NCBI GenBank assembly: GCA_015231955.1
Contig: JADGAN010000002.1
Location: 124,001 to 188,000 of the forward strand
Reading direction: 5' to 3'
DNA: 64,000 nt
From: Oligoflexia bacterium
Lineage (GTDB): Bacteria > Bdellovibrionota > Bacteriovoracia > Bacteriovoracales > Bacteriovoracaceae
Below are positions 1 to 64,000 of the stretch, piece by piece (position 1 is the stretch's first letter; each line of letters begins with the position of its first letter). The notes beneath the pieces are model-generated. The model ran no database searches. It was not told where the DNA came from and saw only the letters and a program-made list of their open reading frames with translations. The position numbers were made by a program, and so were the translations under genes.

Positions 1-54
1 TACTTCACTTGGCAAATAATTTAATAATAATGGGTATCACCAAGGAGTAATGAA
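1..54 (+). other. left edge: possible 3' tail of an upstream gene plus RBS
   Basis: All three forward frames close within the first 50 bases, so an upstream gene probably ends here, but the frame cannot be decided. One frame runs open from the edge to TAA at 48-50, directly in front of the next gene, which would suit an operon. AAGGAG at 42-47 serves as the ribosome binding site of the GTG-initiated gene at 55. No product can be named. Confidence 0.3.
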
Positions 55-1704
55 GTGAAGTATCTGTTACAGTATCCGAAAACGTCTCTCGGATTTTTGA
101 TTGTGATTTTCTTTTGTTCGTTTTTATACCTTGCTTTTTATCATTACCCTTTTATGGGAGCGGATTACTCCTTTCATTCGCCAAAGCTGATTGAGACCGC
201 CGATTTTATCAAAAAAAATCCCTTTGCTATTCAATACTATTCGCGTGCCCTTGGAGGGATTCCCTATTATGGGCTTCCGGAAAATAATCAATTCTCGCTG
301 CTGCAATACTCTTTTGTCCTTTTTCCTCCGTTAATTGCTTATATGGTTACGCTCTTTATCTATCTCTTGTTTGGGGGCATGGGGGCCTATCTCTTATTTC
401 GAAAGAGCTTTGCGCTAGAATCAGAGAGTGCGATCATTGGTGCACTTCTCTGGATCAGCAATGGGTTTTATACCGCCCATATGCTTGTTGGCCACTATAG
501 TTATGTGCATTTTATTACGATTCCTCTGGTCTGTTTTTTGTATTTTGAATCGCTTCGTCGCTCGAATAGGATTTATCTCCTGGGGGCCGCTCTGCTTAGT
601 GCTAGTTACATCTATAGTGGTGGTTATTTCACAACGCTTTTATTGTTTCTTTCTATTTTACTATTGGTGCTTTTTTTTAAAATCCCTTGGAGTTTTAAAT
701 CGTATGTTTTGCTTACAACGGTTACGGTTGCTATCGCTGCTAGTAGGTTGTGGGCGATCATTACAACCATACCTCTGCTCTATCACGACTATCGCTTGCC
801 TACTACACCCACTTTTTTTGAAGCACTGATGATCAATGTAAGCGCTTATTTTGTGCCTCCTCGTCGTTTTTATCGAGGATCGATTAGTGATATGATTAGT
901 TGGTGGGAGTTTTGTCAGTGGGTGTGTCCGCTGGCACTCTTGTTGCTCTTGCCTTTGCGAAAACAAATTGCAATCAAGCTGCCTAATACTTTTAGGGGAT
1001 GGATTAACATTGGCACCGTCATCTTCATTGTCCTCTTTTCTGGTGGTTTTTTCTTAGAGCTCTTTAGTAAAGTGCCTATCTTAAATTCCTACTGGGTGCC
1101 GATGCGCTTTGGGGCGCTCTTGATTTTGCCGCTGATTTTTCTTTATCTGCTTCTCTATTCCAAGTGGAAGTTGTCAAAACAGTATCTACTTATGGCAGGC
1201 ATTGCTATCCTCGCCATGCACCTTTTTGTTTTTCACTCGCTGATCAAGAAGGGGCGTGAAGGGTGTGGAATGTGGTACTTTGTTGAAAAAGAGATCTTTT
1301 GGAAGCGGCAACCACCTCTACCGCCAATCACCAGGCTCGAAAAGAGCGACGATCTCGCTATCCTTCGAGGTGCGCTTAATTTGCGCGCTTATGAGGGGGA
1401 GTTTGGTTACAACTTAGAGGGGATAAAAAAACCGCTTGCTCCGGGATCGGCGCTGGAGCAGTTTCGAAATCCGGCCTGCCTACTCTATCCAAAAGAAAAT
1501 AGTTGTGCCCCTTGGGACTTGATACAAAAGAGTGACCAAGAAAATTTACAACGCTTTCTTCACAATCTTGCTCCAAAGTGGAAGATTTCGCTATCTCAAA
1601 AAGTGGCAAATAGCATCTCGCTGCTAACGCTTCTCACTCTGGCCGCAATATTTACGCTTACACTTTTTTACAAACGTAGTAGGCGTTCCAAGTGTTGGCA
1701 GTAA
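55..1704 (+). CDS. polytopic membrane protein, GT-C glycosyltransferase-like
   Basis: A 549-residue integral membrane protein with about ten hydrophobic segments, the first at residues 10-32, and a final soluble region at about 400-520 followed by a C-terminal transmembrane segment. After the first segment comes a loop with GADYSFH and then an NNQFSLLQ stretch. That layout resembles GT-C-fold, lipid-linked-sugar glycosyltransferases and YfhO-type proteins; I see no firm family signature. GTG is the start because AAGGAG lies seven bases upstream, while the nearby ATG is followed at once by a stop. The neighbours are sugar-modifying genes, so a role in polysaccharide or glycolipid assembly is inferred. 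Its last 47 bases overlap the convergent methyltransferase gene. Confidence 0.6.
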   Translation: MKYLLQYPKTSLGFLIVIFFCSFLYLAFYHYPFMGADYSFHSPKLIETADFIKKNPFAIQYYSRALGGIPYYGLPENNQFSLLQYSFVLFPPLIAYMVTLFIYLLFGGMGAYLLFRKSFALESESAIIGALLWISNGFYTAHMLVGHYSYVHFITIPLVCFLYFESLRRSNRIYLLGAALLSASYIYSGGYFTTLLLFLSILLLVLFFKIPWSFKSYVLLTTVTVAIAASRLWAIITTIPLLYHDYRLPTTPTFFEALMINVSAYFVPPRRFYRGSISDMISWWEFCQWVCPLALLLLLPLRKQIAIKLPNTFRGWINIGTVIFIVLFSGGFFLELFSKVPILNSYWVPMRFGALLILPLIFLYLLLYSKWKLSKQYLLMAGIAILAMHLFVFHSLIKKGREGCGMWYFVEKEIFWKRQPPLPPITRLEKSDDLAILRGALNLRAYEGEFGYNLEGIKKPLAPGSALEQFRNPACLLYPKENSCAPWDLIQKSDQENLQRFLHNLAPKWKISLSQKVANSISLLTLLTLAAIFTLTLFYKRSRRSKCWQ

Positions 1705-2443
1705 GCTGCTTATCGCTTAGAAACTCTCCGTAGTGAATCAATTCCAGTCCACATCCTGCAAGAAATTCTAAAATTTCGGGATGAAAAAGGTATCTCATGG
1801 AGTGCATCTCTTTAATCTCGTGAAGCTCGTTAGTTTTTTGGTTTTTCATCAATAAATCGTAGTGAACTTCTACAATATTCTCTTGGTGACGAAGTCGTGG
1901 CGTTGCCTGCCTCCACAATTGCCACTCACTATCACTGACCTTCTTTACTCGGGTTTCTGGTCGCTCCGTAAGCACCGCGGGGCCATACCAAGTATCAAAA
2001 ATACCAATCCCTCCCAAAGACAAATGGTCGGCCACTTTTTGAAAAAATTTCTTTAGATCCTCATTGGTGTTAAAGTAGTTCACCACATGAAAAAGGGAGT
2101 GCACACCATCAAAGCTCTTCTTGAAATCCATCGCTTTGATGTCACAACAGTGAAACTCTACACTTGGTTGCTCGCCTCCACGTGCTTTTGCCATCTCGAT
2201 CATGGCCTGAGAGCGATCCACACCCACGATGGAGTACCCATACTGAGAGGAGAGCAGCAAGTCGTGGTTGCCACTGCCACAGCCTAAGCTCAAAAGCTGC
2301 AATGGCCGCTGCTGCTGCGGATGCTTGAGAGAGAACCTCTCATAAATCGCATGAATAAAATCCACCTCTTGCTGATAATCTTTATCCTTATAGAGTAGAT
2401 TATACGATTTAGCATAGTAGTGATTAAAAACTTCCTCTATCAT
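1658..2443 (-). CDS. class I SAM-dependent methyltransferase
   Basis: A soluble 261-residue methyltransferase. Motif I, LSLGCGSGNH, lies at about residues 51-60 and is followed by VGVDRSQAMIEMA, the acidic-loop region that binds S-adenosylmethionine; a CDIKAMDF segment follows. This is the common Methyltransf_11/25 fold. The substrate cannot be read from the sequence. Its start shares the four bases ATGA with the end of the upstream aminotransferase gene, which indicates translational coupling. Methylation of an amino sugar or other polysaccharide component is therefore a reasonable inference. Its 3' end overlaps the gene on the opposite strand by 47 bases. Confidence 0.8.
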   Translation of the reverse strand: MIEEVFNHYYAKSYNLLYKDKDYQQEVDFIHAIYERFSLKHPQQQRPLQLLSLGCGSGNHDLLLSSQYGYSIVGVDRSQAMIEMAKARGGEQPSVEFHCCDIKAMDFKKSFDGVHSLFHVVNYFNTNEDLKKFFQKVADHLSLGGIGIFDTWYGPAVLTERPETRVKKVSDSEWQLWRQATPRLRHQENIVEVHYDLLMKNQKTNELHEIKEMHSMRYLFHPEILEFLAGCGLELIHYGEFLSDKQLTANTWNAYYVCKKV

Positions 2444-3549
2444 TGTAAAATCTCCTGTACATGGCCTACAACAGTGCGAACATCGTCTTTGGTTAAAGCT
2501 AGTCCACTTGGAAGATAAAGGCCGTGGGTTGCCAGGCGCTCAGAGACGGGATAACTTTCCCCCTCAAACAATCCCATCCGCGCAAAGATAGGTTGCTTGT
2601 GCATAGGCCAGAAAAAGGGACGTGTGCCAATCTTATGCATAGAAAGTCTCTTTGCCATCTCCTTTGCATCCATTCCCGCACTCTCTTTTAAGACTAGTCC
2701 AAACACCCAGTAAATATTATCAGCATAGCTGCAACACTTCTCTTGAAACTCAAGCTTTGGGTGATTCGAGAGTAACTCATAATAAAAATTTCCAATCTCG
2801 CGCTTCTTTACGAGAAAGTTATCCAGTTGTTCTAATTGTGCTAACCCTAGGGCCGCCTGAATATTGGTCATGCGAAAATTCCAACCCATGCGCTCATGAA
2901 CAAATCGCTGCTTCTCTTGAAAACAAAGATTTCTAAGCGATTTGCACGACTCATAAAGAGCTGGATCATTCATCACCACCATTCCACCTTCACCAGTGGT
3001 AATATGCTTATTGGGATAAAAACTAAAACAGCTGATGTCGCCAAAGGAACCACACTCGCGTCCTTTGTATTGTAGTCCAATCGCTTCCGCTGCATCCTCT
3101 ATCACCTTTAAATTATATTTCCTTGCAAGCTCCAAGATCGGATCCATATCTACTGGCATACCATAGATGTGTACCACCAAAATCGCTCGCGTGTTGGCGG
3201 TGATCTTGTCTTCAATAGCACCCACATCCATATTCCAACTTTTTGGATGAGCATCCACTAATACTGGAGTAGCGCCCACGGAAATAATTGCATTCGCACA
3301 CGACACAATCGTAAATGAGGGCATGATGACCTCATCACCGGCCTGCAAATTAATAGCATCACAGGCCACTTGTAAGGCCGCTGTCCCATTGGTGACAGCA
3401 ACACCAAATTCTCGTCCAACCCTTGCTGCAAATAATTTTTCAAATTTAGAAACGAAGGGCCCTTCTGAGGAGATCCATCCACTATCAATACACTCGGATA
3501 AATACTTTTTTTCATTGCCACAAAGTAGTGGGGTATTTACAGGAATCAT
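2440..3549 (-). CDS. DegT/DnrJ/EryC1 sugar aminotransferase (perosamine-synthase-like)
   Basis: A PLP-dependent aminotransferase of 369 residues that transfers an amino group to a nucleotide-linked keto sugar. The N-terminus MIPVNTPLL, SGWISSEGPFV at about 23-33 and the VTNGTAALQ phosphate-binding region are hallmarks of the family, most like GDP-perosamine synthases. EDAAEA (about 151-156) contains the pyridine-nitrogen aspartate, and Lys181 in YPNKHITTGEGG is the expected Schiff-base lysine. I chose the ATG at 3549 because GGAGGAG precedes it; the in-frame TTG 18 bases upstream would put that Shine-Dalgarno sequence inside the coding region. It is coupled to the downstream methyltransferase by an ATGA overlap. 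The exact nucleotide sugar is not determined. Confidence 0.87.
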   Translation of the reverse strand: MIPVNTPLLCGNEKKYLSECIDSGWISSEGPFVSKFEKLFAARVGREFGVAVTNGTAALQVACDAINLQAGDEVIMPSFTIVSCANAIISVGATPVLVDAHPKSWNMDVGAIEDKITANTRAILVVHIYGMPVDMDPILELARKYNLKVIEDAAEAIGLQYKGRECGSFGDISCFSFYPNKHITTGEGGMVVMNDPALYESCKSLRNLCFQEKQRFVHERMGWNFRMTNIQAALGLAQLEQLDNFLVKKREIGNFYYELLSNHPKLEFQEKCCSYADNIYWVFGLVLKESAGMDAKEMAKRLSMHKIGTRPFFWPMHKQPIFARMGLFEGESYPVSERLATHGLYLPSGLALTKDDVRTVVGHVQEILQ

Positions 3550-3638
3550 CAATAACTCCTCCTTCAATCATCTTCATCATCAAAATGTAATTTTTTTTTA
3601 ACTTGCAGTTTATCTTCTTGCTGTTTTAAGATAGCAGC
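3550..3638. promoter_or_regulatory. divergent intergenic region
   Basis: This 89-base gap separates the leftward aminotransferase from the rightward cupin gene, so it must contain or overlap promoters for both unless transcription enters from further away. It is very A+T-rich, with runs of A and T near 3590-3600. GGAGGAG for the leftward gene lies at its left edge. I see no convincing -35/-10 pair. Confidence 0.4.
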
Positions 3639-4109
3639 ATGCTAGAAGTAATTAAAGACAATAATCAAATTTATGCCATCCTCGTGCGCGCAAACTTTAA
3701 AGCAGATGGTGCACACTTTTTCACACCAGACCATTTTTCTCAACAAATTGGTTATCTCCATCGCCCTCAAGGTTATGTGGTAAAACCACACATGCACAAC
3801 CTGGTTATTCGCGAGATCTCCTTCACCCAAGAGGTACTCTTTGTTCGCTCTGGAAAAATAAAAATCTCCATCTACACAGAAAAGCATGAACACTTCCAAG
3901 ATATAACTTTACAACAACACGATTTTATTTTGCTTGCTCATGGTGGCCACTCCATCGAAATGCTGGAAGAAACTGAACTCATTGAAGTAAAGCAAGGCCC
4001 TTATATCTCACCCGAGATCGACAAAATTATCTTTAATCCCCTTTCTATTTCTGTTGGAAATCAAGCTAATGAAACCACTTCAAACCTCAATCATCCTTCC
4101 AACTTATAA
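3639..4109 (+). CDS. cupin-fold protein of a polysaccharide cluster
   Basis: A small 156-residue protein with a cupin-like pattern. H51 and H53 in KPHMHN, E65 in TQEVLFVRSGKI and a later HGGH at about 101-104 are placed like the metal ligands of the two cupin motifs; RSGKIKIS gives the typical intermotif turn. Such single-domain cupins often sit in surface-polysaccharide clusters next to aminotransferases, where some act as sugar isomerases or epimerases; the catalytic role here is not readable. The last 41 bases overlap the following glycosyltransferase, suggesting a two-gene operon. The Shine-Dalgarno sequence is weak. Confidence 0.62.
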   Translation: MLEVIKDNNQIYAILVRANFKADGAHFFTPDHFSQQIGYLHRPQGYVVKPHMHNLVIREISFTQEVLFVRSGKIKISIYTEKHEHFQDITLQQHDFILLAHGGHSIEMLEETELIEVKQGPYISPEIDKIIFNPLSISVGNQANETTSNLNHPSNL

Positions 4110-4791
4110 CGAAGCTGAAAACATCATTGAACTTCTCTCTATTCTTGAAAGAGAGCTTCAAAGCGATTATGAAATTATTGTAGTCGATGATAACTCTCCA
4201 GACCTTACTTGGAAAAAAGTTCAAGAGTACATTCAAAGTGGCCACCCAAACGTAAGACTCATTAATAGAGTTAACGAGCGAGGCCTCTTAAGCGCGCTCA
4301 ATTGCGGGATTGCCAATTCCTCTGGGAAAATTATTTGTTGGATGGATTGCGATCTCTCTCATCCTCCAGCGATTATCAAGCAACTAATCTCACCGCTCCT
4401 CCACGACCACACACTTTCTGCTATCATTGCCTCACGTTTTGTAAAGGGCGGTAATGATGCTCGCTATGGGAAGTATGGTTTCCAACGCCTCTTAAGTTAC
4501 ATTCTCTATCTTCTTTCTTATCTCCTCCCCTGTGGAAAGATCAAAGACATCACCAGCGGCTACCTCGCCATCCGCAAAAGCGCTTTAACCGATATCGGTC
4601 CACTTTGCGGTGACTACGGTGAATATTTCATCGATATGCTTTGCCGCCTCCACCAACGCAAGCACCTCCTACAAGAAATCCCCTACACTTTTATCAACCG
4701 CCAGCGAGGACAGTCCAAGACAGCAACTTCCCCTTTTGGTCTCATTACCAGAGGGCTCAAATACTTAAATGTTGTTTATCAAAACCTATAA
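4069..4791 (+). CDS. polyprenol-phosphate sugar synthase, GT2 (DPM1-like)
   Basis: A 240-residue family-2 glycosyltransferase of the dolichol-phosphate mannose synthase type, transferring a sugar from a nucleotide donor to a polyprenyl phosphate on the cytoplasmic membrane face. SIILPTYNEAENI at the N-terminus, DDNSPD at 40-45 and the metal-binding DCDLSHPP at about 93-100 are diagnostic; SRFVKGG and a late ITSGYLAIRK also match the family. The hydrophobic LSYILYLLSYLLP near residue 145 may be membrane-associated. The ATG at 4069 is preferred to the TTG at 4054. It overlaps the cupin gene by 41 bases. Its product would serve a GT-C transferase such as the one at the left end. The stop codon region takes part in a direct repeat (see 4781-4825). 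Confidence 0.87.
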   Translation: MKPLQTSIILPTYNEAENIIELLSILERELQSDYEIIVVDDNSPDLTWKKVQEYIQSGHPNVRLINRVNERGLLSALNCGIANSSGKIICWMDCDLSHPPAIIKQLISPLLHDHTLSAIIASRFVKGGNDARYGKYGFQRLLSYILYLLSYLLPCGKIKDITSGYLAIRKSALTDIGPLCGDYGEYFIDMLCRLHQRKHLLQEIPYTFINRQRGQSKTATSPFGLITRGLKYLNVVYQNL

Positions 4792-4825
4792 TGAACATTG
4801 GAACATATGTCATATTCTTTTTTTC
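4781..4825 (+). repeat. direct repeat, left copy, flanking the ATPase island
   Basis: AAAACCTATA at 4781-4790 and TCATATTCTTTTTTTC at 4810-4825 recur in the same order and orientation at 6681-6690 and 6700-6715. The intervening 19 bases here are replaced by 9 there. The left block is the 3' end of the glycosyltransferase gene; the right block equals the 3' end of the small membrane protein gene read on the other strand. CATATTCTTTT also occurs a third time at 6550-6560. Confidence 0.6.
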
Positions 4826-4848
4826 AAAAAAAAGTGAAAAAAGAAAAA
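4818..4848. terminator. weak A/T hairpin after the glycosyltransferase
   Basis: TTCTTTTTTTCA and TGAAAAAAGAA form an almost perfect inverted repeat around a run of A, 27 bases after the glycosyltransferase stop. The stem is nearly all A-T pairs, so it would be unstable. It could act as a poor bidirectional terminator or be a by-product of the repeat that overlaps it. Confidence 0.25.
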
Positions 4849-4970
4849 GTGTGCCTTCCTTTTCCGTTCAGCAACACAGCAAAATCAACTCGATTTGAAT
4901 TCCAATCGACTGAGGACAAAATAATTTTTCAAATTTAAGCTTTCTTGTTTTTTGGATTGTGCAAATGCCA

Positions 4971-5066
4971 TTTTGTGATAGACTGTACAAGTATTTGACC
5001 TATCACAAAACAGCATAAATATCTATTTTGTGATAGATAGAATAGGCAGATTACTTATCGCAAAAT
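4971..5066. repeat. tandem palindrome array upstream of the ATPase gene
   Basis: TTTTGTGATAG occurs at 4971-4981 and again at 5026-5036. Its inverse, CTATCACAAAA, lies at 5000-5010 and, with an A-to-G change and an altered outer base, at 5055-5065. Each inverted pair is separated by exactly 18 bases, and the second pair is the first shifted by exactly 55 bases. The array ends 11 bases before the GTG start preferred for the ATPase gene. This geometry suits an operator bound by a dimer or by two dimers, or the terminal recognition sequences of a mobile unit. No regulator gene is adjacent, so autoregulation by the ATPase is possible. Confidence 0.75.
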
Positions 5067-5076
5067 GGAGATTTGG

Positions 5077-6513
5077 GTGTTCGTTGGAAGAGAAGCTGAA
5101 TTGCAGTTATTAAATCAACTATGGGAACGATCAACGGCATCTTTGATCGTTTGCGTAGGTCGTAGAAGAATTGGAAAAAGTCGCTTAATTCAAGAGTGGG
5201 CAAAAGATAGTGCTAGTGTCTTTTTTGAATTTCAAGGGTTAGCACCTGATCCCAAGCTGTCTTCAGGAGCACAGCTCAGACATTTCATGGAGAAGTTGAG
5301 CTTACAAAGTAAAATTCCCAACGTCCCTGTTGATAATTGGAATCAGGCCTTTGCACTTCTTGATTTACAGATTTCGCGTAAAAAAACAGTCTTACTCCTT
5401 GATGAGATATCTTGGATGGGATCTGAAGACGGTGATTTTGTTGGAAAACTGAAAGTAGCATGGGATACTTTGTGGAAAAAACATCATAAGCTTAATGTTG
5501 TTTTATGTGGATCTGTCTCTTCATGGATTCAAACAAATTTATTGAATAAAACCGATTTTTATGGTCGCATCTCTCTTACCTTGCAATTAGAAGAGCTACC
5601 ATTGTCTGTGGCAAATAAATTTTGGGGCCATACCCATAGCAAACACATATCTAGCTATGAGAAGTTTAAAGTTTTGAATGTTATTGGGTGCATTCCTCGC
5701 TATCTTGAAGATATTAATCCCAAAGAGAGTGCAGAAAGTAATTTAGGACGAATGTGTGCTCACAGAAGTGGAATTTTGTTTGATGAGTTTGATAAAATAT
5801 TTAATGTAATTTTTAATCAGAGGTCTACTCTTTATAAACAAATCGTTAAAGAGTTGGTTTTAGGTTCTAAAAATCTTACTTCAATTTGTAATGGCATCTC
5901 GAGAGAAAAAAGTGGGATTATTAGCAACTATCTAAATGATATGGTACTTGCTGGATTTATTGCTAAAGAGTATGGGCATGACTTGCTAAATCCTAGTAAA
6001 GGAAACAAAAATCCTTTGTTTCGTTTAAAAGATAATTACCTACGCTTTTATTTAAAATTCTTACAGCACCAACGTCCTAAAATAGAAAAGGGACTGTTTA
6101 AGATTTCTACGCTGGAATTATCTAATCAATGGAATATTATAATGGGATTACAGTTTGAATCCCTTTTGCTTAACAACATCAAGGAAATCATTTCAAAACT
6201 TGGACTAGATTTAGAAATTATTGTTTCTGCTGGCCCTTATCGACAAAACAAAACTAGTAAGAACAAAGGTGGCTGTCAAATTGATCTCCTATTGCAAACT
6301 ACGTCTCAAGTGCTTTACCTGTGTGAGTTTAAGTTTAAAAAGAGTATTACAAGCGATGTTTGTAGTGAGATGGAACAAAAAATTGCAGTACTGCAACGAC
6401 CTCGTCGTTATTCTATTAGGACAGTGCTAATTTACGAAGGAGAGCTGACTGCCAGCAAAACGATAAGAAATTATTTTTATAAAGTTATGTCGGCAAGTGA
6501 GTTATTTTCTTAA
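5077..6513 (+). CDS. STAND-like ATPase (ATPase_2) with C-terminal DUF234/PD-(D/E)XK-like domain
   Basis: A 478-residue solitary ATPase. The N-terminus FVGREAELQLL is the classic opening of archaeal-type ATPase_2 proteins. Walker A, GRRRIGKS, lies at 28-35, Walker B, LLLDEI, at about 106-111, and a CGS sensor-like motif follows. Residues 250-300 look like a winged helix. The C-terminal part contains FESLL, then QIDLLL and CEFKFKK (D403, E417, K419), a PD-(D/E)XK nuclease-like pattern as found in DUF234. The GTG at 5077 is preferred because GGAG lies six bases upstream and the family normally begins MFVGRE; the ATG at 5065 lies inside the palindrome array and has no Shine-Dalgarno sequence. The gene looks more A+T-rich than its neighbours and is probably acquired. 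Its biological role is not known; defence, mobility or regulation are possible. Confidence 0.82.
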   Translation: MFVGREAELQLLNQLWERSTASLIVCVGRRRIGKSRLIQEWAKDSASVFFEFQGLAPDPKLSSGAQLRHFMEKLSLQSKIPNVPVDNWNQAFALLDLQISRKKTVLLLDEISWMGSEDGDFVGKLKVAWDTLWKKHHKLNVVLCGSVSSWIQTNLLNKTDFYGRISLTLQLEELPLSVANKFWGHTHSKHISSYEKFKVLNVIGCIPRYLEDINPKESAESNLGRMCAHRSGILFDEFDKIFNVIFNQRSTLYKQIVKELVLGSKNLTSICNGISREKSGIISNYLNDMVLAGFIAKEYGHDLLNPSKGNKNPLFRLKDNYLRFYLKFLQHQRPKIEKGLFKISTLELSNQWNIIMGLQFESLLLNNIKEIISKLGLDLEIIVSAGPYRQNKTSKNKGGCQIDLLLQTTSQVLYLCEFKFKKSITSDVCSEMEQKIAVLQRPRRYSIRTVLIYEGELTASKTIRNYFYKVMSASELFS

Positions 6514-6699
6514 ATACCGATTAATGATCAAAATTTTATTTACACAAAACATATTCTTTTCATCCACCGGCCCAATCGGTTTCATCAACTATGGAAGTTT
6601 ACAGATGTATGCATGCTCCTCTTTGAATCATTGCGGCCTCTGGGGAACATTGGTGCTAGCCGACATTTTTCCCATTTTCTAAAACCTATAGCTACAAAT
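6514..6699. other. non-coding right part of the ATPase island
   Basis: No convincing gene is present. The stretch carries a third CATATTCTTTT at 6550-6560, a short palindrome ACCG-CGGT near 6566-6580, a repeat-family end GGTGCTAGCCGAC at 6652-6664 and the left block of the right-hand direct repeat. A 61-codon open frame from 6497 overlaps the ATPase gene and has no recognisable features. Confidence 0.5.
6652..6664 (+). repeat. short member of the GGTGCYRGCCGAC repeat family
   Basis: GGTGCTAGCCGAC here matches the two arms of the inverted repeat at 7013-7076 at 11 of 13 positions for the minus-strand arm. The match to the plus-strand copy extends leftward to ATTGGTGC. A more distant relative follows batE at 51431-51442. 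Confidence 0.45.
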
Positions 6700-6716
6700 T
6701 CATATTCTTTTTTTCC
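6681..6716 (+). repeat. direct repeat, right copy, flanking the ATPase island
   Basis: AAAACCTATA (6681-6690) and TCATATTCTTTTTTTC (6700-6715) repeat the blocks at 4781 and 4810 in the same order, about 1.9 kb apart. Read on the minus strand, the second block encodes the last residues (WKKRI and stop) of the small membrane protein. The arrangement suggests duplication of a junction by insertion or recombination. Confidence 0.6.
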
Positions 6717-6993
6717 AACAGAAATTGATGTTTGAAATAAAGAATAATAAGTAACTGTAAAAAAATACATCTAACAAAATATAAATTAGATTGAGTGGAA
6801 TTGGTGTCAAATGTCTTTCTTTGATGCAAAGATTGATGAATATTGGAAATGGGATGCCAAATCTCTCAATCTCGCAAATTTGAAATGTTGTATTTCTGAT
6901 TAATAAAGTAGCTAGGCCAATAACAATTCCAAGCACAAGATATGCGATAATAATTAGTATCTTTCTGGTTTGTTTTTTATGCAATTTTACCAT
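6700..6993 (-). CDS. small two-span membrane protein, unknown function
   Basis: A 97-residue protein beginning MVKLHKKQTRKIL, with a positively charged N-terminus, a first membrane span at about residues 13-32 (IIIAYLVLGIVIGL), a central loop containing FGIPFPIF and a second span at about 68-88 (LIYILLDVFFYSYLLFFI). It ends in a basic tail, KKRI. AGGA eight bases upstream of the ATG supports this start. A longer open frame extends upstream through the RluA gene end, but there is no reason to start there. I do not recognise the family. The gene's 3' end coincides with one block of the island's direct repeat. Confidence 0.5.
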   Translation of the reverse strand: MVKLHKKQTRKILIIIAYLVLGIVIGLATLLIRNTTFQICEIERFGIPFPIFINLCIKERHLTPIPLNLIYILLDVFFYSYLLFFISNINFCWKKRI

Positions 6994-7012
6994 AAAGGCA
7001 TTCCTGGATATT

Positions 7013-7076
7013 GGTGCCGGCCGATCGTTGGAACTCCGTGGGTCAACACAGTTAGTCACGAAAGTCGGCCGGCACC
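7013..7076. repeat. 12-base inverted repeat at the end of the RluA-family gene
   Basis: GGTGCCGGCCGA at 7013-7024 and TCGGCCGGCACC at 7065-7076 are perfect reverse complements around a 40-base loop. The right arm encodes the VPAD near the C-terminus of the pseudouridine synthase, and the stop codon lies inside the loop. No U-tract follows on either strand, so a simple terminator is unlikely. An intercistronic RNA hairpin or a repetitive extragenic element is more plausible. Confidence 0.7.
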
Positions 7077-7942
7077 TTTTTAAAAACCAGGCCACAAAGT
7101 TCATATTGGTAGGCGTGTAAATATAGTCTGCAGGCAGGGATGGATGCACCTCTTCCATAGAGAGGGTCTCCAACAATAGGATGGCCAAGATGGGCCAAGT
7201 GTGCACGAATTTGATGGCGAATGCCGGTGACTAGTTTAATTTCAAGATGAGAGATCTTTTTATGTTCAAGGTAAGCAAGTTTCTTTACCTGCAACACTCC
7301 CTCACTACTTCCGATTCTCTCCTCGCTCGCACTTACGACCACCATTTTGCTGCCCTTAGGACCAGAGGGCGCAAGCAGCACTGGCAACTCCTTGTCGCAT
7401 AAATGCGAGGGGAAATCGCCCTCGACCAAGGCGTGGTAGAGCTTAGTTTTTACCAAGCGATTAAAATGGTTTCGAAGCTCAAAGTAGAGACCGTCCTCTT
7501 TCACATAGACAAGAACTCCAGAGGTTTCACGATCAAGGCGATAGAGAAGTCCTCGCTCATGGGCGCTTCTATTAACTTCTAAAATTTTTTCCCACCCTCC
7601 ATGCGCTCTTATAAAATTTAAGCAGCTATCTTTTTCTTGATATAAGAGCGGATGGGTGTGAATATTTGCTGGTTTTTCTAAAACCAAAAAGCGTTCATCC
7701 TCATAGAGAACATCAATGGCAGGTCCTTGATACTCTGGATTAATTTCATTATAATTTGCTAAATCAAGAGGTACGATGACCTTGCTCTTAGCACTTAAAT
7801 GGTGTTTTAGTTTTCCTCGTAAAGATCCCCCCCCACAGATGCGCTTAATTGCAGAGTGGGAAACCGAAAACACTAGAGCTAAGGCCTCCTCCAGTGTTTC
7901 GTAATCCTCCAAAATGGAAAAAGAGATCTCTTCACCTCTCAT
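7052..7942 (-). CDS. RluA-family rRNA/tRNA pseudouridine synthase
   Basis: A 296-residue RNA-uridine isomerase. Residues 1-60 look like a degenerate S4-type RNA-binding region ([17 protein letters not shown]). The catalytic domain begins at about 78 ([21 protein letters not shown]). Motif II reads YRLDRETSG with Asp137 as the expected nucleophile; the family usually has HRLD, so the first residue is altered. [25 protein letters not shown] is fully typical (about 240-264). The RNA target cannot be assigned. The start shares ATGA with the end of the upstream DUF2079 gene. The last codons lie inside an inverted repeat, so the final residues may be recently acquired. Confidence 0.88.
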
Positions 7943-9435
7943 TTTTTACCTCCCTGAACAAGATGAAGGGCCGAAAAAGGAAAATCTCCCTCTGCAAAAT
8001 AGTAAAACTCATCATCGATGATGACTCTTTTCACATAGGGAGAACACGCCTTCTGAATCAAAATTAAATCACTCTCCTGTAACGGCCACACATTGGCCGG
8101 AAACGATTTTTCCAAGAGCAGATGCTTTACTCCCTCATCAGGAATATATCCACCAAGGTGATAAAGTTTTATCGTCGGATCCAGCAACCTAGGAGTCACT
8201 CCACCCGAAGCGGCCATGGAAACAATCTTTTCCTTCTCCACCGCTTCAAACAAGCGATCAGAAGCTAAGCTTTTTTCCGAGGAGACCACACATTTACTCT
8301 GCTTACCTCCGATGAAAAGCTTAAAGGCCTTGGTATAAACAGAAATGCCACTGCCTACAAAGAGGAGAAGTGCTATGATAATAATAGGAGCGACTTTTTC
8401 TCGCTTTACTAGTGCGGCACCTGCGCGCACCGGAAGCCCACTCATGATAATGTAAGAGATAAGGGTAGCGACAATTGGAGCAGCATAATGAAAATTGTGT
8501 TGGCCCGACAAGAAACGAATTAGCAATAACGGTGACAAGAAAAAAAGGATAGGCAAAAAGTTTTTTCGAACACAAAAAAGCAGCGGTAAAATAAAAGGGT
8601 AATAAATACTAAAAAGACTAAAATTAAATTTTGAAAAACCTTCTGCGATTGCCGCCAGCGGGTCATTCAAAAGCGATGTCACTAGACCATTGCCATAACC
8701 AACAATGGGGCCTACCAGATAGGGCCTTAACCCAAAATCAAAAATGGTAAAAGCAGCTCCAACTGCGCCAACTGCTAGAAAGGTACGAAAGTTTTTTCCA
8801 AAGAACAAAAAATAAAATGATAAGGCCAGCACGGCAAAGGGAAACTCCTCGCGGAACAAGCAAAGTGCAGCAGCGCTTACCACTATTCCTAAGAGCTTCT
8901 CTTTTAAAGTAAAATAGACTAAGAAAGCGATCGGTAAGATCGACCAAGTGGAAGGGTGTATAGGAAACGTGAGTGCAAGCAGCAACCCCTTACAAAAAAA
9001 GATGGCCACGGCCACCAATAAAAAGGAGACAAGCTTCACTAACTTCTTTTCTTCAGCATCAAAGGTACGTTCATAGTATTCAGAGGAGCGAAAAGCACGA
9101 CAATGCATCCACCACCAAAACTCCATCGCTACAACTAAAAAGAGGATCTCTACCACCATCACCGTGATCACGGAGTTTCCAAGCAGTCGCACCACCAAGG
9201 CCACCGGCCACAAGATTGGCTCAAAGTGATCATTTAAGATAAATACCCCGCGCACACTCAAGAAAGGGTTTAACTCAAAGTGATTGCCCATTCTCAAAAT
9301 CGCTTCTGAGTATAAAGCGAGATCGTTGTTATTAAAACAGTGATGGAAATAGGCCTTGAGGTTATGGAGCAACATGATCAGAGGTAACCCCAAGGCAAAG
9401 AGACGAATCAACCAAGTAACATTTTTACTTTGCAT
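7939..9435 (-). CDS. DUF2079 family polytopic membrane protein
   Basis: A 498-residue integral membrane protein with about ten hydrophobic segments and a soluble C-terminal part from roughly residue 385. The N-terminal loop after the first span has [12 protein letters not shown], then NPFLSVRG and NDHFEPIL, the conserved acidic and histidine pattern of DUF2079 proteins. These are distant relatives of GT-C glycosyltransferases; no substrate is known for this one. It overlaps the RluA gene by the four bases ATGA, so the two are probably co-translated. The upstream tryptophanase gene ends nine bases before its start region. Confidence 0.72.
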
Positions 9436-9444
9436 TGAACTAAC

Positions 9445-10824
9445 CTAACACCACTCAAAACGCGCGGTAAAATGGCGAAGCACTTTCGGTTTATAAGTAA
9501 AGCGAACACCTCTTAATTGTGGCAAGGTTTTCTTAAACTCCGCCGTGGCCTCCAATAAATAATCCATATGCGCTTGTGTGTACACACGACGAGGAATTGC
9601 CAAACGCACCAGCTCTTGTGAGTGTGGTTGTTCATGTCCATCGGACATCTCACGCCCAAGCATCACCGATCCGATCTCCACTCCGCGAATTCCTGCAAAC
9701 TCATAGAGTGCCGAGGTTAAAACTTGTGCTGGATATTTATCAACACTGATGTGAGGTAACATCGCTTTCGCATCCAAGTAGATCGCATGGCCCCCCGGCG
9801 GATTTACAATCGACCACCCTTGCGCTAACAATCCTTGTCCTACGTAATTTACACACTGAAGACGATAGGTAAGGTAATCATCATCAACCGCCTCGTTAAT
9901 TCCTACTGCAATGGCCTCTAAATCACGTCCAGCAAGTCCACCATAAGTCACAAATCCTTCGGTCAAGATCAAATTATTACGGCAAGCTTGCGCCCACTCT
10001 TGGTTATGCATGGCCAAGAAACCACCAATATTCCCCATACCATCTTTCTTTGCCGAAACACTAATGGCATCACACAAAGAGAAAATCTCTTTTGCAATAT
10101 CGCGAGAACTTTTACCAGCATAACCTTGTTCACGAAGTTTAATAAATTTGGCATTCTCTGCAAATCGACAAGCATCGATCACATAGTTGACTTTATAACG
10201 ACGACACAAATCCCCTGCCGCTCGTAAATTGCCCATGGAGACCGGTTGTCCTCCTCCCGAATTATTGGTAATGGTCATCAGTACCAAACCAATTTCACCC
10301 AAATGTGCACGCAAGCGTAACAGCTCTTCCAACTTTTCCAAATCGATATTGCCCTTAAAAGGTGCCGGCACCATGGGAGAGTAATACTCCTTGCAAGGAA
10401 TATCCACGGTGACTAATCCTGAGGTTTCCGCATTTGCTCTCGTAGTATCAAAGAACATATTGGAGATCACCACTTGTCCCGGTTTGCAAACCGATTGAAA
10501 TAAGATCCTCTCCGCGGCACGCCCCTGGTGAGTGGGAATAATCTCTTTAAACCCTGTAAGTTTATAAATGCTCTCATGAAAACGATAATAAGAGGGTGCT
10601 CCCGCATACGATTCATCACCTCTCATCATCGCCGACCACTGTTCTGCACTCATGGCAGTTGTACCGGAATCGGTCAATAAATCGATCAACACATCTTCAG
10701 ACTTTAGTAAAAAAACGTTTAATCCCGCCTCTCTCAAAAAGCGTACACGATCTTCTCGTGTAGTCATTTTAATCGGCTCAACAACTTTAATTCTAAATGG
10801 CTCAATGATTGTTTTAAATTGCAT
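9445..10824 (-). CDS. tnaA: tryptophanase (tryptophan indole-lyase)
   Basis: A 459-residue PLP enzyme of the beta-eliminating lyase family, splitting L-tryptophan into indole, pyruvate and ammonia. EPFRIKVVEPIK, DLLTDSGT, RGDESYAG, PTHQGRAAE and FFDTTRAN follow the family in order. The Schiff-base lysine is the second K of SAKKDGMGN (about 260). It resembles tryptophanase rather than tyrosine phenol-lyase: it has RGVEIGSVMLGRE where phenol-lyases carry a substrate-binding arginine, plus YTQAHMD and a KVLRHFTA ending. ATG 10824 is chosen because GGGAGGAG stands just upstream; an in-frame TTG lies before that site. No TnaC-type leader peptide is seen, because the ProRS gene ends only 24 bases upstream. 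Confidence 0.88.
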   Translation of the reverse strand: MQFKTIIEPFRIKVVEPIKMTTREDRVRFLREAGLNVFLLKSEDVLIDLLTDSGTTAMSAEQWSAMMRGDESYAGAPSYYRFHESIYKLTGFKEIIPTHQGRAAERILFQSVCKPGQVVISNMFFDTTRANAETSGLVTVDIPCKEYYSPMVPAPFKGNIDLEKLEELLRLRAHLGEIGLVLMTITNNSGGGQPVSMGNLRAAGDLCRRYKVNYVIDACRFAENAKFIKLREQGYAGKSSRDIAKEIFSLCDAISVSAKKDGMGNIGGFLAMHNQEWAQACRNNLILTEGFVTYGGLAGRDLEAIAVGINEAVDDDYLTYRLQCVNYVGQGLLAQGWSIVNPPGGHAIYLDAKAMLPHISVDKYPAQVLTSALYEFAGIRGVEIGSVMLGREMSDGHEQPHSQELVRLAIPRRVYTQAHMDYLLEATAEFKKTLPQLRGVRFTYKPKVLRHFTARFEWC

Positions 10825-10848
10825 ACCTATCTCCTCCCTCAATATAAA

Positions 10849-12432
10849 TTAATAAGCCTTAGCAAACAAAACTCTTCCACGACTAGCTTTGCCCGTAAAG
10901 GGGCAGACCGCAGGTGCACGATCGCCCTCTAATAAGGCCCTAATCGGTGAGCGCTCATCGACGAAGGGAATACAACGAATGGTAACATTCAAATCCTCTT
11001 TAATCTTCGCCTCCACGCTACTCTCTCCACTCCAGTGTGTAAGTGCATACCCCCCATGAATTTCAGGCTTCTCTGCATTTTTTGGAGTAAAGAAGGCATA
11101 GAACTCCTCCTTACAATCAATAAGCCTTGTGTTTTCCATCATAAAGTTATTAGCACGCCTAAAGAGCGCTCCTTGGATATCCTCTAAGATCTCGCCTACC
11201 TTGGCAACAAATTCCGCCCTCGGCATATTGGCCTTCTTGCCCGGCTCCTGATCGCGACGATAAAAGAAGACGGCCCCTGCATCCACATCACGAGGTCCAA
11301 TCTCCATACAAATAGGTGCACCCTTTTTGATCCACGACCACATTTTCTCACCACCGCGAAGGTCACGACGATCGATATGCACTTCAACCTCTCTGCCTGC
11401 ATAGATTTTTGCCCGAAGCTCATTTGCAAGGGAGTTGCAATACTCCATCACCTTTTCCTCTGTGCCCACTTTATGAACCATCGGCATGATAATAATGTGA
11501 GTGGGAGCAACTCTTGGAGGCAATATCAGACCATTATCATCAGCGTGAGACATCACCAAAGCACCGATAAGCCTTGTCGAAACTCCCCACGAAGTGGTCC
11601 ATGCAAACTGTTCCGCTCCTGCTTGATCTAGGTATTTTATCTCTGAGGCCTTAGCAAAATTTTGTCCGAGGAAGTGGGAGGTTCCCCCTTGTAGTGCTTT
11701 CCGATCTTGCATCATTGGCTCAATCGAATAGGTGTTCACTGCTCCTGGAAAGCGTTCACTCTCCGTTTTTTCTCCCCTCACAATCGGAATCGCCAGCGAC
11801 CCTTCACAAAAATCGGTATACACATCGAGCATCCGCAGCGTCTCTTCTCTTGCATCCTCTGCCGTCGCATGCACCGTATGCCCTTCCTGCCATAAAAACT
11901 CCGTGGTTCGCAAGAAGAGTCTTGTCCTCATCTCCCAGCGAACCACATTGGCCCACTGATTGATCAACAGCGGAAGATCACGATAGGAGCGAATCCACTT
12001 TGCAAACATCGCCCCAATAATCGTCTCCGAAGTGGGCCTTACAATATAAGGTTCACTTAAAGGACCTGCAGGAACCAATCCTCCATCCGGCCCCTTCTCC
12101 AAACGGTGGTGAGTCACCACCGCACACTCTTTGGCAAAACCCTCAACGTGTTCTGCCTCTTTCTCCAAAAAACTTTTGGGAATGAAGAGTGGGAAGTATG
12201 CATTTTGGTGGCCCGTTTCTTTAAAACGTTTATCTAAAATCTTTTGAATATTTTCCCAAATGCCATAGCCCCAAGGCTTAATCACCATACAACCACGAGC
12301 AGGTGATAACTCTGCCAAGTCGGCGGCCTTTACTACCTGCTGATACCACTCAGGATAATCTTCTGTGCGCGTAGGACTGATTGCAGTCGCGACGGCCTTA
12401 CTCCCTTTTTCTTTTTCTTTTTCTTTACTCAT
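10849..12432 (-). CDS. proS: prolyl-tRNA synthetase, archaeal/eukaryotic type
   Basis: Class II aminoacyl-tRNA synthetase of 527 residues charging tRNA(Pro). It is the short ProS type 3 lacking the bacterial editing insertion. Visible motifs include RGCMVIKPWGYGIWE, the motif 2 region RTTEFLWQEGHT, GGTSHFLGQNFAKA and the motif 3 SWGVSTRLIGALVM. The C-terminal extension characteristic of the archaeal type is present, but the four-cysteine zinc site appears degenerate (only IRCIPF and AVCPFTGK remain). ATG 12432 has GGAG upstream and overlaps the end of the acyl-CoA synthetase gene by eight bases; the in-frame GTG at 12447 is less likely. The lysine- and glutamate-rich N-terminus is low complexity. 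Confidence 0.93.
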   Translation of the reverse strand: MSKEKEKEKGSKAVATAISPTRTEDYPEWYQQVVKAADLAELSPARGCMVIKPWGYGIWENIQKILDKRFKETGHQNAYFPLFIPKSFLEKEAEHVEGFAKECAVVTHHRLEKGPDGGLVPAGPLSEPYIVRPTSETIIGAMFAKWIRSYRDLPLLINQWANVVRWEMRTRLFLRTTEFLWQEGHTVHATAEDAREETLRMLDVYTDFCEGSLAIPIVRGEKTESERFPGAVNTYSIEPMMQDRKALQGGTSHFLGQNFAKASEIKYLDQAGAEQFAWTTSWGVSTRLIGALVMSHADDNGLILPPRVAPTHIIIMPMVHKVGTEEKVMEYCNSLANELRAKIYAGREVEVHIDRRDLRGGEKMWSWIKKGAPICMEIGPRDVDAGAVFFYRRDQEPGKKANMPRAEFVAKVGEILEDIQGALFRRANNFMMENTRLIDCKEEFYAFFTPKNAEKPEIHGGYALTHWSGESSVEAKIKEDLNVTIRCIPFVDERSPIRALLEGDRAPAVCPFTGKASRGRVLFAKAY

Positions 12433-14641
12433 GATGTTTTTCTCCACTCTTACTGTTCAAACAAACTCTAACTCTTGCATCAACTGCTGCTATCTCTGAT
12501 GGCGTGCCAACCAACGGATTAAGATCGATCTCCATAATTTCCGGAGCAATCGAAACCAAAAACGAAAGTTTTACCATTAAATCGGCAAACAACTCCTCAT
12601 TCGCACCGGCCTTTCCGCGCACTCCTTGAATGATCTTGTACCCTTTAAGCGACTTAATCATTTGCAAGGCCTCGCTCTTATCCAGTGGAGCAAGCCCGCT
12701 TGCCACATCCTTTAATACCTCTACTAAAATACCACCGAGTCCACATAAAATAGTGTGACCAAAATGGCCTTCACGTTTTGCGCCCAAGAAGAGCTCTATA
12801 CCCTTTAACATCGGCTGCATCAACACGCCCATCGCACCCTCAATTCCCATTAAGCGTGTAAAGTGTTGTTGGATCTCCTGTGGTGACTGCACATCTAAAA
12901 CCACACCGCCAACCTCTGTCTTATGAATCGGGCCGACCACTTTCATCACACATGAAGCCTTTTCACCTCTGCCACTAGTAAATTTGGTAAATACCGAGAG
13001 TGCCGCTGGCACACTCGTTACAACCTCTTCTCCTACACGCGTGATCCCTGCAGCATCGAGCAGCGCCTGTAGTGTTCGCGGTGGAAGATAGTCACCATTT
13101 TTAATCAGCTCTTGTACATCTTGGCCTTGCATAATATGACGAATTTTTTCCACATTCACACCACTCTCTCTACCACCACTTGCTGTGATCGTCTCTACAG
13201 ATGCCAGTGCAGATGCAGATGCAGGTTTAGGTGTATTCACCACACTCGACAAAATCCTTCCTAACACCACTTCATCTTCAAAGTAAATACGCCCCAGCGA
13301 TTTAAAGTGCTCGATATCTGCTGCTCCTGTAGTCACTGAGGGCATGACCACCCAAATGGGTTTTTTACACTCACTCATCTTCCGATGAATCAATTCATAA
13401 ACCGGTTTTACCTCGGCCATTCCGGTGTGGCCAAAGATGATCACCATTCCATGAATATCACTTGTCTCTTGATCTTGATTGCTCTCGATAAAATCGATAA
13501 TCTTCTCTAACTGCTCTGGAGTTCCTGTGGCCAAAAAATCTATAGGATTTTGCACTGTTGATCCAGGGAAAAGTTGCGATAAGAGCGCTTGCGCCCGCTC
13601 TCCCTTAATCATCGGCACTCCAATACCACCACTTGCAAGCGCATCGGCAAGCATCACTCCCGGCCCCCCTGCATGAGTGATAATCGCAAGATTAGTTTTA
13701 GAACTATCTTTATTCGTATTTGCAATATGAAGCTTATTCACCATCTCATCACAAAAGACCGCGGCCGTCGTTAGCAGCTCCTCACGTCCCGAGCAGCGGA
13801 CGATTCCGGCCTTCCTTAAAAGCGCATCCACCGCCACCTCTGAATTAGCAAGTGCCCCAGTATGCGAAGAGGCCGCACGCTCTCCAATCTCCGACTGCCC
13901 CGACTTAACTGCCGCAATCTTGCACCCCTTGCGTACAAGAGAGCTTGCATGTTTTAAAAGCATCTCTGGTCTTTGTACATTCTCCATATAAATGAGTTTT
14001 ACTTTTGAACTTGTCTCTAGGTTAAACTGCTCATCCCACGCTTTGATCACATCCTCTACACCAATCTGTGCCCCATTACCGACGGAAAAGAGCGAAGCAA
14101 AAGAGAGTCCCATCGAAATTCCTCGCTCAATCATAAAGGCCGCCGTTGCTCCTGAGCCACTGACAAAGTCGCATCCCTTGGAATTTAATTTTGGAATCGG
14201 TCCCGCAAAAATCCCTGCATAAGTTGGAGTTAAAATCCCAATGCAGTTTGGGCCAATAAGCGCCCCACCTACACTATTCACAATTGCAACAATCTCACGC
14301 TCCAATTGGCGCCCCTCTTCACCCATCTCACTAAAACCCGCTGACAATATAATAAATGCGCGTGCTCCCTTCTTCTCTGCCAAGATCGCCACACTCTCCT
14401 TCACAAACTTTGCAGCAATCGCAATGATCGCAAGCTCTGCTCCTGGAATATCATTCACATGCACGTACACTTGCACCCCTTGTATCTTTTCTCCTGCGGC
14501 CTTCGGATTCACCACCAATAGATCACCTGCAAAACCGGCACTCAAAATATTTTGCAAAATCTTGCCGCCGGGGGTCGTCGTACTCTGGGATCCACCAACA
14601 ACAACGATAGACTTCGGGGACATTAACTCTCGATTAAGCAT
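12425..14641 (-). CDS. ADP-forming acetyl/acyl-CoA synthetase, fused alpha-beta subunits
   Basis: A 738-residue NDP-forming acyl-CoA synthetase that interconverts acyl-CoA, ADP and phosphate with the free acid, CoA and ATP. The N-terminal CoA-binding domain (residues 1-125) has VVGGSQS, GFAGDLLVVNP and GPNCIGI. The succinyl-CoA-ligase-like domain carries SSHTGALA with His260 as the phosphorylated histidine. After a Ser/Ala-rich linker near 475-495, an ATP-grasp domain (about 515-735) has VMKVVGPIHKTEVGGV and GLGGILVEVLKD. It resembles the Pat/PatZ core but has no acetyltransferase domain. GGAGGAG stands before the ATG. It heads a leftward run with proS and tnaA; energy recovery from amino-acid-derived acyl-CoA is a possible role. 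Confidence 0.9.
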   Translation of the reverse strand: MLNRELMSPKSIVVVGGSQSTTTPGGKILQNILSAGFAGDLLVVNPKAAGEKIQGVQVYVHVNDIPGAELAIIAIAAKFVKESVAILAEKKGARAFIILSAGFSEMGEEGRQLEREIVAIVNSVGGALIGPNCIGILTPTYAGIFAGPIPKLNSKGCDFVSGSGATAAFMIERGISMGLSFASLFSVGNGAQIGVEDVIKAWDEQFNLETSSKVKLIYMENVQRPEMLLKHASSLVRKGCKIAAVKSGQSEIGERAASSHTGALANSEVAVDALLRKAGIVRCSGREELLTTAAVFCDEMVNKLHIANTNKDSSKTNLAIITHAGGPGVMLADALASGGIGVPMIKGERAQALLSQLFPGSTVQNPIDFLATGTPEQLEKIIDFIESNQDQETSDIHGMVIIFGHTGMAEVKPVYELIHRKMSECKKPIWVVMPSVTTGAADIEHFKSLGRIYFEDEVVLGRILSSVVNTPKPASASALASVETITASGGRESGVNVEKIRHIMQGQDVQELIKNGDYLPPRTLQALLDAAGITRVGEEVVTSVPAALSVFTKFTSGRGEKASCVMKVVGPIHKTEVGGVVLDVQSPQEIQQHFTRLMGIEGAMGVLMQPMLKGIELFLGAKREGHFGHTILCGLGGILVEVLKDVASGLAPLDKSEALQMIKSLKGYKIIQGVRGKAGANEELFADLMVKLSFLVSIAPEIMEIDLNPLVGTPSEIAAVDARVRVCLNSKSGEKHHE

Positions 14642-14752
14642 AAACGCTCCTCCCTTCTTTACTCTTGGATTTAATTCTTTAACTATTTTACCCTAATATC
14701 TTATTTCTAGTGAATTCTAAATAATTGATCAAATAAAGTCACCACATGAATC

Positions 14753-14781
14753 TTGCCATAGAATTTCAATTACACTATAGT
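14753..14781 (+). promoter_or_regulatory. candidate sigma70 promoter of rpsT
   Basis: TTGCCA at 14753-14758 and TATAGT at 14776-14781 are separated by 17 bases, an optimal spacing for the housekeeping sigma factor. Transcription would begin near 14788, about 60 bases before the GTG start of rpsT. The leader ends in AGGAGG. Confidence 0.55.
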
Positions 14782-14848
14782 TCTTCAGTTATTGATCAAT
14801 TATTTTTTTTTTATTTTATTTTAAATTAGGTATCAGGAGGTTTTTTTC

Positions 14849-15103
14849 GTGGCCAATCATAAATCATCAATAAAAAGGGCCAAGCAAACTATTGCTCGCA
14901 ATGAACGCAACAAGGCAAAAAAATCCCGCGCAAGAACTACGCTACAAAAAGCACAAAGCGCTATTGAGTCAAAAAGTAATAATGTTAAAGAGTGTGTTGT
15001 TAACGCACAGTCAACACTAGCAAGAGCTGCTCAGCAGGGCGCAATTTCACGCAAATCTGCAGCTCGTAAAACCTCACGCCTAATGAGAAGAGCAAGTATC
15101 TAA
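14849..15103 (+). CDS. rpsT: 30S ribosomal protein S20
   Basis: The 84-residue primary 16S rRNA-binding protein S20. It opens with ANHKSSIKRAKQ and continues with a lysine/arginine/alanine-rich helical chain ending in KSAARKTSRLMRRA, all typical. Translation starts at GTG behind a perfect AGGAGG nine bases upstream; unusual starts are common in rpsT, where they can support autoregulation. The gene stands alone, divergent from the acyl-CoA synthetase and convergent with holA. Confidence 0.96.
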   Translation: MANHKSSIKRAKQTIARNERNKAKKSRARTTLQKAQSAIESKSNNVKECVVNAQSTLARAAQQGAISRKSAARKTSRLMRRASI

Positions 15104-15146
15104 TTATTCCTTAAGGCTTAGAATTTCAAGCCAGTAGAGCAGAGCA

Positions 15147-16337
15147 TTAAATGTTCTCAATATGTTTTGATCTCAGCATGGCATTCAACATGGGATGCCT
15201 TTGCTTTGCAAGCAACTCTAACTCTGAAAACATCCTAACTGCAAAACGAATCTCATCGCCCTTCCATCTTCCACCTACACGAATAATTTCTTGCTCGTAA
15301 CTTGAGGCCTTCGCCTTTTGCCCATCTCGAACTTGAGCTAAAAGCGTACGATAATTGGCCAGTTTTGCAAGATGCCCTTGCATAAAGAAGAAAAAAGAAC
15401 GCAGATCATCATAGCTTGACTGTGACTGAACCAACGAGCGATAAAACTCCTCTCGTTTCCCCTTCTCCCTCTCAGAAAAAAGTTTTGCCAATGAAAATTT
15501 ATCAATCTTAGGCGACGCAATCTTATCTCTAATATCATGTGCAGCAAGCACAGCTTCCTCACTTCCACTCCCGGACACTTGCAACTCTAGCATCTGCAAA
15601 GTGTGGTGGAGATCGTAGATCGGAGTATCACTTCCACTGATTGATTTCAAAATCAGCTCTTTGGCATCGATGGCCAAACGAAGTGCCATTGCTGCTTCCC
15701 AAAAATCCAGCAACTGTCGATACTGCCAAAACTTCGGTAACTCCGAAATCAGGTGTGCACCAATTCCACTCTCCACAAAAAGCGCAAACAATCCCGCAGC
15801 ACCACCGCCACTCTTCTTACGCCTCCCCTTTTTTGCCGCACCAACTCCTGTACCTCCTCCACTGGCACTGCTCACTTCTATGTCAGAGACAAACACCACC
15901 GGATGATCAAAAAAAAACTTTCCCTGTTCTCGCTTTTCCAGAAGTGCTGTTACTCGCATCAGTAAGCGCTTGGCCGCCTCCTCTGGAATCTGCCCATAAT
16001 TTTTAATGACTAAAATCTCTTCCTGGTCAGCAAACATCGGCAAATAGGGTGTAAAGAGATTCTCATCAATCCATTGCGCGCTAAGCTCTGCTCCATCTGC
16101 AAATCGTAAACTCATCTCTACACCACTACCGGCCAGGGCCCTATAATGATTCATCAGCTGGTCAAGCAAATGATCCAGTCCCTGCCACAAAAGCAGAGGA
16201 TCAGCACAATGAAAGGTATAAACCCCCAAACTCCCTTGTAAAAGCTTTACCATCTCTGCAACTTTCTTTGAAAGTTCCCAGTGAAAACACTTGTAAACAG
16301 CACTGGCATGAGCATTCCTATTCGCACTAGAAGGCAT
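15147..16337 (-). CDS. holA: DNA polymerase III delta subunit-like protein
   Basis: A divergent 396-residue protein placed where HolA, the clamp-loader delta subunit, is expected, directly after an LptE-like gene. The pattern fits: a small N-terminal domain with GVYTFHCADPLLLWQGLDHL, FADQEEILVIKNY (about 105-117), a middle ELPKFWQYRQLLDF and a helical C-terminal collar with a final EIIRVGG and ELELLAKQRHPML. A run of glycine, lysine and arginine at about 155-180 is a low-complexity insert. Sequence conservation is weak, so the call leans on context. The start overlaps the lptE stop by 11 bases. Family length is usually about 340 residues. Confidence 0.68.
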   Translation of the reverse strand: MPSSANRNAHASAVYKCFHWELSKKVAEMVKLLQGSLGVYTFHCADPLLLWQGLDHLLDQLMNHYRALAGSGVEMSLRFADGAELSAQWIDENLFTPYLPMFADQEEILVIKNYGQIPEEAAKRLLMRVTALLEKREQGKFFFDHPVVFVSDIEVSSASGGGTGVGAAKKGRRKKSGGGAAGLFALFVESGIGAHLISELPKFWQYRQLLDFWEAAMALRLAIDAKELILKSISGSDTPIYDLHHTLQMLELQVSGSGSEEAVLAAHDIRDKIASPKIDKFSLAKLFSEREKGKREEFYRSLVQSQSSYDDLRSFFFFMQGHLAKLANYRTLLAQVRDGQKAKASSYEQEIIRVGGRWKGDEIRFAVRMFSELELLAKQRHPMLNAMLRSKHIENI

Positions 16338-17016
16338 ATAACACGGCCTCCCTAAAATTTTCGGCCGCCCGCTTTGCCAGCTCCAAAACTATATAGCTTT
16401 CCTGTCCCTTATTCTTGGTAAAGTTCACCACGGCCCCTGTATCGCTACCAAAACCTGCATCAACTGCTCGCCCAAATGATCCACTCACGCCTACACTATG
16501 AGAAAAAATAGTTCTCGGTGGCTTAAATGAAAGTTTGCTAAGTGTAGACAAAAAATATGCAATGTCTTGTTGAGTAGGATCTTTAATCAAAACCAGCGTA
16601 AGCGTCAACGAAACCATCGATGTAGTCAACACCTGAAATCGTTTACGCCCCCCAATATCCACATTAGTACCACCACCAGATCCCGTCACCGCACGTACAT
16701 TAGGAGCAGAACTCACAATTCCCAGTAAGACTGCATCAGTGTTCTTATGCTCTCCTGAATAAACCTTTAATCCAGGATAACGCAACAAAGAATTCATAAT
16801 CTCCCTGGTAAAAGGGCCCGCAACGTTGGCAAGCGAGCTTGTGTTTTGAAACATTGGCACCGCAATACTCTTTACATCATATTGGGCAAAAGGATTGTCT
16901 ACTACCTTAAATCGATATCCGGCACATCCAACGACCGAAAGCAGCATCAATGGCCACAACAATACCAACACAGGAATAACTTTTTCACTATTGAAAATAT
17001 TCGTTAAAAAGATCAT
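16327..17016 (-). CDS. lptE: LptE-like LPS-assembly lipoprotein
   Basis: A 229-residue predicted outer-membrane lipoprotein. A hydrophobic signal peptide ends in VVGC with Cys31 as the lipidation site, followed by AGYRFKV. Then come VKSIAVPMFQNTS and a 'TREIMNSLLRYPGLKVYS' type segment, the usual LptE order, and a late YIVLELAKRAAENFREAVL helix. LptE plugs the LptD barrel and helps to deliver lipopolysaccharide to the cell surface. The lptE-holA order and 11-base overlap support the assignment. A glycine-rich stretch (residues 118-128) is low complexity. No good Shine-Dalgarno sequence is visible. Confidence 0.72.
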   Translation of the reverse strand: MIFLTNIFNSEKVIPVLVLLWPLMLLSVVGCAGYRFKVVDNPFAQYDVKSIAVPMFQNTSSLANVAGPFTREIMNSLLRYPGLKVYSGEHKNTDAVLLGIVSSAPNVRAVTGSGGGTNVDIGGRKRFQVLTTSMVSLTLTLVLIKDPTQQDIAYFLSTLSKLSFKPPRTIFSHSVGVSGSFGRAVDAGFGSDTGAVVNFTKNKGQESYIVLELAKRAAENFREAVLYAF

Positions 17017-17116
17017 AGTGTAGGCGTATATTTTTTAAGATGGTAATTTATTTACTCATATATATTATATATTGATCTTAATCGTTCTAACCAAATAACC
17101 ATAAAATTACAACCGA

Positions 17117-17758
17117 ATGTCATATAAAAGAAAAAAAAGATTTAAATCATTCTCCATGGCCGACCTCTTTTCTCGAGAAGAATATAAAACAATCGATAGT
17201 GCTTCTCTAGCTTCTCCCGCTTCTCCGGCTTCTCCTTCCACTTCTCCTTCTCACACGACTCCTCTCCTTCGCGCTCGCGGACTCATGAGTAGCTCCCTTG
17301 ATTTCCTAAACCTCATTCGCAAGTGGCCTGAAATTGTCGGAAATCACTTAGGGCAAAACACCATTCCTGGAAAAGTCCAAAGCTCCCAACTTATCATCTT
17401 CTCCAAGCACGCCCTCTACTCACAAGAATTAAACTTCATGAGTGAACTCATCAAAGAGAGAGTCTTCAAAGAATTTCCACGGCTTAAAAAGAAATTCAAC
17501 TCCATTAAATTTATCACCTCTCCCAACTCCTTTGATGAAGCTTCCTCAAAGGCCCTAGAGCAACCCCCCTCCTCCATCCTCGCCAGCAACACCTCTGAAT
17601 CTCCAGAGGCGGCCCCCCAAAAAAAGGCCAACCTTCACCCCCAATCACCCCAATACAAGCAAATCGTTCGCAACGCCCAAACAACCTTCGAAGACATCGA
17701 AGACCCCAAACTCCGCGAACTCCTCACCTCTCTCCTCATCCAAATCCACCTCCCCTAA
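17117..17758 (+). CDS. dciA: DUF721 protein, DciA-like helicase loader
   Basis: A 213-residue protein with a DUF721 core at about residues 60-130: LIRKWPEIVGNHLGQNTIPGKVQSSQLIIFS, then LYSQELNFMSELI. In many bacteria this family (DciA) loads or activates the replicative helicase DnaB. The N-terminal part has a simple Ser-Pro-Ala repeat (about 30-45) and the C-terminal part is proline-rich, so both flanks are probably disordered. It lies on the plus strand next to the clamp-loader gene holA. Its last four bases overlap the convergent methyltransferase. Confidence 0.72.
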   Translation: MSYKRKKRFKSFSMADLFSREEYKTIDSASLASPASPASPSTSPSHTTPLLRARGLMSSSLDFLNLIRKWPEIVGNHLGQNTIPGKVQSSQLIIFSKHALYSQELNFMSELIKERVFKEFPRLKKKFNSIKFITSPNSFDEASSKALEQPPSSILASNTSESPEAAPQKKANLHPQSPQYKQIVRNAQTTFEDIEDPKLRELLTSLLIQIHLP

Positions 17759-18318
17759 GAGCGAACAGCGACGACCAGCGAAGTGCCATGCACTTGGGGA
17801 AGGCGGGTTGAGAAAAGGGCAAAGGAGCGAGGATGGGGAGCTAAAGAGCGATCAATAGTTTGTAGAAATTCCGCCATGGAATCACGGACAAAAAAGCGAC
17901 AAATATTTCGCTGTAGGCCCTTAGGCGAAATTTTTCCCGCGCCCACACTAAAGTAGGGTGGATTTGAAACAATGATATCGTAGCTATGTCCACCGTCAAA
18001 TTCGCTGAAAGAGCAGTTAAATATTCTTTTAGGAATAGTATTTGCAAAGTGATGACAATTCTCTTCTATAAAGGGAATGAATTCAGGTTGAAGTTCACAA
18101 AAATGGAGTTCAAGCGAGATAGTTGGTAGAGTAGCGACAAGAGAACGAGCAAGCTCAATGCCAATAACTCCATTGCCTGCGCCTAGGTCTAAAATTTTAA
18201 GTGTCTTTATTTTTACTTTCTCCTCACTACCTAGCAGATACTTGGCTGCCAGTTTTGCGACCATAATGGAGTCTTGGTTAAAGCGGTAAAAATCGGGAGA
18301 GATGTAGTCTTTGATCAT
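17755..18318 (-). CDS. TrmN6-like tRNA/RNA adenine-N6 methyltransferase
   Basis: A 187-residue SAM-dependent methyltransferase with the N6-adenine pattern. Motif I, ILDLGAGNGVIGIELA, begins at about 42, FCELQPEF is the acidic-loop equivalent and the catalytic SNPPYF lies at 118-123. The N-terminus DFYRFNQDSIMVAKLAA is like TrmN6 (YfiC), which modifies A37 of tRNA(Val). At 187 residues it is shorter than E. coli TrmN6 (about 245), with the C-terminal part apparently reduced. It follows tsaC, another tRNA-modification gene, by only seven bases. Confidence 0.78.
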   Translation of the reverse strand: MIKDYISPDFYRFNQDSIMVAKLAAKYLLGSEEKVKIKTLKILDLGAGNGVIGIELARSLVATLPTISLELHFCELQPEFIPFIEENCHHFANTIPKRIFNCSFSEFDGGHSYDIIVSNPPYFSVGAGKISPKGLQRNICRFFVRDSMAEFLQTIDRSLAPHPRSFALFSTRLPQVHGTSLVVAVRS

Positions 18319-18325
18319 CGTTTCG

Positions 18326-18964
18326 TTATGCTAAAAGCAGCTCCGCAATCCCGGCCGCAAATCGTCCTTCACGCACAATCTGTAAACAGGGTTGTTTGCC
18401 GCTGCAACCAGCAGGAGCTTTTTTTAAAAAAATGATAGTAGAGGCCTGCCCTGAAGGAGAAAACGTTGGAAGTGCTTGCAGGCATTCGCGTTTATGAATA
18501 AACTTTGCATCTGCAGCGTATGTCTGCCAAAAGCGCTCAGCACCCTCCCAATCACTTATCGGTGGATCAGATGTGAGATTAAGGCTGGTTGTAACGATAG
18601 GTGCGCCCCCAAGATCATGGACTATTTGCAAAATCCATGGGTAAGCAAGACAGCGAAACAACACAGAGTCACTCCCTTGATAGATCCATGTAGGAACACT
18701 TTGCTTCAGAAGCTCTAGTGGCACGCCAAGGCTGCACTCACTTGCAAACACCTTTTGTAAAACTTCAGTAGAAAAGGGGAGATCATCAAGAGAGACAAAT
18801 TGTGCCAATGTCTCTAAGGATGAAACTAAAACAGATACAGGCCTTGGAAACTGCACTTTTTTTATTTGCATTACCTGCAAAAAAGCGCTCTCTGAGTAGA
18901 TACTGCCTCCGATGCCCCAAACAGTATCTGTGGGATAAATATAGATTGTGTTATGCTCTTTCAT
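18326..18964 (-). CDS. tsaC: threonylcarbamoyl-AMP synthase, Sua5/YrdC family
   Basis: A 212-residue YrdC-domain enzyme making threonylcarbamoyl-AMP for the t6A37 modification of ANN-decoding tRNAs. YIYPTDTVWGIGG (8-20) is diagnostic, followed by KKVQFPRPVSVLV, TSLNLTSDPP and SGQASTII. Only the catalytic YrdC domain is present, without the Sua5 linker domain. The start shares ATGA with the upstream GYF-like gene, and a tRNA methyltransferase follows, forming a small tRNA-modification cluster. Confidence 0.88.
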   Translation of the reverse strand: MKEHNTIYIYPTDTVWGIGGSIYSESAFLQVMQIKKVQFPRPVSVLVSSLETLAQFVSLDDLPFSTEVLQKVFASECSLGVPLELLKQSVPTWIYQGSDSVLFRCLAYPWILQIVHDLGGAPIVTTSLNLTSDPPISDWEGAERFWQTYAADAKFIHKRECLQALPTFSPSGQASTIIFLKKAPAGCSGKQPCLQIVREGRFAAGIAELLLA

Positions 18965-19923
18965 GACTTCCCTACTAACCTAAACCACCCCAATAGCTTA
19001 ACTCCCGCATAAATGGCAACTATAAAAGAAAGCAGACCAATCACTATGAGGTACTTAAAATATTGATCGCGCTTTTTTATAATTTTTTTCTTAATGCCAA
19101 TACCAGTACCAGTACCAGTACCAATACCAGTCGAAGCCTTCATGTCTGGAGGAGGGGTGACACTTGTTGGCGTTGCTAAAGAAGGGTGTTCGAGCTTTAT
19201 TTCAGGTTTAGGTTGTTTAACCTCAACTTTAGGCCCCTGGACAGTAATGGAATGCTCGCGACTCTCTTCTGTGAGTTTATACATCTCTGCTTGCAGCTGA
19301 GCTGTTTTTCCAGACGAGATATCTCGTACCATATCTTTTATTCTATCACCACTAACGGCCAAAGTAACATCACTCATGATGGCATAGTTAGGATCAGTCA
19401 AAGACTCGTCATGTTCATGTTCATGTTCATGTTCATGTTCATGTTCATGTTCATGTTCATGTTCATGCTTTTTTTCCTGTGCCTGTGCTTGCTCTTGCAC
19501 TTGTACTTGCGCCTCTACAAGTATTTGATCAAATTGACTTAAATCGGGATACTCCAAATCTACTTTCGAGGGCAAACACACCTCGTCGCCGTTTTCAAGT
19601 GTAGTATGAACAACAGCACGTTCTTTGATCATCTCCATGACTGGATCATTTGCAGCATCATCAGTCGGTGGCCACATTATACCCTTAGTAAGCACATCCA
19701 AGGGTTCTGCAATGGGATTGAAGGATTGTTGTTCATCTCCTAAAATGTATCGCTCAACAAAATCCTTTTCCTTAATGTAAAACCAATGGCCGTTTCCTGC
19801 ACAAACTTCATCCATGGGATTGATCATCTGCTTATCTACTAACTCCAATATCTTCTCTTTGGATACCGGTCCAAGGATTTGATGTCCTCTGGTTCTAATT
19901 AGCCAATTTTTTCTCGTTTTCAC
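18961..19923 (-). CDS. GYF-like N-terminal domain protein with His-Glu repeat and C-terminal membrane anchor
   Basis: A 320-residue protein of unknown function. Residues 7-60 (WLIRTRGHQILGPVSKEKILELV...GNGHWFYI) resemble the GYF_2/DUF4339 module, a probable peptide-binding fold. Residues 135-175 are low complexity, with Gln/Ala/Val repeats followed by about ten His-Glu dipeptides. A second repeat of Gly-Thr and Gly-Ile (about 268-278) precedes a single transmembrane segment at 292-312, YLIVIGLLSFIVAIYAG. The bulk is thus cytoplasmic with a C-terminal anchor. Histidine-rich tracts can bind metals; whether this one does is unknown. It is translationally coupled to tsaC by ATGA. Confidence 0.6.
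   Translation of the reverse strand: MKTRKNWLIRTRGHQILGPVSKEKILELVDKQMINPMDEVCAGNGHWFYIKEKDFVERYILGDEQQSFNPIAEPLDVLTKGIMWPPTDDAANDPVMEMIKERAVVHTTLENGDEVCLPSKVDLEYPDLSQFDQILVEAQVQVQEQAQAQEKKHEHEHEHEHEHEHEHEHEHDESLTDPNYAIMSDVTLAVSGDRIKDMVRDISSGKTAQLQAEMYKLTEESREHSITVQGPKVEVKQPKPEIKLEHPSLATPTSVTPPPDMKASTGIGTGTGTGIGIKKKIIKKRDQYFKYLIVIGLLSFIVAIYAGVKLLGWFRLVGKS
19410..19469 (-). repeat. hexanucleotide microsatellite (CATGTT)n
   Basis: Nine perfect tandem copies of CATGTT and a tenth, CATGCT, encode the His-Glu repeat of the GYF-like protein on the minus strand. Slippage would change protein length by two residues per unit without a frameshift, so this tract is a candidate for length polymorphism between strains. 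Confidence 0.9.
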
Positions 19924-19959
19924 ACCATTACCCCTTCACTATCTCAAACATACACTACA

Positions 19960-21102
19960 TCACACATATACTCGCGGAACTCGATCTGAGATATTACAAA
20001 GAATTTCATAAGGAATCACTCCATGTTTTTCCGCCATTTCCTGAAGTGAGCTTGGTGAATGATCCCAAAGTACCAACTTATCACCAATTTTAAACTCTTT
20101 TTGCGATTCCATTGGAAACAGAAGCGCACTCATATCCATACTAATTCTTCCTACAATGTTCCCATCGTGCTCTTTGTAACGCAGGCACATCTTATGGTAT
20201 TGATTTAAAATTCCATCTCCATATCCAAGTGCAATATAAACCAAAGTCCCATTACTGGGACAAGTTGCACCCCCATATCCAATACAGTCACCTCTTTTTA
20301 CAGGATAAAAATCGATCACATTGGTCTCCAGTGAAGAAACATTTTTTCCACTCCAGTGCCCACAGGCTTCCCTTGTTGTTGCATCTAATGCACTCAACCC
20401 ATACATTAAAAGCCCTGGGCGAATATGTGTCTCCTCTCTTAGCGCCACTCCCTGCTCAATCGCCCCAGAATTGGCCATAGAACTTCGCTCTATATTAATT
20501 CCTGCGGCCCTGAAATCACTTTTGATTTTTTGGAAGAGAGAAAATTGCCGTGTACTTTGATTTGTATCATCAGCAAGGTTAATGAGTTGAGAGGAGCACG
20601 CAAAGTGCGACATCATATGATAGATCTCTTTTCTTCCTTTTTGCTTTAAGAGAGCAATCGCTGCGGCAATATCGCCTGCTTTAATCCCTAAACGATTCAT
20701 ACCCGTATCCATTTTGAGACAGAGAGGAAGGTGTTGGCACTCACGATTTCCCAAAATCCACTCCAATTTTTGTAAGGAGGAGATCACTGGAATCAAGCGT
20801 TTTGACAAGTAGTAATCAATCCCTCCATTCATCTCCAAATCTAAATCGGAAAGGACATAAAGATCAAATTGTAAGTCGGTTAGAGAGTTCCGGATAAAGA
20901 CCGCTTCTCCCAGTGATGCACATCCAAAACTATCAATATCAAGCTGGTTACAAGCATAGCGGACAATAGGCACCATCCCTAACCCATAGGCATTAGACTT
21001 AATCACAAACAAGACATCACTATTAGGTGCAAGTCCTCTGATCTTCTGATAATTTTCTGCTAAAATATTCAAATCAACTTTTAATCTTGTTTTAAAGCGC
21101 AT
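19960..21102 (-). CDS. alr: alanine racemase
   Basis: A 380-residue PLP-dependent, fold-III enzyme that interconverts L- and D-alanine for peptidoglycan. Lys35 in VIKSNAYGLG is the PLP lysine; LKMDTGMNRLGI, MSHFACS and MANSGAIE follow, then RPGLLMYGL. The second catalytic residue, a tyrosine, is in DCIGYGGAT (about 265-275), and VGRISMDMSAL is the usual C-terminal motif. All key residues are present and the length is typical. It lies 36 bases before the GYF-like gene, so the two may be cotranscribed. Confidence 0.94.
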   Translation of the reverse strand: MRFKTRLKVDLNILAENYQKIRGLAPNSDVLFVIKSNAYGLGMVPIVRYACNQLDIDSFGCASLGEAVFIRNSLTDLQFDLYVLSDLDLEMNGGIDYYLSKRLIPVISSLQKLEWILGNRECQHLPLCLKMDTGMNRLGIKAGDIAAAIALLKQKGRKEIYHMMSHFACSSQLINLADDTNQSTRQFSLFQKIKSDFRAAGINIERSSMANSGAIEQGVALREETHIRPGLLMYGLSALDATTREACGHWSGKNVSSLETNVIDFYPVKRGDCIGYGGATCPSNGTLVYIALGYGDGILNQYHKMCLRYKEHDGNIVGRISMDMSALLFPMESQKEFKIGDKLVLWDHSPSSLQEMAEKHGVIPYEILCNISDRVPRVYV

Positions 21103-21147
21103 GTTAAAATCACCTTGTTTAAATCACACTATTTAATTAAATCATCT

Positions 21148-22662
21148 TCATTCCAAATTTAAATATCTAAAATACTCCTCAACTCTGGAACTAACTCGAT
21201 TCAATTCTGGCACAATCCCCATCAACACAAATTCTAGATTTTGATCATGATCATTAAAATATTTGTCATGTGGAAAACTTAATATGGCCTTTTGTAAATC
21301 CTCTTTCAATCGATTTGCATCTTTATCATCAACTAAAATAGCAATATGATAGATGCCTGTGCTCGCATAGTAAAAATCCACCGCTGTCGCTACTAACATT
21401 TTGGCAATAAAATCACTTGTCCACTGGGCCCAATCAAAAGTCCATAACTCATTATCAACGACCAATTCGTATAATCCCTGAAAATCGATGTCAAACAGAG
21501 CGTTCTTCTTACAATGAAGAAGCGTAGGATTTTCCAGCATTCCTAGCATCTTCCAAGGTGTAATTTGTTTATCGCTCATGAAATTCTCAAGTGAGTCCTT
21601 CTCCATCACCAGCATTCTATATTGTACCTGAAATAGCATCTCCATCGTCTTCCAACTAGGAACTCGTCCCTTCCTCTCGCCTAAAAAAATAATGGCATCG
21701 GGAAAAAAGGAGCGTCCATAAAGGAAGAGAGGATTGCAATCGTGTCCGAAAGTGGTTAAGGCGATTTCGAACATCTGATCTTGCAGTGCCTCGCTCATTC
21801 CTTTGAATAAGGCCTGTCCACTGTTTTTTCCTTTGTATGAAGATCTGCTAGAACCAGCAATAGAGATCGTTTCCAATGCTCGATAACGAGGATGATTAAT
21901 TACAGGTGAAACCACCTCTTTCTCTTTGGTATCGAGATAAGCAATGCTAAAAAGCTCGACATCAGGCCAACGATCAAGGACATCCACCACAAACTCCCAA
22001 AAGTTCTCTCGCCCTCCGTACCGCCCCTTGCTTGCATTTGCATTTAAAATATTTATAATTTGCGACTGAGTTTTCGACTCCTCTCGCATTTTTTGTAAAT
22101 TCTCCTGCAGCTGTTGATTTTTTTTCCTAAGAATGGTGTTTTGCTCTTGTAACTTACTGTTGATTTCATCACCAGCTGAAATTTTATCCACTCGCTTACA
22201 GACCACATTTAATGTCTGTGTGTAGTAATCTTCGGCAAGTTGCTCATGATCCTCCTTTTCAAAAAAATCAAAGTTCCCCTTTTCAATCAATCCAAAGTGA
22301 GCAAATTCGCTGGTACTCACTAGCAAGGGCCGAGTGGTTTCAGTATAAAAAAAGGCCACTCGTAGAGAGTTACTTAAGATTAAGGGGTGCTCCCTCAAAA
22401 CCAGGTTTCCATCACTCATCTTTTTAACATCGACGATGGCAAAGGCAGGAATATGGCCAATTGCTGCATTCCAAAAATCATTCAACTCTTTGAAATAGTA
22501 AGAAAGCAATCCCATTTTTCTAAGAGCATTAGAGATCTTCAAGGCACTCTCCACTTCCTCTAAAAGCAGATAGACCGGGCCTTGTAGGGAAAGAGTAAGC
22601 TCTGCCCCTGACCGTACCTTCTCTTCCTCTTCTCTTTTCAATCGCTTCTCAATATTTTCCAT
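21148..22662 (-). CDS. multidomain regulator-like protein (receiver-like, coiled coil, GAF-like, GGDEF-like)
   Basis: A 504-residue cytoplasmic protein I cannot assign to a named family. Residues 25-135 alternate strands and helices like a response-regulator receiver (VYLLLEEVESALKISNALRKMG; FAIVDVKKMSDG) but lack a full acidic pocket. Residues 165-210 form a glutamine- and lysine-rich coiled coil. Residues 215-355 look like a GAF-type sensor, and residues 370-500 contain DIDFQGLYELV, STGIYHIAILVDD and LKEDLQKAI, reminiscent of a GGDEF fold without the GGDEF motif. Such decayed architectures suggest a regulatory or scaffolding role without enzymatic activity. It faces away from the yceD-fab operon. 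Confidence 0.5.
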   Translation of the reverse strand: MENIEKRLKREEEEKVRSGAELTLSLQGPVYLLLEEVESALKISNALRKMGLLSYYFKELNDFWNAAIGHIPAFAIVDVKKMSDGNLVLREHPLILSNSLRVAFFYTETTRPLLVSTSEFAHFGLIEKGNFDFFEKEDHEQLAEDYYTQTLNVVCKRVDKISAGDEINSKLQEQNTILRKKNQQLQENLQKMREESKTQSQIINILNANASKGRYGGRENFWEFVVDVLDRWPDVELFSIAYLDTKEKEVVSPVINHPRYRALETISIAGSSRSSYKGKNSGQALFKGMSEALQDQMFEIALTTFGHDCNPLFLYGRSFFPDAIIFLGERKGRVPSWKTMEMLFQVQYRMLVMEKDSLENFMSDKQITPWKMLGMLENPTLLHCKKNALFDIDFQGLYELVVDNELWTFDWAQWTSDFIAKMLVATAVDFYYASTGIYHIAILVDDKDANRLKEDLQKAILSFPHDKYFNDHDQNLEFVLMGIVPELNRVSSRVEEYFRYLNLE

Positions 22663-22708
22663 CCCACCCCCTCTTCCCCTATCTTTAAGAATAACACTTT
22701 TTTTCTAA

Positions 22709-22736
22709 TTGAAAAACCGTGTTAATTTTATATAAT
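22709..22736 (+). promoter_or_regulatory. sigma70-type promoter of the yceD-rpmF-fab operon
   Basis: TTGAAA at 22709-22714 and a perfect TATAAT at 22731-22736 are separated by 16 bases. They stand about 65 bases before the yceD start. This is the clearest housekeeping promoter in the window and fits the need for strong expression of L32 and fatty acid synthesis genes. Confidence 0.68.
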
Positions 22737-22800
22737 CCGGCATTAACTTTAACGAATACCCGGGGTAACCGGGTTGACCAGAATGACCGAGGTTCTATCT

Positions 22801-23433
22801 ATGTACACACCAAAACCCGAAACCCCCCAGGCCGAAATCAACACTCGCCACTTAAAACTCAACGACTCCATCCATTTTCAGACTAACCACCGTTGTGAGT
22901 GGGTTCGCGAGCTCTTAAATGAGGTCAATGCTGCCAGAGAAGATGAAGATCATGGTGCGATCATTGCAGAGAACTCCTTTTTAGAGGTCGATTTCACCTT
23001 AAATAAGAAAACCTCCAGTGAACACCCAGAGTACATTACTATTAAGGGCATTATCAAAACTACCTTTTGGACTTATTGTATCCGCTGTTTGCAGCATATG
23101 CCTGAAACACTTAAAATTGACCTTAAGGCATGTTTTGTCCCAGAGAAGTTTGAGCATATGGCCGAATATAAAGATCAGATAACAGTCTATGCCGACAATG
23201 AAGAGATGGATCTCTACTTTTATAAGCAAAGCCTAAATCTTCGCGATTTTTTACAGGAACAAATCTCGATCAATATTGACCCACTTCCACTCCACTCAGA
23301 GAGTTGTATGGGCCTTTGCCAGATGTGTGGCCATAATTTAAATGAAGGATCATGCGCTCACCTCCACTCTAAAATAGATAGTGAAGATATGAGTGAGGGA
23401 AAGCGCATCCAATTTCGCCCCACACTGCACTAA
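22801..23433 (+). CDS. yceD: YceD/DUF177 family protein
   Basis: A 210-residue protein of the DUF177 family, whose members are typically encoded just before rpmF and are linked to 23S rRNA accumulation and ribosome assembly. The conserved cysteine pair CIRCL (about 95) and the later CMGLCQMCGHNLNEGSC suggest metal binding; LRDFLQEQISINIDPLPLH is the typical central motif. The ATG at 22801 has GAGG eight bases upstream and is preferred to an ATG at 22783 or a TTG at 22774. Confidence 0.82.
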   Translation: MYTPKPETPQAEINTRHLKLNDSIHFQTNHRCEWVRELLNEVNAAREDEDHGAIIAENSFLEVDFTLNKKTSSEHPEYITIKGIIKTTFWTYCIRCLQHMPETLKIDLKACFVPEKFEHMAEYKDQITVYADNEEMDLYFYKQSLNLRDFLQEQISINIDPLPLHSESCMGLCQMCGHNLNEGSCAHLHSKIDSEDMSEGKRIQFRPTLH

Positions 23434-23544
23434 AGTGATCCTCATAATAAAATCTTGCCTTAATATTGTCTTAATTGAGAATATAGAGTAAAAGGGTTAC
23501 TCATAATTGACTGAATTTGACTGACTGTTGACGTCGGAGGAAAA

Positions 23545-23775
23545 ATGGCGACTCCCAAGAAAAGAACTAGTGTTTCACGTAAAGGAATGAGAAGAGCAGG
23601 ACAACATCATAAATTATATAGAAAATTTCCTATGGTTTGTCCCAACTGCAAAGATCTAACCATGCCACACGCTGCATGCCCCTCTTGTGGTACTTATAAA
23701 TCTCGCGAAATCTTTGCAATTAAAGCTGCAAAAGATGAAGCTGAAGAGGGTACAACAGAAGAGAGTCAAGGATAA
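23545..23775 (+). CDS. rpmF: 50S ribosomal protein L32
   Basis: A 76-residue L32. It begins ATPKKRTSVSRKGMRRAGQHH and carries a zinc ribbon with two cysteine pairs (CPNC and CPSC), the metal-binding version. The acidic tail (about 60-76, DEAEEGTTEESQG) is longer than in most L32 proteins. GGAGGA lies just upstream of the ATG. It is followed by fabH without the usual plsX. Confidence 0.95.
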   Translation: MATPKKRTSVSRKGMRRAGQHHKLYRKFPMVCPNCKDLTMPHAACPSCGTYKSREIFAIKAAKDEAEEGTTEESQG

Positions 23776-23868
23776 CTTCCTCTCGCTTTGTAAGTGTTAA
23801 AACTTCAACGCTACATTACTCACTACAGCAAAGTGTTACTACCAACACCGCTTAAACAATCGTCCATG

Positions 23869-23927
23869 TTCGTTTTGTACGTCTTGTACGTTTTGTACTT
23901 ATTTTTACTTTTTTTACTTCTTTTAAG
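23869..23927 (+). repeat. degenerate 9-base tandem repeats between rpmF and fabH
   Basis: The spacer upstream of fabH is built from repeats of about nine bases: TTTTGTACG, TCTTGTACG and TTTTGTACT, followed by drifting copies such as TTTTTTACT and TCTTTTAAG. GTAC inside them is self-complementary. It stands where plsX is often found, but contains no coding remnant that I can recognise. Pyrimidine richness on the coding strand could form a Rho-binding region; that is speculation. Confidence 0.5.
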
Positions 23928-23942
23928 ATGAGGTCACTTAAG

Positions 23943-24947
23943 ATGTCATTTTTTCGAACCAAAATCCTCGGGACAGGAATGTGTTACCCACAAAGAGTAT
24001 TCTCTAATGATGATTTTGCAAAAATCATCGATACCAGCGATGAGTGGATTACTGAGCGCACAGGAATCAAGAGAAGAAGATTTGCATCGCTTGAGGGAGG
24101 TGAATTCCCAAGCGACCTGGCCAAAGGGGCAACGGAAGAGGCGCTACAAAACGCAAACCTTAAACCCAATGATATAGACCTTATCATTTTTGCAACGATC
24201 ACTCCCGATTACCGGCTCCCAAGTTGTGCAACCATTTTGCAAACGAAGCTTGGAATCACCAACCAGTGTGCGGCCGTCGATATTGTTGCTGCTTGTTCTG
24301 GATTTATTTATGGAGTAACGATGGCGCACTCTATGATTCAAACGGGGCTGATCAAACGCGCCCTGGTGGTTGGGGCGGAGATGTTAAGTCGCGAAATCAA
24401 CCTTGAAGATCGCGCCTCTTGCATCTTATTTGGTGATGGGTGTGGAGTCGCCATTATTGGCCGCAATGAAGATGCAAACGATCCTAGTGAAATCCTCACA
24501 ACAAAAATTGGTGCCGACGGAACTGGACGTGAATTTTTTCAACAAGAGTATGGTGGTAGTGCCAACCCTTTTACGCCAGAAGTTTTACAAACCTCTGCAC
24601 GCTTTATGGCCATGCAAGGAAAAGAGATGTTTCGAGTGGCCGTAAGAACGCTTACTGATATCTCAACCTCTGCACTTGAAGCGGCCAACCTCAAGATAAG
24701 TGACATTCATTGGTTTGTTCCTCATCAGGCGAACATTCGCATCATTGAGGCCACCGGAAATCGTTTGGGAGTTCCAGCAGAAAAAGTTATTATCAATATT
24801 AACGAGTATGCGAACACCTCTGCCGCCACCGTGCCGACCGCATTTCATGGTGCTGTAAAGGCAGGGCAGATCAAACGCGGAGACCTGGTACTGATGTCGG
24901 CATTTGGTGCTGGCCTTACGGCAGGATCGCTGGTAGTTCGCTACTAA
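23943..24947 (+). CDS. fabH: 3-oxoacyl-ACP synthase III
   Basis: KAS III of 334 residues; it starts fatty acid synthesis by condensing acetyl-CoA with malonyl-ACP. The catalytic triad is complete: Cys118 in VAACSGFIYG, His in VPHQANIRI and Asn in YANTSAATVP. SDEWITERTGIKRRR is the family N-terminal signature. ATG 23943 has GAGGT nine bases upstream; the ATG at 23928 lacks a ribosome binding site. It begins the contiguous fabH-D-G-acpP-fabF run. Confidence 0.94.
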   Translation: MSFFRTKILGTGMCYPQRVFSNDDFAKIIDTSDEWITERTGIKRRRFASLEGGEFPSDLAKGATEEALQNANLKPNDIDLIIFATITPDYRLPSCATILQTKLGITNQCAAVDIVAACSGFIYGVTMAHSMIQTGLIKRALVVGAEMLSREINLEDRASCILFGDGCGVAIIGRNEDANDPSEILTTKIGADGTGREFFQQEYGGSANPFTPEVLQTSARFMAMQGKEMFRVAVRTLTDISTSALEAANLKISDIHWFVPHQANIRIIEATGNRLGVPAEKVIININEYANTSAATVPTAFHGAVKAGQIKRGDLVLMSAFGAGLTAGSLVVRY

Positions 24948-24998
24948 TACTAACGAATAAAATAACATGAGCAATATCATTTGGGAGGGTTATAGAGT

Positions 24999-25973
24999 AT
25001 GAGGCAAAAAATTACGATTCTCTTTCCAGGTCAAGGACAACAATTTGTTGGCATGGGAAACGACTTCTCTCCAGAGCTAAAAAAATATTTAAAAGATGCC
25101 GATAGCATCCTTGGTTATGATCTCTCTAAAATTTGCAGTGAAGGCCCTGCTGATACTTTAAAACTCACCGCAAATGCCCAACCTGCAATTATTGCTTATG
25201 AGCTTGCACTCTTTAGTAAAGTACAAGCTATCCTTGAAAATGAAGGTTTTGTGATTGAGCGTGTACTTGGACACTCTGTGGGTGAGTATGCCGCATTAGT
25301 AGCGGCCGGTAGCTTAACTTTTCAAGATGCACTGAAATTGGTTCACTTACGTGGAAAATTTATGCAAGAGGCGGTTGCCGTTGGAGTTGGCTCCATGGTT
25401 GCGCTCTTAAAAGTTCCTGTGGAAGTGATCGAAAAGGGTTGCCAAGAGGTTTCGACCGCAACTGAAATTGTAGTTCCTGCTAATTATAACGATCCTGACC
25501 AAGTGGTGGTTTCAGGGCACAAAGCTGCTTGTGATCGCCTCTGCCAGTGGCTCGAGGCCGAAGGCAATGTCCCTGCAGCTATTCGTTATCGAGCCATTCC
25601 GCTAGAAGTCTCGGCCCCTTTCCACTCTCCGCTGATGTTAAGTGCTGCCGACAAGCTTCTTCCATTTCTCAAGGAGAGCGACCTTCGCCCTAACATTATT
25701 CCTTATATTGCCAACATCGACGCTACTGAATATGCAGCAGGAACCGATGCTAATACTATTCGCAGCAACCTATACCGACAAATCGCTGGTAGCGTTCGCT
25801 TTGAACAAAGTGTACACTCCCTTCCCATCTACACCAATATGATTGAGGTGGGCCCCGGAAAAGTATTAAAAGGGATGGTAAAGAAAATTCTTCCTTCTGG
25901 AACGACACTTTCAGTGAGTGAGGAGAAAGAGCTTGCACAACTTCCCGAAGCACTAAGAGGACTTAAAATATGA
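24999..25973 (+). CDS. fabD: malonyl-CoA:ACP transacylase
   Basis: A 324-residue acyltransferase that loads malonate onto AcpP. FPGQGQQFVGMG at 9-20 is the N-terminal loop, Ser93 in VLGHSVGEYAAL is the nucleophile and the histidine in SAPFHSPLM completes the dyad. The arginine that binds the malonyl carboxylate is in LRGKFMQEAV. Its stop shares ATGA with the start of fabG. GGGAGGG precedes the start at slightly long spacing. Confidence 0.95.
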   Translation: MRQKITILFPGQGQQFVGMGNDFSPELKKYLKDADSILGYDLSKICSEGPADTLKLTANAQPAIIAYELALFSKVQAILENEGFVIERVLGHSVGEYAALVAAGSLTFQDALKLVHLRGKFMQEAVAVGVGSMVALLKVPVEVIEKGCQEVSTATEIVVPANYNDPDQVVVSGHKAACDRLCQWLEAEGNVPAAIRYRAIPLEVSAPFHSPLMLSAADKLLPFLKESDLRPNIIPYIANIDATEYAAGTDANTIRSNLYRQIAGSVRFEQSVHSLPIYTNMIEVGPGKVLKGMVKKILPSGTTLSVSEEKELAQLPEALRGLKI

Positions 25974-26752
25974 GTTCAGCAATCTACAACGACCTTCAAG
26001 GAAAATCGATCCTTGTCACTGGGGGCATGCGCGGAATAGGCCGTGAAATTGTTTTGTCCCTGGCCCGTCAAGGAGCACACGTTATCTTCAATGCGACCAA
26101 GAGTGAGAAGAACCAAGAGAAAGCAGGTGAACTCCTTCGCAAAATTGAGGAGTGTGGAGGCAAAGGCACACCACTTCTCTTTGATGTCAGTAACTTTAGT
26201 GAAACCCAAGAGGCGATTGCCTCGCTTCTCAAAGAGGGCCATAGCATCGTAGGACTCGTGAACAACGCTGGAGTCACCCGTGATCAACTCATTCTAAAGG
26301 TAAAAGAAGACGATATTGATAAAGTAATCGATACCAACCTAAAAGGTACGATTAACGTAACCACAGCACTGGCGCGTCACTTTCTCAAAGTAAGTGGTGA
26401 AGGTGGCAACGTTTCTGTGGTTAATATCAGCTCTGTTGTGGGCCTGATGGGAAATCCTGCACAAACCATTTATGCGGCTTCAAAGGCAGGCATTATTGGC
26501 TTTACCAAGGCCTTTGCTAAAGAGCTAGCAAGTAAAAAAGTTCGCTGTAATGTGATCTGTCCCGGTTTTATTGAGACCGATATGACTTCTGCGCTCTCCG
26601 AAAAAGTGAAAGAGAGTTACATTGAGAACATACCACTTAAACGCGCTGGGCAATCACAGGATGTGGCAAGTCTCGTATGTTTCTTGTTAAGTCATGATTC
26701 GTCATATATAACAGGCGAAACAATCAAGATTGATGGTGGTCTCTATATATAA
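25970..26752 (+). CDS. fabG: 3-oxoacyl-ACP reductase
   Basis: A short-chain dehydrogenase of 260 residues reducing 3-oxoacyl-ACP with NADPH. The cofactor loop TGGMRGIGREI lies at about 17-27, followed by NNAGVTRD and the catalytic Ser, Tyr and Lys in NISSVVG and YAASKAG. PGFIETDMT and the C-terminal GETIKIDGGLYI are typical. The glycine motif reads TGGMRGIG in place of the common TGASRGIG, a tolerated variation. Translation is coupled to fabD by the ATGA overlap. Confidence 0.94.
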   Translation: MSSAIYNDLQGKSILVTGGMRGIGREIVLSLARQGAHVIFNATKSEKNQEKAGELLRKIEECGGKGTPLLFDVSNFSETQEAIASLLKEGHSIVGLVNNAGVTRDQLILKVKEDDIDKVIDTNLKGTINVTTALARHFLKVSGEGGNVSVVNISSVVGLMGNPAQTIYAASKAGIIGFTKAFAKELASKKVRCNVICPGFIETDMTSALSEKVKESYIENIPLKRAGQSQDVASLVCFLLSHDSSYITGETIKIDGGLYI

Positions 26753-26803
26753 TATCTGTTATTTTTTTGTTTAAATGTTAAAGTTACCCGGAGGTAAAAA
26801 AAA

Positions 26804-27034
26804 ATGATGCAAGAAAAAATCATTCAACTCGTTTCAGAAGCTACAAAAATTGATCCATCGAAAATCACTGCTAATACCAACTTTATTGAAGATCTAAATC
26901 TTGATTCTCTTGATATCGTTGAACTCATGATGAAGATGGAAGACGAGTTTGGAATTGAGATTCCTGAAAATGAGGCAGAAAACCTCAAATGTATTAAAGA
27001 TGTTGTTGGCTATATTGAGTCCAAAAAACAGTAA
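26804..27034 (+). CDS. acpP: acyl carrier protein
   Basis: A 76-residue acidic carrier protein. Ser35 in NLDSLDIVELMM receives 4'-phosphopantetheine. The four-helix ACP pattern, including FGIEIPENEAENLK, is intact. GGAGG stands upstream; two consecutive ATG codons (26804, 26807) could both be used. The phosphopantetheinyl transferase at 45411 is a candidate modifying enzyme. Confidence 0.97.
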   Translation: MMQEKIIQLVSEATKIDPSKITANTNFIEDLNLDSLDIVELMMKMEDEFGIEIPENEAENLKCIKDVVGYIESKKQ

Positions 27035-27081
27035 AGAAATAAATAGAAATACAAAAAACAAAACTGAAATTTAGCTCGTAA

Positions 27082-27114
27082 GGCCAATGTCTCTAAAATC
27101 TTAGAGTGTTGGCC
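27082..27114 (+). promoter_or_regulatory. stem-loop between acpP and fabF
   Basis: GGCCAA pairs with TTGGCC and CTCTAA with TTAGAG across a short loop, giving a long interrupted hairpin in the 103-base spacer. No T-run follows, so it is not a standard terminator. It could stabilise the abundant acpP message or partially attenuate transcription into fabF. Confidence 0.55.
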
Positions 27115-27137
27115 CTCTCACTCCAGAGGTTCTAATC

Positions 27138-28406
27138 ATGCGTAGAGTTGTTATCACTGGAATGTCTGCAATCTGTGGAAATGGCCACACCCTTGATGAG
27201 GTTTGGAAAAACTGTATTGATGGAAAGAGTGGCATTTCATCCCTGACTAAAATTGACATATCCAACTTCCCTATCCAATTTGCTGGTGAAGTAAAAAATT
27301 TTAAAATTGCCCCAGAGCTGATTGAGGAAAAAGATCATAAGCGCTACGATACCTTTGTCCACTATGCGCTTCACTCTGCTCATCTGGCCCTTGGGGACGC
27401 CAAGTTACTGAGCGAGAACTCCTGTAACTTTCTCAAAGATCTGTATCACCCAACTAAAGTCGGGTGTATTTTGGGAGTAGGCATGGGAGGTTTTCCCATG
27501 ATCGAACAAAATCACTCGGCCTTTTTATCGGGGGGCCACCGCAAAGTCTCTCCGGTGTTTATTCCAGCGGTTATTCCTAATATGGCCTCTGGTATTGTCA
27601 CCATTAAGTATGGACTGCGCGGGATCAACTACTCTGTCTCTAGCGCCTGCGCCTCCAGCGCTCATGCTATCCTAACCGCGGCCAATGAGATTCGCTTTGG
27701 AAATGTCGATTGCATGGTCACCGGCGGTGCAGAGGCCGTTCTCACCTATTTGCCGATTGCCGGCTTTGTAAATATGAAAGCGCTCTCAAAGCGCAACGAT
27801 GCTCCTCAGAAAGCGTCTCGCCCCTTTGACATCGACCGCGACGGTTTTGTTATTGGAGAGGGTGCAGCGATCTTAGTGCTGGAAGAGCGTGAGCAGGCGA
27901 TTAAGCGTGGTGCCCACATCTATGCAGAGCTTGTTGGTGCTGGAGCAACCTCCGATGCTTACCACATTACGGCCCCTCATCCTGAAGGCGAGGGAGCTAT
28001 CCTTTGTATGCAGCAAGCGATCACTTCGGCGGGGATCTCTCCCGATGAGATCGACTATATCAATGCTCACGGAACCTCTACTCCGCTTGGTGATATTGCA
28101 GAAACGCTTGCCATCAAGAAGGTGTTTGGAGAACGTGCGATCAAACAGGAGATCGCTGTGAGCGCCACCAAATCGATGATTGGCCACCTTTTGGGTGCGG
28201 CCGGTGCGATTGAATCGGTCTTTTGTATTAAAGCATTAGAGACAGGTATCATTCCACCCACCATCAATCTTGATAAGCAAGATCCAGAGTGTGATCTCTA
28301 CTATGTTCCTAATGAGGCCATCAAAAGACCTATCCGCTACGCCTTAAATAACTCTTTTGGCTTTGGCGGAACCAATGCTTGTTTAATCTTTAAAAGAGAG
28401 GGGTAA
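27138..28406 (+). CDS. fabF: 3-oxoacyl-ACP synthase II
   Basis: KAS II of 422 residues, elongating acyl-ACP with malonyl-ACP. [13 protein letters not shown] opens the protein. The nucleophile is the cysteine in [10 protein letters not shown], the two histidines are in [11 protein letters not shown] and IGHLLGAAG, and GFGGTNA closes the fold. Everything needed for catalysis is present. glyA follows four bases after the stop. Confidence 0.94.
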
Positions 28407-28410
28407 CGTT

Positions 28411-29673
28411 ATGTTTGCAAAAAGTGCTCATTCACTTGCGACCATGGATCCTGAAATCCATCAGCTGATTGAAAATGAACTTATGCGCCAAGAGGAGGGG
28501 TTAGAGTTAATCGCCTCTGAAAATTACGCCAGTAAAGCGGTTATGGCCGCGCAAGGCTCTGTGCTCACCAATAAGTATGCAGAAGGATATCCTCTAAAGC
28601 GTTACTATGGCGGCTGTGAATTTATTGATGGCGTGGAGGAGCTTGCACGCACACGAGTGAAAAAACTCTTTGGTGCCGACTATGCAAATGTGCAACCACA
28701 CTCCGGTGCTCAGGCCAATATGGCGGCCTATTTTGCCATACTAAAACCTGGTGATAAAATTTTAGGCATGAACTTAAGCGAAGGTGGGCACCTAACTCAT
28801 GGGAGCCCAGTGAACTTCTCTGGGCAGCTCTATCAAGTTATTGCTTATGGTGTGCACCCTGAACGCGAGACCATCGATTACGACCTGCTGGAAGAGATTG
28901 CCAAGCGTGAACGGCCCCGTGTGATTGTTGCGGGAGCATCGGCGTATCCTCGAACTATCGATTTCATTCGTATGAAAGAGATTGCTCGCTCGGTAGATGC
29001 CTTTTTGATGGTGGATATGGCCCATATTGCAGGCCTAGTTGCCACGGGACTTCACCCCTCTCCTGTTGGTATTGCCGATATTGTAACCTCAACTACCCAC
29101 AAAACACTTCGTGGCCCTCGTGGTGGCATCATTCTCGCGTCGGCCGCAGAGTGGGAAAAGAAACTCGATGCCAGCGTCTTTCCAGGAATGCAAGGTGGAC
29201 CGCTAGAGCATGTGATTGCTGCAAAAGCGGTGGCCTTTAAAGAGGCACTTGATCCCAGTTTTACCACCTACCAAAAACAGGTGATCGCCAATGCACGTGC
29301 TATGGCCGAAAAACTGATGTCTGAAGGAGTTAAACTCGTCTCTAATGGAACTGATAACCACCTGATGCTTATAAAGACCGACTCCGTCAATATGTCGGGA
29401 AAAGAGGCGCAAAAAGTGCTTGAACAGGTGGCCATCACTTGTAACAAAAATATGGTTCCAGGAGATAAGCGCTCACCCTTTGTCACCTCTGGTATTCGCT
29501 TAGGGACTCCAGCGATCACCACTCGTGGACTCAAAGAGGATCATGTACGACAAATCGCGGGGTGGATTGCAAGCGCACTCAAAAATCATCAAGATAGTGC
29601 TCTTCTGCAAAAGATAAAACAAGATGTGCTGGCCCTCTGCCACGACTATCCTGTCTATGGCCAAGGCCACTAA
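28411..29673 (+). CDS. glyA: serine hydroxymethyltransferase
   Basis: A 420-residue PLP enzyme converting serine and tetrahydrofolate to glycine and methylene-tetrahydrofolate. [33 protein letters not shown] and [11 protein letters not shown] are strict family motifs; the PLP lysine is in [14 protein letters not shown] (about 232). [22 protein letters not shown] is the C-terminal hallmark. It directly follows fabF and is likely in the same transcript. The gene ends 12 bases before a convergent gene. Confidence 0.96.
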
Positions 29674-29684
29674 AACCACCGGAG

Positions 29685-30152
29685 CTATTTCTTATTTTTA
29701 CGAATCACCTCTAAGGCCTGATTAATAATCGCCGGCAAATCGGAAAGATAATCATTTTTTCTAAAACAGAGTGGAGTAACTTCCCCACTCTCCTTGATCT
29801 GAGTAAAGAATTTTCGTAACCGAAGCAAAGGCCCAATCATTTTATGGGACAAGTAAAGAGTAAGTACACACCCGACTAACAAAGCAAGGCCAACACCGAA
29901 AAGAATCTTTTTCATGAGCAGAGAAAACTGCATATCAATAAAGCTAAAATAGGTGTCCCCTTGAGGCAGTCCACTAGCAATACCCATTGTGCGCAAATTT
30001 TCAAAGGCGAGATAGAAAGCAGTGATAAAAATTGCAGCGGCCAACAGCAAAGTTAAGAGGTTAATCAACACTAGCATCAACTGAAATTTAGGTTCTATCA
30101 AATATTTTTTGCGTAACTTTGATATATGTTTCGATTCATAACTATTATTCAT
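29685..30152 (-). CDS. small two-span membrane protein with HAMP-like tail
   Basis: A 155-residue protein with transmembrane segments at about residues 25-50 and 80-103 separated by a short periplasmic loop. The cytoplasmic tail (SHKMIGPLLRLRKFFTQIKESGEVTPLCFRKNDYLSDLPAIINQAL) has the proline and helical spacing of a HAMP signalling linker. It has no attached kinase or methyl-accepting domain. Stand-alone HAMP-like membrane proteins are known in predatory and delta-type bacteria; function is unknown. It is the last gene of the leftward run that begins with gspC, 39 bases after the preceding gene. Confidence 0.55.
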   Translation of the reverse strand: MNNSYESKHISKLRKKYLIEPKFQLMLVLINLLTLLLAAAIFITAFYLAFENLRTMGIASGLPQGDTYFSFIDMQFSLLMKKILFGVGLALLVGCVLTLYLSHKMIGPLLRLRKFFTQIKESGEVTPLCFRKNDYLSDLPAIINQALEVIRKNKK

Positions 30153-30191
30153 CTGATCTTCTCCAAGCGTCGCTTCACTTAGCAGTTTAGT

Positions 30192-31076
30192 TTATTTATT
30201 CCTAATGATGTTATAAAGATGCTCGTCCTCTGCCTCTAATTTTTGCAATAACTCTTCTCCCATCTCTGGAAACGCTCCTTGATACATTTCAACCAACCCC
30301 ACCTTTGAAACCATACGCTTTTGCGACCTCAAGATATCACCTAAAAACATCAAGACCTCTTCTGGGGGCGCATTGCTCGTTTGCATATAAAGTGAAAAGA
30401 GCTGCTTAACATCGGCGGTATTACCCTCGTCTGTATCCTCCTCCTCACTCCTAGAACTCAGTAGCTCCTCCTGTGCCATCTTACTAACCTCTTCTTTTGG
30501 GATAGGAAGCATGTGAGCAACTAGAATGCACTCAACTCTCGCAAACGCTAATGCATCCCCTGAGAGTCGATTAAGTGCTCTATGAATGCTCTCCAAGGCG
30601 TTGCTAGGGTGATTCGCCATCTCTAAGGTTAACCCACTCACGTATTTTGCGACATCATAAGATGACATGGAACCTTTGCTAATTAGGATCGCTGCCAATT
30701 TTTGATCCCAATCATCTTGCAATTGTAGTGCGCTTAAGATGGCCTTATCACTAGCTGTTAGCTCCAGTTTATAAAAAATTTCAGAGGGAATTCGCAGGTT
30801 GTAAGGGAGCAGTACAACACTCTTCTCGACGATTCTTGATGCAAACAGTGGCCCTGCTGTGTTGATGGACGCTGGATCACGCCTGGCCTTTTGCTTTTCT
30901 CGGTACTGAACAACTCGCTTTAATGAATATTTGAGTTGCTCTTTTTTGATAGCGTATTTGTACTCCATTTCCACTTTTGCTTTATCTTCCGCATTACCAC
31001 CAAGGTAGTAATAGAAGAAAAGCAGAAAGAAACAGAAAAGAGCAAGATTGCCAAGTATCCGCGACAAAACTAACAT
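30192..31076 (-). CDS. membrane-anchored protein of unknown function in the gsp operon
   Basis: A 294-residue protein with one N-terminal transmembrane segment (about residues 8-27, LGNLALFCFFLLFFYYYLGG), a basic helical stretch and a mainly helical body. An acidic low-complexity stretch (SSRSEEEDTDEGNTADV) lies near 208-225. No family is recognised. It follows the 136-residue secreted protein by seven bases and belongs to the operon by spacing. A bitopic topology with a soluble helical domain would suit a secretion-system accessory, but there is no sequence evidence that it replaces GspL or GspM. Confidence 0.5.
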   Translation of the reverse strand: MLVLSRILGNLALFCFFLLFFYYYLGGNAEDKAKVEMEYKYAIKKEQLKYSLKRVVQYREKQKARRDPASINTAGPLFASRIVEKSVVLLPYNLRIPSEIFYKLELTASDKAILSALQLQDDWDQKLAAILISKGSMSSYDVAKYVSGLTLEMANHPSNALESIHRALNRLSGDALAFARVECILVAHMLPIPKEEVSKMAQEELLSSRSEEEDTDEGNTADVKQLFSLYMQTSNAPPEEVLMFLGDILRSQKRMVSKVGLVEMYQGAFPEMGEELLQKLEAEDEHLYNIIRNK

Positions 31077-31083
31077 TTAACGC

Positions 31084-31494
31084 CTACTTCTCTTTTAAAA
31101 GCTTTTGCATACTTTCAATCTGCTTCCCTTGAGGGTACTTAATCCGCAACTGCACACGATAGCTTTTGATCGCTTGAGCATTTCCTGCATACTTCAAAAG
31201 ATCAACCTCTATGCTTCCTTTTATTGCACTATCGTTATCAATGGGAATAGTGGCGCTATTCTTAACGGCGACAACAAAGCCATCTTTATCCATTTCCACC
31301 CACTCCACCAACAAATCCATACTCTGTAGAGGATGCTCAACGGTCCAAGAAAAGTTATAACAGCTGCCTCCACCTCCTCCTCCAGCACAATCCACACGCT
31401 TACCATCTAAGAGGGGCTGCGTTTGCGCTAGTAGGGCGCTACTCATTAAAACAACATAAGAACAAATGAACATCACTACTCTTGGTATTTTCAT
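31084..31494 (-). CDS. small secreted protein of unknown function in the gsp operon
   Basis: A 136-residue exported protein. The signal peptide ends near residue 23 (SSALLAQTQ). Two cysteines flank a six-glycine run (DCAGGGGGGSC), followed by a beta-rich region with YNFSWTVEHPLQSMDLLVEW. The C-terminus is lysine-rich. No family was recognised. It lies 17 bases downstream of the propeller lipoprotein gene, so the two may act together in the periplasm. Confidence 0.5.
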   Translation of the reverse strand: MKIPRVVMFICSYVVLMSSALLAQTQPLLDGKRVDCAGGGGGGSCYNFSWTVEHPLQSMDLLVEWVEMDKDGFVVAVKNSATIPIDNDSAIKGSIEVDLLKYAGNAQAIKSYRVQLRIKYPQGKQIESMQKLLKEK

Positions 31495-31511
31495 TGCTTC
31501 ACCACCTTTGT

Positions 31512-33542
31512 TTATTTAGGGACTTGATAGATAATTTCAAGGTCATACAATTGCATTGATTGGCACGCTTGTTCTGCAGTTTTTCCACTGAAATTCATGT
31601 GCTCAAAACTTACCTCAAAGTGAATACAACTCTTTCCCACACAATCTTCCAAATCCTTCCCGGGAGACAGAGGGAGATAAGATGCACCCGTAGCACCAAT
31701 AGCGTTCGAATTATCACAATAATACTTGGTAGCGATCTTATTAAGCGGATCATTTTTGAGCACATTGACCTGCAGTGAAGTTACTCCTTGTCCCAAACAT
31801 TTGAACCCTAGCATTTTAGTGGCACTTTTATATCCCGAACTAGCTCCTGTAAAATCGCTATACATATAAGCGCTAGCACCTTTTTCAAACTGTACTCCTT
31901 TGACTAAAGAGAATTCGATCCCCTTAAACTCATACATAGTAGCGTTACTATGCCCAACCACAAAGGCATTCCCTCCAGCTGCCTCTTTCATTGCACTAAC
32001 TCCAATCGGAAAACTGCCGCCAGGAAGAGCTCTTACTTCGCTACAGCTACTGGCAACCGCTTTAGAGCTCTTACTACCCAGAGTACAACTTGCTCCTTGG
32101 CAATTTAAAGCTGCTGTTGCAACCGCACAATCGGCCGTAAGCGAGAGTCGTCCAACTTGATTGGAATCATCCAACGCAACCCATGCTTTTCCATAAGCAT
32201 CTCCAGCAACCCCACGCGGATTGCGGCCTAGTGGATCGAAAAAATCGACGCGATCTCGATGGATTTTGATTACTCTATTGGCCCCATGACAGGCAACAAG
32301 AGGCATCTTATCTAAAAGATCCATGCCAATCCCATAAGGATCACAGGATCCATTTAAATTGATATCCCGAAAAAGCGAGGGAGTACCATCGGCAGCAATT
32401 TTCAAGGCCACAACTCGCCCCTGCCCCCGTGCCGAAACCCAAAACAACCTATCAAAGGTTGTGTCAACACTTGTACTGGAGGAAAGATCTGCTTCATCTA
32501 ACTGTGAGAAGTACCCTCCATATCCCGCCAGATTGCTTCCATCAGCAGTTTTCATGCTAAATACCTTAACTGCTTTTTCTAAAACACCTCCAGGGAGATT
32601 GGTCACTGTCACTCGAGTTAAGTTATTGACTGCTTTTCCATCATAGCTAAGAACCCAAATTCTTGTCTCAGTGTCACTGACTTTTTCCGCGCCCAATGCC
32701 CGCGTGCCTGATCCTGCTGGAATATCCTTTCCATCAGCAAAACATCGCCCGAGAGGAACGTTGGTGTTGGCACTAGGATTAACACAAGTCACCGAGTTTC
32801 CATCTCTGTTGGCAACCCAAACCCGTCCCTTATCATCAATGGTTGTTCGCGAGGGGTTCTTGCCAACTGCTATCGAGCGCAACACTTTCCCTTGAGAAAA
32901 GTCGACCTCATACAGCTTGTTAGTATTGCTACCGACACCATAGACTGTATTTTTTGCTGCTGCTAGTTTAGGGCAGATCAGCGTGGGCTTGCCTTTTCGT
33001 AAATCAAGTTGCGTATCATCGATCAACCAAAGCGATGGATTTCCCCACTCATTACTTAATTTGGAATTATCTCCACTGAGTGCGATGGGTACCGGGGAGA
33101 GCCGCTTCACCACAAAAGTTATCGTAGCTGCTCCCGATTCAAAAGAACCATCAATAACTTTTACTTTCATGGTATCGCTTGCATTAGCTTCGGTAGGTGG
33201 GAAATTTTTTTCTGAGGTGTAAACACACTTCATTTTGGTCTTATTCACCTCACACTTATCCACAACCCCATGGAGTGGCTTCACCTCAATCGTGATCACA
33301 GGATCAACAGCATCGGCGGCCAGAGGTGCCGAAACCTCGAAGGAGTAGGGAGTCGCTTCTTGAACATCAGTAAATGTTTTCTCTTCAGGTGCAGGAGGGG
33401 TGCTGATCATTCCGGAATAGCTTGCTGAAGAAGAACCACCTAGCTTCTTCTCTATCGGGTTAATACACCCCGAAAGTAACCACAAAGGCATAAGCAGCAC
33501 AAGAGCTAAATAAACACTATTGATCAATAGATTTTGTCTCAT
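31512..33542 (-). CDS. large lipoprotein with Ig-like and beta-propeller-like regions
   Basis: A 676-residue lipoprotein: signal peptide with lipobox LLSGC (Cys26). Residues 60-150 look like an immunoglobulin/cadherin-like domain (SFEVSAPLAADAVDPVITIEVKPL is typical). From about 195 to 480 repeated strands of the type GKNPSRTTIDDKGRVWVANRDGNSVTCV suggest an NHL or Vgb-type beta-propeller. The C-terminal part (about 540-676) is another beta domain with paired cysteines. It sits immediately after gspK with 56 bases between them and has GGAGGG before its ATG. It could be a surface-exposed T2SS accessory or cargo; that is inference from position. Confidence 0.6.
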   Translation of the reverse strand: MRQNLLINSVYLALVLLMPLWLLSGCINPIEKKLGGSSSASYSGMISTPPAPEEKTFTDVQEATPYSFEVSAPLAADAVDPVITIEVKPLHGVVDKCEVNKTKMKCVYTSEKNFPPTEANASDTMKVKVIDGSFESGAATITFVVKRLSPVPIALSGDNSKLSNEWGNPSLWLIDDTQLDLRKGKPTLICPKLAAAKNTVYGVGSNTNKLYEVDFSQGKVLRSIAVGKNPSRTTIDDKGRVWVANRDGNSVTCVNPSANTNVPLGRCFADGKDIPAGSGTRALGAEKVSDTETRIWVLSYDGKAVNNLTRVTVTNLPGGVLEKAVKVFSMKTADGSNLAGYGGYFSQLDEADLSSSTSVDTTFDRLFWVSARGQGRVVALKIAADGTPSLFRDINLNGSCDPYGIGMDLLDKMPLVACHGANRVIKIHRDRVDFFDPLGRNPRGVAGDAYGKAWVALDDSNQVGRLSLTADCAVATAALNCQGASCTLGSKSSKAVASSCSEVRALPGGSFPIGVSAMKEAAGGNAFVVGHSNATMYEFKGIEFSLVKGVQFEKGASAYMYSDFTGASSGYKSATKMLGFKCLGQGVTSLQVNVLKNDPLNKIATKYYCDNSNAIGATGASYLPLSPGKDLEDCVGKSCIHFEVSFEHMNFSGKTAEQACQSMQLYDLEIIYQVPK

Positions 33543-33598
33543 AGACCCTCCTTTTTATCGCTCATTTACTCAACTTATCGGAGAGACTGAGAAAAAGT

Positions 33599-35155
33599 TT
33601 AATTGACTTGAATTTCAACAACTCGAGGAGCGAGGTAGGTAATTGGTGGTTTTTCTTTCTTTTTATTCTTCTCTTTATCACCACTGCTCGCGGCAGCAGG
33701 GGTGGTACCATCCTCTCTGGGCACATTCGGGTCAGGATTTAAGTTAGTAGGGCCAGTAGGGTTAGGATTAGGAATACACTTTGTCTTTTCTTGGTCGAAG
33801 ATACACCCCTTGCCACAACTCCCCATGAGATCAGGGGTCTCTAAGCACTTCACCTTCTCTTCTTCTTTCGCTGGGACAATCACATAGGCAGTGAGTGTAT
33901 AAGTTGCACGCTCGTATTGTCCCGCAGAGATCACACGAAAAACAGTACCATTGGCCCCAAATTTGGCACCGGCCTTTTCTAACGACTTAATGTGTTCATC
34001 AAATTTTTTGCGATCAAAAACTTGCAACACATCTACCAAATATTTTGCAAGATCATCGTTACCACTAAAACGGTGTGGTTTTTCAGGATTATCCCTATAG
34101 GTAAAAAAATCGGCCATGTGCTCTTCTGTCATCTCTGGAAAAATAAATTTAAGGCCTTTTTGGGTAATGCGATTAAAATCAATGGTCGTGCTTCCATGAA
34201 CGGTGAGATCATCTTTAATCAAATCGATCACCTTATCATTTAACCCAGGAATAAGATGAAGTTCACTAATGGAGGACATCGGAGCAAACTTGGCGTGAAT
34301 TCCCGCTTGCGCATACATCCGCTCAACCTCCCCTTTGTCATTATCTTCATAAGAGTTCTCTTTATTTACATAGTATTTTATTGCTTTTACCATTAGCTCG
34401 GGTCTCACCTTTCCAAAATCTTGCTCACTACCACTGCTATCATTATCACTGCCACCAGCATCGCCACCCTCTGCACTGGCCTTTTTCTCACGCATCCGTT
34501 TTTTCAACAGATCGACAAGCTTTTTTTCCATGTTCCCAGCAAGACCTGGATCCTCTCCCTCTTCGCCAGTTTCACCACCTTCACCACCATCGTTACTTTT
34601 TACGCCAACCTCTTCGCTCACTTCAGGTCCAGAAAAGGGCCCCACAGGACTTTTCTTCTCATCCGCTTTCTCTTTTTTAGGAGTTAATCGCAAGAGATTG
34701 ACATTCAATCGATGCGAGACGTTTTGAATAGAGACAGAGAGGCGCCCACTTAGCATAAAAGTTTTTTGAAAATCCTCCAGCGCGCTTCGCTGAACGATGT
34801 TTGCATCTTTTCCTAGTGGGATAGGGTAGATAAACGGAGTTGACCAAAGGGAATCGAGGGCCTCGGGTTTAACGATTTTTTGATACTGCTTATTCTTTTC
34901 CAAATAGTTTAAGGATAATTGATAAAGTTTCAGGCGAGCTATCGCCAATTGTAGGCCCGATTCTGCATTTAATTTTGCTTGCGCTCTATCTTGAGCATTA
35001 TACACTCGCAGCATATGCACTTTGGTTTCATAAGAGAACTCTACGATGAGTGCCGTTAAAATAACAATTGCCCCCATCACCATAAGCAAGGCCACACCTT
35101 TTTCATTATTGATGATTTTGAAGCGTTGTTTTTGCTTGCGCTCTTTGCTACTCAT
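33599..35155 (-). CDS. gspK: type II secretion minor pseudopilin GspK
   Basis: GspK, the tip pseudopilin, 518 residues. The prepilin signal ends in NNEKG with cleavage before VALLMVMGAIVI (Gly20-Val21); as in other GspK proteins the mature chain lacks Glu5. AESGLQLAIARL and SISELHLIPGLNDKVIDLI are family motifs. It is much longer than the usual 320 or so residues because of an acidic glycine-rich insertion (roughly 160-250) and a cysteine-, proline- and asparagine-rich tail. ATG 35155 is chosen since GGGAG is eight bases upstream and the start overlaps gspJ by eight bases; upstream in-frame starts would extend into gspJ. Confidence 0.83.
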   Translation of the reverse strand: MSSKERKQKQRFKIINNEKGVALLMVMGAIVILTALIVEFSYETKVHMLRVYNAQDRAQAKLNAESGLQLAIARLKLYQLSLNYLEKNKQYQKIVKPEALDSLWSTPFIYPIPLGKDANIVQRSALEDFQKTFMLSGRLSVSIQNVSHRLNVNLLRLTPKKEKADEKKSPVGPFSGPEVSEEVGVKSNDGGEGGETGEEGEDPGLAGNMEKKLVDLLKKRMREKKASAEGGDAGGSDNDSSGSEQDFGKVRPELMVKAIKYYVNKENSYEDNDKGEVERMYAQAGIHAKFAPMSSISELHLIPGLNDKVIDLIKDDLTVHGSTTIDFNRITQKGLKFIFPEMTEEHMADFFTYRDNPEKPHRFSGNDDLAKYLVDVLQVFDRKKFDEHIKSLEKAGAKFGANGTVFRVISAGQYERATYTLTAYVIVPAKEEEKVKCLETPDLMGSCGKGCIFDQEKTKCIPNPNPTGPTNLNPDPNVPREDGTTPAAASSGDKEKNKKKEKPPITYLAPRVVEIQVN

Positions 35156-36077
35156 CTCCATCGCTCCCACCATCTTTAAAGATCCCACTCGGATCGTTGC
35201 CAAAGTCCTTCAAAGGATCGCTACCATCAATAGCACCACCAAACCCACTGCTTGTGCTACTGCTATTGGGATCTTTTTTTGCTTTGGCCTTAAAGTAAGG
35301 CCAATTGGTGCGGATGATTTTACTCTCCTCCAACTCCACACCCTGTTTATTCATCCAAGTAAACTTGATCTTAAAAGCACGCAGTAGCTGTTTCCCATTC
35401 TCCACCTCTGTCAGCGACTCTAAAAATTTTTTGCTCTTCTCATCCCAAAAATTAAACTCAAACGCAGTAATCCGCGAGAGTACAGGATAGGCCTTAACCT
35501 TTTCCCAATCGATCTTTTCCAAACTAAAAGGGTCTTCCGCACTCTGCGCTCGCACCAGCTCTAGTAGCTCTTTATTGCTGCTGCCACTGCCGCTTGCTGC
35601 TTCGTCGTCATCACCCTCTTTTCTCTCCCACTTGCGAAGTGAGTAGCGAACCCAGGCAAAGGTCGATTGCTTGCTATCCTCAACCCGCCGCCGATTATTA
35701 TAGACCATAAATTCAAGCGTAGTTTTATCGGCCGAAATAATAAAAGGCACCGGATGGCCAAGCGTACTTGTAAATGCAAACTTCTCGCCTCCCTCATAAC
35801 GAGAAAAGGCCTCCTCCTCAAGAGGTGCTGCCTCGGCCTTGGCCGCAAAAAAAAGTGGTGTATAGAGAGAAGCAAGATCCTCTTCGATGCGTGCTATGCC
35901 CATCTCTATTCGTAAGGCCTCCTGATCCTCTGCAGTTACTCTCTCTTTAGTTAGAATACTATTGTCAGTCATCTTCACAATACCGAAAGTGAGAAAGGTA
36001 AGGATCACCGTTGCCACCATCACTTCGATTAAAGTAAAGCCCTCTTCTCCAGGAATAGTCTTGTTCTTTAAAATCAT
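35148..36077 (-). CDS. gspJ: type II secretion minor pseudopilin GspJ
   Basis: GspJ, 309 residues, part of the GspI-J-K tip complex. The cleavage site is Gly13-Phe14 in EEGFTLIEVMVA, with mature Glu5 present. The central region (LEFMVYNNRR, WVRYSLRKWE) matches the family. Low-complexity stretches occur at 155-170 and in the Ser/Gly/Asp-rich tail (about 270-309), making it longer than usual (about 200). It starts at ATGA overlapping the gspI stop. Confidence 0.85.
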   Translation of the reverse strand: MILKNKTIPGEEGFTLIEVMVATVILTFLTFGIVKMTDNSILTKERVTAEDQEALRIEMGIARIEEDLASLYTPLFFAAKAEAAPLEEEAFSRYEGGEKFAFTSTLGHPVPFIISADKTTLEFMVYNNRRRVEDSKQSTFAWVRYSLRKWERKEGDDDEAASGSGSSNKELLELVRAQSAEDPFSLEKIDWEKVKAYPVLSRITAFEFNFWDEKSKKFLESLTEVENGKQLLRAFKIKFTWMNKQGVELEESKIIRTNWPYFKAKAKKDPNSSSTSSGFGGAIDGSDPLKDFGNDPSGIFKDGGSDGDE

Positions 36078-36637
36078 ATTTGCACTTTAATCTTTGCCTT
36101 CCGATTGCTAACAAAAGAGGCCAGTGTAAAGGGAAAATCGGTTCCCTTCTCTTTGACCGTTACACGCACTTGCCAAATCATCTCCTCTACATTTTTCTTC
36201 ACCATCTCAAAAATTTTTTTTGCTATGGCATCGTTTCCGGCCTTCATACCACCACCATCGTCGCCCTCACCCGCATCACCACCGCTATCACCACCCTCTC
36301 CATCTCCCCCACCCTCTCCAATAATTTTAGAGATATCGGGAATTTTCAGCCGTTGAAATTCAATAGAGTATTCATACTCCGGAAGGCCTTCCTCTGAAAA
36401 ATTACCAGTTTTTGGTGCAAGCGTCAGTCCATCCTCCAAATCCGGTACATCAAGCAGCGTCTGATTTAACTTATTTTCACAAAGTTTTTGCAACACCATC
36501 TCTTTCTTCATTGTGACCGAATCGGTGACATTAAACCCTTCTGCGGCCATATAAGCAGTGGCAAAAATCCCTAGTAGCGTCGTCGCCATCAACACTTCAA
36601 TTAATGTAAAACCCTTTTGTGTTACTCTTTTATCCAA
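36074..36637 (-). CDS. gspI: type II secretion minor pseudopilin GspI
   Basis: GspI, 187 residues. The prepilin site is QKG-FTLIEVLMATTLLG (Gly9-Phe10). Family-like features include the early helix and the C-terminal WQVRVTVKEKG. A glycine/aspartate/glutamate run at about 108-130 is an insertion relative to typical GspI (about 125 residues). The only plausible start is TTG at 36637, because a stop lies two codons upstream in frame and AAGGAG lies 11 bases before it. It overlaps gspH by 16 bases. Confidence 0.84.
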   Translation of the reverse strand: MDKRVTQKGFTLIEVLMATTLLGIFATAYMAAEGFNVTDSVTMKKEMVLQKLCENKLNQTLLDVPDLEDGLTLAPKTGNFSEEGLPEYEYSIEFQRLKIPDISKIIGEGGGDGEGGDSGGDAGEGDDGGGMKAGNDAIAKKIFEMVKKNVEEMIWQVRVTVKEKGTDFPFTLASFVSNRKAKIKVQI

Positions 36638-37356
36638 TGTTCAAAAATCTCCTTGGTAATTCTATCTTGCTCTGCTAGCTCATCATCTCCTTTATCGGCA
36701 TCAATCAATCGATACTCCCTTGAGAGATGATCGGTAAAGGGATCGATCTTAATTGCCAGCACCTCACGATTTAGGCCAATGACAATTAATCCTGCATCCC
36801 GCTCCCCACTGGGGTAGGAGTAGATGGAGATATCTCCATCTTTAATCATGTTCTTTTGTAAATTAGAACTAACCGCAATCACTCGCATCTCATCAGGCAA
36901 GGTGGCATTCTCCTCTTGAAAATCGATGATCTTTTGAAAACTACTATTGATCTCTTTGATCACCTTTTCCCGCAACTCTTCATCAGCAAGCGTTCCCCCT
37001 GTGGCATCACTACTTTCATTGTTCATCATAAAGAGAGGCATCACAAAGTCGTGATCGGTTCCATACTCCACACTCCACTCCTGGGGATCTAGTCCCAAGG
37101 AGAAGTGTAACCTCACCACTGCACCACGGATAACCGCTTCGTGTGCACTAAAGCGAATAGCGCGCTCAAAGTTATCGGCAACCTCATTTAATTTATCGCG
37201 ATTTCCTATGAAAGAGAAATTGATTGAGTAAAGAACAATCCCCATGATCACCAGTGAAATCATCACTTCAATCAAGGTGAGTCCTTGTTGATTGTTCACT
37301 CTATTAAGCAGTAATTGAAACGTTGGCCTTCTATGACTTTTTTTATACTCTATCAT
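36622..37356 (-). CDS. gspH: type II secretion minor pseudopilin GspH
   Basis: GspH-like pseudopilin of 244 residues. The cleavage site is QQG-LTLIEVMISLVIMGI, with mature Glu5. RAIRFSAHEAVIRGAVVRLHFSL is the typical GspH segment after the helix. A longer-than-usual leader precedes the cleavage site (25 residues if ATG 37356 is used). An alternative GTG start at 37386 would lengthen the leader further; neither has a strong Shine-Dalgarno sequence, so the start is uncertain. It overlaps gspG by 14 bases. Confidence 0.8.
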   Translation of the reverse strand: MIEYKKSHRRPTFQLLLNRVNNQQGLTLIEVMISLVIMGIVLYSINFSFIGNRDKLNEVADNFERAIRFSAHEAVIRGAVVRLHFSLGLDPQEWSVEYGTDHDFVMPLFMMNNESSDATGGTLADEELREKVIKEINSSFQKIIDFQEENATLPDEMRVIAVSSNLQKNMIKDGDISIYSYPSGERDAGLIVIGLNREVLAIKIDPFTDHLSREYRLIDADKGDDELAEQDRITKEIFEHWIKE

Positions 37357-37813
37357 CTGGGCCAAGATCTTTATCTTCACCCTCACCGCCTTCTACCCCA
37401 TCATTGCCGTAACTCTTAATAGTAAATGTTTTGCCGTCAGACTCATAAGAGAAGTCGTTGTCCCATGGATCTTTAGGAACCTCTTTACTATCAATATAAC
37501 CTGTAGGTGCATATCGCTTACACTCTGGACCTGATGTAGGTTTCTCAATGAGCGCCTTGAGTGTCTGATCACTTGTAGGGTAGAGTCCACAGTGACGCTT
37601 ATACTCTTGCAAGCGCCCCTTGATATTTTGCATCTGAATCACGGCCGATTTTTGCTTGCCCTCTCCCAACACATCCATTACCTTGGCGGTTACAAAAGTA
37701 CCAGCAATCCCTAAAATGGTTAGCGAAACCATGATCTCCACCAGGGTTAGGCCACGCTCCGACTTTAATGTTTCTAGAAAAATGTTCCTCATTCTCTTCA
37801 TCCTCCTGTTCAT
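37343..37813 (-). CDS. gspG: type II secretion major pseudopilin GspG
   Basis: The major pseudopilin, 156 residues. Processing by the prepilin peptidase is expected between Gly21 and Leu22 in SERGLTLVEIMVSLTILG, giving a mature Phe1-equivalent leucine and Glu5. CGLYPTSDQTLKALIEKP and the C-terminal SYGNDGVEGGEGEDKDL form the calcium-binding loop region known for GspG. GGAGGAG stands upstream of the ATG. The prepilin peptidase gene is not in this window. Confidence 0.93.
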   Translation of the reverse strand: MNRRMKRMRNIFLETLKSERGLTLVEIMVSLTILGIAGTFVTAKVMDVLGEGKQKSAVIQMQNIKGRLQEYKRHCGLYPTSDQTLKALIEKPTSGPECKRYAPTGYIDSKEVPKDPWDNDFSYESDGKTFTIKSYGNDGVEGGEGEDKDLGPDDRV

Positions 37814-37840
37814 TACAGCTCTCCTCCTAGAATAATAGAT

Positions 37841-39058
37841 CTATCGATTGATGCTGTTTAAATTCATCATTGGGACTACCACAGATAGCACAATAAAAGC
37901 AACTGCACCTCCTAAGAGTATCATCATAATCGGCTCTAGAATAGATGTAAGCCCATCCAGTTTATTGCTGACTTGATCATCATAACTCTTGGCCACAATC
38001 TCTAGCATCGACTTTAGTTCCCCAGACTTTTCCCCAAGCTTGATCATATGGGTAACCATTGGTGGAAAGTAACCCGAATTCACTAAAGGAGTGGCCATAG
38101 ATGCCCCCTCACCCACAGATACGGTGGCCTCCACAATCGCTTTGCGCATATGCACGTTGGTAACCAGGTTTTGCACAATTCTCAAGGAGACCAAGATCGA
38201 AACGCCAGAGGTGAGCAGCGTCGCCAATGTTGAACAAAAACGTCCGACATTCACCATCATGATAATATTGCCAAAAACTGGCATCTTCAGCTGAAAATTG
38301 TGCCAATACTCTTGGCCCTTTCCTTTGCTAATATATTTTCGCAATAAATAGATTAACACTGGGAGCATAATCAAAACCACTGGCCAATACTTCTGTAAAA
38401 AGGTGGAGATTCCAATGCAAATTTTCGTTGGCAGTGGCAGCTCCTTCTTCATCGATATAAAGATTTTCGCAAGCTTCGGAATAACCACTACAAAGATAAA
38501 AACCATCATAAGCGTACCCACACTCGCCATAATGAGCGGGTATAACATCGCACTCATAAGCTTATTTTTAAGTTTGGTCCTATTCTCCGTAAACTCTGCG
38601 AGTCGCACCAGTACTAACTCTAAGTTCCCCGACTCCTCTCCTGCCTTCACCATGTTGACATAGATATTATCAAAAATTTTTGGGTAATCTTCTAGCGACT
38701 TACCGAGTGAGATACCTTCATTAATTTTCTGCCTTACTTCGGCCAATACAATCCGTAGTCCCGGATGATCTACCTGATCCACCAAGGCCGCAAACGCCTC
38801 CGAGAGCGGTATTTTAGCAGCGATAAGCGTTGCCAGCTGCCTGGTCATTAGCGACAAGTCCTCAACCCCTACTGCTTTCCCTAATTGAATGCCTCCAATC
38901 TGCGCCGTATCTTTAGATTTCTTCTCCTCTATCTGAATCAGCATAATTCCAGAGGAAGAGACCCTTTGTTTGGCAATGGCCAAACTATCGGCCGTCACAT
39001 TGGCCTTAAGCTGTTTTCCCGTGCGATTATCAATTCCTTTGTAGACAAAAATAGGCAT
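37841..39058 (-). CDS. gspF: type II secretion inner-membrane protein GspF
   Basis: GspF, 405 residues, the polytopic platform protein. PIFVYKGIDNRTGKQL is its standard N-terminus. Two homologous T2SSF domains are seen (about 68-190 and 270-395), each with the GEESGNLELVL or GEKSGELKSML signature, and three hydrophobic spans near 165-190, 220-240 and 375-397. Length and motifs are normal. It is 27 bases upstream of gspG. Confidence 0.95.
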   Translation of the reverse strand: MPIFVYKGIDNRTGKQLKANVTADSLAIAKQRVSSSGIMLIQIEEKKSKDTAQIGGIQLGKAVGVEDLSLMTRQLATLIAAKIPLSEAFAALVDQVDHPGLRIVLAEVRQKINEGISLGKSLEDYPKIFDNIYVNMVKAGEESGNLELVLVRLAEFTENRTKLKNKLMSAMLYPLIMASVGTLMMVFIFVVVIPKLAKIFISMKKELPLPTKICIGISTFLQKYWPVVLIMLPVLIYLLRKYISKGKGQEYWHNFQLKMPVFGNIIMMVNVGRFCSTLATLLTSGVSILVSLRIVQNLVTNVHMRKAIVEATVSVGEGASMATPLVNSGYFPPMVTHMIKLGEKSGELKSMLEIVAKSYDDQVSNKLDGLTSILEPIMMILLGGAVAFIVLSVVVPMMNLNSINR

Positions 39059-39082
39059 GCTCTTCCTTCCTCTCTGTTCTTC

Positions 39083-40849
39083 TTACACACTCTCTTTTTC
39101 TGGTGCTGCGGCCTTAAGATTTTTCCTTTCATCTTCCTCTTCGTTGATGGTATGCACGACCTCTTCCACCGACGTGAACCCTTTATACAGCTTTTCTAGT
39201 GCATCCTGCCTGAGCGTGCGCATGTTACTTCGGATCGCCGCTTTTTTAATGGTCACGGCATCAGAGCGGGCCAAAATAAGCGCTCGCACTTCATCATTTA
39301 CCATCAGTAACTCAGCAACTGTCGTTCGCCCTTGATAACCACGATTGCACTTAGGACACCCTTTGGGTTTGAAGATGGTTGCATCCGCAGGAACGGAGTT
39401 GATCTGCAAAAGCGATAACTCAAAGGGAGTGGGAACCGTCGGTTGTTTGCAATCGGGACAAAGAGTTCGAATCAGTCGTTGCGCCAAAACTGCTGCTAGC
39501 GACGAAGCAATCAAGAAGGGCTCTACTCCCATATCAATAAGCCTGGTGGTCGCGGAGGCGGCATCATTGGTGTGAATGGTAGAGAGAACGAAGTGACCGG
39601 TTTGAGAGGCGGTAAGTGCAATCTCTGCCGTCTCCTGGTCGCGCGTCTCTCCCACCATAATCACATCGGGGTTTTGACGAAGAATCGAGCGTAAAGCATA
39701 GGCAAAGGTGAGATCGATCTTCGAATTGATTTGAATTTGCGAGATCCCGGCCATCTCATACTCGACAGGATCCTCAACTGTAATAATCATGCGTTCTGGT
39801 GTGTTAATCCGATCTAACATTGCAAATAGAGTTGTAGTTTTTCCATGCCCAGTTGGCCCAGAGACATAAAAAATACCATATTTTCTTCTGGAAATCTCTT
39901 CCAGGTCTTTTAAACATTGTCCACTAAATCCTAGCGATTCCAGGCGTAGCACGGTTGTTCCCTTCTCCAAAATTCTCATAACGATACGTTCACCGTGTGA
40001 AAGAGGAACGGTACTAAGACGGATATCAATATCTTTACCGGCAATTTTAATTTTTATTCTTCCATCTTGAGGCAGACGTTTTTCCGAAACATCCAATTTG
40101 GCCATAACTTTGATACGTGAAGAAACGTTGGCGTGGGTTTTACGGGGTTGCCGTAACACCTCTTGCATCACTCCGTTCACACGAAAGCGGTAGATGGTCT
40201 CCTTCTCATAAGGCTCAATGTGAATATCAGAGGCGCGCTCCTTAACCGCTCTAAAAATAATCGAGTTCACAAAACGAATCACTGGCGCTTCATCGGAGCC
40301 AGCATCGAGAATGTCGATTGGCCCATCCAGATCTAAAGTCTCTTCGAACTCATCTTCAATCGAGTCCACCAGGTTTTGATTGGCCTTTTCGTAAACGCGG
40401 TTAATGGCATCTTGGAGTCGAAGCGATGTCGTCACCACTACGTTCACCCGTTTGCCAAAGATGAGTTGTAAATCGTTGATCACGTTAAAGTTAAAAGGAT
40501 CACTTACCGCCACGGTGACGTTATAATCGGTCTCTAAAATCGGCAACATCTCATGTTGTTTAGCATAGCCGATGGTGATGTTACGAATGATATTGGGATC
40601 GATCTCGTCAACAGCGATCTCTTTTAAGTAAGGGATTCCATTTTGAATACAAATCACTTTAACAATATCGTGAGGATGAATGAAGTTCTTCTTGAGGAGG
40701 ATCTCTCCAATGAGCATCCCTGTTTCTTCCTGTTGGGCCAAGGCCTGCTCTAATTGTTCACGCGTAAGCGAGGTGTGCTGAACTAAAAGTTCACCGATCC
40801 GATGTTTATGATCCTCAATTTTACCAAGCATGTGTTCCGAGAGTTTCAT
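39083..40849 (-). CDS. gspE: type II secretion ATPase GspE
   Basis: A 588-residue secretion ATPase. An N-terminal MshEN/T2SSE_N domain (about 15-150) precedes the RecA-like core. Walker A reads GPTGHGKT (331-338), with histidine where serine is usual. The Walker B region NPDVIMVGETRDQETAEIAL starts near 393, and the aspartate- and histidine-box motifs are intact. The tetracysteine zinc motif is present as CPDC and CPKC (about 464 and 497). It powers pseudopilus assembly from the cytoplasmic face, normally through GspL, which is missing from this operon. Confidence 0.94.
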   Translation of the reverse strand: MKLSEHMLGKIEDHKHRIGELLVQHTSLTREQLEQALAQQEETGMLIGEILLKKNFIHPHDIVKVICIQNGIPYLKEIAVDEIDPNIIRNITIGYAKQHEMLPILETDYNVTVAVSDPFNFNVINDLQLIFGKRVNVVVTTSLRLQDAINRVYEKANQNLVDSIEDEFEETLDLDGPIDILDAGSDEAPVIRFVNSIIFRAVKERASDIHIEPYEKETIYRFRVNGVMQEVLRQPRKTHANVSSRIKVMAKLDVSEKRLPQDGRIKIKIAGKDIDIRLSTVPLSHGERIVMRILEKGTTVLRLESLGFSGQCLKDLEEISRRKYGIFYVSGPTGHGKTTTLFAMLDRINTPERMIITVEDPVEYEMAGISQIQINSKIDLTFAYALRSILRQNPDVIMVGETRDQETAEIALTASQTGHFVLSTIHTNDAASATTRLIDMGVEPFLIASSLAAVLAQRLIRTLCPDCKQPTVPTPFELSLLQINSVPADATIFKPKGCPKCNRGYQGRTTVAELLMVNDEVRALILARSDAVTIKKAAIRSNMRTLRQDALEKLYKGFTSVEEVVHTINEEEDERKNLKAAAPEKESV

Positions 40850-40885
40850 TGCATCACCTCACTGTGCTCAATTAGTAATCACTCC

Positions 40886-43717
40886 TCACTCTGGTACTGA
40901 CGTAGGAACGGGAGTGGGAGAGGGGGAGGAGGCCGCACCACTCTCCGTTATTCCAGAAGAGTTAATCGTATCCATCTTAGAGGATTTCCCTGTCTCCTTC
41001 TTCACCTCCTCCATAATTTTTTGATAATTAGGAGGCGGAACATTTGCACGATGCTTTCCTGTGTACTTCGAATAGTTGGCCTCATACTCCTCTTCACTAG
41101 CATTAACATTAGCATTAGCAGCGGAGTTAACACCAGCGCCGTTGGCATCCTCATCTTCTGCCGCAGGAACTGAATCTTCATCCTCATCGTTCAGATCATG
41201 GCCGCCACCGGTATTTTCATTGATAAACTTGGCACTCGTAGACTGATCGTAAAGTGGCCCCTCTTCCTGTTTTTCAATTTTCTTGTAAAGCCCTTTGATT
41301 GTCGCTCTAAAGGGATCCTCTCCCTCTTCATAAACTTTTTGCAAGTGAGCATTTCGGCGATTGAGCATATCTTTAGTGGTCTCTGCAGCTCCTCGCTCAT
41401 AGGGCGCAAGAATTCTTGGCGTCAAAAAGAAAAGCAAGTTTACTTTTTCCGAACTCTTAGATTTACTCTTAAAGAGCCAACCCAGCACAGGAATATCTCC
41501 GAGCAGCGGCACCTTCGATTCCTTCTCAATATTCTTATCCCTCATCAAACCACCCATGGCCACGGTATCCTTATCTCGCACAATGACGGTGGTCACTGCT
41601 TGCCTGGTTGTCGTCCCCACTCCATCAACAGCGCCAGTCTGTCTTCCCGAAAAATCATCGATCTTTTGATTGATCTTAAGCTTAATCATGTGCGTGACTT
41701 TATTAATTTGCGGAGTAAATTTTAGTGTAAGCGCCACCTTTTGCTGACTGGTACTAGTTGAGGTGCTACCATTGGCGGCAGTCTCTCTCACAGAGGTCGG
41801 CACCGTCTCCCCAGCTTCAAAGACGGCCTCTTCGTTATCAAGGGCCAAAATCTGTGGAGTCGCCAGCACATTGGTACTGCTATCGCTTGCAATCGCTTTA
41901 ATCAAACCATTGACGGTGTGAATATCCACTGTGGTGTTGCCAATGCTATGTTGAATTCTCTTTCCTGCACCAAGGCCCACAAACATTCCCGAAAGATTGG
42001 TAATATTGTTCGTCAGTAGCGATAAGAGATCTTGCGTCCCGTTAGGATTGCTTCCCCACCTACGAGCATTGCCGGCCCCATACACTCCCACCAAGCTGAT
42101 ACCAAACTCGCTTCCCGAACTCACCTGCGCTTCCATCACTAGTCCTTCTACATAAACTTGATCCCGTGGAATATCCAACTTAGCAATGATATTTTTGATG
42201 GTTAAATAATCGGTAGGTGAGGCCATTACTACCAAGGCATTGTTGGCCTTATCCGAAGTGATCTTCACTGCCGAAGCAAAAAGTGAGGCCTCCCCCACCC
42301 TCGAAGCGCCAAAGCGCCCTGCTGCTGCTGGGGCACCTGCAGAGGAGACCAGGGACGATAAAGTTTTAGCAAGTGTTTCCGAATCACCATAGTTCAAATA
42401 GTAAACGTGAATCTGTCCACTTCCTTTCGAGACCAATTTTACATCCAATTTTTTAATCAATTCGCGTAACTGTCTTGCCCCTTCGGCGGTTGTCATCGCA
42501 ATGATCGAATTGGTTCTGGCTTCCGCAATAAGTTTGCTGACATCGTAAGCTTGAGGACGTCCACCCGTTGCTAAGTCTCCACCTTGAAAACGTTGCGTCC
42601 CTTGTCCTCTTAAAATTTTATCCAGCAGTCCCGCAATCTCTTGTGCAGAGGAGTTTTGCACTTTAATAATCTGCAAACTCTCTTCGTATCCTGGCACGTC
42701 CAAAAATTTTATCAAGCGAACTAGACGATTGATATTGGCACCAGTGTCCTGAAGAATAACGGTGTTGGTTTGCCTGATTTCAATAATCCTTCCAAACTGA
42801 GACATGAATTGGCGAAAGTTTCTGGCAATCTCGGCACTGCCCACATTTTTTAGTGCCATAATCCTCATCACATAATTTTCAGTATTCGGAGTATAGCTCC
42901 CCATATAGATTTTTGGAGGGGTGTTACGAATATTGCGAGTTTGCACGATCTTATAAAAGGCACCGCTTTTCACCAAACTAAACCCGTGGATATTCAAGGC
43001 AGTTAAATACGCTTTCCATGCATCTCCTACTGTGATCGGCGTGGGTGCGACGATGGAGATTTTCCCTTTGATCTCTTTCTCATAAATTAAATTAATCCCT
43101 GTGAGCTTTTGCATATGTTTGGTTAAGTCCAAAATATCCACATTGGGAAAATCAAAACTGGTAATCACTTCAGGGCCAAAGGCGGTTTCAGGATTTAGAT
43201 TTACAAACTGCTTATCTTTGGGTGCACTCTTGGTATTTAAAATTCCTGTGCCTCCTCGTCCAAACATATCATTGGCGCCACCACCACCAGCTGGTTCATT
43301 GCCATCCTCCTCTTCTCGAAAAGGATTACCGCCTCCTCGAGGTGCTCCTCCTGCACCAGCATTAAACCCCTCATCCTCCGAATCAAGGTCGAGCGCTCCG
43401 CTAGAATCCCCCCCCCCTATTCCTGCACCCCTAGCAGAGGGCAAACCTCCCTCTTTCACCACTCCGTTACCCTCTTCTGGTACTGCACTCACTTTCACTG
43501 GTGCTGATGCCCTTGGCGTTTTTTTCTCTTTAACGACAGCACTCTTTTCACTCTTTTTTGCGGCCGGAGTCTCTGCGGCCGCGGTCGCCTCTACCGGAGC
43601 AGTAAACTCTGTCCGATTTTTATATTTTTTAAATTGTGCATGAGCATTCTCTGGATACAACCAAAGTAGGGCGAATACCAGCATTAGTAATGTTCCTATC
43701 ATTTTTTTCAAACTCAT
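40886..43717 (-). CDS. gspD: type II secretion outer-membrane secretin GspD
   Basis: A 943-residue secretin. A signal peptide ends in NAHAQ (about residue 28). A long low-complexity, glycine/alanine/glutamate-rich region (about 40-165) precedes the N0 domain (LDLTKHMQKLTGINLIYEK, about 190-260) and N1-N3 repeats. The secretin core carries VYVEGLVMEAQVSSGSEFG and the final VPLLGDIPVLGWLFKSKS with LLFFLTPRIL. A 110-residue acidic tail follows the core. It forms the outer-membrane channel; no pilotin gene was recognised. It is 36 bases upstream of gspE. The additional N- and C-terminal stretches make it longer than typical GspD (about 650-750). Confidence 0.93.
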   Translation of the reverse strand: MSLKKMIGTLLMLVFALLWLYPENAHAQFKKYKNRTEFTAPVEATAAAETPAAKKSEKSAVVKEKKTPRASAPVKVSAVPEEGNGVVKEGGLPSARGAGIGGGDSSGALDLDSEDEGFNAGAGGAPRGGGNPFREEEDGNEPAGGGGANDMFGRGGTGILNTKSAPKDKQFVNLNPETAFGPEVITSFDFPNVDILDLTKHMQKLTGINLIYEKEIKGKISIVAPTPITVGDAWKAYLTALNIHGFSLVKSGAFYKIVQTRNIRNTPPKIYMGSYTPNTENYVMRIMALKNVGSAEIARNFRQFMSQFGRIIEIRQTNTVILQDTGANINRLVRLIKFLDVPGYEESLQIIKVQNSSAQEIAGLLDKILRGQGTQRFQGGDLATGGRPQAYDVSKLIAEARTNSIIAMTTAEGARQLRELIKKLDVKLVSKGSGQIHVYYLNYGDSETLAKTLSSLVSSAGAPAAAGRFGASRVGEASLFASAVKITSDKANNALVVMASPTDYLTIKNIIAKLDIPRDQVYVEGLVMEAQVSSGSEFGISLVGVYGAGNARRWGSNPNGTQDLLSLLTNNITNLSGMFVGLGAGKRIQHSIGNTTVDIHTVNGLIKAIASDSSTNVLATPQILALDNEEAVFEAGETVPTSVRETAANGSTSTSTSQQKVALTLKFTPQINKVTHMIKLKINQKIDDFSGRQTGAVDGVGTTTRQAVTTVIVRDKDTVAMGGLMRDKNIEKESKVPLLGDIPVLGWLFKSKSKSSEKVNLLFFLTPRILAPYERGAAETTKDMLNRRNAHLQKVYEEGEDPFRATIKGLYKKIEKQEEGPLYDQSTSAKFINENTGGGHDLNDEDEDSVPAAEDEDANGAGVNSAANANVNASEEEYEANYSKYTGKHRANVPPPNYQKIMEEVKKETGKSSKMDTINSSGITESGAASSPSPTPVPTSVPE

Positions 43718-43764
43718 GTTTTAGTCCTGTTGCTTTAATTATAACGTCACCAGCTTCACTTCAC

Positions 43765-45258
43765 TTACTTAACAACGTTATAATCGAGATTTTTCTCAAC
43801 GCCATCTTCTTTTATCAAGGTGAGCTGCAGCTTTTCCAATCCTTGTATATTTCCAAATAAATTCATCACTTCATTAAGGCTTGTAATTTTCTTCCCATTA
43901 ATCTTAACAATCTTATCATTTTCCTCTATCCCTAGATAGGAATAGATACTCCCTGGAACGATATCGGTAACCTTAAATGACATTGTTCCATCGGGATTGG
44001 GCATAGGATTTGCCTTTGCCTGTGTCAACGTTGCACTAATATCCGAAAATTTTTCCAATAAAATCTTTCTGGAGATAAAAAATTTATCTCCATCATTGTG
44101 AATACCTTGCATCTTTTGACTTCGGAGCAGCCTGCTACCCTCTTGCGGCGACAAGATATCTAACTCCTTGCCAATGCGAACGCTCATCTCTTTATTGGCG
44201 ATATACTCACACTGACCTGTTTGCAAGTTCTTTACCACTACTCGCAAGCGATCGACCCTTCCAATGCTAATCAGGCCTGTAATCTTATCTCCCTCTCTCA
44301 AACTTTTGATCTCCTGCTCACTCTCTACTTGAAAGGCAGCAATCGACTTAATGGTGTTTTGCAAAACAATGGTATTCAGTAGTTTTACTGGCAAGCTCGA
44401 AGCAGCGGTGGCCTCTGTACAAATCACATTATCATCAATGGCCACTTTTTTTTGCTCCTCTTCGCTCATCAGCTTGGCGTGAAAAAGATTGCTCATCTTC
44501 ACTAACTCAATTCCACTACTAAAGGACTCTTCTGGGGGTGGTGAAATTAAGATTCCTCCAAAAGGAATTGGCCGGTCGATGGCCCCGCCTCCAAGCATCA
44601 GTGCAAAAATTTTCCCCAAGGAGTAGAACGTGGTGACCACGACACTCACGATAAAGAGCTTGTGTACGATACCTCGATACGGGACCGAAAAAATATTGCG
44701 CCCAAACCTTCTTAGTGGTGGTGCAATTTTGGCCATCTCCTGCGAAATAATCCGTGAAAGAAAAGGAAGGATATTAAGCAGGCGATCCATGATGGAACCA
44801 TGGCCAAGCTCCCGTGTATCCTGTGCCTGCCGTAAATGAAAAAGCAAGCGTTCTTTGACGAATTGCCAGAGCACCTTGGGTCTCTTGGACCAAGGCACCT
44901 CGGCCAAAACCAAAGTAGGCGCCTCTTTTTTCTCGGCAGAAGTTATAATTTTGGTACTTTGAATTCCAGGCCTGGTCTGATCAGGCAATACCATTTTCCT
45001 GGTAAGAGAGAACTCCCCTGTTAGATCTGCTCCCTCTGAATCTGCAACATCAGTAGCGATTTTCCGAGGTGTGGTTACTCCGGTGGCCGAAAACTCCTTG
45101 CTTTCAGTAATCTCGTGATCCTTTTCTAAATCCTCTAGGGATTGACCACCATCACTACCGCTACCGCTATCAGCAGGAGACCTGCGCCTAAAGATTTTTT
45201 CTTTAATGCTTTTTAGAAAATTTATAACGCTCTCAATTTTTTTTTTTGAATTATCCAT
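43765..45258 (-). CDS. gspC: type II secretion protein GspC, long N-terminal extension
   Basis: A 497-residue GspC-like protein linking the inner-membrane platform to the secretin. The single transmembrane segment lies at about 199-222, after a cytoplasmic extension of some 200 residues with no recognised domain; typical GspC has only a short cytoplasmic segment. The HR domain (about 285-360, SSLPVKLLNTIVLQ) and a C-terminal PDZ-like domain (about 435-495, VTDIVPGSIYSYLGIEENDKIVKINGKKI) follow. It is the first gene of the gsp operon. No Shine-Dalgarno sequence is evident at the ATG. Confidence 0.83.
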   Translation of the reverse strand: MDNSKKKIESVINFLKSIKEKIFRRRSPADSGSGSDGGQSLEDLEKDHEITESKEFSATGVTTPRKIATDVADSEGADLTGEFSLTRKMVLPDQTRPGIQSTKIITSAEKKEAPTLVLAEVPWSKRPKVLWQFVKERLLFHLRQAQDTRELGHGSIMDRLLNILPFLSRIISQEMAKIAPPLRRFGRNIFSVPYRGIVHKLFIVSVVVTTFYSLGKIFALMLGGGAIDRPIPFGGILISPPPEESFSSGIELVKMSNLFHAKLMSEEEQKKVAIDDNVICTEATAASSLPVKLLNTIVLQNTIKSIAAFQVESEQEIKSLREGDKITGLISIGRVDRLRVVVKNLQTGQCEYIANKEMSVRIGKELDILSPQEGSRLLRSQKMQGIHNDGDKFFISRKILLEKFSDISATLTQAKANPMPNPDGTMSFKVTDIVPGSIYSYLGIEENDKIVKINGKKITSLNEVMNLFGNIQGLEKLQLTLIKEDGVEKNLDYNVVK

Positions 45259-45410
45259 TTTATTTTATTGTCTATTCGAGTTTACTATGGCGCAATTCGC
45301 GGCATCTTTTTCAGCTCAATGTATAAAAATCAAGCACTCTTTGACTTTGGGAATTCTATGCAAAAATGGACCAAAAAACTACATTTTTCTCTTATACTCC
45401 TATGCTCCGA

Positions 45411-46244
45411 TCAGCTATAAGCGACCACTGCCCGTACGAGATAGTTCACTTTTCCATCAAAATGCACAGTCGCATAGTCAAGTGTTCCTAGCAACGTTTG
45501 AGAGAAAACTCTCTCTGGATTTTTATCCTTGGCCCGTCCCATCTCCCAAGCAATCAACTCAACTTTCTGCATCTTCTTTTGCAAAGGGGCCGCCATGATC
45601 CCATAATTGCTCTGCTCACTTCCCATCTGCGCATAAACACCGTTAGCAGCAACTGCCTCCTTCACTTTTGGAAAAATCCCAAAATGATGGCCTCGAACCC
45701 AGACATCAGAGAGTGCAAGTGGCCGTTTCCATCCCATTAAAGAGACTAAAGGGTAAATCGCCTTAAAGGCGGCCTCTTTTGCACACCAAAGCTTTAAGAG
45801 CGACTGCGAATCGACATCATCTAGGGAGTTAACAAAAAAGCGTGCACTCTCTTTTTTAATAGGTCGGTTGATCGCTTCGATATCAATCCCAATGGAAAAA
45901 AATTGAGAGCGTTTGCTAATGACCGCTACCGCTAAATCGTGATTATGGGTGATGCTAACAATATAATCTGGAAAATTTTTAAGGTAGTGGTGGGAAACAA
46001 TCTCTAGTTGTTTCCAATCGCCTTCTATGCCAAGAAGAGTACGTAAACCCAAGAGAAGGGCCAAGCGGCTTCCCCATTTTTCACGCACACGCTGAGGGGC
46101 AAAACGCTGTAAATCGATTTGTAACCAAGACAATACATCACCACACGCCAAAAAATTTTGAAAATTGAGACCTCTTGGGTACCAATCTTCAACTCTTTCG
46201 CTTGCCCATTTCTCACTTATTGGAATAAGATGCTCTTCAAACAT
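45411..46244 (-). CDS. 4'-phosphopantetheinyl transferase superfamily protein
   Basis: A 277-residue enzyme transferring phosphopantetheine from CoA to a carrier-protein serine. SITHNHDLAVAV (97-108), IGIDIEAINRP (118-128; Asp121 and Glu123 for magnesium) and KLWCAKEAAFKAIYP (151-165; Trp153, Lys156, Glu157, Lys161) are the three PPTase motifs. It is of the two-lobed Sfp/EntD size and is distinct from the short AcpS type. No acpS was found in this window, so it may modify AcpP, a secondary-metabolism carrier, or both. It is divergent from murD. Confidence 0.82.
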   Translation of the reverse strand: MFEEHLIPISEKWASERVEDWYPRGLNFQNFLACGDVLSWLQIDLQRFAPQRVREKWGSRLALLLGLRTLLGIEGDWKQLEIVSHHYLKNFPDYIVSITHNHDLAVAVISKRSQFFSIGIDIEAINRPIKKESARFFVNSLDDVDSQSLLKLWCAKEAAFKAIYPLVSLMGWKRPLALSDVWVRGHHFGIFPKVKEAVAANGVYAQMGSEQSNYGIMAAPLQKKMQKVELIAWEMGRAKDKNPERVFSQTLLGTLDYATVHFDGKVNYLVRAVVAYS

Positions 46245-46287
46245 ATTTTCAATTCTATACCAAGCTTGATCAATAAAGTGAATTATT

Positions 46288-47664
46288 ATGAAACAATTCT
46301 CCTCTCTTAAAATTGCCGTCTATGGACTTGGTATTTCCGGTCTAAAAACGCTAGAACTTCTACACACTATTAATAACAAACTAATCGCCGATGCGCTTCA
46401 ACCAGCATCCCTATGGGTCATCGATAAAGGAGCACCAGAAAATTGGAAAAATCGCAACTCTCCAGAGTTAACAAACATTCTTGAAGCACAGATGATGAAC
46501 CAAGAGTGGCCCCATACCGCAAGTATACTTGCACAAATGGATCTAATTATTTTGGCCCCTGGTATTTCTAAAGAGATAGAGGCACTCCTTTTGGCCATAA
46601 AAAGAGGAGTGCCTATTTGGTCAGAGATCGAACTTGCCTATCAGTTTACTTCCGATGAAAAGATCATTGCCGTTACCGGAACTAATGGCAAAACCACCAC
46701 TGTTACCATGATAGAAGAGATGCTAACTGCTGCTGGCATCCCCCATTTTATTGGAGGCAACATAGGTCTTCCTTTCTCTGCTTATGCAAACGAAAAATTA
46801 AAAAACCAAAACAAGCTTCCCGTCATTGTGCTGGAATTATCGAGCTTTCAATTGGAATCCATTGATCGCTTTCGCCCCAATGTTGCTGTCCTTACAAACC
46901 TCAGCTTCTCCCATCAAGAACGCTATTCAACTTTCGATCTCTATCAAAGGGCAAAGTTTAACATCACCAAAAATCAACATACCACTGACACTCTCATCTA
47001 CAATCAAAGCAATTGTGAACACTTTGCCGATCGTTGGCCAAATAATCTTTCTTTAAATAAGATCGCTTTTAATACGGAGAGTGCCATCAGTTATGTCAAA
47101 CAACATTTTGCACTCGAGCATTTTTCTCTTCCAGGAGCACACAACATAGAAAACCTCTTCTGTGCCATCCAAGCACTCTCAATTTTAGGGATAGAGCATG
47201 CCCCTATTCAAAACAGCATCAACAGCTTCAAGGGCGTTCATTATCGAGTAGAAAAAATCAATGGCAATCGCCAATACACACTCTTTAATGACGCCAAAAG
47301 CACCAATATCGATGCCACGATTCATGCTATCAATGCCGTTAAGAATCCAGGAAAAGCACTCTATCTGATTTTTGGAGGAAAACCACGTGATGGAGGTGCA
47401 GGATATGTGCTGGATCGCCTCTCTCTAGATGATACTGCTATTGCTAAAATATTTCTTATTGGTGAAACCACCAATGAACTTTATGCACAACTACAGCACA
47501 AATTTAATGTAGTTAGAAGCTACAGCATAAAAGATGCTATCTCCTCTATTGATAATGAAAATAATTTCACAGGTATTGTACTCTTTTCCCCAGGATATCC
47601 CTCTTTTGATCAATTCGATAATTATCAGCATCGAGGTAGGTCATTCGAAGAACTATTTTTCTGA
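46288..47664 (+). CDS. murD: UDP-N-acetylmuramoylalanine--D-glutamate ligase
   Basis: A 458-residue Mur ligase adding D-glutamate to UDP-MurNAc-L-Ala in the cytoplasm. YGLGISG is the N-terminal dinucleotide-like loop, GTNGKTTT (131-138) the ATP-binding P-loop, and LELSSFQLESI and FNDAKSTN are MurD motifs. The C-terminal LFSPGYPSFDQFDNYQHRG is the family ending (usually SPACASxDQF). NLSFSHQERY replaces the common NISPDHLDRH, a notable but probably tolerated change. It is monocistronic here, far from a dcw cluster. Its last 12 bases overlap the convergent gene. Confidence 0.9.
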   Translation: MKQFSSLKIAVYGLGISGLKTLELLHTINNKLIADALQPASLWVIDKGAPENWKNRNSPELTNILEAQMMNQEWPHTASILAQMDLIILAPGISKEIEALLLAIKRGVPIWSEIELAYQFTSDEKIIAVTGTNGKTTTVTMIEEMLTAAGIPHFIGGNIGLPFSAYANEKLKNQNKLPVIVLELSSFQLESIDRFRPNVAVLTNLSFSHQERYSTFDLYQRAKFNITKNQHTTDTLIYNQSNCEHFADRWPNNLSLNKIAFNTESAISYVKQHFALEHFSLPGAHNIENLFCAIQALSILGIEHAPIQNSINSFKGVHYRVEKINGNRQYTLFNDAKSTNIDATIHAINAVKNPGKALYLIFGGKPRDGGAGYVLDRLSLDDTAIAKIFLIGETTNELYAQLQHKFNVVRSYSIKDAISSIDNENNFTGIVLFSPGYPSFDQFDNYQHRGRSFEELFF

Positions 47665-48165
47665 TGAAATTTTTCTTTGCTTCTTTTTTTTTGTTTCTTT
47701 TTCTTGCACTTTTTCTGCAACACCTTGATTTAGATTTATTTGTTCCTGCTGTAAATTGTTCTTAATCTTCTCCATTCTCATTTTTTTTGCCAAGAAAATC
47801 TCTTCTTCAATCTGCTCTGCTCTCTCAATTTTCTCTAGCTGTTTCCTCTCTAAATCTTTCATATAAGAATCGAAAACTTTACTACCAACACTGTGAAGAC
47901 TACCTAGTTGCCCATCAATTCCACCGATAAACCGTGCATTTGCATCTTGTTCCATGCCGCTATTTTTAGCATAATATTCACCATCATCAATATCAACATC
48001 AGCATCAACATCAGCATCAACACTCTCCAGCTGGCTTCCTTGAACCTGCAGATTAGAGTTGTGGTTTACTCCGATATTAAAAATCAAAATGGCCGCCACA
48101 AGTAATCCAGAACTTGCTAACAATATTTTTTTTAATTTTTTCTTCTTTGTTGAGTGAGCACGCAT
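47653..48165 (-). CDS. membrane-anchored coiled-coil protein, unknown
   Basis: A 170-residue protein: basic N-terminus, one transmembrane segment at about 14-31 (ILLASSGLLVAAILIF), an acidic linker with a VDADVDADVDID repeat (about 49-60), then a charged helical coiled-coil tail rich in Glu, Lys and Gln (about 100-165). The type II orientation would place the tail in the periplasm. The linker is encoded by a 12-base tandem repeat of ATCAACATCAGC type. No family is recognised. Confidence 0.45.
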   Translation of the reverse strand: MRAHSTKKKKLKKILLASSGLLVAAILIFNIGVNHNSNLQVQGSQLESVDADVDADVDIDDGEYYAKNSGMEQDANARFIGGIDGQLGSLHSVGSKVFDSYMKDLERKQLEKIERAEQIEEEIFLAKKMRMEKIKNNLQQEQINLNQGVAEKVQEKETKKKKQRKISSEK

Positions 48166-48664
48166 ACAAGGGCCCTCTTGGTTTTATAACATATCGGATA
48201 CGTCTGGCTTTTCTTAAATCCATAAAGCTCAAATAAAAAACAGATACCCCCCTCTACCAAACGCTTGTTTATTACTGCATCTATCAATTGTGCCACAAGA
48301 TCTTCACTCCAGAGATAAATGGCAACTACGGTTGGCGCTTATTGATTTATCTTAGAGCACTTAAAGCAGTGAAAAAAAAAGATCAAATAATAATTGTTTG
48401 ACAAAAATCGATATTGTGAGAAAATTTTTGAATAACCTAATAGGATATCTACGTTCCCTATTAAAAAACAGTTCAGTCAAATACTAATGTATTTAGTTTT
48501 ATCTGACGATATAGACGATACAGAAGTTAGATGGACGCCAAGATTCTGTTTTTGTTTATTGCTGTGAAAAAATTACGTGTTCACGTATTAGATCGGATGA
48601 TGGACTTATTAACGTAAAACAGTTATATTGGCCCTGTCTTAAATCAAAGATCGGAGGTACCTAC
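48166..48664. other. 499-base intergenic region upstream of mltD
   Basis: No supportable gene is seen. A TTGACA at 48398-48403 is followed after 17 bases by AAAATT, only a weak -10, so a promoter here is uncertain. GGAGG at 48653-48657 serves the mltD start. Several A- and T-runs and a 26-codon open frame at about 48487 without a ribosome binding site are present. Confidence 0.5.
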
Positions 48665-50062
48665 ATGCTCAAAACGAGTTCAAAAATTATTGTTTCAAAG
48701 GCCCAAGTTGCTGCACTAATATTAACTACGCTCACTACACTTGGATTCTCCGGTTGTGCACTTAATACTCAAAAAAATACAGGCGCTAATTTTGATCCTC
48801 AAAAAGAGCTCGGAGAGGTCTCGATTCCGTCTATGCCTATAGGCAAGCTTTCAGACAAATTGTCAACTGATGTGACTCCATCTCAAGATCTCTCGGGAAA
48901 TTTCGTTCCTGAAGGAGCAAAAAAAGACATCATAGATAAGTGGATCAACTATTACACAGTAAGAGATCGCGATCGCTTTATTCAGCACTTAAAAAATGGC
49001 AATCGCTATCGCTCCCTAGTAGAATCTATCTTCAAGCAGTACGCCTTACCTCAAGACCTCTATTATCTTGGCATCATTGAGAGTGGCTACAACCTAAAAA
49101 TTAAAAGTCGTGCTCACGCTGTGGGTCCTTGGCAATTCATGAAAGGGACTGCTATCCGCTATGGACTTAAAGTAAATCAGTATACCGATGAGCGAAGAAA
49201 TATCTTTAAATCAACTCATGCGGCAGCAATGTATCTAAGAGATCTTTATGCTATCTTCAGTGACTGGGAGCTTGCACTTGCCGCCTATAACGCTGGTGAG
49301 TATAAAATCATCAAGGCCATTCGCAAAGGAAAGAGTAGAGAGTACGATATCTTAACCGATAAAAGACTAATTCCTAAAGAAACCAGAAACTATCTGCCCA
49401 AGCTTTTGGCAGTAAAGACCATCGAACAAAATTTAAACAGCTACGGCTTTGATTCAGGTAGTGATCTCTATGTCAATCCACAACCAACGCCGATGTCCTC
49501 TTCAATCGACTTTCACGATATTGGTACCATGCTGCTAAAATACTCCGTAGCGGTTGCTGACTTATTACCACTTATTCAACTGAGCGAAGAGAGTTTCCAC
49601 GAGTTAAATCCTGACATCAAAGGGCCTTACATTTACGCTAGTGATGCCAAGCCTTTTGTATTACATCTACCTACCTCTCTCGCAAAAGATCTCTCTGATA
49701 AACTTGTCAACGCTCCCTTACCAAAGATCACCATCGATCAATTCAAACTGCTTGCTGTCTATAAAATTGATGAAGATCGCCCTTTAAAGAAAAAGAAGAA
49801 AAGTAGACGCTATCGCAATGACAAGCGCTCTGCCAAAATTGCCAGTTTAGATCATGAACTCTCTGATCCAGAGAATGATTACACTCCAAGTAACAAAAAG
49901 AAAAAGTATTCCAAGAAGACCAAAACTTATAGAGTTAAAAAGGGTGACAGTTTGGCCAAAATCGCTTCCCGCTTTGGTGTCAGTGTAGATGACCTACGCT
50001 CGATCAATGGTAACACTAGCAGAATCTACCCCAACCAAAAAATCGACATCATATCAAACTAG
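48665..50062 (+). CDS. mltD: membrane-bound lytic murein transglycosylase D-like lipoprotein
   Basis: A 465-residue peptidoglycan lytic transglycosylase. The N-terminal signal ends in FSGC, a near-canonical lipobox with Cys31. The SLT domain begins at about 125, with catalytic Glu139 in GIIESGYNLKIKS, the AVGPWQFMKGTA motif, and ALAAYNAGEYKI. A lysine-rich linker (about 373-415) leads to one LysM domain at about 418-462 (YRVKKGDSLAKIASRFGVSVDDLRSIN). E. coli MltD has two LysM domains; here one is visible. GGAGG precedes the ATG. It acts in the periplasm or at the outer membrane. Confidence 0.9.
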   Translation: MLKTSSKIIVSKAQVAALILTTLTTLGFSGCALNTQKNTGANFDPQKELGEVSIPSMPIGKLSDKLSTDVTPSQDLSGNFVPEGAKKDIIDKWINYYTVRDRDRFIQHLKNGNRYRSLVESIFKQYALPQDLYYLGIIESGYNLKIKSRAHAVGPWQFMKGTAIRYGLKVNQYTDERRNIFKSTHAAAMYLRDLYAIFSDWELALAAYNAGEYKIIKAIRKGKSREYDILTDKRLIPKETRNYLPKLLAVKTIEQNLNSYGFDSGSDLYVNPQPTPMSSSIDFHDIGTMLLKYSVAVADLLPLIQLSEESFHELNPDIKGPYIYASDAKPFVLHLPTSLAKDLSDKLVNAPLPKITIDQFKLLAVYKIDEDRPLKKKKKSRRYRNDKRSAKIASLDHELSDPENDYTPSNKKKKYSKKTKTYRVKKGDSLAKIASRFGVSVDDLRSINGNTSRIYPNQKIDIISN

Positions 50063-50072
50063 CTGTTTGTAA

Positions 50073-50765
50073 TTTAAAGTCTACTTCATTTCCATTGCAA
50101 ATACGACAAAAGTTGAGGTCACTCAAGAGCAATACAGTTATGTTCTCAATCGAAAGGGAGATCTGCTAATTCATCCCACTATCGAGAATGAAAATCTTTA
50201 TAAAAATGACTTTATTCAAGAAATCATTCTCAAAGGGAATGGTCTCTTCAAATACTCCTGGAAGGGTGAGACTGTCTTTGCTGGTTTTGCTACACTCAAA
50301 GCACCACTGGATTGGATCGTTGTCAGCAGAATGAGCTCGACCAGACTCCATGCTGTCATTATCAAGTTTGCCTCTTTTATTTTGATCTCTCTTACTCTTA
50401 TCACTGTTTTTTGTGCGTATTTTATTCGCAATTTTTCCAAAACACTCTCTATCCCTATCATCCGCGTTTCAGAGCATCTCGACCTCATGTCACAAGGTGA
50501 TTTTTCCATTCTGGTCTCCCCTTATGCCATTGGCAGCACACTCTCGACGACCTCCTCCACTATCAATAGCAGTTCCTCCGAGATCGCAAACTCGCTTCAA
50601 CATACCACCCAGACCATTCTCGCAGCAGAGGATCAAGGGAAACAGACCACCGAAAAGGCAAAGATCGCAGAAGGGAAAATGAGTGAGGCCAACTCTGCCA
50701 TCAAGATCATTGAAGACAACTCAAAAAAAAGTAAGTTTAAACTGTTTTACTGGAATCCAGTTTAA
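50073..50765 (+). pseudogene. remnant of a Cache-HAMP methyl-accepting chemoreceptor
   Basis: One open frame encodes the second half of a Cache-type sensor (TKVEVTQEQYSYVLNRKGDLLIHP, then KGETVFAGFATLKAPLDWIVVSRMS), a transmembrane segment (LHAVIIKFASFILISLTLITVF), a HAMP-like stretch and the beginning of a signalling coiled coil. It has no start codon before the sensor, lacks the first transmembrane segment and the entire methyl-accepting hairpin tip, and stops in a terminator hairpin. The frame begins 10 bases after mltD. A normal chemoreceptor needs about 500-650 residues; about 230 remain. I read it as a decayed fragment; expression of the 144-residue portion from ATG 50331 is unlikely. 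Confidence 0.7.
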
Positions 50766-50771
50766 ACTTAC
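50731..50771 (-). terminator. Rho-independent terminator of the secreted-protein gene
   Basis: GTAAGTTTAAACTG and CAGTTTAAACTTAC form a perfect 14-base inverted repeat around a 13-base loop. Read on the minus strand the stem follows directly from the stop codon (TAA is within its first arm) and is followed by eight consecutive T. This terminates leftward transcription from the secreted-protein gene and possibly from the Bat operon upstream. Confidence 0.85.
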
Positions 50772-51298
50772 AAATCGTTAATCATGATTTTCGTAATTAA
50801 CTCGCTTACGTTTTCTTGCAATCTATAGGAGAGCCTTTTTTGAACAGGAAACCATTCCGCCTTATATGGTTGTTCCGATTTCACAACATCTCCTGTAAAC
50901 GTGAGTTCGCAAGAGGTATAGTCTTTTTGCTCTAAATTCATTTCAAAAACTTCAAAAGACCTTTCATTTTCTCGATTGTCGTTATTTAAATGTGAAGCAT
51001 ATGCAAAATCTATATAAATTTTTTCCTGGCAAGGTAAGCTTGCCCCTGCGATCTCTTTCATGAAGTTAAATGTGATGGCCACACCACTGGGTGTTTCCAC
51101 TAATCTCGTAATAAAGAGGCGGCTTTTCAGTGGTGATCCGGGTGTTTGGTAGAGGTGCTCCCATACCATTTGCTTTTGGAGTAAGGGAATGCTCTCTTGT
51201 GCTTTGATTGGTGAAGAAATACTGAAGAGAATTAGCATGCAGATGCTGGGAATAAATAACGAAATTGTAATACAAAAGATATTGCGATTATTTTTCAT
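50768..51298 (-). CDS. secreted protein of unknown function
   Basis: A 176-residue exported protein with a signal peptide (hydrophobic 9-29) ending near IKAQE (residue 34). The mature part is beta-rich with two or more cysteines (LPCQEK, TSCELTF) and the pattern SRLFITRLVETPSGVAITFNF. I do not recognise it. AAGGAGG stands six bases before the ATG. It follows batE by about 140 bases and may be the last gene in the Bat transcript or have its own promoter. Confidence 0.6.
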   Translation of the reverse strand: MKNNRNIFCITISLFIPSICMLILFSISSPIKAQESIPLLQKQMVWEHLYQTPGSPLKSRLFITRLVETPSGVAITFNFMKEIAGASLPCQEKIYIDFAYASHLNNDNRENERSFEVFEMNLEQKDYTSCELTFTGDVVKSEQPYKAEWFPVQKRLSYRLQENVSELITKIMINDL

Positions 51299-51376
51299 AA
51301 GGAACCTCCTTCCAAAGATCCCTTTGTTTTACTTCTGCTCTTATGAAAGTTCAATTTTTTTATTAAAAACCACGGG

Positions 51377-51394
51377 GAAGTGCCACCCCACTTC
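51377..51394 (-). terminator. possible weak terminator after batE
   Basis: GAAGTG and CACTTC form a six-base hairpin with loop CCACCC about 45 bases beyond the batE stop. On the minus strand it is followed, after a GC-rich stretch, by a five-T run. The T-run is separated from the stem, so termination would be partial at best. Confidence 0.3.
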
Positions 51395-51404
51395 TGAGAC
51401 TTGG

Positions 51405-51442
51405 CGCGCTCACATGATGAGTCCCAAAAGTCGGCTGGCTCA
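51405..51442 (-). repeat. member of the GCCRGCCGACTTT repeat family after batE
   Basis: On the minus strand, TGAGCCAGCCGACTTTTGGGAC starts at the batE stop codon itself. It is similar over about 34 bases to the sequence running leftward from 7076 (GTGCCGGCCGACTTTCGTGAC), roughly two thirds identical, with GCCGACTTT shared exactly. The family thus occurs at least twice at gene 3' ends and a third time in shortened form at 6652. Confidence 0.45.
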
Positions 51443-52231
51443 AATAGATACTACGTCTGATTGCTTAATCCAACCCTTTTTGCCATCACTAAGTTCAATT
51501 TGTAACCATTCATTACCATCAATAAACATCTTATCTTTAATATAAAAATCGGCACCCTCATGAATTTGAAACAAGACAATATTATCTTTACCAGTGGCAG
51601 AGTAAACGCTTGCTATCTCCTTTATCACTACACCGAAATCTCTACTCTCCACATACCATTTCATCACGGTAATCGGTCCCCAAAAGATTAAAAGCATCAA
51701 CAGCAAAATCTTTACCCCTTTAATCCATGCCAGCGAAGACAAAGAGCGCATCCACAGCATTGCAAATAACAGGGAAAAGAAAAGCAACATAATCACTAGC
51801 AAAGTATAACAACTTGCTTGCAGGTTTTGAGGGATGTAAGCAGCAATTTTTCCTAACACCCCATCAAGTCCTCCAAAATTTTTTTCTGAAATCTTATCCA
51901 CGGTTTTTGCTAAGGCATAATCAAGGTTGTAACGAACATCGGCATTTCCAGGCATTAAAAGTAGTGCCTGCTTATAATGAAAAATGGCAAGACCTAGCTT
52001 ACTCAAACGAAAATAAGCATTCCCTAAATTATAGTGAATGCCGCCACTCTTTATCCCACTTTTAATGATCTCATGATAAGATTGAATCGCAACTTCATAT
52101 TGCCCTTTTTCAAAAGCAGCATTGCCCATGCTTAACAACCTATCAGCATTAAAATCTTGAGCAGGTATTGCTTCTATTTTAAATACCACTCCTAAAATCA
52201 CACTTAATATCACTAAATATACTATTTTCAT
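51440..52231 (-). CDS. batE: BatE-like TPR/SH3 membrane protein
   Basis: A 263-residue protein with a signal-anchor N-terminus, two or three TPR repeats (about 33-110, AAFEKGQYEVAIQSYHEII and HYNLGNAYFRLSKLGLAIFHYKQAL), two transmembrane segments (about 138-160 and 170-190) and a C-terminal SH3-like domain (IHEGADFYIKDKMFIDGNEWLQIELSDGKKGWI). This is the BatE layout of MoxR-Bat aerotolerance operons. It is the fifth bat gene in order, 33 bases after batD. The exact role of Bat proteins is unsettled; envelope integrity and stress tolerance are proposed for the family. Confidence 0.82.
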   Translation of the reverse strand: MKIVYLVILSVILGVVFKIEAIPAQDFNADRLLSMGNAAFEKGQYEVAIQSYHEIIKSGIKSGGIHYNLGNAYFRLSKLGLAIFHYKQALLLMPGNADVRYNLDYALAKTVDKISEKNFGGLDGVLGKIAAYIPQNLQASCYTLLVIMLLFFSLLFAMLWMRSLSSLAWIKGVKILLLMLLIFWGPITVMKWYVESRDFGVVIKEIASVYSATGKDNIVLFQIHEGADFYIKDKMFIDGNEWLQIELSDGKKGWIKQSDVVSI

Positions 52232-52264
52232 TTCTGTCTTTCCTGTCTTTACTACTGCAATAAC

Positions 52265-54166
52265 CTACTTAATAGTTTTTTCAAGACTCTTTATGATAGC
52301 AAATACTCGATCTCTTATCTCTTTCTTTTGCTTTGAAGATAGTTTATCTGCGTCCCCTCCATACTGAGCAAAATCACAATACTCTAAGAGCTCTTTGATC
52401 TCCAATATGAGTGCCTCTGATAGCATCGTCCTTGGCAACAGCATGGATACCTCTGCTGCAGTAAAACCAGGACCTGGAAGTGATAACTTATGCCATAGAT
52501 ACTCACGCAAGCACTTTGCAATATCTGCAACATAGTGTTTGCTTCCCTCGGGAATTTTTCCCATTCCACTCTTAAAGCTTTTATAGGCACACTCTTTTCG
52601 AAGGTAATCCTCATCTTCCATGCGCTCATCTCTTCTATTTTTCCAAAACCTAGTCCCCAAATAAAATAACGGCATTAGGGTATACAACAAAAGCAAAACA
52701 ATCTGTTCACCATAACTTAATTTATCGCTTGTCAGAATTTCACGCCCATGAATAATTGGTGCTAAATCTTGCCCCAATAGTTGCACCTCTTTTTTCTTAG
52801 CATTCAGGTTCATCGGATCGTCGCTATTTGAAGGAACATATTTGGTCTGTTCACCATCCCCAGGGGCCACTTGCAAGGTAAAACCTTGCGCTTCTTTGTA
52901 GTGATAACTATTTGAGGTGGGATCAAAATATTGTAGTTTAAGTGGAGGTATTTGTAGTGTTCCTTCACGCAAAGGCACTACCGCCTTTTTTAGCGTCTTC
53001 TGATAAAGTAGGCCGCTCTCTGTCGGTCTCTGTTCTGTCGTAGGTTTATCATCGTAGAATTTAAAATTTTGCTGCCCAGTTGTTGCATCTACAGCAGTTA
53101 ACTCTGGCAAGCTAAACTCACTCAGTTTGCTCCGACTAATAATGGTGTAGGTTAAAGTTGCAGACTCTCCTACTTTTAAATTACTTTTACTAAGCTCTGC
53201 CTTTAATTGTACATCCCCAACAACACCACTAAACTCAAGCCCCTTTCCGGCCTCTGGCAAAGCTCTTACCTTGACATTGATCCCTTTGGAAAGCAACTGG
53301 ATCCGCTTTAAACGAGCACCACCAGCAGCAAAGAAAGGATCATCCTCAAAGAAGCGACCAAAGGGCGATGGCGGGAACACTCCTCCCCGTCGTCCACCAC
53401 CACGAACCATGACCTCAGTTATCAGTCGAGCAGGGGCAATCGCCAAATCACCACTCTTCATTGGAAAGAGAGCAAAATCGATCTCCGTAATTCTCCAACT
53501 TTGTCCATTGATCACCTTTTCATATTCACGCTGCTCACCCAGTGGTTCTTTGGAAAATCCGTTAAAATCGGGAAGGCCCAATTGTCCATTAGCAATCTGC
53601 TCTCTTCTTGCAAAACGAAAGGTATAAATGATTTGCTCACCTAGATAAGGACTACTGTTATTCACAACCGCTTCCACATAAAAACCATTGGCATTGCCGC
53701 CCGCGTCCTCTTCACTATTTGCTTGCGCTTGATCTTGACCAGGCACTTGTGCTGACGGAGAAGCATTACCACTACCACTACTATGGACTTTCACAACGAT
53801 GGTGTTACTAAGCAGAACTTTCCCATTGGCGGTAACTTTGGCAGGGCCAAGCGTGAACTTCCCCTCTTTAGTAGCAGATAAAGCGTAACTGAAAATTTTC
53901 TGAACGCTGGTGGCCCCATTAACAATACTAACTTGTGAAGAAGTTCCCTGCTCTTGAATATTAAAGTTTTGTCGATTTAAAATTTCCGGAGGAGCGGATA
54001 AATTCTCATTACCCTCAACCACGACTTGAAGTTCTATCTCCTCTTGCATAGAAATATCACTTCTCTCTAGCAACAAAGAAACACCTACACTAGCGAAGAG
54101 CTTGGTCGCCAAAAGTATCCAGAAGAAACTCATGGCCACTAGAACTTTAACTACTTGCATCTGCAT
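52265..54166 (-). CDS. batD: BatD-like oxygen-tolerance protein
   Basis: A 633-residue periplasm-facing protein. A signal peptide (about 8-26) is followed by repeated Ig-like beta domains: VSLLLERSDISMQEEIELQVVVEG, then VVNNSSPYLGEQIIYTFRFA and KSNLKVGESATLTYTI. A transmembrane segment lies near 485-505 (EQIVLLLLYTLMPLFYLG), with a cytoplasmic helical tail. This is the typical BatD (PF13584) arrangement. A serine/glutamine/alanine-rich linker at about 130-150 is low complexity. It is encoded between the BatB/C fusion and batE. Confidence 0.86.
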   Translation of the reverse strand: MQMQVVKVLVAMSFFWILLATKLFASVGVSLLLERSDISMQEEIELQVVVEGNENLSAPPEILNRQNFNIQEQGTSSQVSIVNGATSVQKIFSYALSATKEGKFTLGPAKVTANGKVLLSNTIVVKVHSSGSGNASPSAQVPGQDQAQANSEEDAGGNANGFYVEAVVNNSSPYLGEQIIYTFRFARREQIANGQLGLPDFNGFSKEPLGEQREYEKVINGQSWRITEIDFALFPMKSGDLAIAPARLITEVMVRGGGRRGGVFPPSPFGRFFEDDPFFAAGGARLKRIQLLSKGINVKVRALPEAGKGLEFSGVVGDVQLKAELSKSNLKVGESATLTYTIISRSKLSEFSLPELTAVDATTGQQNFKFYDDKPTTEQRPTESGLLYQKTLKKAVVPLREGTLQIPPLKLQYFDPTSNSYHYKEAQGFTLQVAPGDGEQTKYVPSNSDDPMNLNAKKKEVQLLGQDLAPIIHGREILTSDKLSYGEQIVLLLLYTLMPLFYLGTRFWKNRRDERMEDEDYLRKECAYKSFKSGMGKIPEGSKHYVADIAKCLREYLWHKLSLPGPGFTAAEVSMLLPRTMLSEALILEIKELLEYCDFAQYGGDADKLSSKQKKEIRDRVFAIIKSLEKTIK

Positions 54167-54192
54167 CGCATTTATCCTTACACACCATCACA

Positions 54193-56058
54193 CTACCAAT
54201 CTTTTTCAACTTGATAGCGCTTACTATTTGGTATCTGTTTTTTAATATATTTCTTCTTATTCTCTTCAAGATTGGAGAGCCATCTCATGGCCTCGGCCAC
54301 ATCTTCTGGTGATGGTGTTCCCTCTTTTTTGGCCATTGCACCCTTGTTCGCTTGTTTCCCCTCTCTCTTTTCATCTTTTTTTTCAGCAGCAACCGCTGCT
54401 GGAGTTGGTGTTGGACCTGGGGCCAGTGCCGGTGTCGGTGTTGGTGCTAAAGCTTGTGCTTGCTGCTGATCTTTTTGCTCCCCTTTTTGCTCGCCTTTTT
54501 GCTCATTTTGCTTTTGATCTTTTTGCTCGCTACCAGCGGAAGGGTTATCACACTGTTGATTATTTTGCTGCTGCTGCTGCTGCTGTTGTTGTTGCTTTTG
54601 ATTCTCCTCTAAACGCCGCTTGATCTCCTTTCTTACAAACTCCAAGTTATGTTTGGCAGCTTCATCTTGGGGATCGAGTTTTAATGCCTCTTGATAGTAA
54701 TCAACCGCCTCTTTCAACTTTCCTTGGTGATAGGCGGTATTACCCAAATTATATAAAGATTTCTCCGCAATCTTTATGTCCTGACTTTTAGCAAGCGATT
54801 CATAAAGCTTACTCGCCTCTTCATACTGCTCCATTTTATAATAGGAGTTTGCCATATTATACTTAATACGATCATCTTTGGGTGAATCAATCTGCGCGTC
54901 GGTATAATCTTGCAAGGCCTCTTGGTATTTTTTCATTTTATAATTTGTTTCTCCATCTTGCGCCTTTCCTCCAAGTAAAGAGGCATTTGCACTGCTTGCA
55001 CTCACCAAGAAGCATGCAGCTGCAATCACCAGCCCCAGGCTTCCTCTTAAAGGCCACAATTTCAAGCGAGCTCCACGCTTTTCTGAAAAGATTAGCTCTA
55101 ACATCAACAACAAAATAGCAATCAAGAGCGGCCACTGAAATCGCTCCTCATAGCGTTTTTGCTTGCCACTCTTTAACTCTTTCTCCTCTACACTTTTATG
55201 AATATCCCCATAAATTTTTTCCAAATCAAGATCACCGGTTACCGAACGAACGTAACTTCCATTAGTGGTTAGTGCAATTTTTTGCAAAACCTCCTCATCG
55301 ATCTTCGTTAAAATCATCTCCCCTTGTGCATTCTTCTTAAAGCCACCGTGTTCGGGATCGGGAATGGGAGCACCACCCTCTTGTCCAATACCAATAGTAT
55401 AAATCTTAACACCCTCCTCTTCCGCCTTTTTAGCAGCACCCAAGGGATCACCCATATGATCCTCTCCATCGGTAATCAAAATCAGCACGCGCGATTTCTT
55501 ATCACCCTTATCGAAGGCACGTACCGCTTGTGAAATGGCATCGGCAATCGCCGTTCCCGGCACCGGAATCAACTCCGTATCCAGGTCATTTAAGAAGATC
55601 TGAACTGCTCCATAATCGAGGGTAAGTGGTACTTGCAAAAAGCTTACTCCGGCAAAGGCCACCAGTCCAATACGGTCACCTTGTGCTAATTGCAAAAGGT
55701 CGGTAATCTTTCTTTTTGCTCGCTCCAAGCGGTTAGGGGTAATATCTTGAGCAAGCATACTGGTGGAGAGATCGAGTGCAATCATAATATCCACTCCTCG
55801 CCTCTTCACATCTTCCCAATGATAACCCCATTTGGGCCGTGTTGCCGATAAGACTAACAGCACCACTGCTACAATGAGCATAACAACCTTTAAGCGTTGC
55901 CTGGTTAGTGAAACTCCCAGCAGCAAGCGATCTTTTAAAAGCGGGGCCACAAATTTTTCAATCAGTATGCGTTTATGTTTAAATGACCAGATATAAAATC
56001 CAATCAATAAAGGTAGCAGTAACAACAACCAAAAAAGTTCAGGATTTGCAAATTTCAT
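54193..56058 (-). CDS. batB: BatB-BatC fusion: VWA domain plus TPR protein
   Basis: A 621-residue fusion. The BatB part has two N-terminal membrane spans, then a VWA domain with the metal-ion site DLSTSM (about 96-101), TSVTG-type loops and a closing span near 310-330. A second hydrophobic segment (about 345-365, ending SSANAS) looks like the signal peptide of a separate BatC, followed by TPR repeats (about 375-490, YQEALQDYTDAQ, YEEASKLYESLA, LKEAVDYYQEALKLDP). The tail is Gln-rich (a run of ten Q) and then Pro/Ala/Glu/Lys-rich. ATG 56058 has AAGGA at seven bases; an earlier in-frame start would overlap batA. Confidence 0.87.
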   Translation of the reverse strand: MKFANPELFWLLLLLPLLIGFYIWSFKHKRILIEKFVAPLLKDRLLLGVSLTRQRLKVVMLIVAVVLLVLSATRPKWGYHWEDVKRRGVDIMIALDLSTSMLAQDITPNRLERAKRKITDLLQLAQGDRIGLVAFAGVSFLQVPLTLDYGAVQIFLNDLDTELIPVPGTAIADAISQAVRAFDKGDKKSRVLILITDGEDHMGDPLGAAKKAEEEGVKIYTIGIGQEGGAPIPDPEHGGFKKNAQGEMILTKIDEEVLQKIALTTNGSYVRSVTGDLDLEKIYGDIHKSVEEKELKSGKQKRYEERFQWPLLIAILLLMLELIFSEKRGARLKLWPLRGSLGLVIAAACFLVSASSANASLLGGKAQDGETNYKMKKYQEALQDYTDAQIDSPKDDRIKYNMANSYYKMEQYEEASKLYESLAKSQDIKIAEKSLYNLGNTAYHQGKLKEAVDYYQEALKLDPQDEAAKHNLEFVRKEIKRRLEENQKQQQQQQQQQQNNQQCDNPSAGSEQKDQKQNEQKGEQKGEQKDQQQAQALAPTPTPALAPGPTPTPAAVAAEKKDEKREGKQANKGAMAKKEGTPSPEDVAEAMRWLSNLEENKKKYIKKQIPNSKRYQVEKDW

Positions 56059-56068
56059 AACATTATCC

Positions 56069-57058
56069 TTAAGGAATTTTTCTAAGTCTCGTTTGCGATA
56101 ATCCAATCTCTAGGAGCAATAACAGCAGTGCCGGTATTATAAACCACAAGAAAAGTTCATTATATTCAGTATACTCCTTGACCTTCACCTCATGCTTCTC
56201 CAAACGATCAATCTCTGCATAGATCTTTTCCAGCTCTCCCGTATCGGTCGCACGATAGTATTGTGCTCCCGTGATCCGCGCTACCTCCGTCAATAACTCC
56301 TCATCAATCTCCACATCAGCATAAACGTAGCGCTTGCCAAAGAGTGTGTCTTGCAAGAAGGGGGCCTTGCCCTTGGTTCCTGCTCCAATCGTATAAACTT
56401 TTATTCCAAAAACTTTTGCCAGCTCTGCCGCCTTTAAGGGTTGCAAATCTCCAGCATTGTTCCTTCCATCGGTAAGTAAAATCACCACCTTGGATTTTGA
56501 GGGTAGATTCTTAATGCGGTTGATGGCGGTGCCGATTGCCGATCCAATCGCTGTTGAATCCCCGGCCATGCCGATCTCTATCTTTTTCAAAAACTCCACT
56601 AAAATTCCATGATCGGTTGTAAGGGGACATTGAGTAAAGGCCTCATCTCCAAAGACCACAAGTCCCAACCGATCATCTTGGCGCTTTTTAATAAAGTCCT
56701 CTACCACCTTTTTTACAATAGTAAGGCGACTGGCCGGCTCATTATCGATTTTAAAATCGAGGGCCTGCATGGTTCCTGAGGTATCTAGCACCAGCATGAT
56801 ATCCACACCCTCAGAGGTAATTTCTGAAAACTTTTTTCCTGCTTGTGGCCGTGCCAGTCCCAAAACCAATAGCACGATCGCTGCCACTCGTAGCAGCAGC
56901 AAGATTTGTCTTGGGTGAAACTTTGGCAGGCCTTTAAGCCCTTTCAACAGATCTAAATTGGAGTAACGAATCCGTCCTCCATTCCTCCCATGGTAGCGAA
57001 CAAGAGGGATTAACAGTAGCAACAAAAACAGATACTCTGGATTTGCAAATCTCATCAT
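56069..57058 (-). CDS. batA: BatA, VWA-domain membrane protein
   Basis: A 329-residue aerotolerance protein. Membrane spans at about 8-20 and 52-70 precede a von Willebrand A domain with MIDAS DTSGT (92-96), TAIGSAI and LLTDGRNNAGD, and a final span at about 305-325. The threonine in DxSxT replaces the common serine but is chemically conservative. MoxR proteins are thought to act on VWA partners such as this one. It is coupled to the upstream gene by ATGA and lies 10 bases before batB/C. Confidence 0.9.
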   Translation of the reverse strand: MMRFANPEYLFLLLLLIPLVRYHGRNGGRIRYSNLDLLKGLKGLPKFHPRQILLLLRVAAIVLLVLGLARPQAGKKFSEITSEGVDIMLVLDTSGTMQALDFKIDNEPASRLTIVKKVVEDFIKKRQDDRLGLVVFGDEAFTQCPLTTDHGILVEFLKKIEIGMAGDSTAIGSAIGTAINRIKNLPSKSKVVILLTDGRNNAGDLQPLKAAELAKVFGIKVYTIGAGTKGKAPFLQDTLFGKRYVYADVEIDEELLTEVARITGAQYYRATDTGELEKIYAEIDRLEKHEVKVKEYTEYNELFLWFIIPALLLLLLEIGLSQTRLRKIP

Positions 57059-58065
57059 ACAACAGACTCCTCACTCCCCGAAGAAACTTTTGTTTCACTT
57101 ACAGCGCTCATGATTGGAGTAGGTTTGGTTGCCTCCACAAAATCGAAGGCCATCTTTAAGTGGTCGAGGCAAATATCACGATTTGGAGTATGATCGGTAA
57201 ACTTCACCACATCACAATGTTCAAATAAAAGTAGCGCAACCTCTTTTTCTTGGGCGGCCACTGTACAGCGATCAAAGCTGGCCTTGATCTCCTCTAAGGT
57301 CATATCGGTGGCCGGATAGTGAAACTGATTTTCTAAATATTCCCTTACAATTGCAGATAATGAAAAGTAGTAATTCTTAAAATCATCCCTTTGCAGGTAA
57401 TCCTTTGCTTGTAGCTCTGACAGCAATTTTATTGCTCTCTCGTGTGGTGGAATTGGTGGAAGCGAGGCACTCCTCTCTTTTTTATAATATTTTACCCAAA
57501 GAGTGTAGCCTGCAAGTAAAGCGATCAAAAGCAAAATCCCTAGGAGTGCAAAGTGTTTAGATCCCCACGCCACCGGAATATCCTCAATGTCCTTAATATC
57601 ACGAAGCTCCTCTTTTGCAGTGGGAGTCGCTGCCGCCGCAGTTCCTTCCGCGGCCGGAGCATCGCTTTGTACCTCGAGAAAAATCTCTGCTGTCTTCGCA
57701 CTCTTCTCACTACCACTCTTAGGATCGTGATACTTTACTTCCAAGGGTGGTAAAATGTACGACCCACTAATATCAGAGGTGAGTTTATACCACTTCTGGT
57801 AAGTCACCTCTAGATCCTCTTCTTTAGGTTTCTCCTCTCCAAATTCAATAATGCGAAGACCGGCAATCTCATTACCAATCTCCGGCATCTTGGGAGTAAT
57901 TCCTAAAGGCGCTTTGAGAGTAATCTTAAAGATTAACTCGTCACTCACTTTTAACAGTGCTTTATTGACCTCTGCCTTGAGTTTTACGCCATCACTCGCT
58001 AGCACCCCAAGTGACAAGAACAAACAGACCAGCATCAAGACGAGACTGTAGTAAAAACGACTCAT
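57055..58065 (-). CDS. BatD-like periplasmic domain with DUF4381-type cytoplasmic domain
   Basis: A 336-residue bitopic protein: signal peptide, a beta domain (VKLKAEVNKALLKVSDELIFKITL and LPPLEVKYHD, about 25-130) like one unit of BatD, a transmembrane span at about 170-190, and a cytoplasmic helical domain (about 200-310) with SALSAIVREYLENQFHYPATDMTLEEI, the DUF4381 pattern found in MoxR-VWA operons. It provides the expected DUF4381 partner between DUF58 and BatA. ATG 58065 is preferred to a TTG two codons upstream. An Ala/Thr-rich linker lies at about 135-150. Confidence 0.75.
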   Translation of the reverse strand: MSRFYYSLVLMLVCLFLSLGVLASDGVKLKAEVNKALLKVSDELIFKITLKAPLGITPKMPEIGNEIAGLRIIEFGEEKPKEEDLEVTYQKWYKLTSDISGSYILPPLEVKYHDPKSGSEKSAKTAEIFLEVQSDAPAAEGTAAAATPTAKEELRDIKDIEDIPVAWGSKHFALLGILLLIALLAGYTLWVKYYKKERSASLPPIPPHERAIKLLSELQAKDYLQRDDFKNYYFSLSAIVREYLENQFHYPATDMTLEEIKASFDRCTVAAQEKEVALLLFEHCDVVKFTDHTPNRDICLDHLKMAFDFVEATKPTPIMSAVSETKVSSGSEESVV

Positions 58066-58076
58066 ATCCAACTCGC

Positions 58077-59318
58077 TTATTTAACTCGCTCTAAATAAAG
58101 TTTTATATCCGAAGTCTTTAGTGTTTCATCAAAAAGTTTTTGATAAAGCTCCTGCTCTTTAATTCTCCGGTAATCACCTACCACCTGCTGCTTAATATTT
58201 TCAAACTCCGCCTCTCTTCCACTCTCTTTCTTTTTTACTTTAGCTAAATAAAAATCGCCATCAACATTTAAAGGTCCAACCACAGTCCCTATTTCACTAC
58301 TTAAAATTTTATCAGTAACATCTCCACCCTTACCTAAGAAGGGATGCTCTTCACTTACCAATTGCTCACTGGGAGCCTTACCGCCACTGTGCTTTTTAAA
58401 ATCATCTTTGATGGCATTTTTAGCACTCTCTTCATCTGCAAATTTCACATAGCTCACCAAACTTCCCTTACCTTGAACATAGCGATCTTTATTGGCGGTA
58501 AAGTAGTTTTTTACATCCTCTTCACTCACATTAACTTTGCTAACCACTTCATCTTGTACCACCTTTTGCACCAATAACTCTTTTTCAATACGCTCTAAAG
58601 AGCGTCGGTACTTAGGATCAGCATCCAATTTCAAGCGCACCCCTTTTTGATATAAGATCAGCTCGGCCACATATTTTTTTGCAAACTCAACTTTATTCTC
58701 TTTTTTACTAAAATTATCACGAAGTTGTGTCGGGAGGGAATCTAACTCTTCTTCTATCTCATGAAGATAAATTTTCTTTCCACCAATATCAGCAATTATC
58801 ACGCCACCACTTTTAGTACTATCATCGCTATTTCCATCAATGGTGGTTGCTTGCCTTAACGCATATTTAACCGCACCAAATTTTTTGAGTCGCTCTAAAA
58901 TCGCCACCACCTGTTTTTGCGCATCTCCCTTATACATAGAAGAGGAATCAAACTCCTCCACCAAGTAATACCACCCTAGCGCCTGCTCATACTCGCCACT
59001 CTTCTCACAAAGCTCCCCTAAAGTGAAAGCAAGCTTTGCCTTACTCGATTGATCGAGCTGCTTCCCTGCTACTTCAAAAAAGCGCTCATAATATTTAATC
59101 GCTTCTGAAGCTACTCCCACCACTTGCAATTTACCACCCACCTCTCGCAGATAAGTAAAATCTTTTAAGGAAACCTCATTACCACGATTGGTGTAATAGA
59201 TGAGTAATGCTAAGACAACACCAATAAAAATTTGTGTAGAAACAATAAAGGTCATTCTGCGATCAAAAAATTTTCTAGCAACACTCTTTTGTTTCTCTGC
59301 ACTCACTATTGCATTCAT
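58077..59318 (-). CDS. SurA-like/parvulin-type foldase with TPR-like region, membrane anchored
   Basis: A 413-residue protein. One transmembrane segment (about 24-42, TFIVSTQIFIGVVLALLIYY) is followed by TPR-like helices (about 70-150, LAFTLGELCEKSGEYEQALGWYYLVEE). Then comes a SurA_N-like stretch (IGGKKIYLHEIEEELDSLP, AELILYQKGVRLKLDAD) and a PPIC-like C-terminal region (VSEEDVKNYFTANKDRY, GSLVSYVKFADEESAK, FYLAKVKKKESGR). The prolyl isomerase active-site residues cannot be confirmed, so it could be a chaperone only. Its start shares ATGA with the DUF58 stop, which ties it to the Bat operon. Confidence 0.66.
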   Translation of the reverse strand: MNAIVSAEKQKSVARKFFDRRMTFIVSTQIFIGVVLALLIYYTNRGNEVSLKDFTYLREVGGKLQVVGVASEAIKYYERFFEVAGKQLDQSSKAKLAFTLGELCEKSGEYEQALGWYYLVEEFDSSSMYKGDAQKQVVAILERLKKFGAVKYALRQATTIDGNSDDSTKSGGVIIADIGGKKIYLHEIEEELDSLPTQLRDNFSKKENKVEFAKKYVAELILYQKGVRLKLDADPKYRRSLERIEKELLVQKVVQDEVVSKVNVSEEDVKNYFTANKDRYVQGKGSLVSYVKFADEESAKNAIKDDFKKHSGGKAPSEQLVSEEHPFLGKGGDVTDKILSSEIGTVVGPLNVDGDFYLAKVKKKESGREAEFENIKQQVVGDYRRIKEQELYQKLFDETLKTSDIKLYLERVK

Positions 59319-60214
59319 GATTTAAACGCCCTCATTTTAAAAAATTGGATCAAAGGATTAATATACGACTCCGCCGTATTCACCTGAATCAAATCAATCC
59401 CATTGGCCCTAAAAAAATCTTTTTGCTGCTTTAACTGTTTAGTCGATCTTCCCTTGAAATCCTGGGAGAAGAGGTAATCACTCGTATCTACAAGCAACGC
59501 CTCTCCCGTCTCTGCATCCTCAAGTTCAATATATCCGATATTAGGAAGCTCCATCTCCCTTGGATCAGAAATAGAGAGTGCGATCAAGTCGTGACGATGA
59601 CTGGTCACTCGCAATTGCTGTTCAAATCCCGCACCCAAAAAATCGGAGATCAAAAAAGTGATCGCCCGACGTTTAAGCACACGATTAAGAAATTGCAAGG
59701 GAGCATTGAGATCGGTTTTCTTGGCCTCGGTCTGATGAGGATAGGTAAGAATATCTCGAATCACCGTCCAGACGTGGCCTCGTCCCTTCTTCGGAGGAAG
59801 GTAGTGTTCCACTCGATCAGAAAAAACCACCAGCCCCACCTTATCGTTATTTCGTAGTGCCATGTAGGCAAGTAGTGCTGCAATCTCTGCGGCGATCTCA
59901 TTCTTAAAACGCGTGACCGTTCCGAAGTTGGAAGAGGCCGACACATCTACCACAAACACCACCGTTAACTCTCGCTCATCTTTAAACAGCTTTACAAAAG
60001 GGTGTCCCATTCGCGCAGTCACGTTCCAGTCGATACTACGAACATCATCGCCTAAAATGTATTCGCGAATCTCATCAAACTCCATCCCCCGCCCACGAAA
60101 TGTGCTGCGGTATTCACCCGCAAAAGCATCATCTACCAAGTGGCGGGCACGAAATTGAATCCCTTTAATCTTGCTGATTAAATCCTTATCGAGAAGTTGT
60201 TGTCGCTGCTCCAT
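59315..60214 (-). CDS. DUF58 protein of the MoxR-Bat operon
   Basis: A 299-residue cytoplasmic protein with the DUF58 signature GRGMEFDEIREYILGDDVRSIDW followed by ARMGHPFVKLFKDERE (about 40-80). It then has a VWA-like fold (VVFVVDVSASSNFG, VVFSDRVEHYLPP). DUF58 proteins are almost always encoded next to moxR and are candidate partners of the ATPase. It is separated from moxR by 25 bases and coupled to the next gene by ATGA. Confidence 0.9.
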   Translation of the reverse strand: MEQRQQLLDKDLISKIKGIQFRARHLVDDAFAGEYRSTFRGRGMEFDEIREYILGDDVRSIDWNVTARMGHPFVKLFKDERELTVVFVVDVSASSNFGTVTRFKNEIAAEIAALLAYMALRNNDKVGLVVFSDRVEHYLPPKKGRGHVWTVIRDILTYPHQTEAKKTDLNAPLQFLNRVLKRRAITFLISDFLGAGFEQQLRVTSHRHDLIALSISDPREMELPNIGYIELEDAETGEALLVDTSDYLFSQDFKGRSTKQLKQQKDFFRANGIDLIQVNTAESYINPLIQFFKMRAFKS

Positions 60215-60239
60215 AAGTTCCTCTCATCCCTTCATCTGC

Positions 60240-61232
60240 TTAAGGTACATCCACTTTATCAAACACTTTTTTCAAAAGATCGTCTGAGGTTAAATCTTGC
60301 GCTTCCGCCTCATAGGAGATGATCACGCGATGGCGTAAAACATCGGGAGCAATGCTCTTAATATCTTGAGGGGTAACGTAACCGCGTCCTTGCAAGAAGG
60401 CATACGCCTTTGCCACCTTAATCAGGTTAATAGAGGCACGCGGAGAGGCCCCATACTCTATGAGTGGCCGTAAATCTTTTAATCCAAAAAGTTCAGGATT
60501 TCTAGTCGCAAAAACCAAATCGGTCACATAAGCATACAACTTCTCATCCACAAAAATTTGCTCAACAACTTTTCGTAACTCCATAATTTTTTCTGGAGTT
60601 AAAAGCTTATTCACTGGAGCCAGTGCCGCTCCTGCTGACATGCGCTTGGTAATTTGCATCTCCTCTTCTTTACTCGGATAAGAGATCTTCACCTTTAGCA
60701 TAAAGCGATCCACTTGCGCTTCTGGCAAGGGGTAGGTTCCCTCTTGCTCAATGGGGTTTTGAGTCGCTAGCACCAAAAAAGGTGCAGGTAAAATAAACGT
60801 CTGTTCTCCAATCGTCACCTGCTTCTCTTGCATTGCCTCGAGCAGCGCACTTTGGACTTTAGCGGGTGCACGGTTGATCTCATCTGCAAGCACAATATTG
60901 GCAAAGACTGGCCCCTTTTTAACACTAAAGGCACCATCTTTTGGTGAATAGATTTGCGTACCCAGCAAATCAGCAGGCAAAAGATCAGGCGTAAATTGAA
61001 TGCGACTAAATTTAGCATCAATGACTTGTGCCAACGCTTTAACCGCCGTAGTTTTCGCAAGCCCGGGAACTCCTTCTACCAACACATGCCCATCACCGAG
61101 CATCCCAATAAGTAGTCGCTCTACCATCAAACGCTGACCAACCACCACTTTGCTAATCTCTTCCATTACCTGGGCCATAATGGGAAATTCACGATTTACC
61201 ATCTCAGTAACTTGCTGAACACTAAGACTCAT
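60240..61232 (-). CDS. MoxR-family AAA+ ATPase
   Basis: A 330-residue MoxR ATPase, a chaperone-like AAA+ protein. Walker A, GVPGLAKT, lies at 54-61, Walker B, VLADEINRAP, at about 114-123, sensor 1 is in ATQNPIEQEGTYPLPEAQ and the arginine finger region in VDRFMLKVKI follows. A lid domain (about 225-330) has GASPRASINLIKVAKA and APDVLRHRVIISYEAEA. GGAGG stands before the ATG. It probably acts on the VWA proteins encoded downstream. Confidence 0.92.
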   Translation of the reverse strand: MSLSVQQVTEMVNREFPIMAQVMEEISKVVVGQRLMVERLLIGMLGDGHVLVEGVPGLAKTTAVKALAQVIDAKFSRIQFTPDLLPADLLGTQIYSPKDGAFSVKKGPVFANIVLADEINRAPAKVQSALLEAMQEKQVTIGEQTFILPAPFLVLATQNPIEQEGTYPLPEAQVDRFMLKVKISYPSKEEEMQITKRMSAGAALAPVNKLLTPEKIMELRKVVEQIFVDEKLYAYVTDLVFATRNPELFGLKDLRPLIEYGASPRASINLIKVAKAYAFLQGRGYVTPQDIKSIAPDVLRHRVIISYEAEAQDLTSDDLLKKVFDKVDVP

Positions 61233-61265
61233 AAAACCTCCAGATAAAAATCAAATCAAACCAAA

Positions 61266-62765
61266 TCAAAACAATTTCTTTATTGATAATATTCTCTCTA
61301 TTACTCTTCTATAAGCATCTAACTCTAGCTCATTTAAAACTCTTCCTCCATAGCGAATTCCCTCTATCAAATTAATCGCTCCCTTTACCTGATCCTCATC
61401 CCACTCTACGGCAATTCGCTTTAACACCTCAGCCGCAGCAACCTCTCCTTGAAAGCGAACTTTATAATCTGCTATTTTACGATCTTCGCCAATGATCAAT
61501 TCCACTAAGGACAAATGGTACCCTTTCTGATCCCCTTTAAATTTTAAACTCTCCACTTGGTGAAATGCTTCACTTAAATTTTGTAGTAACTCTAAAAAAT
61601 CTCGCTTCCAGATCTCTCGCGCATCCACTTTTGCCACAAACAATTTTTTCTTTTTTCTAAAGTAGTGCACACCAAATCCTGTTGCTCCCGCTAACACCAT
61701 CAACACTAAGATAACATACCACCATTTATTAATTTTCAATTGCTTAGGAGTAAGATCCAATTCCACCTCACTCGATCGAGAGTAGAGCACTCCTCCTCTT
61801 TGAATTCTCGACTGATAAGCTAGCTCACAGGGGCCAAGATTATATTTTCCCTCTTTAGTCACCTTCAGCATATACTTATAAGTAATCGAGGAGTCCGAGG
61901 TGGATTCACTGGAGATATTTTCTAAGACCACCTCACTTGGAAGCGTTAGTCGCGGCACTTTAAAAACATAATCACTCAGTTTTCCTTTCCAAGTCACACT
62001 AAGCTGTAGTTCAAAACTCTGCCCGACCTTTACCTTTGCTCGCTCCTCCTCACTTAAAGCGTGAAGAACAATCTCCGGCGGAATTAAATCGCTTGGCAAC
62101 GACTCCTTGGCAGGCATGCTCCCTGCTCCCGCTGGCGCTGCTGCTCCTGCCGTAGGTACTGCACTTGTCCCTACACTTTTTACTTCTGCAAGTTCACTAA
62201 GCCCACTCCTTACAGCGTCAGTATCCCAATCGTTTGCCCCTCTAAAAATCCCGACTAATCTCCAGTCGGGAGAGATCACATAAATACTCGGCACCGCACC
62301 CGCTTGGTAACTCCTACTAGCACTCGATTCATAGTCATGAAAAATTGGAAAAGTTATCCCCTTCTCTTGTAAAAAACGCTTTACTCCAGTGACACTAGCG
62401 CCGCCCTGATCAACACTTACACCAATGATAGAAATTTTATGGCCCTTCACACTCTGATAAAGTTTTTCCAAAACCGGAAGCTCGTAACCACAAGGCCCAC
62501 ACCAGGTGGCCCAAAAAACCAACCATATCCATTGCCCGCGATACTCACTAAGCCTCTTGTTCGAACCTTGACTTTGACCTTGACCATTCACCAAGGGCAG
62601 CTCAAAATCTATGGCCTCTTGATTTAAAGTAGCAAAACCCAAATTTTGCAAAATGGGAAAAGCATCTTTAGTGGCATTAGCAGCGAAAGCGGCCACCTGC
62701 ATACTAACCAGCAAACACAACAAGACAACTATCGCACACCCACGCAACGACTTTTTGCTATTCAT
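61266..62765 (-). CDS. TlpA-like thioredoxin fused to a BatD-like domain
   Basis: A 499-residue exported protein. After the signal peptide (about 10-29), residues 45-195 form a TlpA/AhpC-type thioredoxin with the redox motif WCGPC (88-92) and the cis-proline region GAVPSIYV. A low-complexity Ala/Gly/Pro linker (about 205-225) leads to an Ig-like beta domain (about 235-345, VKVGQSFELQLSVTWKGKLSDYVF and YKYMLKVTKEGKYNLGP) resembling BatD. A transmembrane span (about 355-373) and a cytoplasmic helical tail follow. This fusion opens the Bat operon, suggesting thiol redox chemistry coupled to Bat function. Confidence 0.75.
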   Translation of the reverse strand: MNSKKSLRGCAIVVLLCLLVSMQVAAFAANATKDAFPILQNLGFATLNQEAIDFELPLVNGQGQSQGSNKRLSEYRGQWIWLVFWATWCGPCGYELPVLEKLYQSVKGHKISIIGVSVDQGGASVTGVKRFLQEKGITFPIFHDYESSASRSYQAGAVPSIYVISPDWRLVGIFRGANDWDTDAVRSGLSELAEVKSVGTSAVPTAGAAAPAGAGSMPAKESLPSDLIPPEIVLHALSEEERAKVKVGQSFELQLSVTWKGKLSDYVFKVPRLTLPSEVVLENISSESTSDSSITYKYMLKVTKEGKYNLGPCELAYQSRIQRGGVLYSRSSEVELDLTPKQLKINKWWYVILVLMVLAGATGFGVHYFRKKKKLFVAKVDAREIWKRDFLELLQNLSEAFHQVESLKFKGDQKGYHLSLVELIIGEDRKIADYKVRFQGEVAAAEVLKRIAVEWDEDQVKGAINLIEGIRYGGRVLNELELDAYRRVIERILSIKKLF

Positions 62766-62837
62766 TATAGAACTCTCACTCGAACACTCTTTTAAGGATC
62801 GTTATTTTTCCTATATACTAATCGATTTAATTCTAAT

Positions 62838-63359
62838 TTATTTTTTGTCAAGGGCCCCTCCGTAAACAATCTTCACAACTCGGAGCTCTTTTTCCCCCCG
62901 AGGAGATTTATACGATGCAATCTCCCCCATCCGCTTCCCCAACAGTGCGTTTCCAAGCGGGGACTTCCAGCTAATAAACCCCTTATCCAAGTCAACTTCG
63001 TCCTCTCCCACAACAGTGTAAATTCGCTGTTCTCCACTCTCATCTTCAACTCTAACTGTAGCACCAAATTGAATCTTCTCGCTATCAATATTATTGCGTG
63101 CCCTCACATCTACATCCGCATCCACATCCACCACGACTGCAATATTCAATCGCCCTTGCAAAAAGCGCATCCGCCGATCAATCTCCCGAAGCCTTCTCTT
63201 TCCATAAATGTAATCTGCATTTTCTGAACGATCACCATTTGAGGCGGCCCAAGCAATCACCTTGGTGATTGCAGGCCTTTCTTCTTTCGTCAATTTCTCA
63301 AGTTCATCCCTTAATCGCCGGTAACCATTTATTGTAATATAATTTTTTGCTTTTTCCAT
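62838..63359 (-). CDS. greB: transcription elongation factor GreA/GreB family, GreB-like
   Basis: A 173-residue factor that rescues backtracked RNA polymerase by promoting transcript cleavage. The N-terminal coiled coil carries SNGDRSENADYIYGKRRLREID, with acidic tip residues Asp43 and Glu46; YIYGKR is characteristic of GreB. The C-terminal FKBP-like domain begins at about 98. A VVDVDADVDVRARNN linker (about 76-90) is slightly longer than in E. coli and simple in composition. ATG 63359 follows a GAGAGAG purine tract; the upstream in-frame TTG would overlap the preceding gene. Confidence 0.85.
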   Translation of the reverse strand: MEKAKNYITINGYRRLRDELEKLTKEERPAITKVIAWAASNGDRSENADYIYGKRRLREIDRRMRFLQGRLNIAVVVDVDADVDVRARNNIDSEKIQFGATVRVEDESGEQRIYTVVGEDEVDLDKGFISWKSPLGNALLGKRMGEIASYKSPRGEKELRVVKIVYGGALDKK

Positions 63360-63381
63360 CTCTCTCTCTCTCTCTTCTTTT

Positions 63382-64000
63382 TTACTCCATTTCAAGTAGC
63401 AATAAAAGCTCCCTCACCGTAATCGAGCGTAAGCACGAATGGTGAGCACATATATCCTTTCCACAAAAGTGCGCTTGCAACGTACGACAACGAAGGCCCT
63501 CAACATAAAAATAGGGATGCAGATGCTCGTCATAGGGATGCCACTCTAAGGGAGCTTCCGGCCCAAAAAAACTTATTGTCTTTATATTTAAAGCTACCGC
63601 CAAATGCTTTAGTCCACTATCATTCCCAATAAACAACTTTGCTTTCGAAAAATAGAGCGGAATAAATTCTAGAGCTACCTTTAAAATTTTTACGGCCCCC
63701 TTCGGGAATCCCAGGGTACTAATCCTCTCTGCAATCTCTAAATCTCTTTTACTATCAGAGAGTGGGATAATAAATTTGCTCGCACCATCCCTTTGTAAAA
63801 CTGCCAGCACTAAATCTTTATAATATTCCAAAGGCCACATTTTGGTATCACGAGTAGCACTCACTCCCAGCAAAATCGCTCCACTCCACTGCTCAATATC
63901 GCGGGCCATCTCCCGAGAAATGCTCTCCCAAGCACTTTTCCGCACCTTCACTTCCGGCGTATACTGTAAATGATCGATCCCCCCCTCTGCTCCCACCCCT
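63382..64000 (-). CDS. glycosyltransferase family 9 (heptosyltransferase-like), partial
   Basis: The C-terminal 200 or so residues of a GT9 enzyme; the 5' end lies beyond the right edge of the window and the frame stays open to it. LLGVSATRDTKMWPLEYYKDLV and the later LFIGNDSGLKHLAVALNIKTISFFGP with EWHPY match the donor-binding half of ADP-heptose:LPS heptosyltransferases. A cysteine-rich C-terminus (RCRTLQAHFCGKDICAHHSC) is a common ending in this group. The acceptor is unknown; LPS core assembly is the family role. It is 22 bases upstream of greB. Confidence 0.82.
   Translation of the reverse strand, partial: GVGAEGGIDHLQYTPEVKVRKSAWESISREMARDIEQWSGAILLGVSATRDTKMWPLEYYKDLVLAVLQRDGASKFIIPLSDSKRDLEIAERISTLGFPKGAVKILKVALEFIPLYFSKAKLFIGNDSGLKHLAVALNIKTISFFGPEAPLEWHPYDEHLHPYFYVEGLRCRTLQAHFCGKDICAHHSCLRSITVRELLLLLEME

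Follow-up and report, generated by a model that had tools for sequence, protein, structure and literature searches.

A four-site array directly ahead of a PDC-S27-family ATPase gene as the probable operator of its own product

The gene at 5077-6513 of the window (the whole 64,000-nucleotide stretch of DNA analysed here), which encodes a candidate anti-phage ATPase with a nuclease domain, is preceded by an array of four alternating half-sites. The ATPase encoded directly behind this array very probably has it as its cognate operator; the winged helix of the protein would bind its own control region and thereby autoregulate the gene. The features that carry this reading were computed, namely the array, its geometry, its conservation, the solitude of the gene, and covariation of half-site and protein sequence, in a comparison that covered about 200 relatives. 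In particular, the covariation of the half-site with the recognition helix strongly supports binding of the array by the ATPase, from which we infer autoregulation. The protein family is already known as a defence candidate, while the open-licence literature searched yielded no account of the array, of its fixed period, or of the correspondence between residues and bases.

Array of half-sites in the window

Four 11-base half-sites lie 5' of the gene, starting at 4971, 5000, 5026, and 5055, with alternating orientation and start-to-start distances of 29, 26, and 29 bases. Half-site A (TTTTGTGATAG, 4971-4981) carries the family word CTATCACAAAA on the minus strand, half-site B (CTATCACAAAA, 5000-5010) lies on the plus strand, half-site C (TTTTGTGATAG, 5026-5036) on the minus strand, and half-site D (TTATCGCAAAA, 5055-5065; two mismatches) on the plus strand. 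All four belong to the registered array. The first-pass annotation had described inverted-repeat pairs at 4971-4981/5000-5010 and 5026-5036/5055-5065, and every element was recovered in its place; the mismatches are, as had been said, confined to the last element (2 of 11 bases, fourth half-site only). Its exact 55-base offset was likewise reproduced, as a 41-base unit recurs at exactly 55 bases with 73% identity between the copies. The spacers, described as identical, agree in length (18 bases in both) but differ in sequence, and the equation of 55 bases with five helical turns was refined to about 5.2 turns. An alternative pairing, 5000-5010 with 5026-5036, is equally good, and the whole array is nearly symmetric about position 5018.

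The occurrence of one 11-mer in three exact copies within 66 bases is not due to chance; shuffles of the 64-kb window gave a mean of 2.4 matches with one mismatch allowed. The paired pattern is unique in the organism's own genome (5.6 Mb, 114 contigs searched), and allowing up to three mismatches yielded few other matches, near the level of a reversed control. The many unrelated genomic copies that had earlier been considered as an objection were not found in this genome.

The open reading frame extends from ATG 5065, a possible start that overlaps the last half-site. GTG 5077 (MFVGREAEL) is the likely start codon and is preferred because homologues align from MFxGR; a likely ribosome-binding site, GGAG, lies ahead of it at 5067-5070 on the plus strand, as judged from homologue starts. 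With the start at GTG 5077, the array ends before the gene.

The encoded ATPase

The gene lies on the plus strand and encodes a protein of 478 amino acids that combines an ATPase, a winged helix, and a PD-(D/E)XK domain. An AlphaFold2 model (pLDDT 93, pTM 0.90) comprises an ATPase domain, a lid, a winged helix, and a nuclease-like domain, the limits of which are our reading of its secondary structure. The P-loop ATPase domain spans residues 1-172 (5077-5592, plus strand; GRRRIGKS and LLLDEISWM), and the PD-(D/E)XK nuclease-like domain, assigned from alignment and model, spans residues 319-478 (6031-6510, plus strand; D403, E417, and K419). The winged helix suspected in the first-pass annotation is placed by the model at residues 233-318 (5773-6030, plus strand; pLDDT 93). 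Its third helix comprises residues 280-292 and falls within the recognition-helix segment of residues 278-292 (5908-5952, plus strand; K278, I281, and N284), which covaries with the half-site. Across 18 to 80 homologues, Walker A (GRRRIGKS), Walker B (DEISWM), D403, E417, and K419 show no or almost no variation.

The earlier assignment to ATPase_2/DUF234 stood in its first part, with ATPase_2 (PF01637) at 51.3 bits against a gathering cut-off of 33.2, whereas DUF234 (PF03008) remained below its cut-off in the window protein (19.1 against 22.5 bits) and reached E <= 0.01 in 8 of 18 close homologues. The PADLOC profile PDC-S27 matched the protein over its full length (E 1.8e-82, residues 2-477 of 478) and also matched all 43 aligned homologues. 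PDC-S27 is listed by PADLOC as a candidate single-gene defence system. It is described as an ATPase fused to PD-(D/E)XK and ranks among the commoner defence candidates of archaea (PMC12988326). The same fusion is present in the window protein, judging from its residues and the confident model. In Foldseek, the archaeal Walker ATPase 2qen was the best fold match; ORC/Cdc6 and NLR resistosomes came next, and the TM-scores were moderate (0.27-0.52 of the query). A single-sequence search of the PDB gave no match, while a profile search led to 2qen. The product is probably a STAND-like ATPase of a defence system, dose-dangerous and fitted with a nuclease domain.

No known defence gene was found among the immediate neighbours in the window, and no neighbouring gene recurs across about 90 homologue loci, the most frequent, a Fic-like protein named by eye, occurring in only 4. 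The earlier description of the gene as solitary is thus upheld. No regulator gene recurs beside the ATPase gene.

Geometry of the array across relatives

Single-sequence searches of genome and viral contig collections returned no relatives, whereas an alignment search found at least 506 from many phyla. The family has 16 matches in the organism's own genome, is missing from most related genomes, and is present in many copies in a few. For the close clade alone, 21, 14, and 12 copies were counted in genomes G126, G128, and G107, with half-sites mostly different per genome. Half-sites within one genome are near-identical in only 3 of 180 pairs; a search for repulsion between them revealed no clear difference from between-genome pairs at equal protein identity.

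Most homologues inspected upstream are preceded by inverted repeats of their own, with a geometry that is common to relatives from many phyla and a half-site sequence that differs. Among 125 regions upstream of homologues, direct repeats that match at 9 of 10 bases occurred at a lag of 54 in 41 regions and of 55 in 34; lags of 53, 56, and 108 (twice the period) were found in 7-8 regions each, and other lags in at most 4. In 259 upstream regions of neighbouring genes, the corresponding counts were 2 for lag 54 and 0 for lag 55. A four-site alternating model scored higher than all 252 shuffles in 66 of 126 homologue upstream regions and, in a second set of 91 further homologues, higher than all 91 shuffles in 62. 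As these shuffles are single-base, the neighbouring-gene regions form the stronger control, and only 1 of the 259 scored above 35. About a third of the homologue upstream regions have no array above the null. Comparable arrays, for which the first-pass annotation had proposed a search, are thus present before at least half of the homologues and not before control genes; as expected of an operator, the sites are kept in place before homologues and are absent before other genes.

Half-sites were registered by geometry plus a weak AAA preference, with allowed spacings of 23-26 (inward) and 28-32 (outward). In nearly all registered arrays, inward-facing sites are 24-25 bases apart and outward-facing sites about 30. 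Base 4 of the half-site is mostly C, bases 8-10 are AAA, and base 11 is mostly T, with bases 0-3 and 5-7 free. The family displays two array phases, and that of the window is also found in a Desulfosarcina plasmid homologue (49% identical) and others. In the commoner phase, a TATAAT-like hexamer directly 5' of the last forward site shows modest enrichment, with 8 cases in 80 arrays vs a mean of about 0.9 per position; at least some members of the family therefore have an array that extends across the promoter. The distance from array to start codon varies widely among homologues.

Covariation of half-site and recognition helix

In 57 close homologues, the pair with the highest mutual information was residue 281, the second in the recognition helix, and base 2 of the half-site. 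The correspondence is partly strict (D with C in 9 of 9, V with A in 6 of 6) and partly looser (S/T mostly with G, H mostly with G). Fixed in advance, this code was right in 21 of 37 cases of a second set (permutation p = 2e-4), including D with C in 4 of 4 and H with G in 7 of 7. A dereplicated set of 71 proteins below 60% identity was then used for all 469 x 12 residue/base pairs. Here, residue 278 and base 6 formed the top corrected pair, K/R going with C in 29 of 38 and Q with G in 5 of 7; residue 281 with base 2 showed D with C in 10 of 10. The top six corrected pairs include 284 x 1, 281 x 2, 281 x 1, and 287 x 1, and the 20 residues of segment 274-293 account for 5 of the top 20 pairs. 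Residues 278, 281, 284, and 287 are one helical turn apart, as expected for one face of a helix.

A leave-clade-out test was run on 55 phylogenetically independent sister pairs, with relatives above 60% identity excluded from training. Residue 281 with base 2 ranked first of 5,604 (28.6 vs a mean of 0 and sd of 3.5; 15 right, 3 wrong), and residue 278 with base 6 ranked 26th of 5,604; since some non-helix pairs also scored well, ranks below the first should not be over-read. A partial Mantel test gave p = 0.002 for the recognition helix, with the ATPase core correlating at least as well. In a change-versus-change test on sister pairs, the recognition helix did not stand out, since pairs that have diverged differ throughout. 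The window itself conforms to the covariation: K278 goes with C (base 6), N284 with T (base 1), and I281 with A (base 2). The suggestion that the ATPase itself may bind the array thus gained strong support, as the half-site covaries with the recognition helix of the adjacent protein; as it should for an operator, the sequence of the sites follows the residues with which the gene product would read DNA.

Proposed mechanism

In the proposed mechanism, the winged helix, with its recognition helix at about residues 278-292, would bind each 11-12-base half-site, the variable bases 0-7 providing specificity and the AAA(T) tail being common to the family. The array suggests four subunits or two dimers, which would occupy the four alternating sites at a period of 54-55 bases and be held in position by contacts between ATPase domains. 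Judging from sequence, it is very likely that the ATPase binds its own four-site array via the winged helix, and it probably controls its own expression in this way, most likely by repression. Occupied sites would repress the gene, a negative autoregulation that would end when the protein is titrated away or its nucleotide state changes. Repression is favoured by the position of the sites over the promoter and leader region, and over activation because no good sigma-70 consensus was found inside the window's array. Very probably, each gene copy would have a private address by which it controls itself. Such tight self-control, and a private sequence for each copy, would be explained if the STAND-like defence ATPase is dose-dangerous.

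A further role for the array, as a docking platform within a mobile one-gene unit, is doubtful. Inactive tetramers would be parked on it, and an infection that disturbs the array DNA or its transcription would release them to assemble into active nuclease.

Array plus ORF as a unit and alternative explanations

A recent same-genome duplicate (L026:1487-2997 vs L030/L051; 92-93% identity) comprises exactly the array and the ORF, with no flanks, and its homology sets in at the array, 79 bases 5' of the ATG, and stops about 8 bases past the stop codon. The second copy (L030/L051) appears to be split over two contig ends. Several cross-species pairs have similar homology limits, and the heritable unit is therefore array plus ORF. 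Such a unit may arise by transfer followed by selection or may be a one-gene mobile unit. In the latter case, the array could mainly be an end or target site for gene movement at which the nuclease acts. The bounds of recent duplicates, the presence of up to 21 copies per genome, and weak TnsC matches of the profile are all in keeping with such movement, which is nonetheless improbable as the main function of the array: the 3' end has no matching sites, no target duplication was seen, the promoter-proximal position of the array fits regulation, and transfer between differing flanks would leave the same limits if selection acted on nothing but ORF and operator. No end structure was found on the 3' side, and the only direct repeat that flanks the unit in the window is a weak match, TCATATTCTTTTTTTC, at 4810-4837 and 6700-6728. 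Operator and mobility roles do not exclude each other. In another locus, L049:600-1290 (on the same contig as L060; compared with L038), a remnant of the unit retains the array and the start but has lost most of the gene body; directly after it comes a second, complete array-plus-ATPase unit whose half-site is different.

Action at the RNA level, in which leader hairpins, possibly protein-bound, would hide the ribosome-binding site or cause attenuation, could account for the last pair, which surrounds or abuts the ribosome-binding site and start codon in many homologues. This explanation is very improbable, as half of the sites coincide with the putative -10 region or precede it, the distance to the start codon is highly variable, and the covariation of half-site bases is with a DNA-recognition helix; moreover, the outward-facing spacing (about 30) is as fixed as the inward-facing one, a constancy that hairpins do not need. 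Binding by a separate host transcription factor, to which inverted 11-mers across a promoter would be suited as a feature typical of classical operators, is hardly credible, given that no regulator gene recurs beside the ATPase gene, that the half-site covaries with the adjacent ATPase, and that the same geometry with different words in many phyla, and repeatedly within one genome, would require equally many matching regulators.

Relation to known systems

That a winged-helix protein can regulate its own gene by way of paired inverted repeats, as proposed here for the ATPase, is known in principle. For example, AbiEi, the winged-helix antitoxin of AbiE, binds two inverted repeats over its own promoter. 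Unlike AbiEi, which is encoded by a separate antitoxin gene, the window protein would unite sensor ATPase, DNA reader, and nuclease, and its array has four sites at a fixed period. In fold, the succession of a P-loop ATPase and a winged helix resembles STAND proteins (MalT, plant NLRs) and ORC/Cdc6; the window protein differs from STAND proteins in having a nuclease domain in place of sensor repeats and in reading, as proposed, its own operator.

The window protein is like PDC-S27 in both its full-length profile match and its domain make-up (PMC12988326), and the passages on that family in the literature found mention neither an operator array nor self-recognition. The fixed four-site geometry, the freely diversified words, and the partial residue-to-base code make the regulation and oligomeric state of PDC-S27 directly testable, and the family offers a natural collection of hundreds of different candidate protein-operator pairs.

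Genomic surroundings

In the window, the G+C content of the gene region is 33-38%, compared with about 40-49% in most of the surroundings. Three viral-collection contigs (L140, L142, and L143) carry close homologues with arrays, and the array-plus-ORF unit may therefore also ride on phages or prophages. Fic-like proteins, named by eye, are encoded near the ATPase in four loci of distant organisms (L014, L064, L072, and L107), and HipA-like proteins, also named by eye, in three. These neighbours may mark defence or toxin-antitoxin neighbourhoods.
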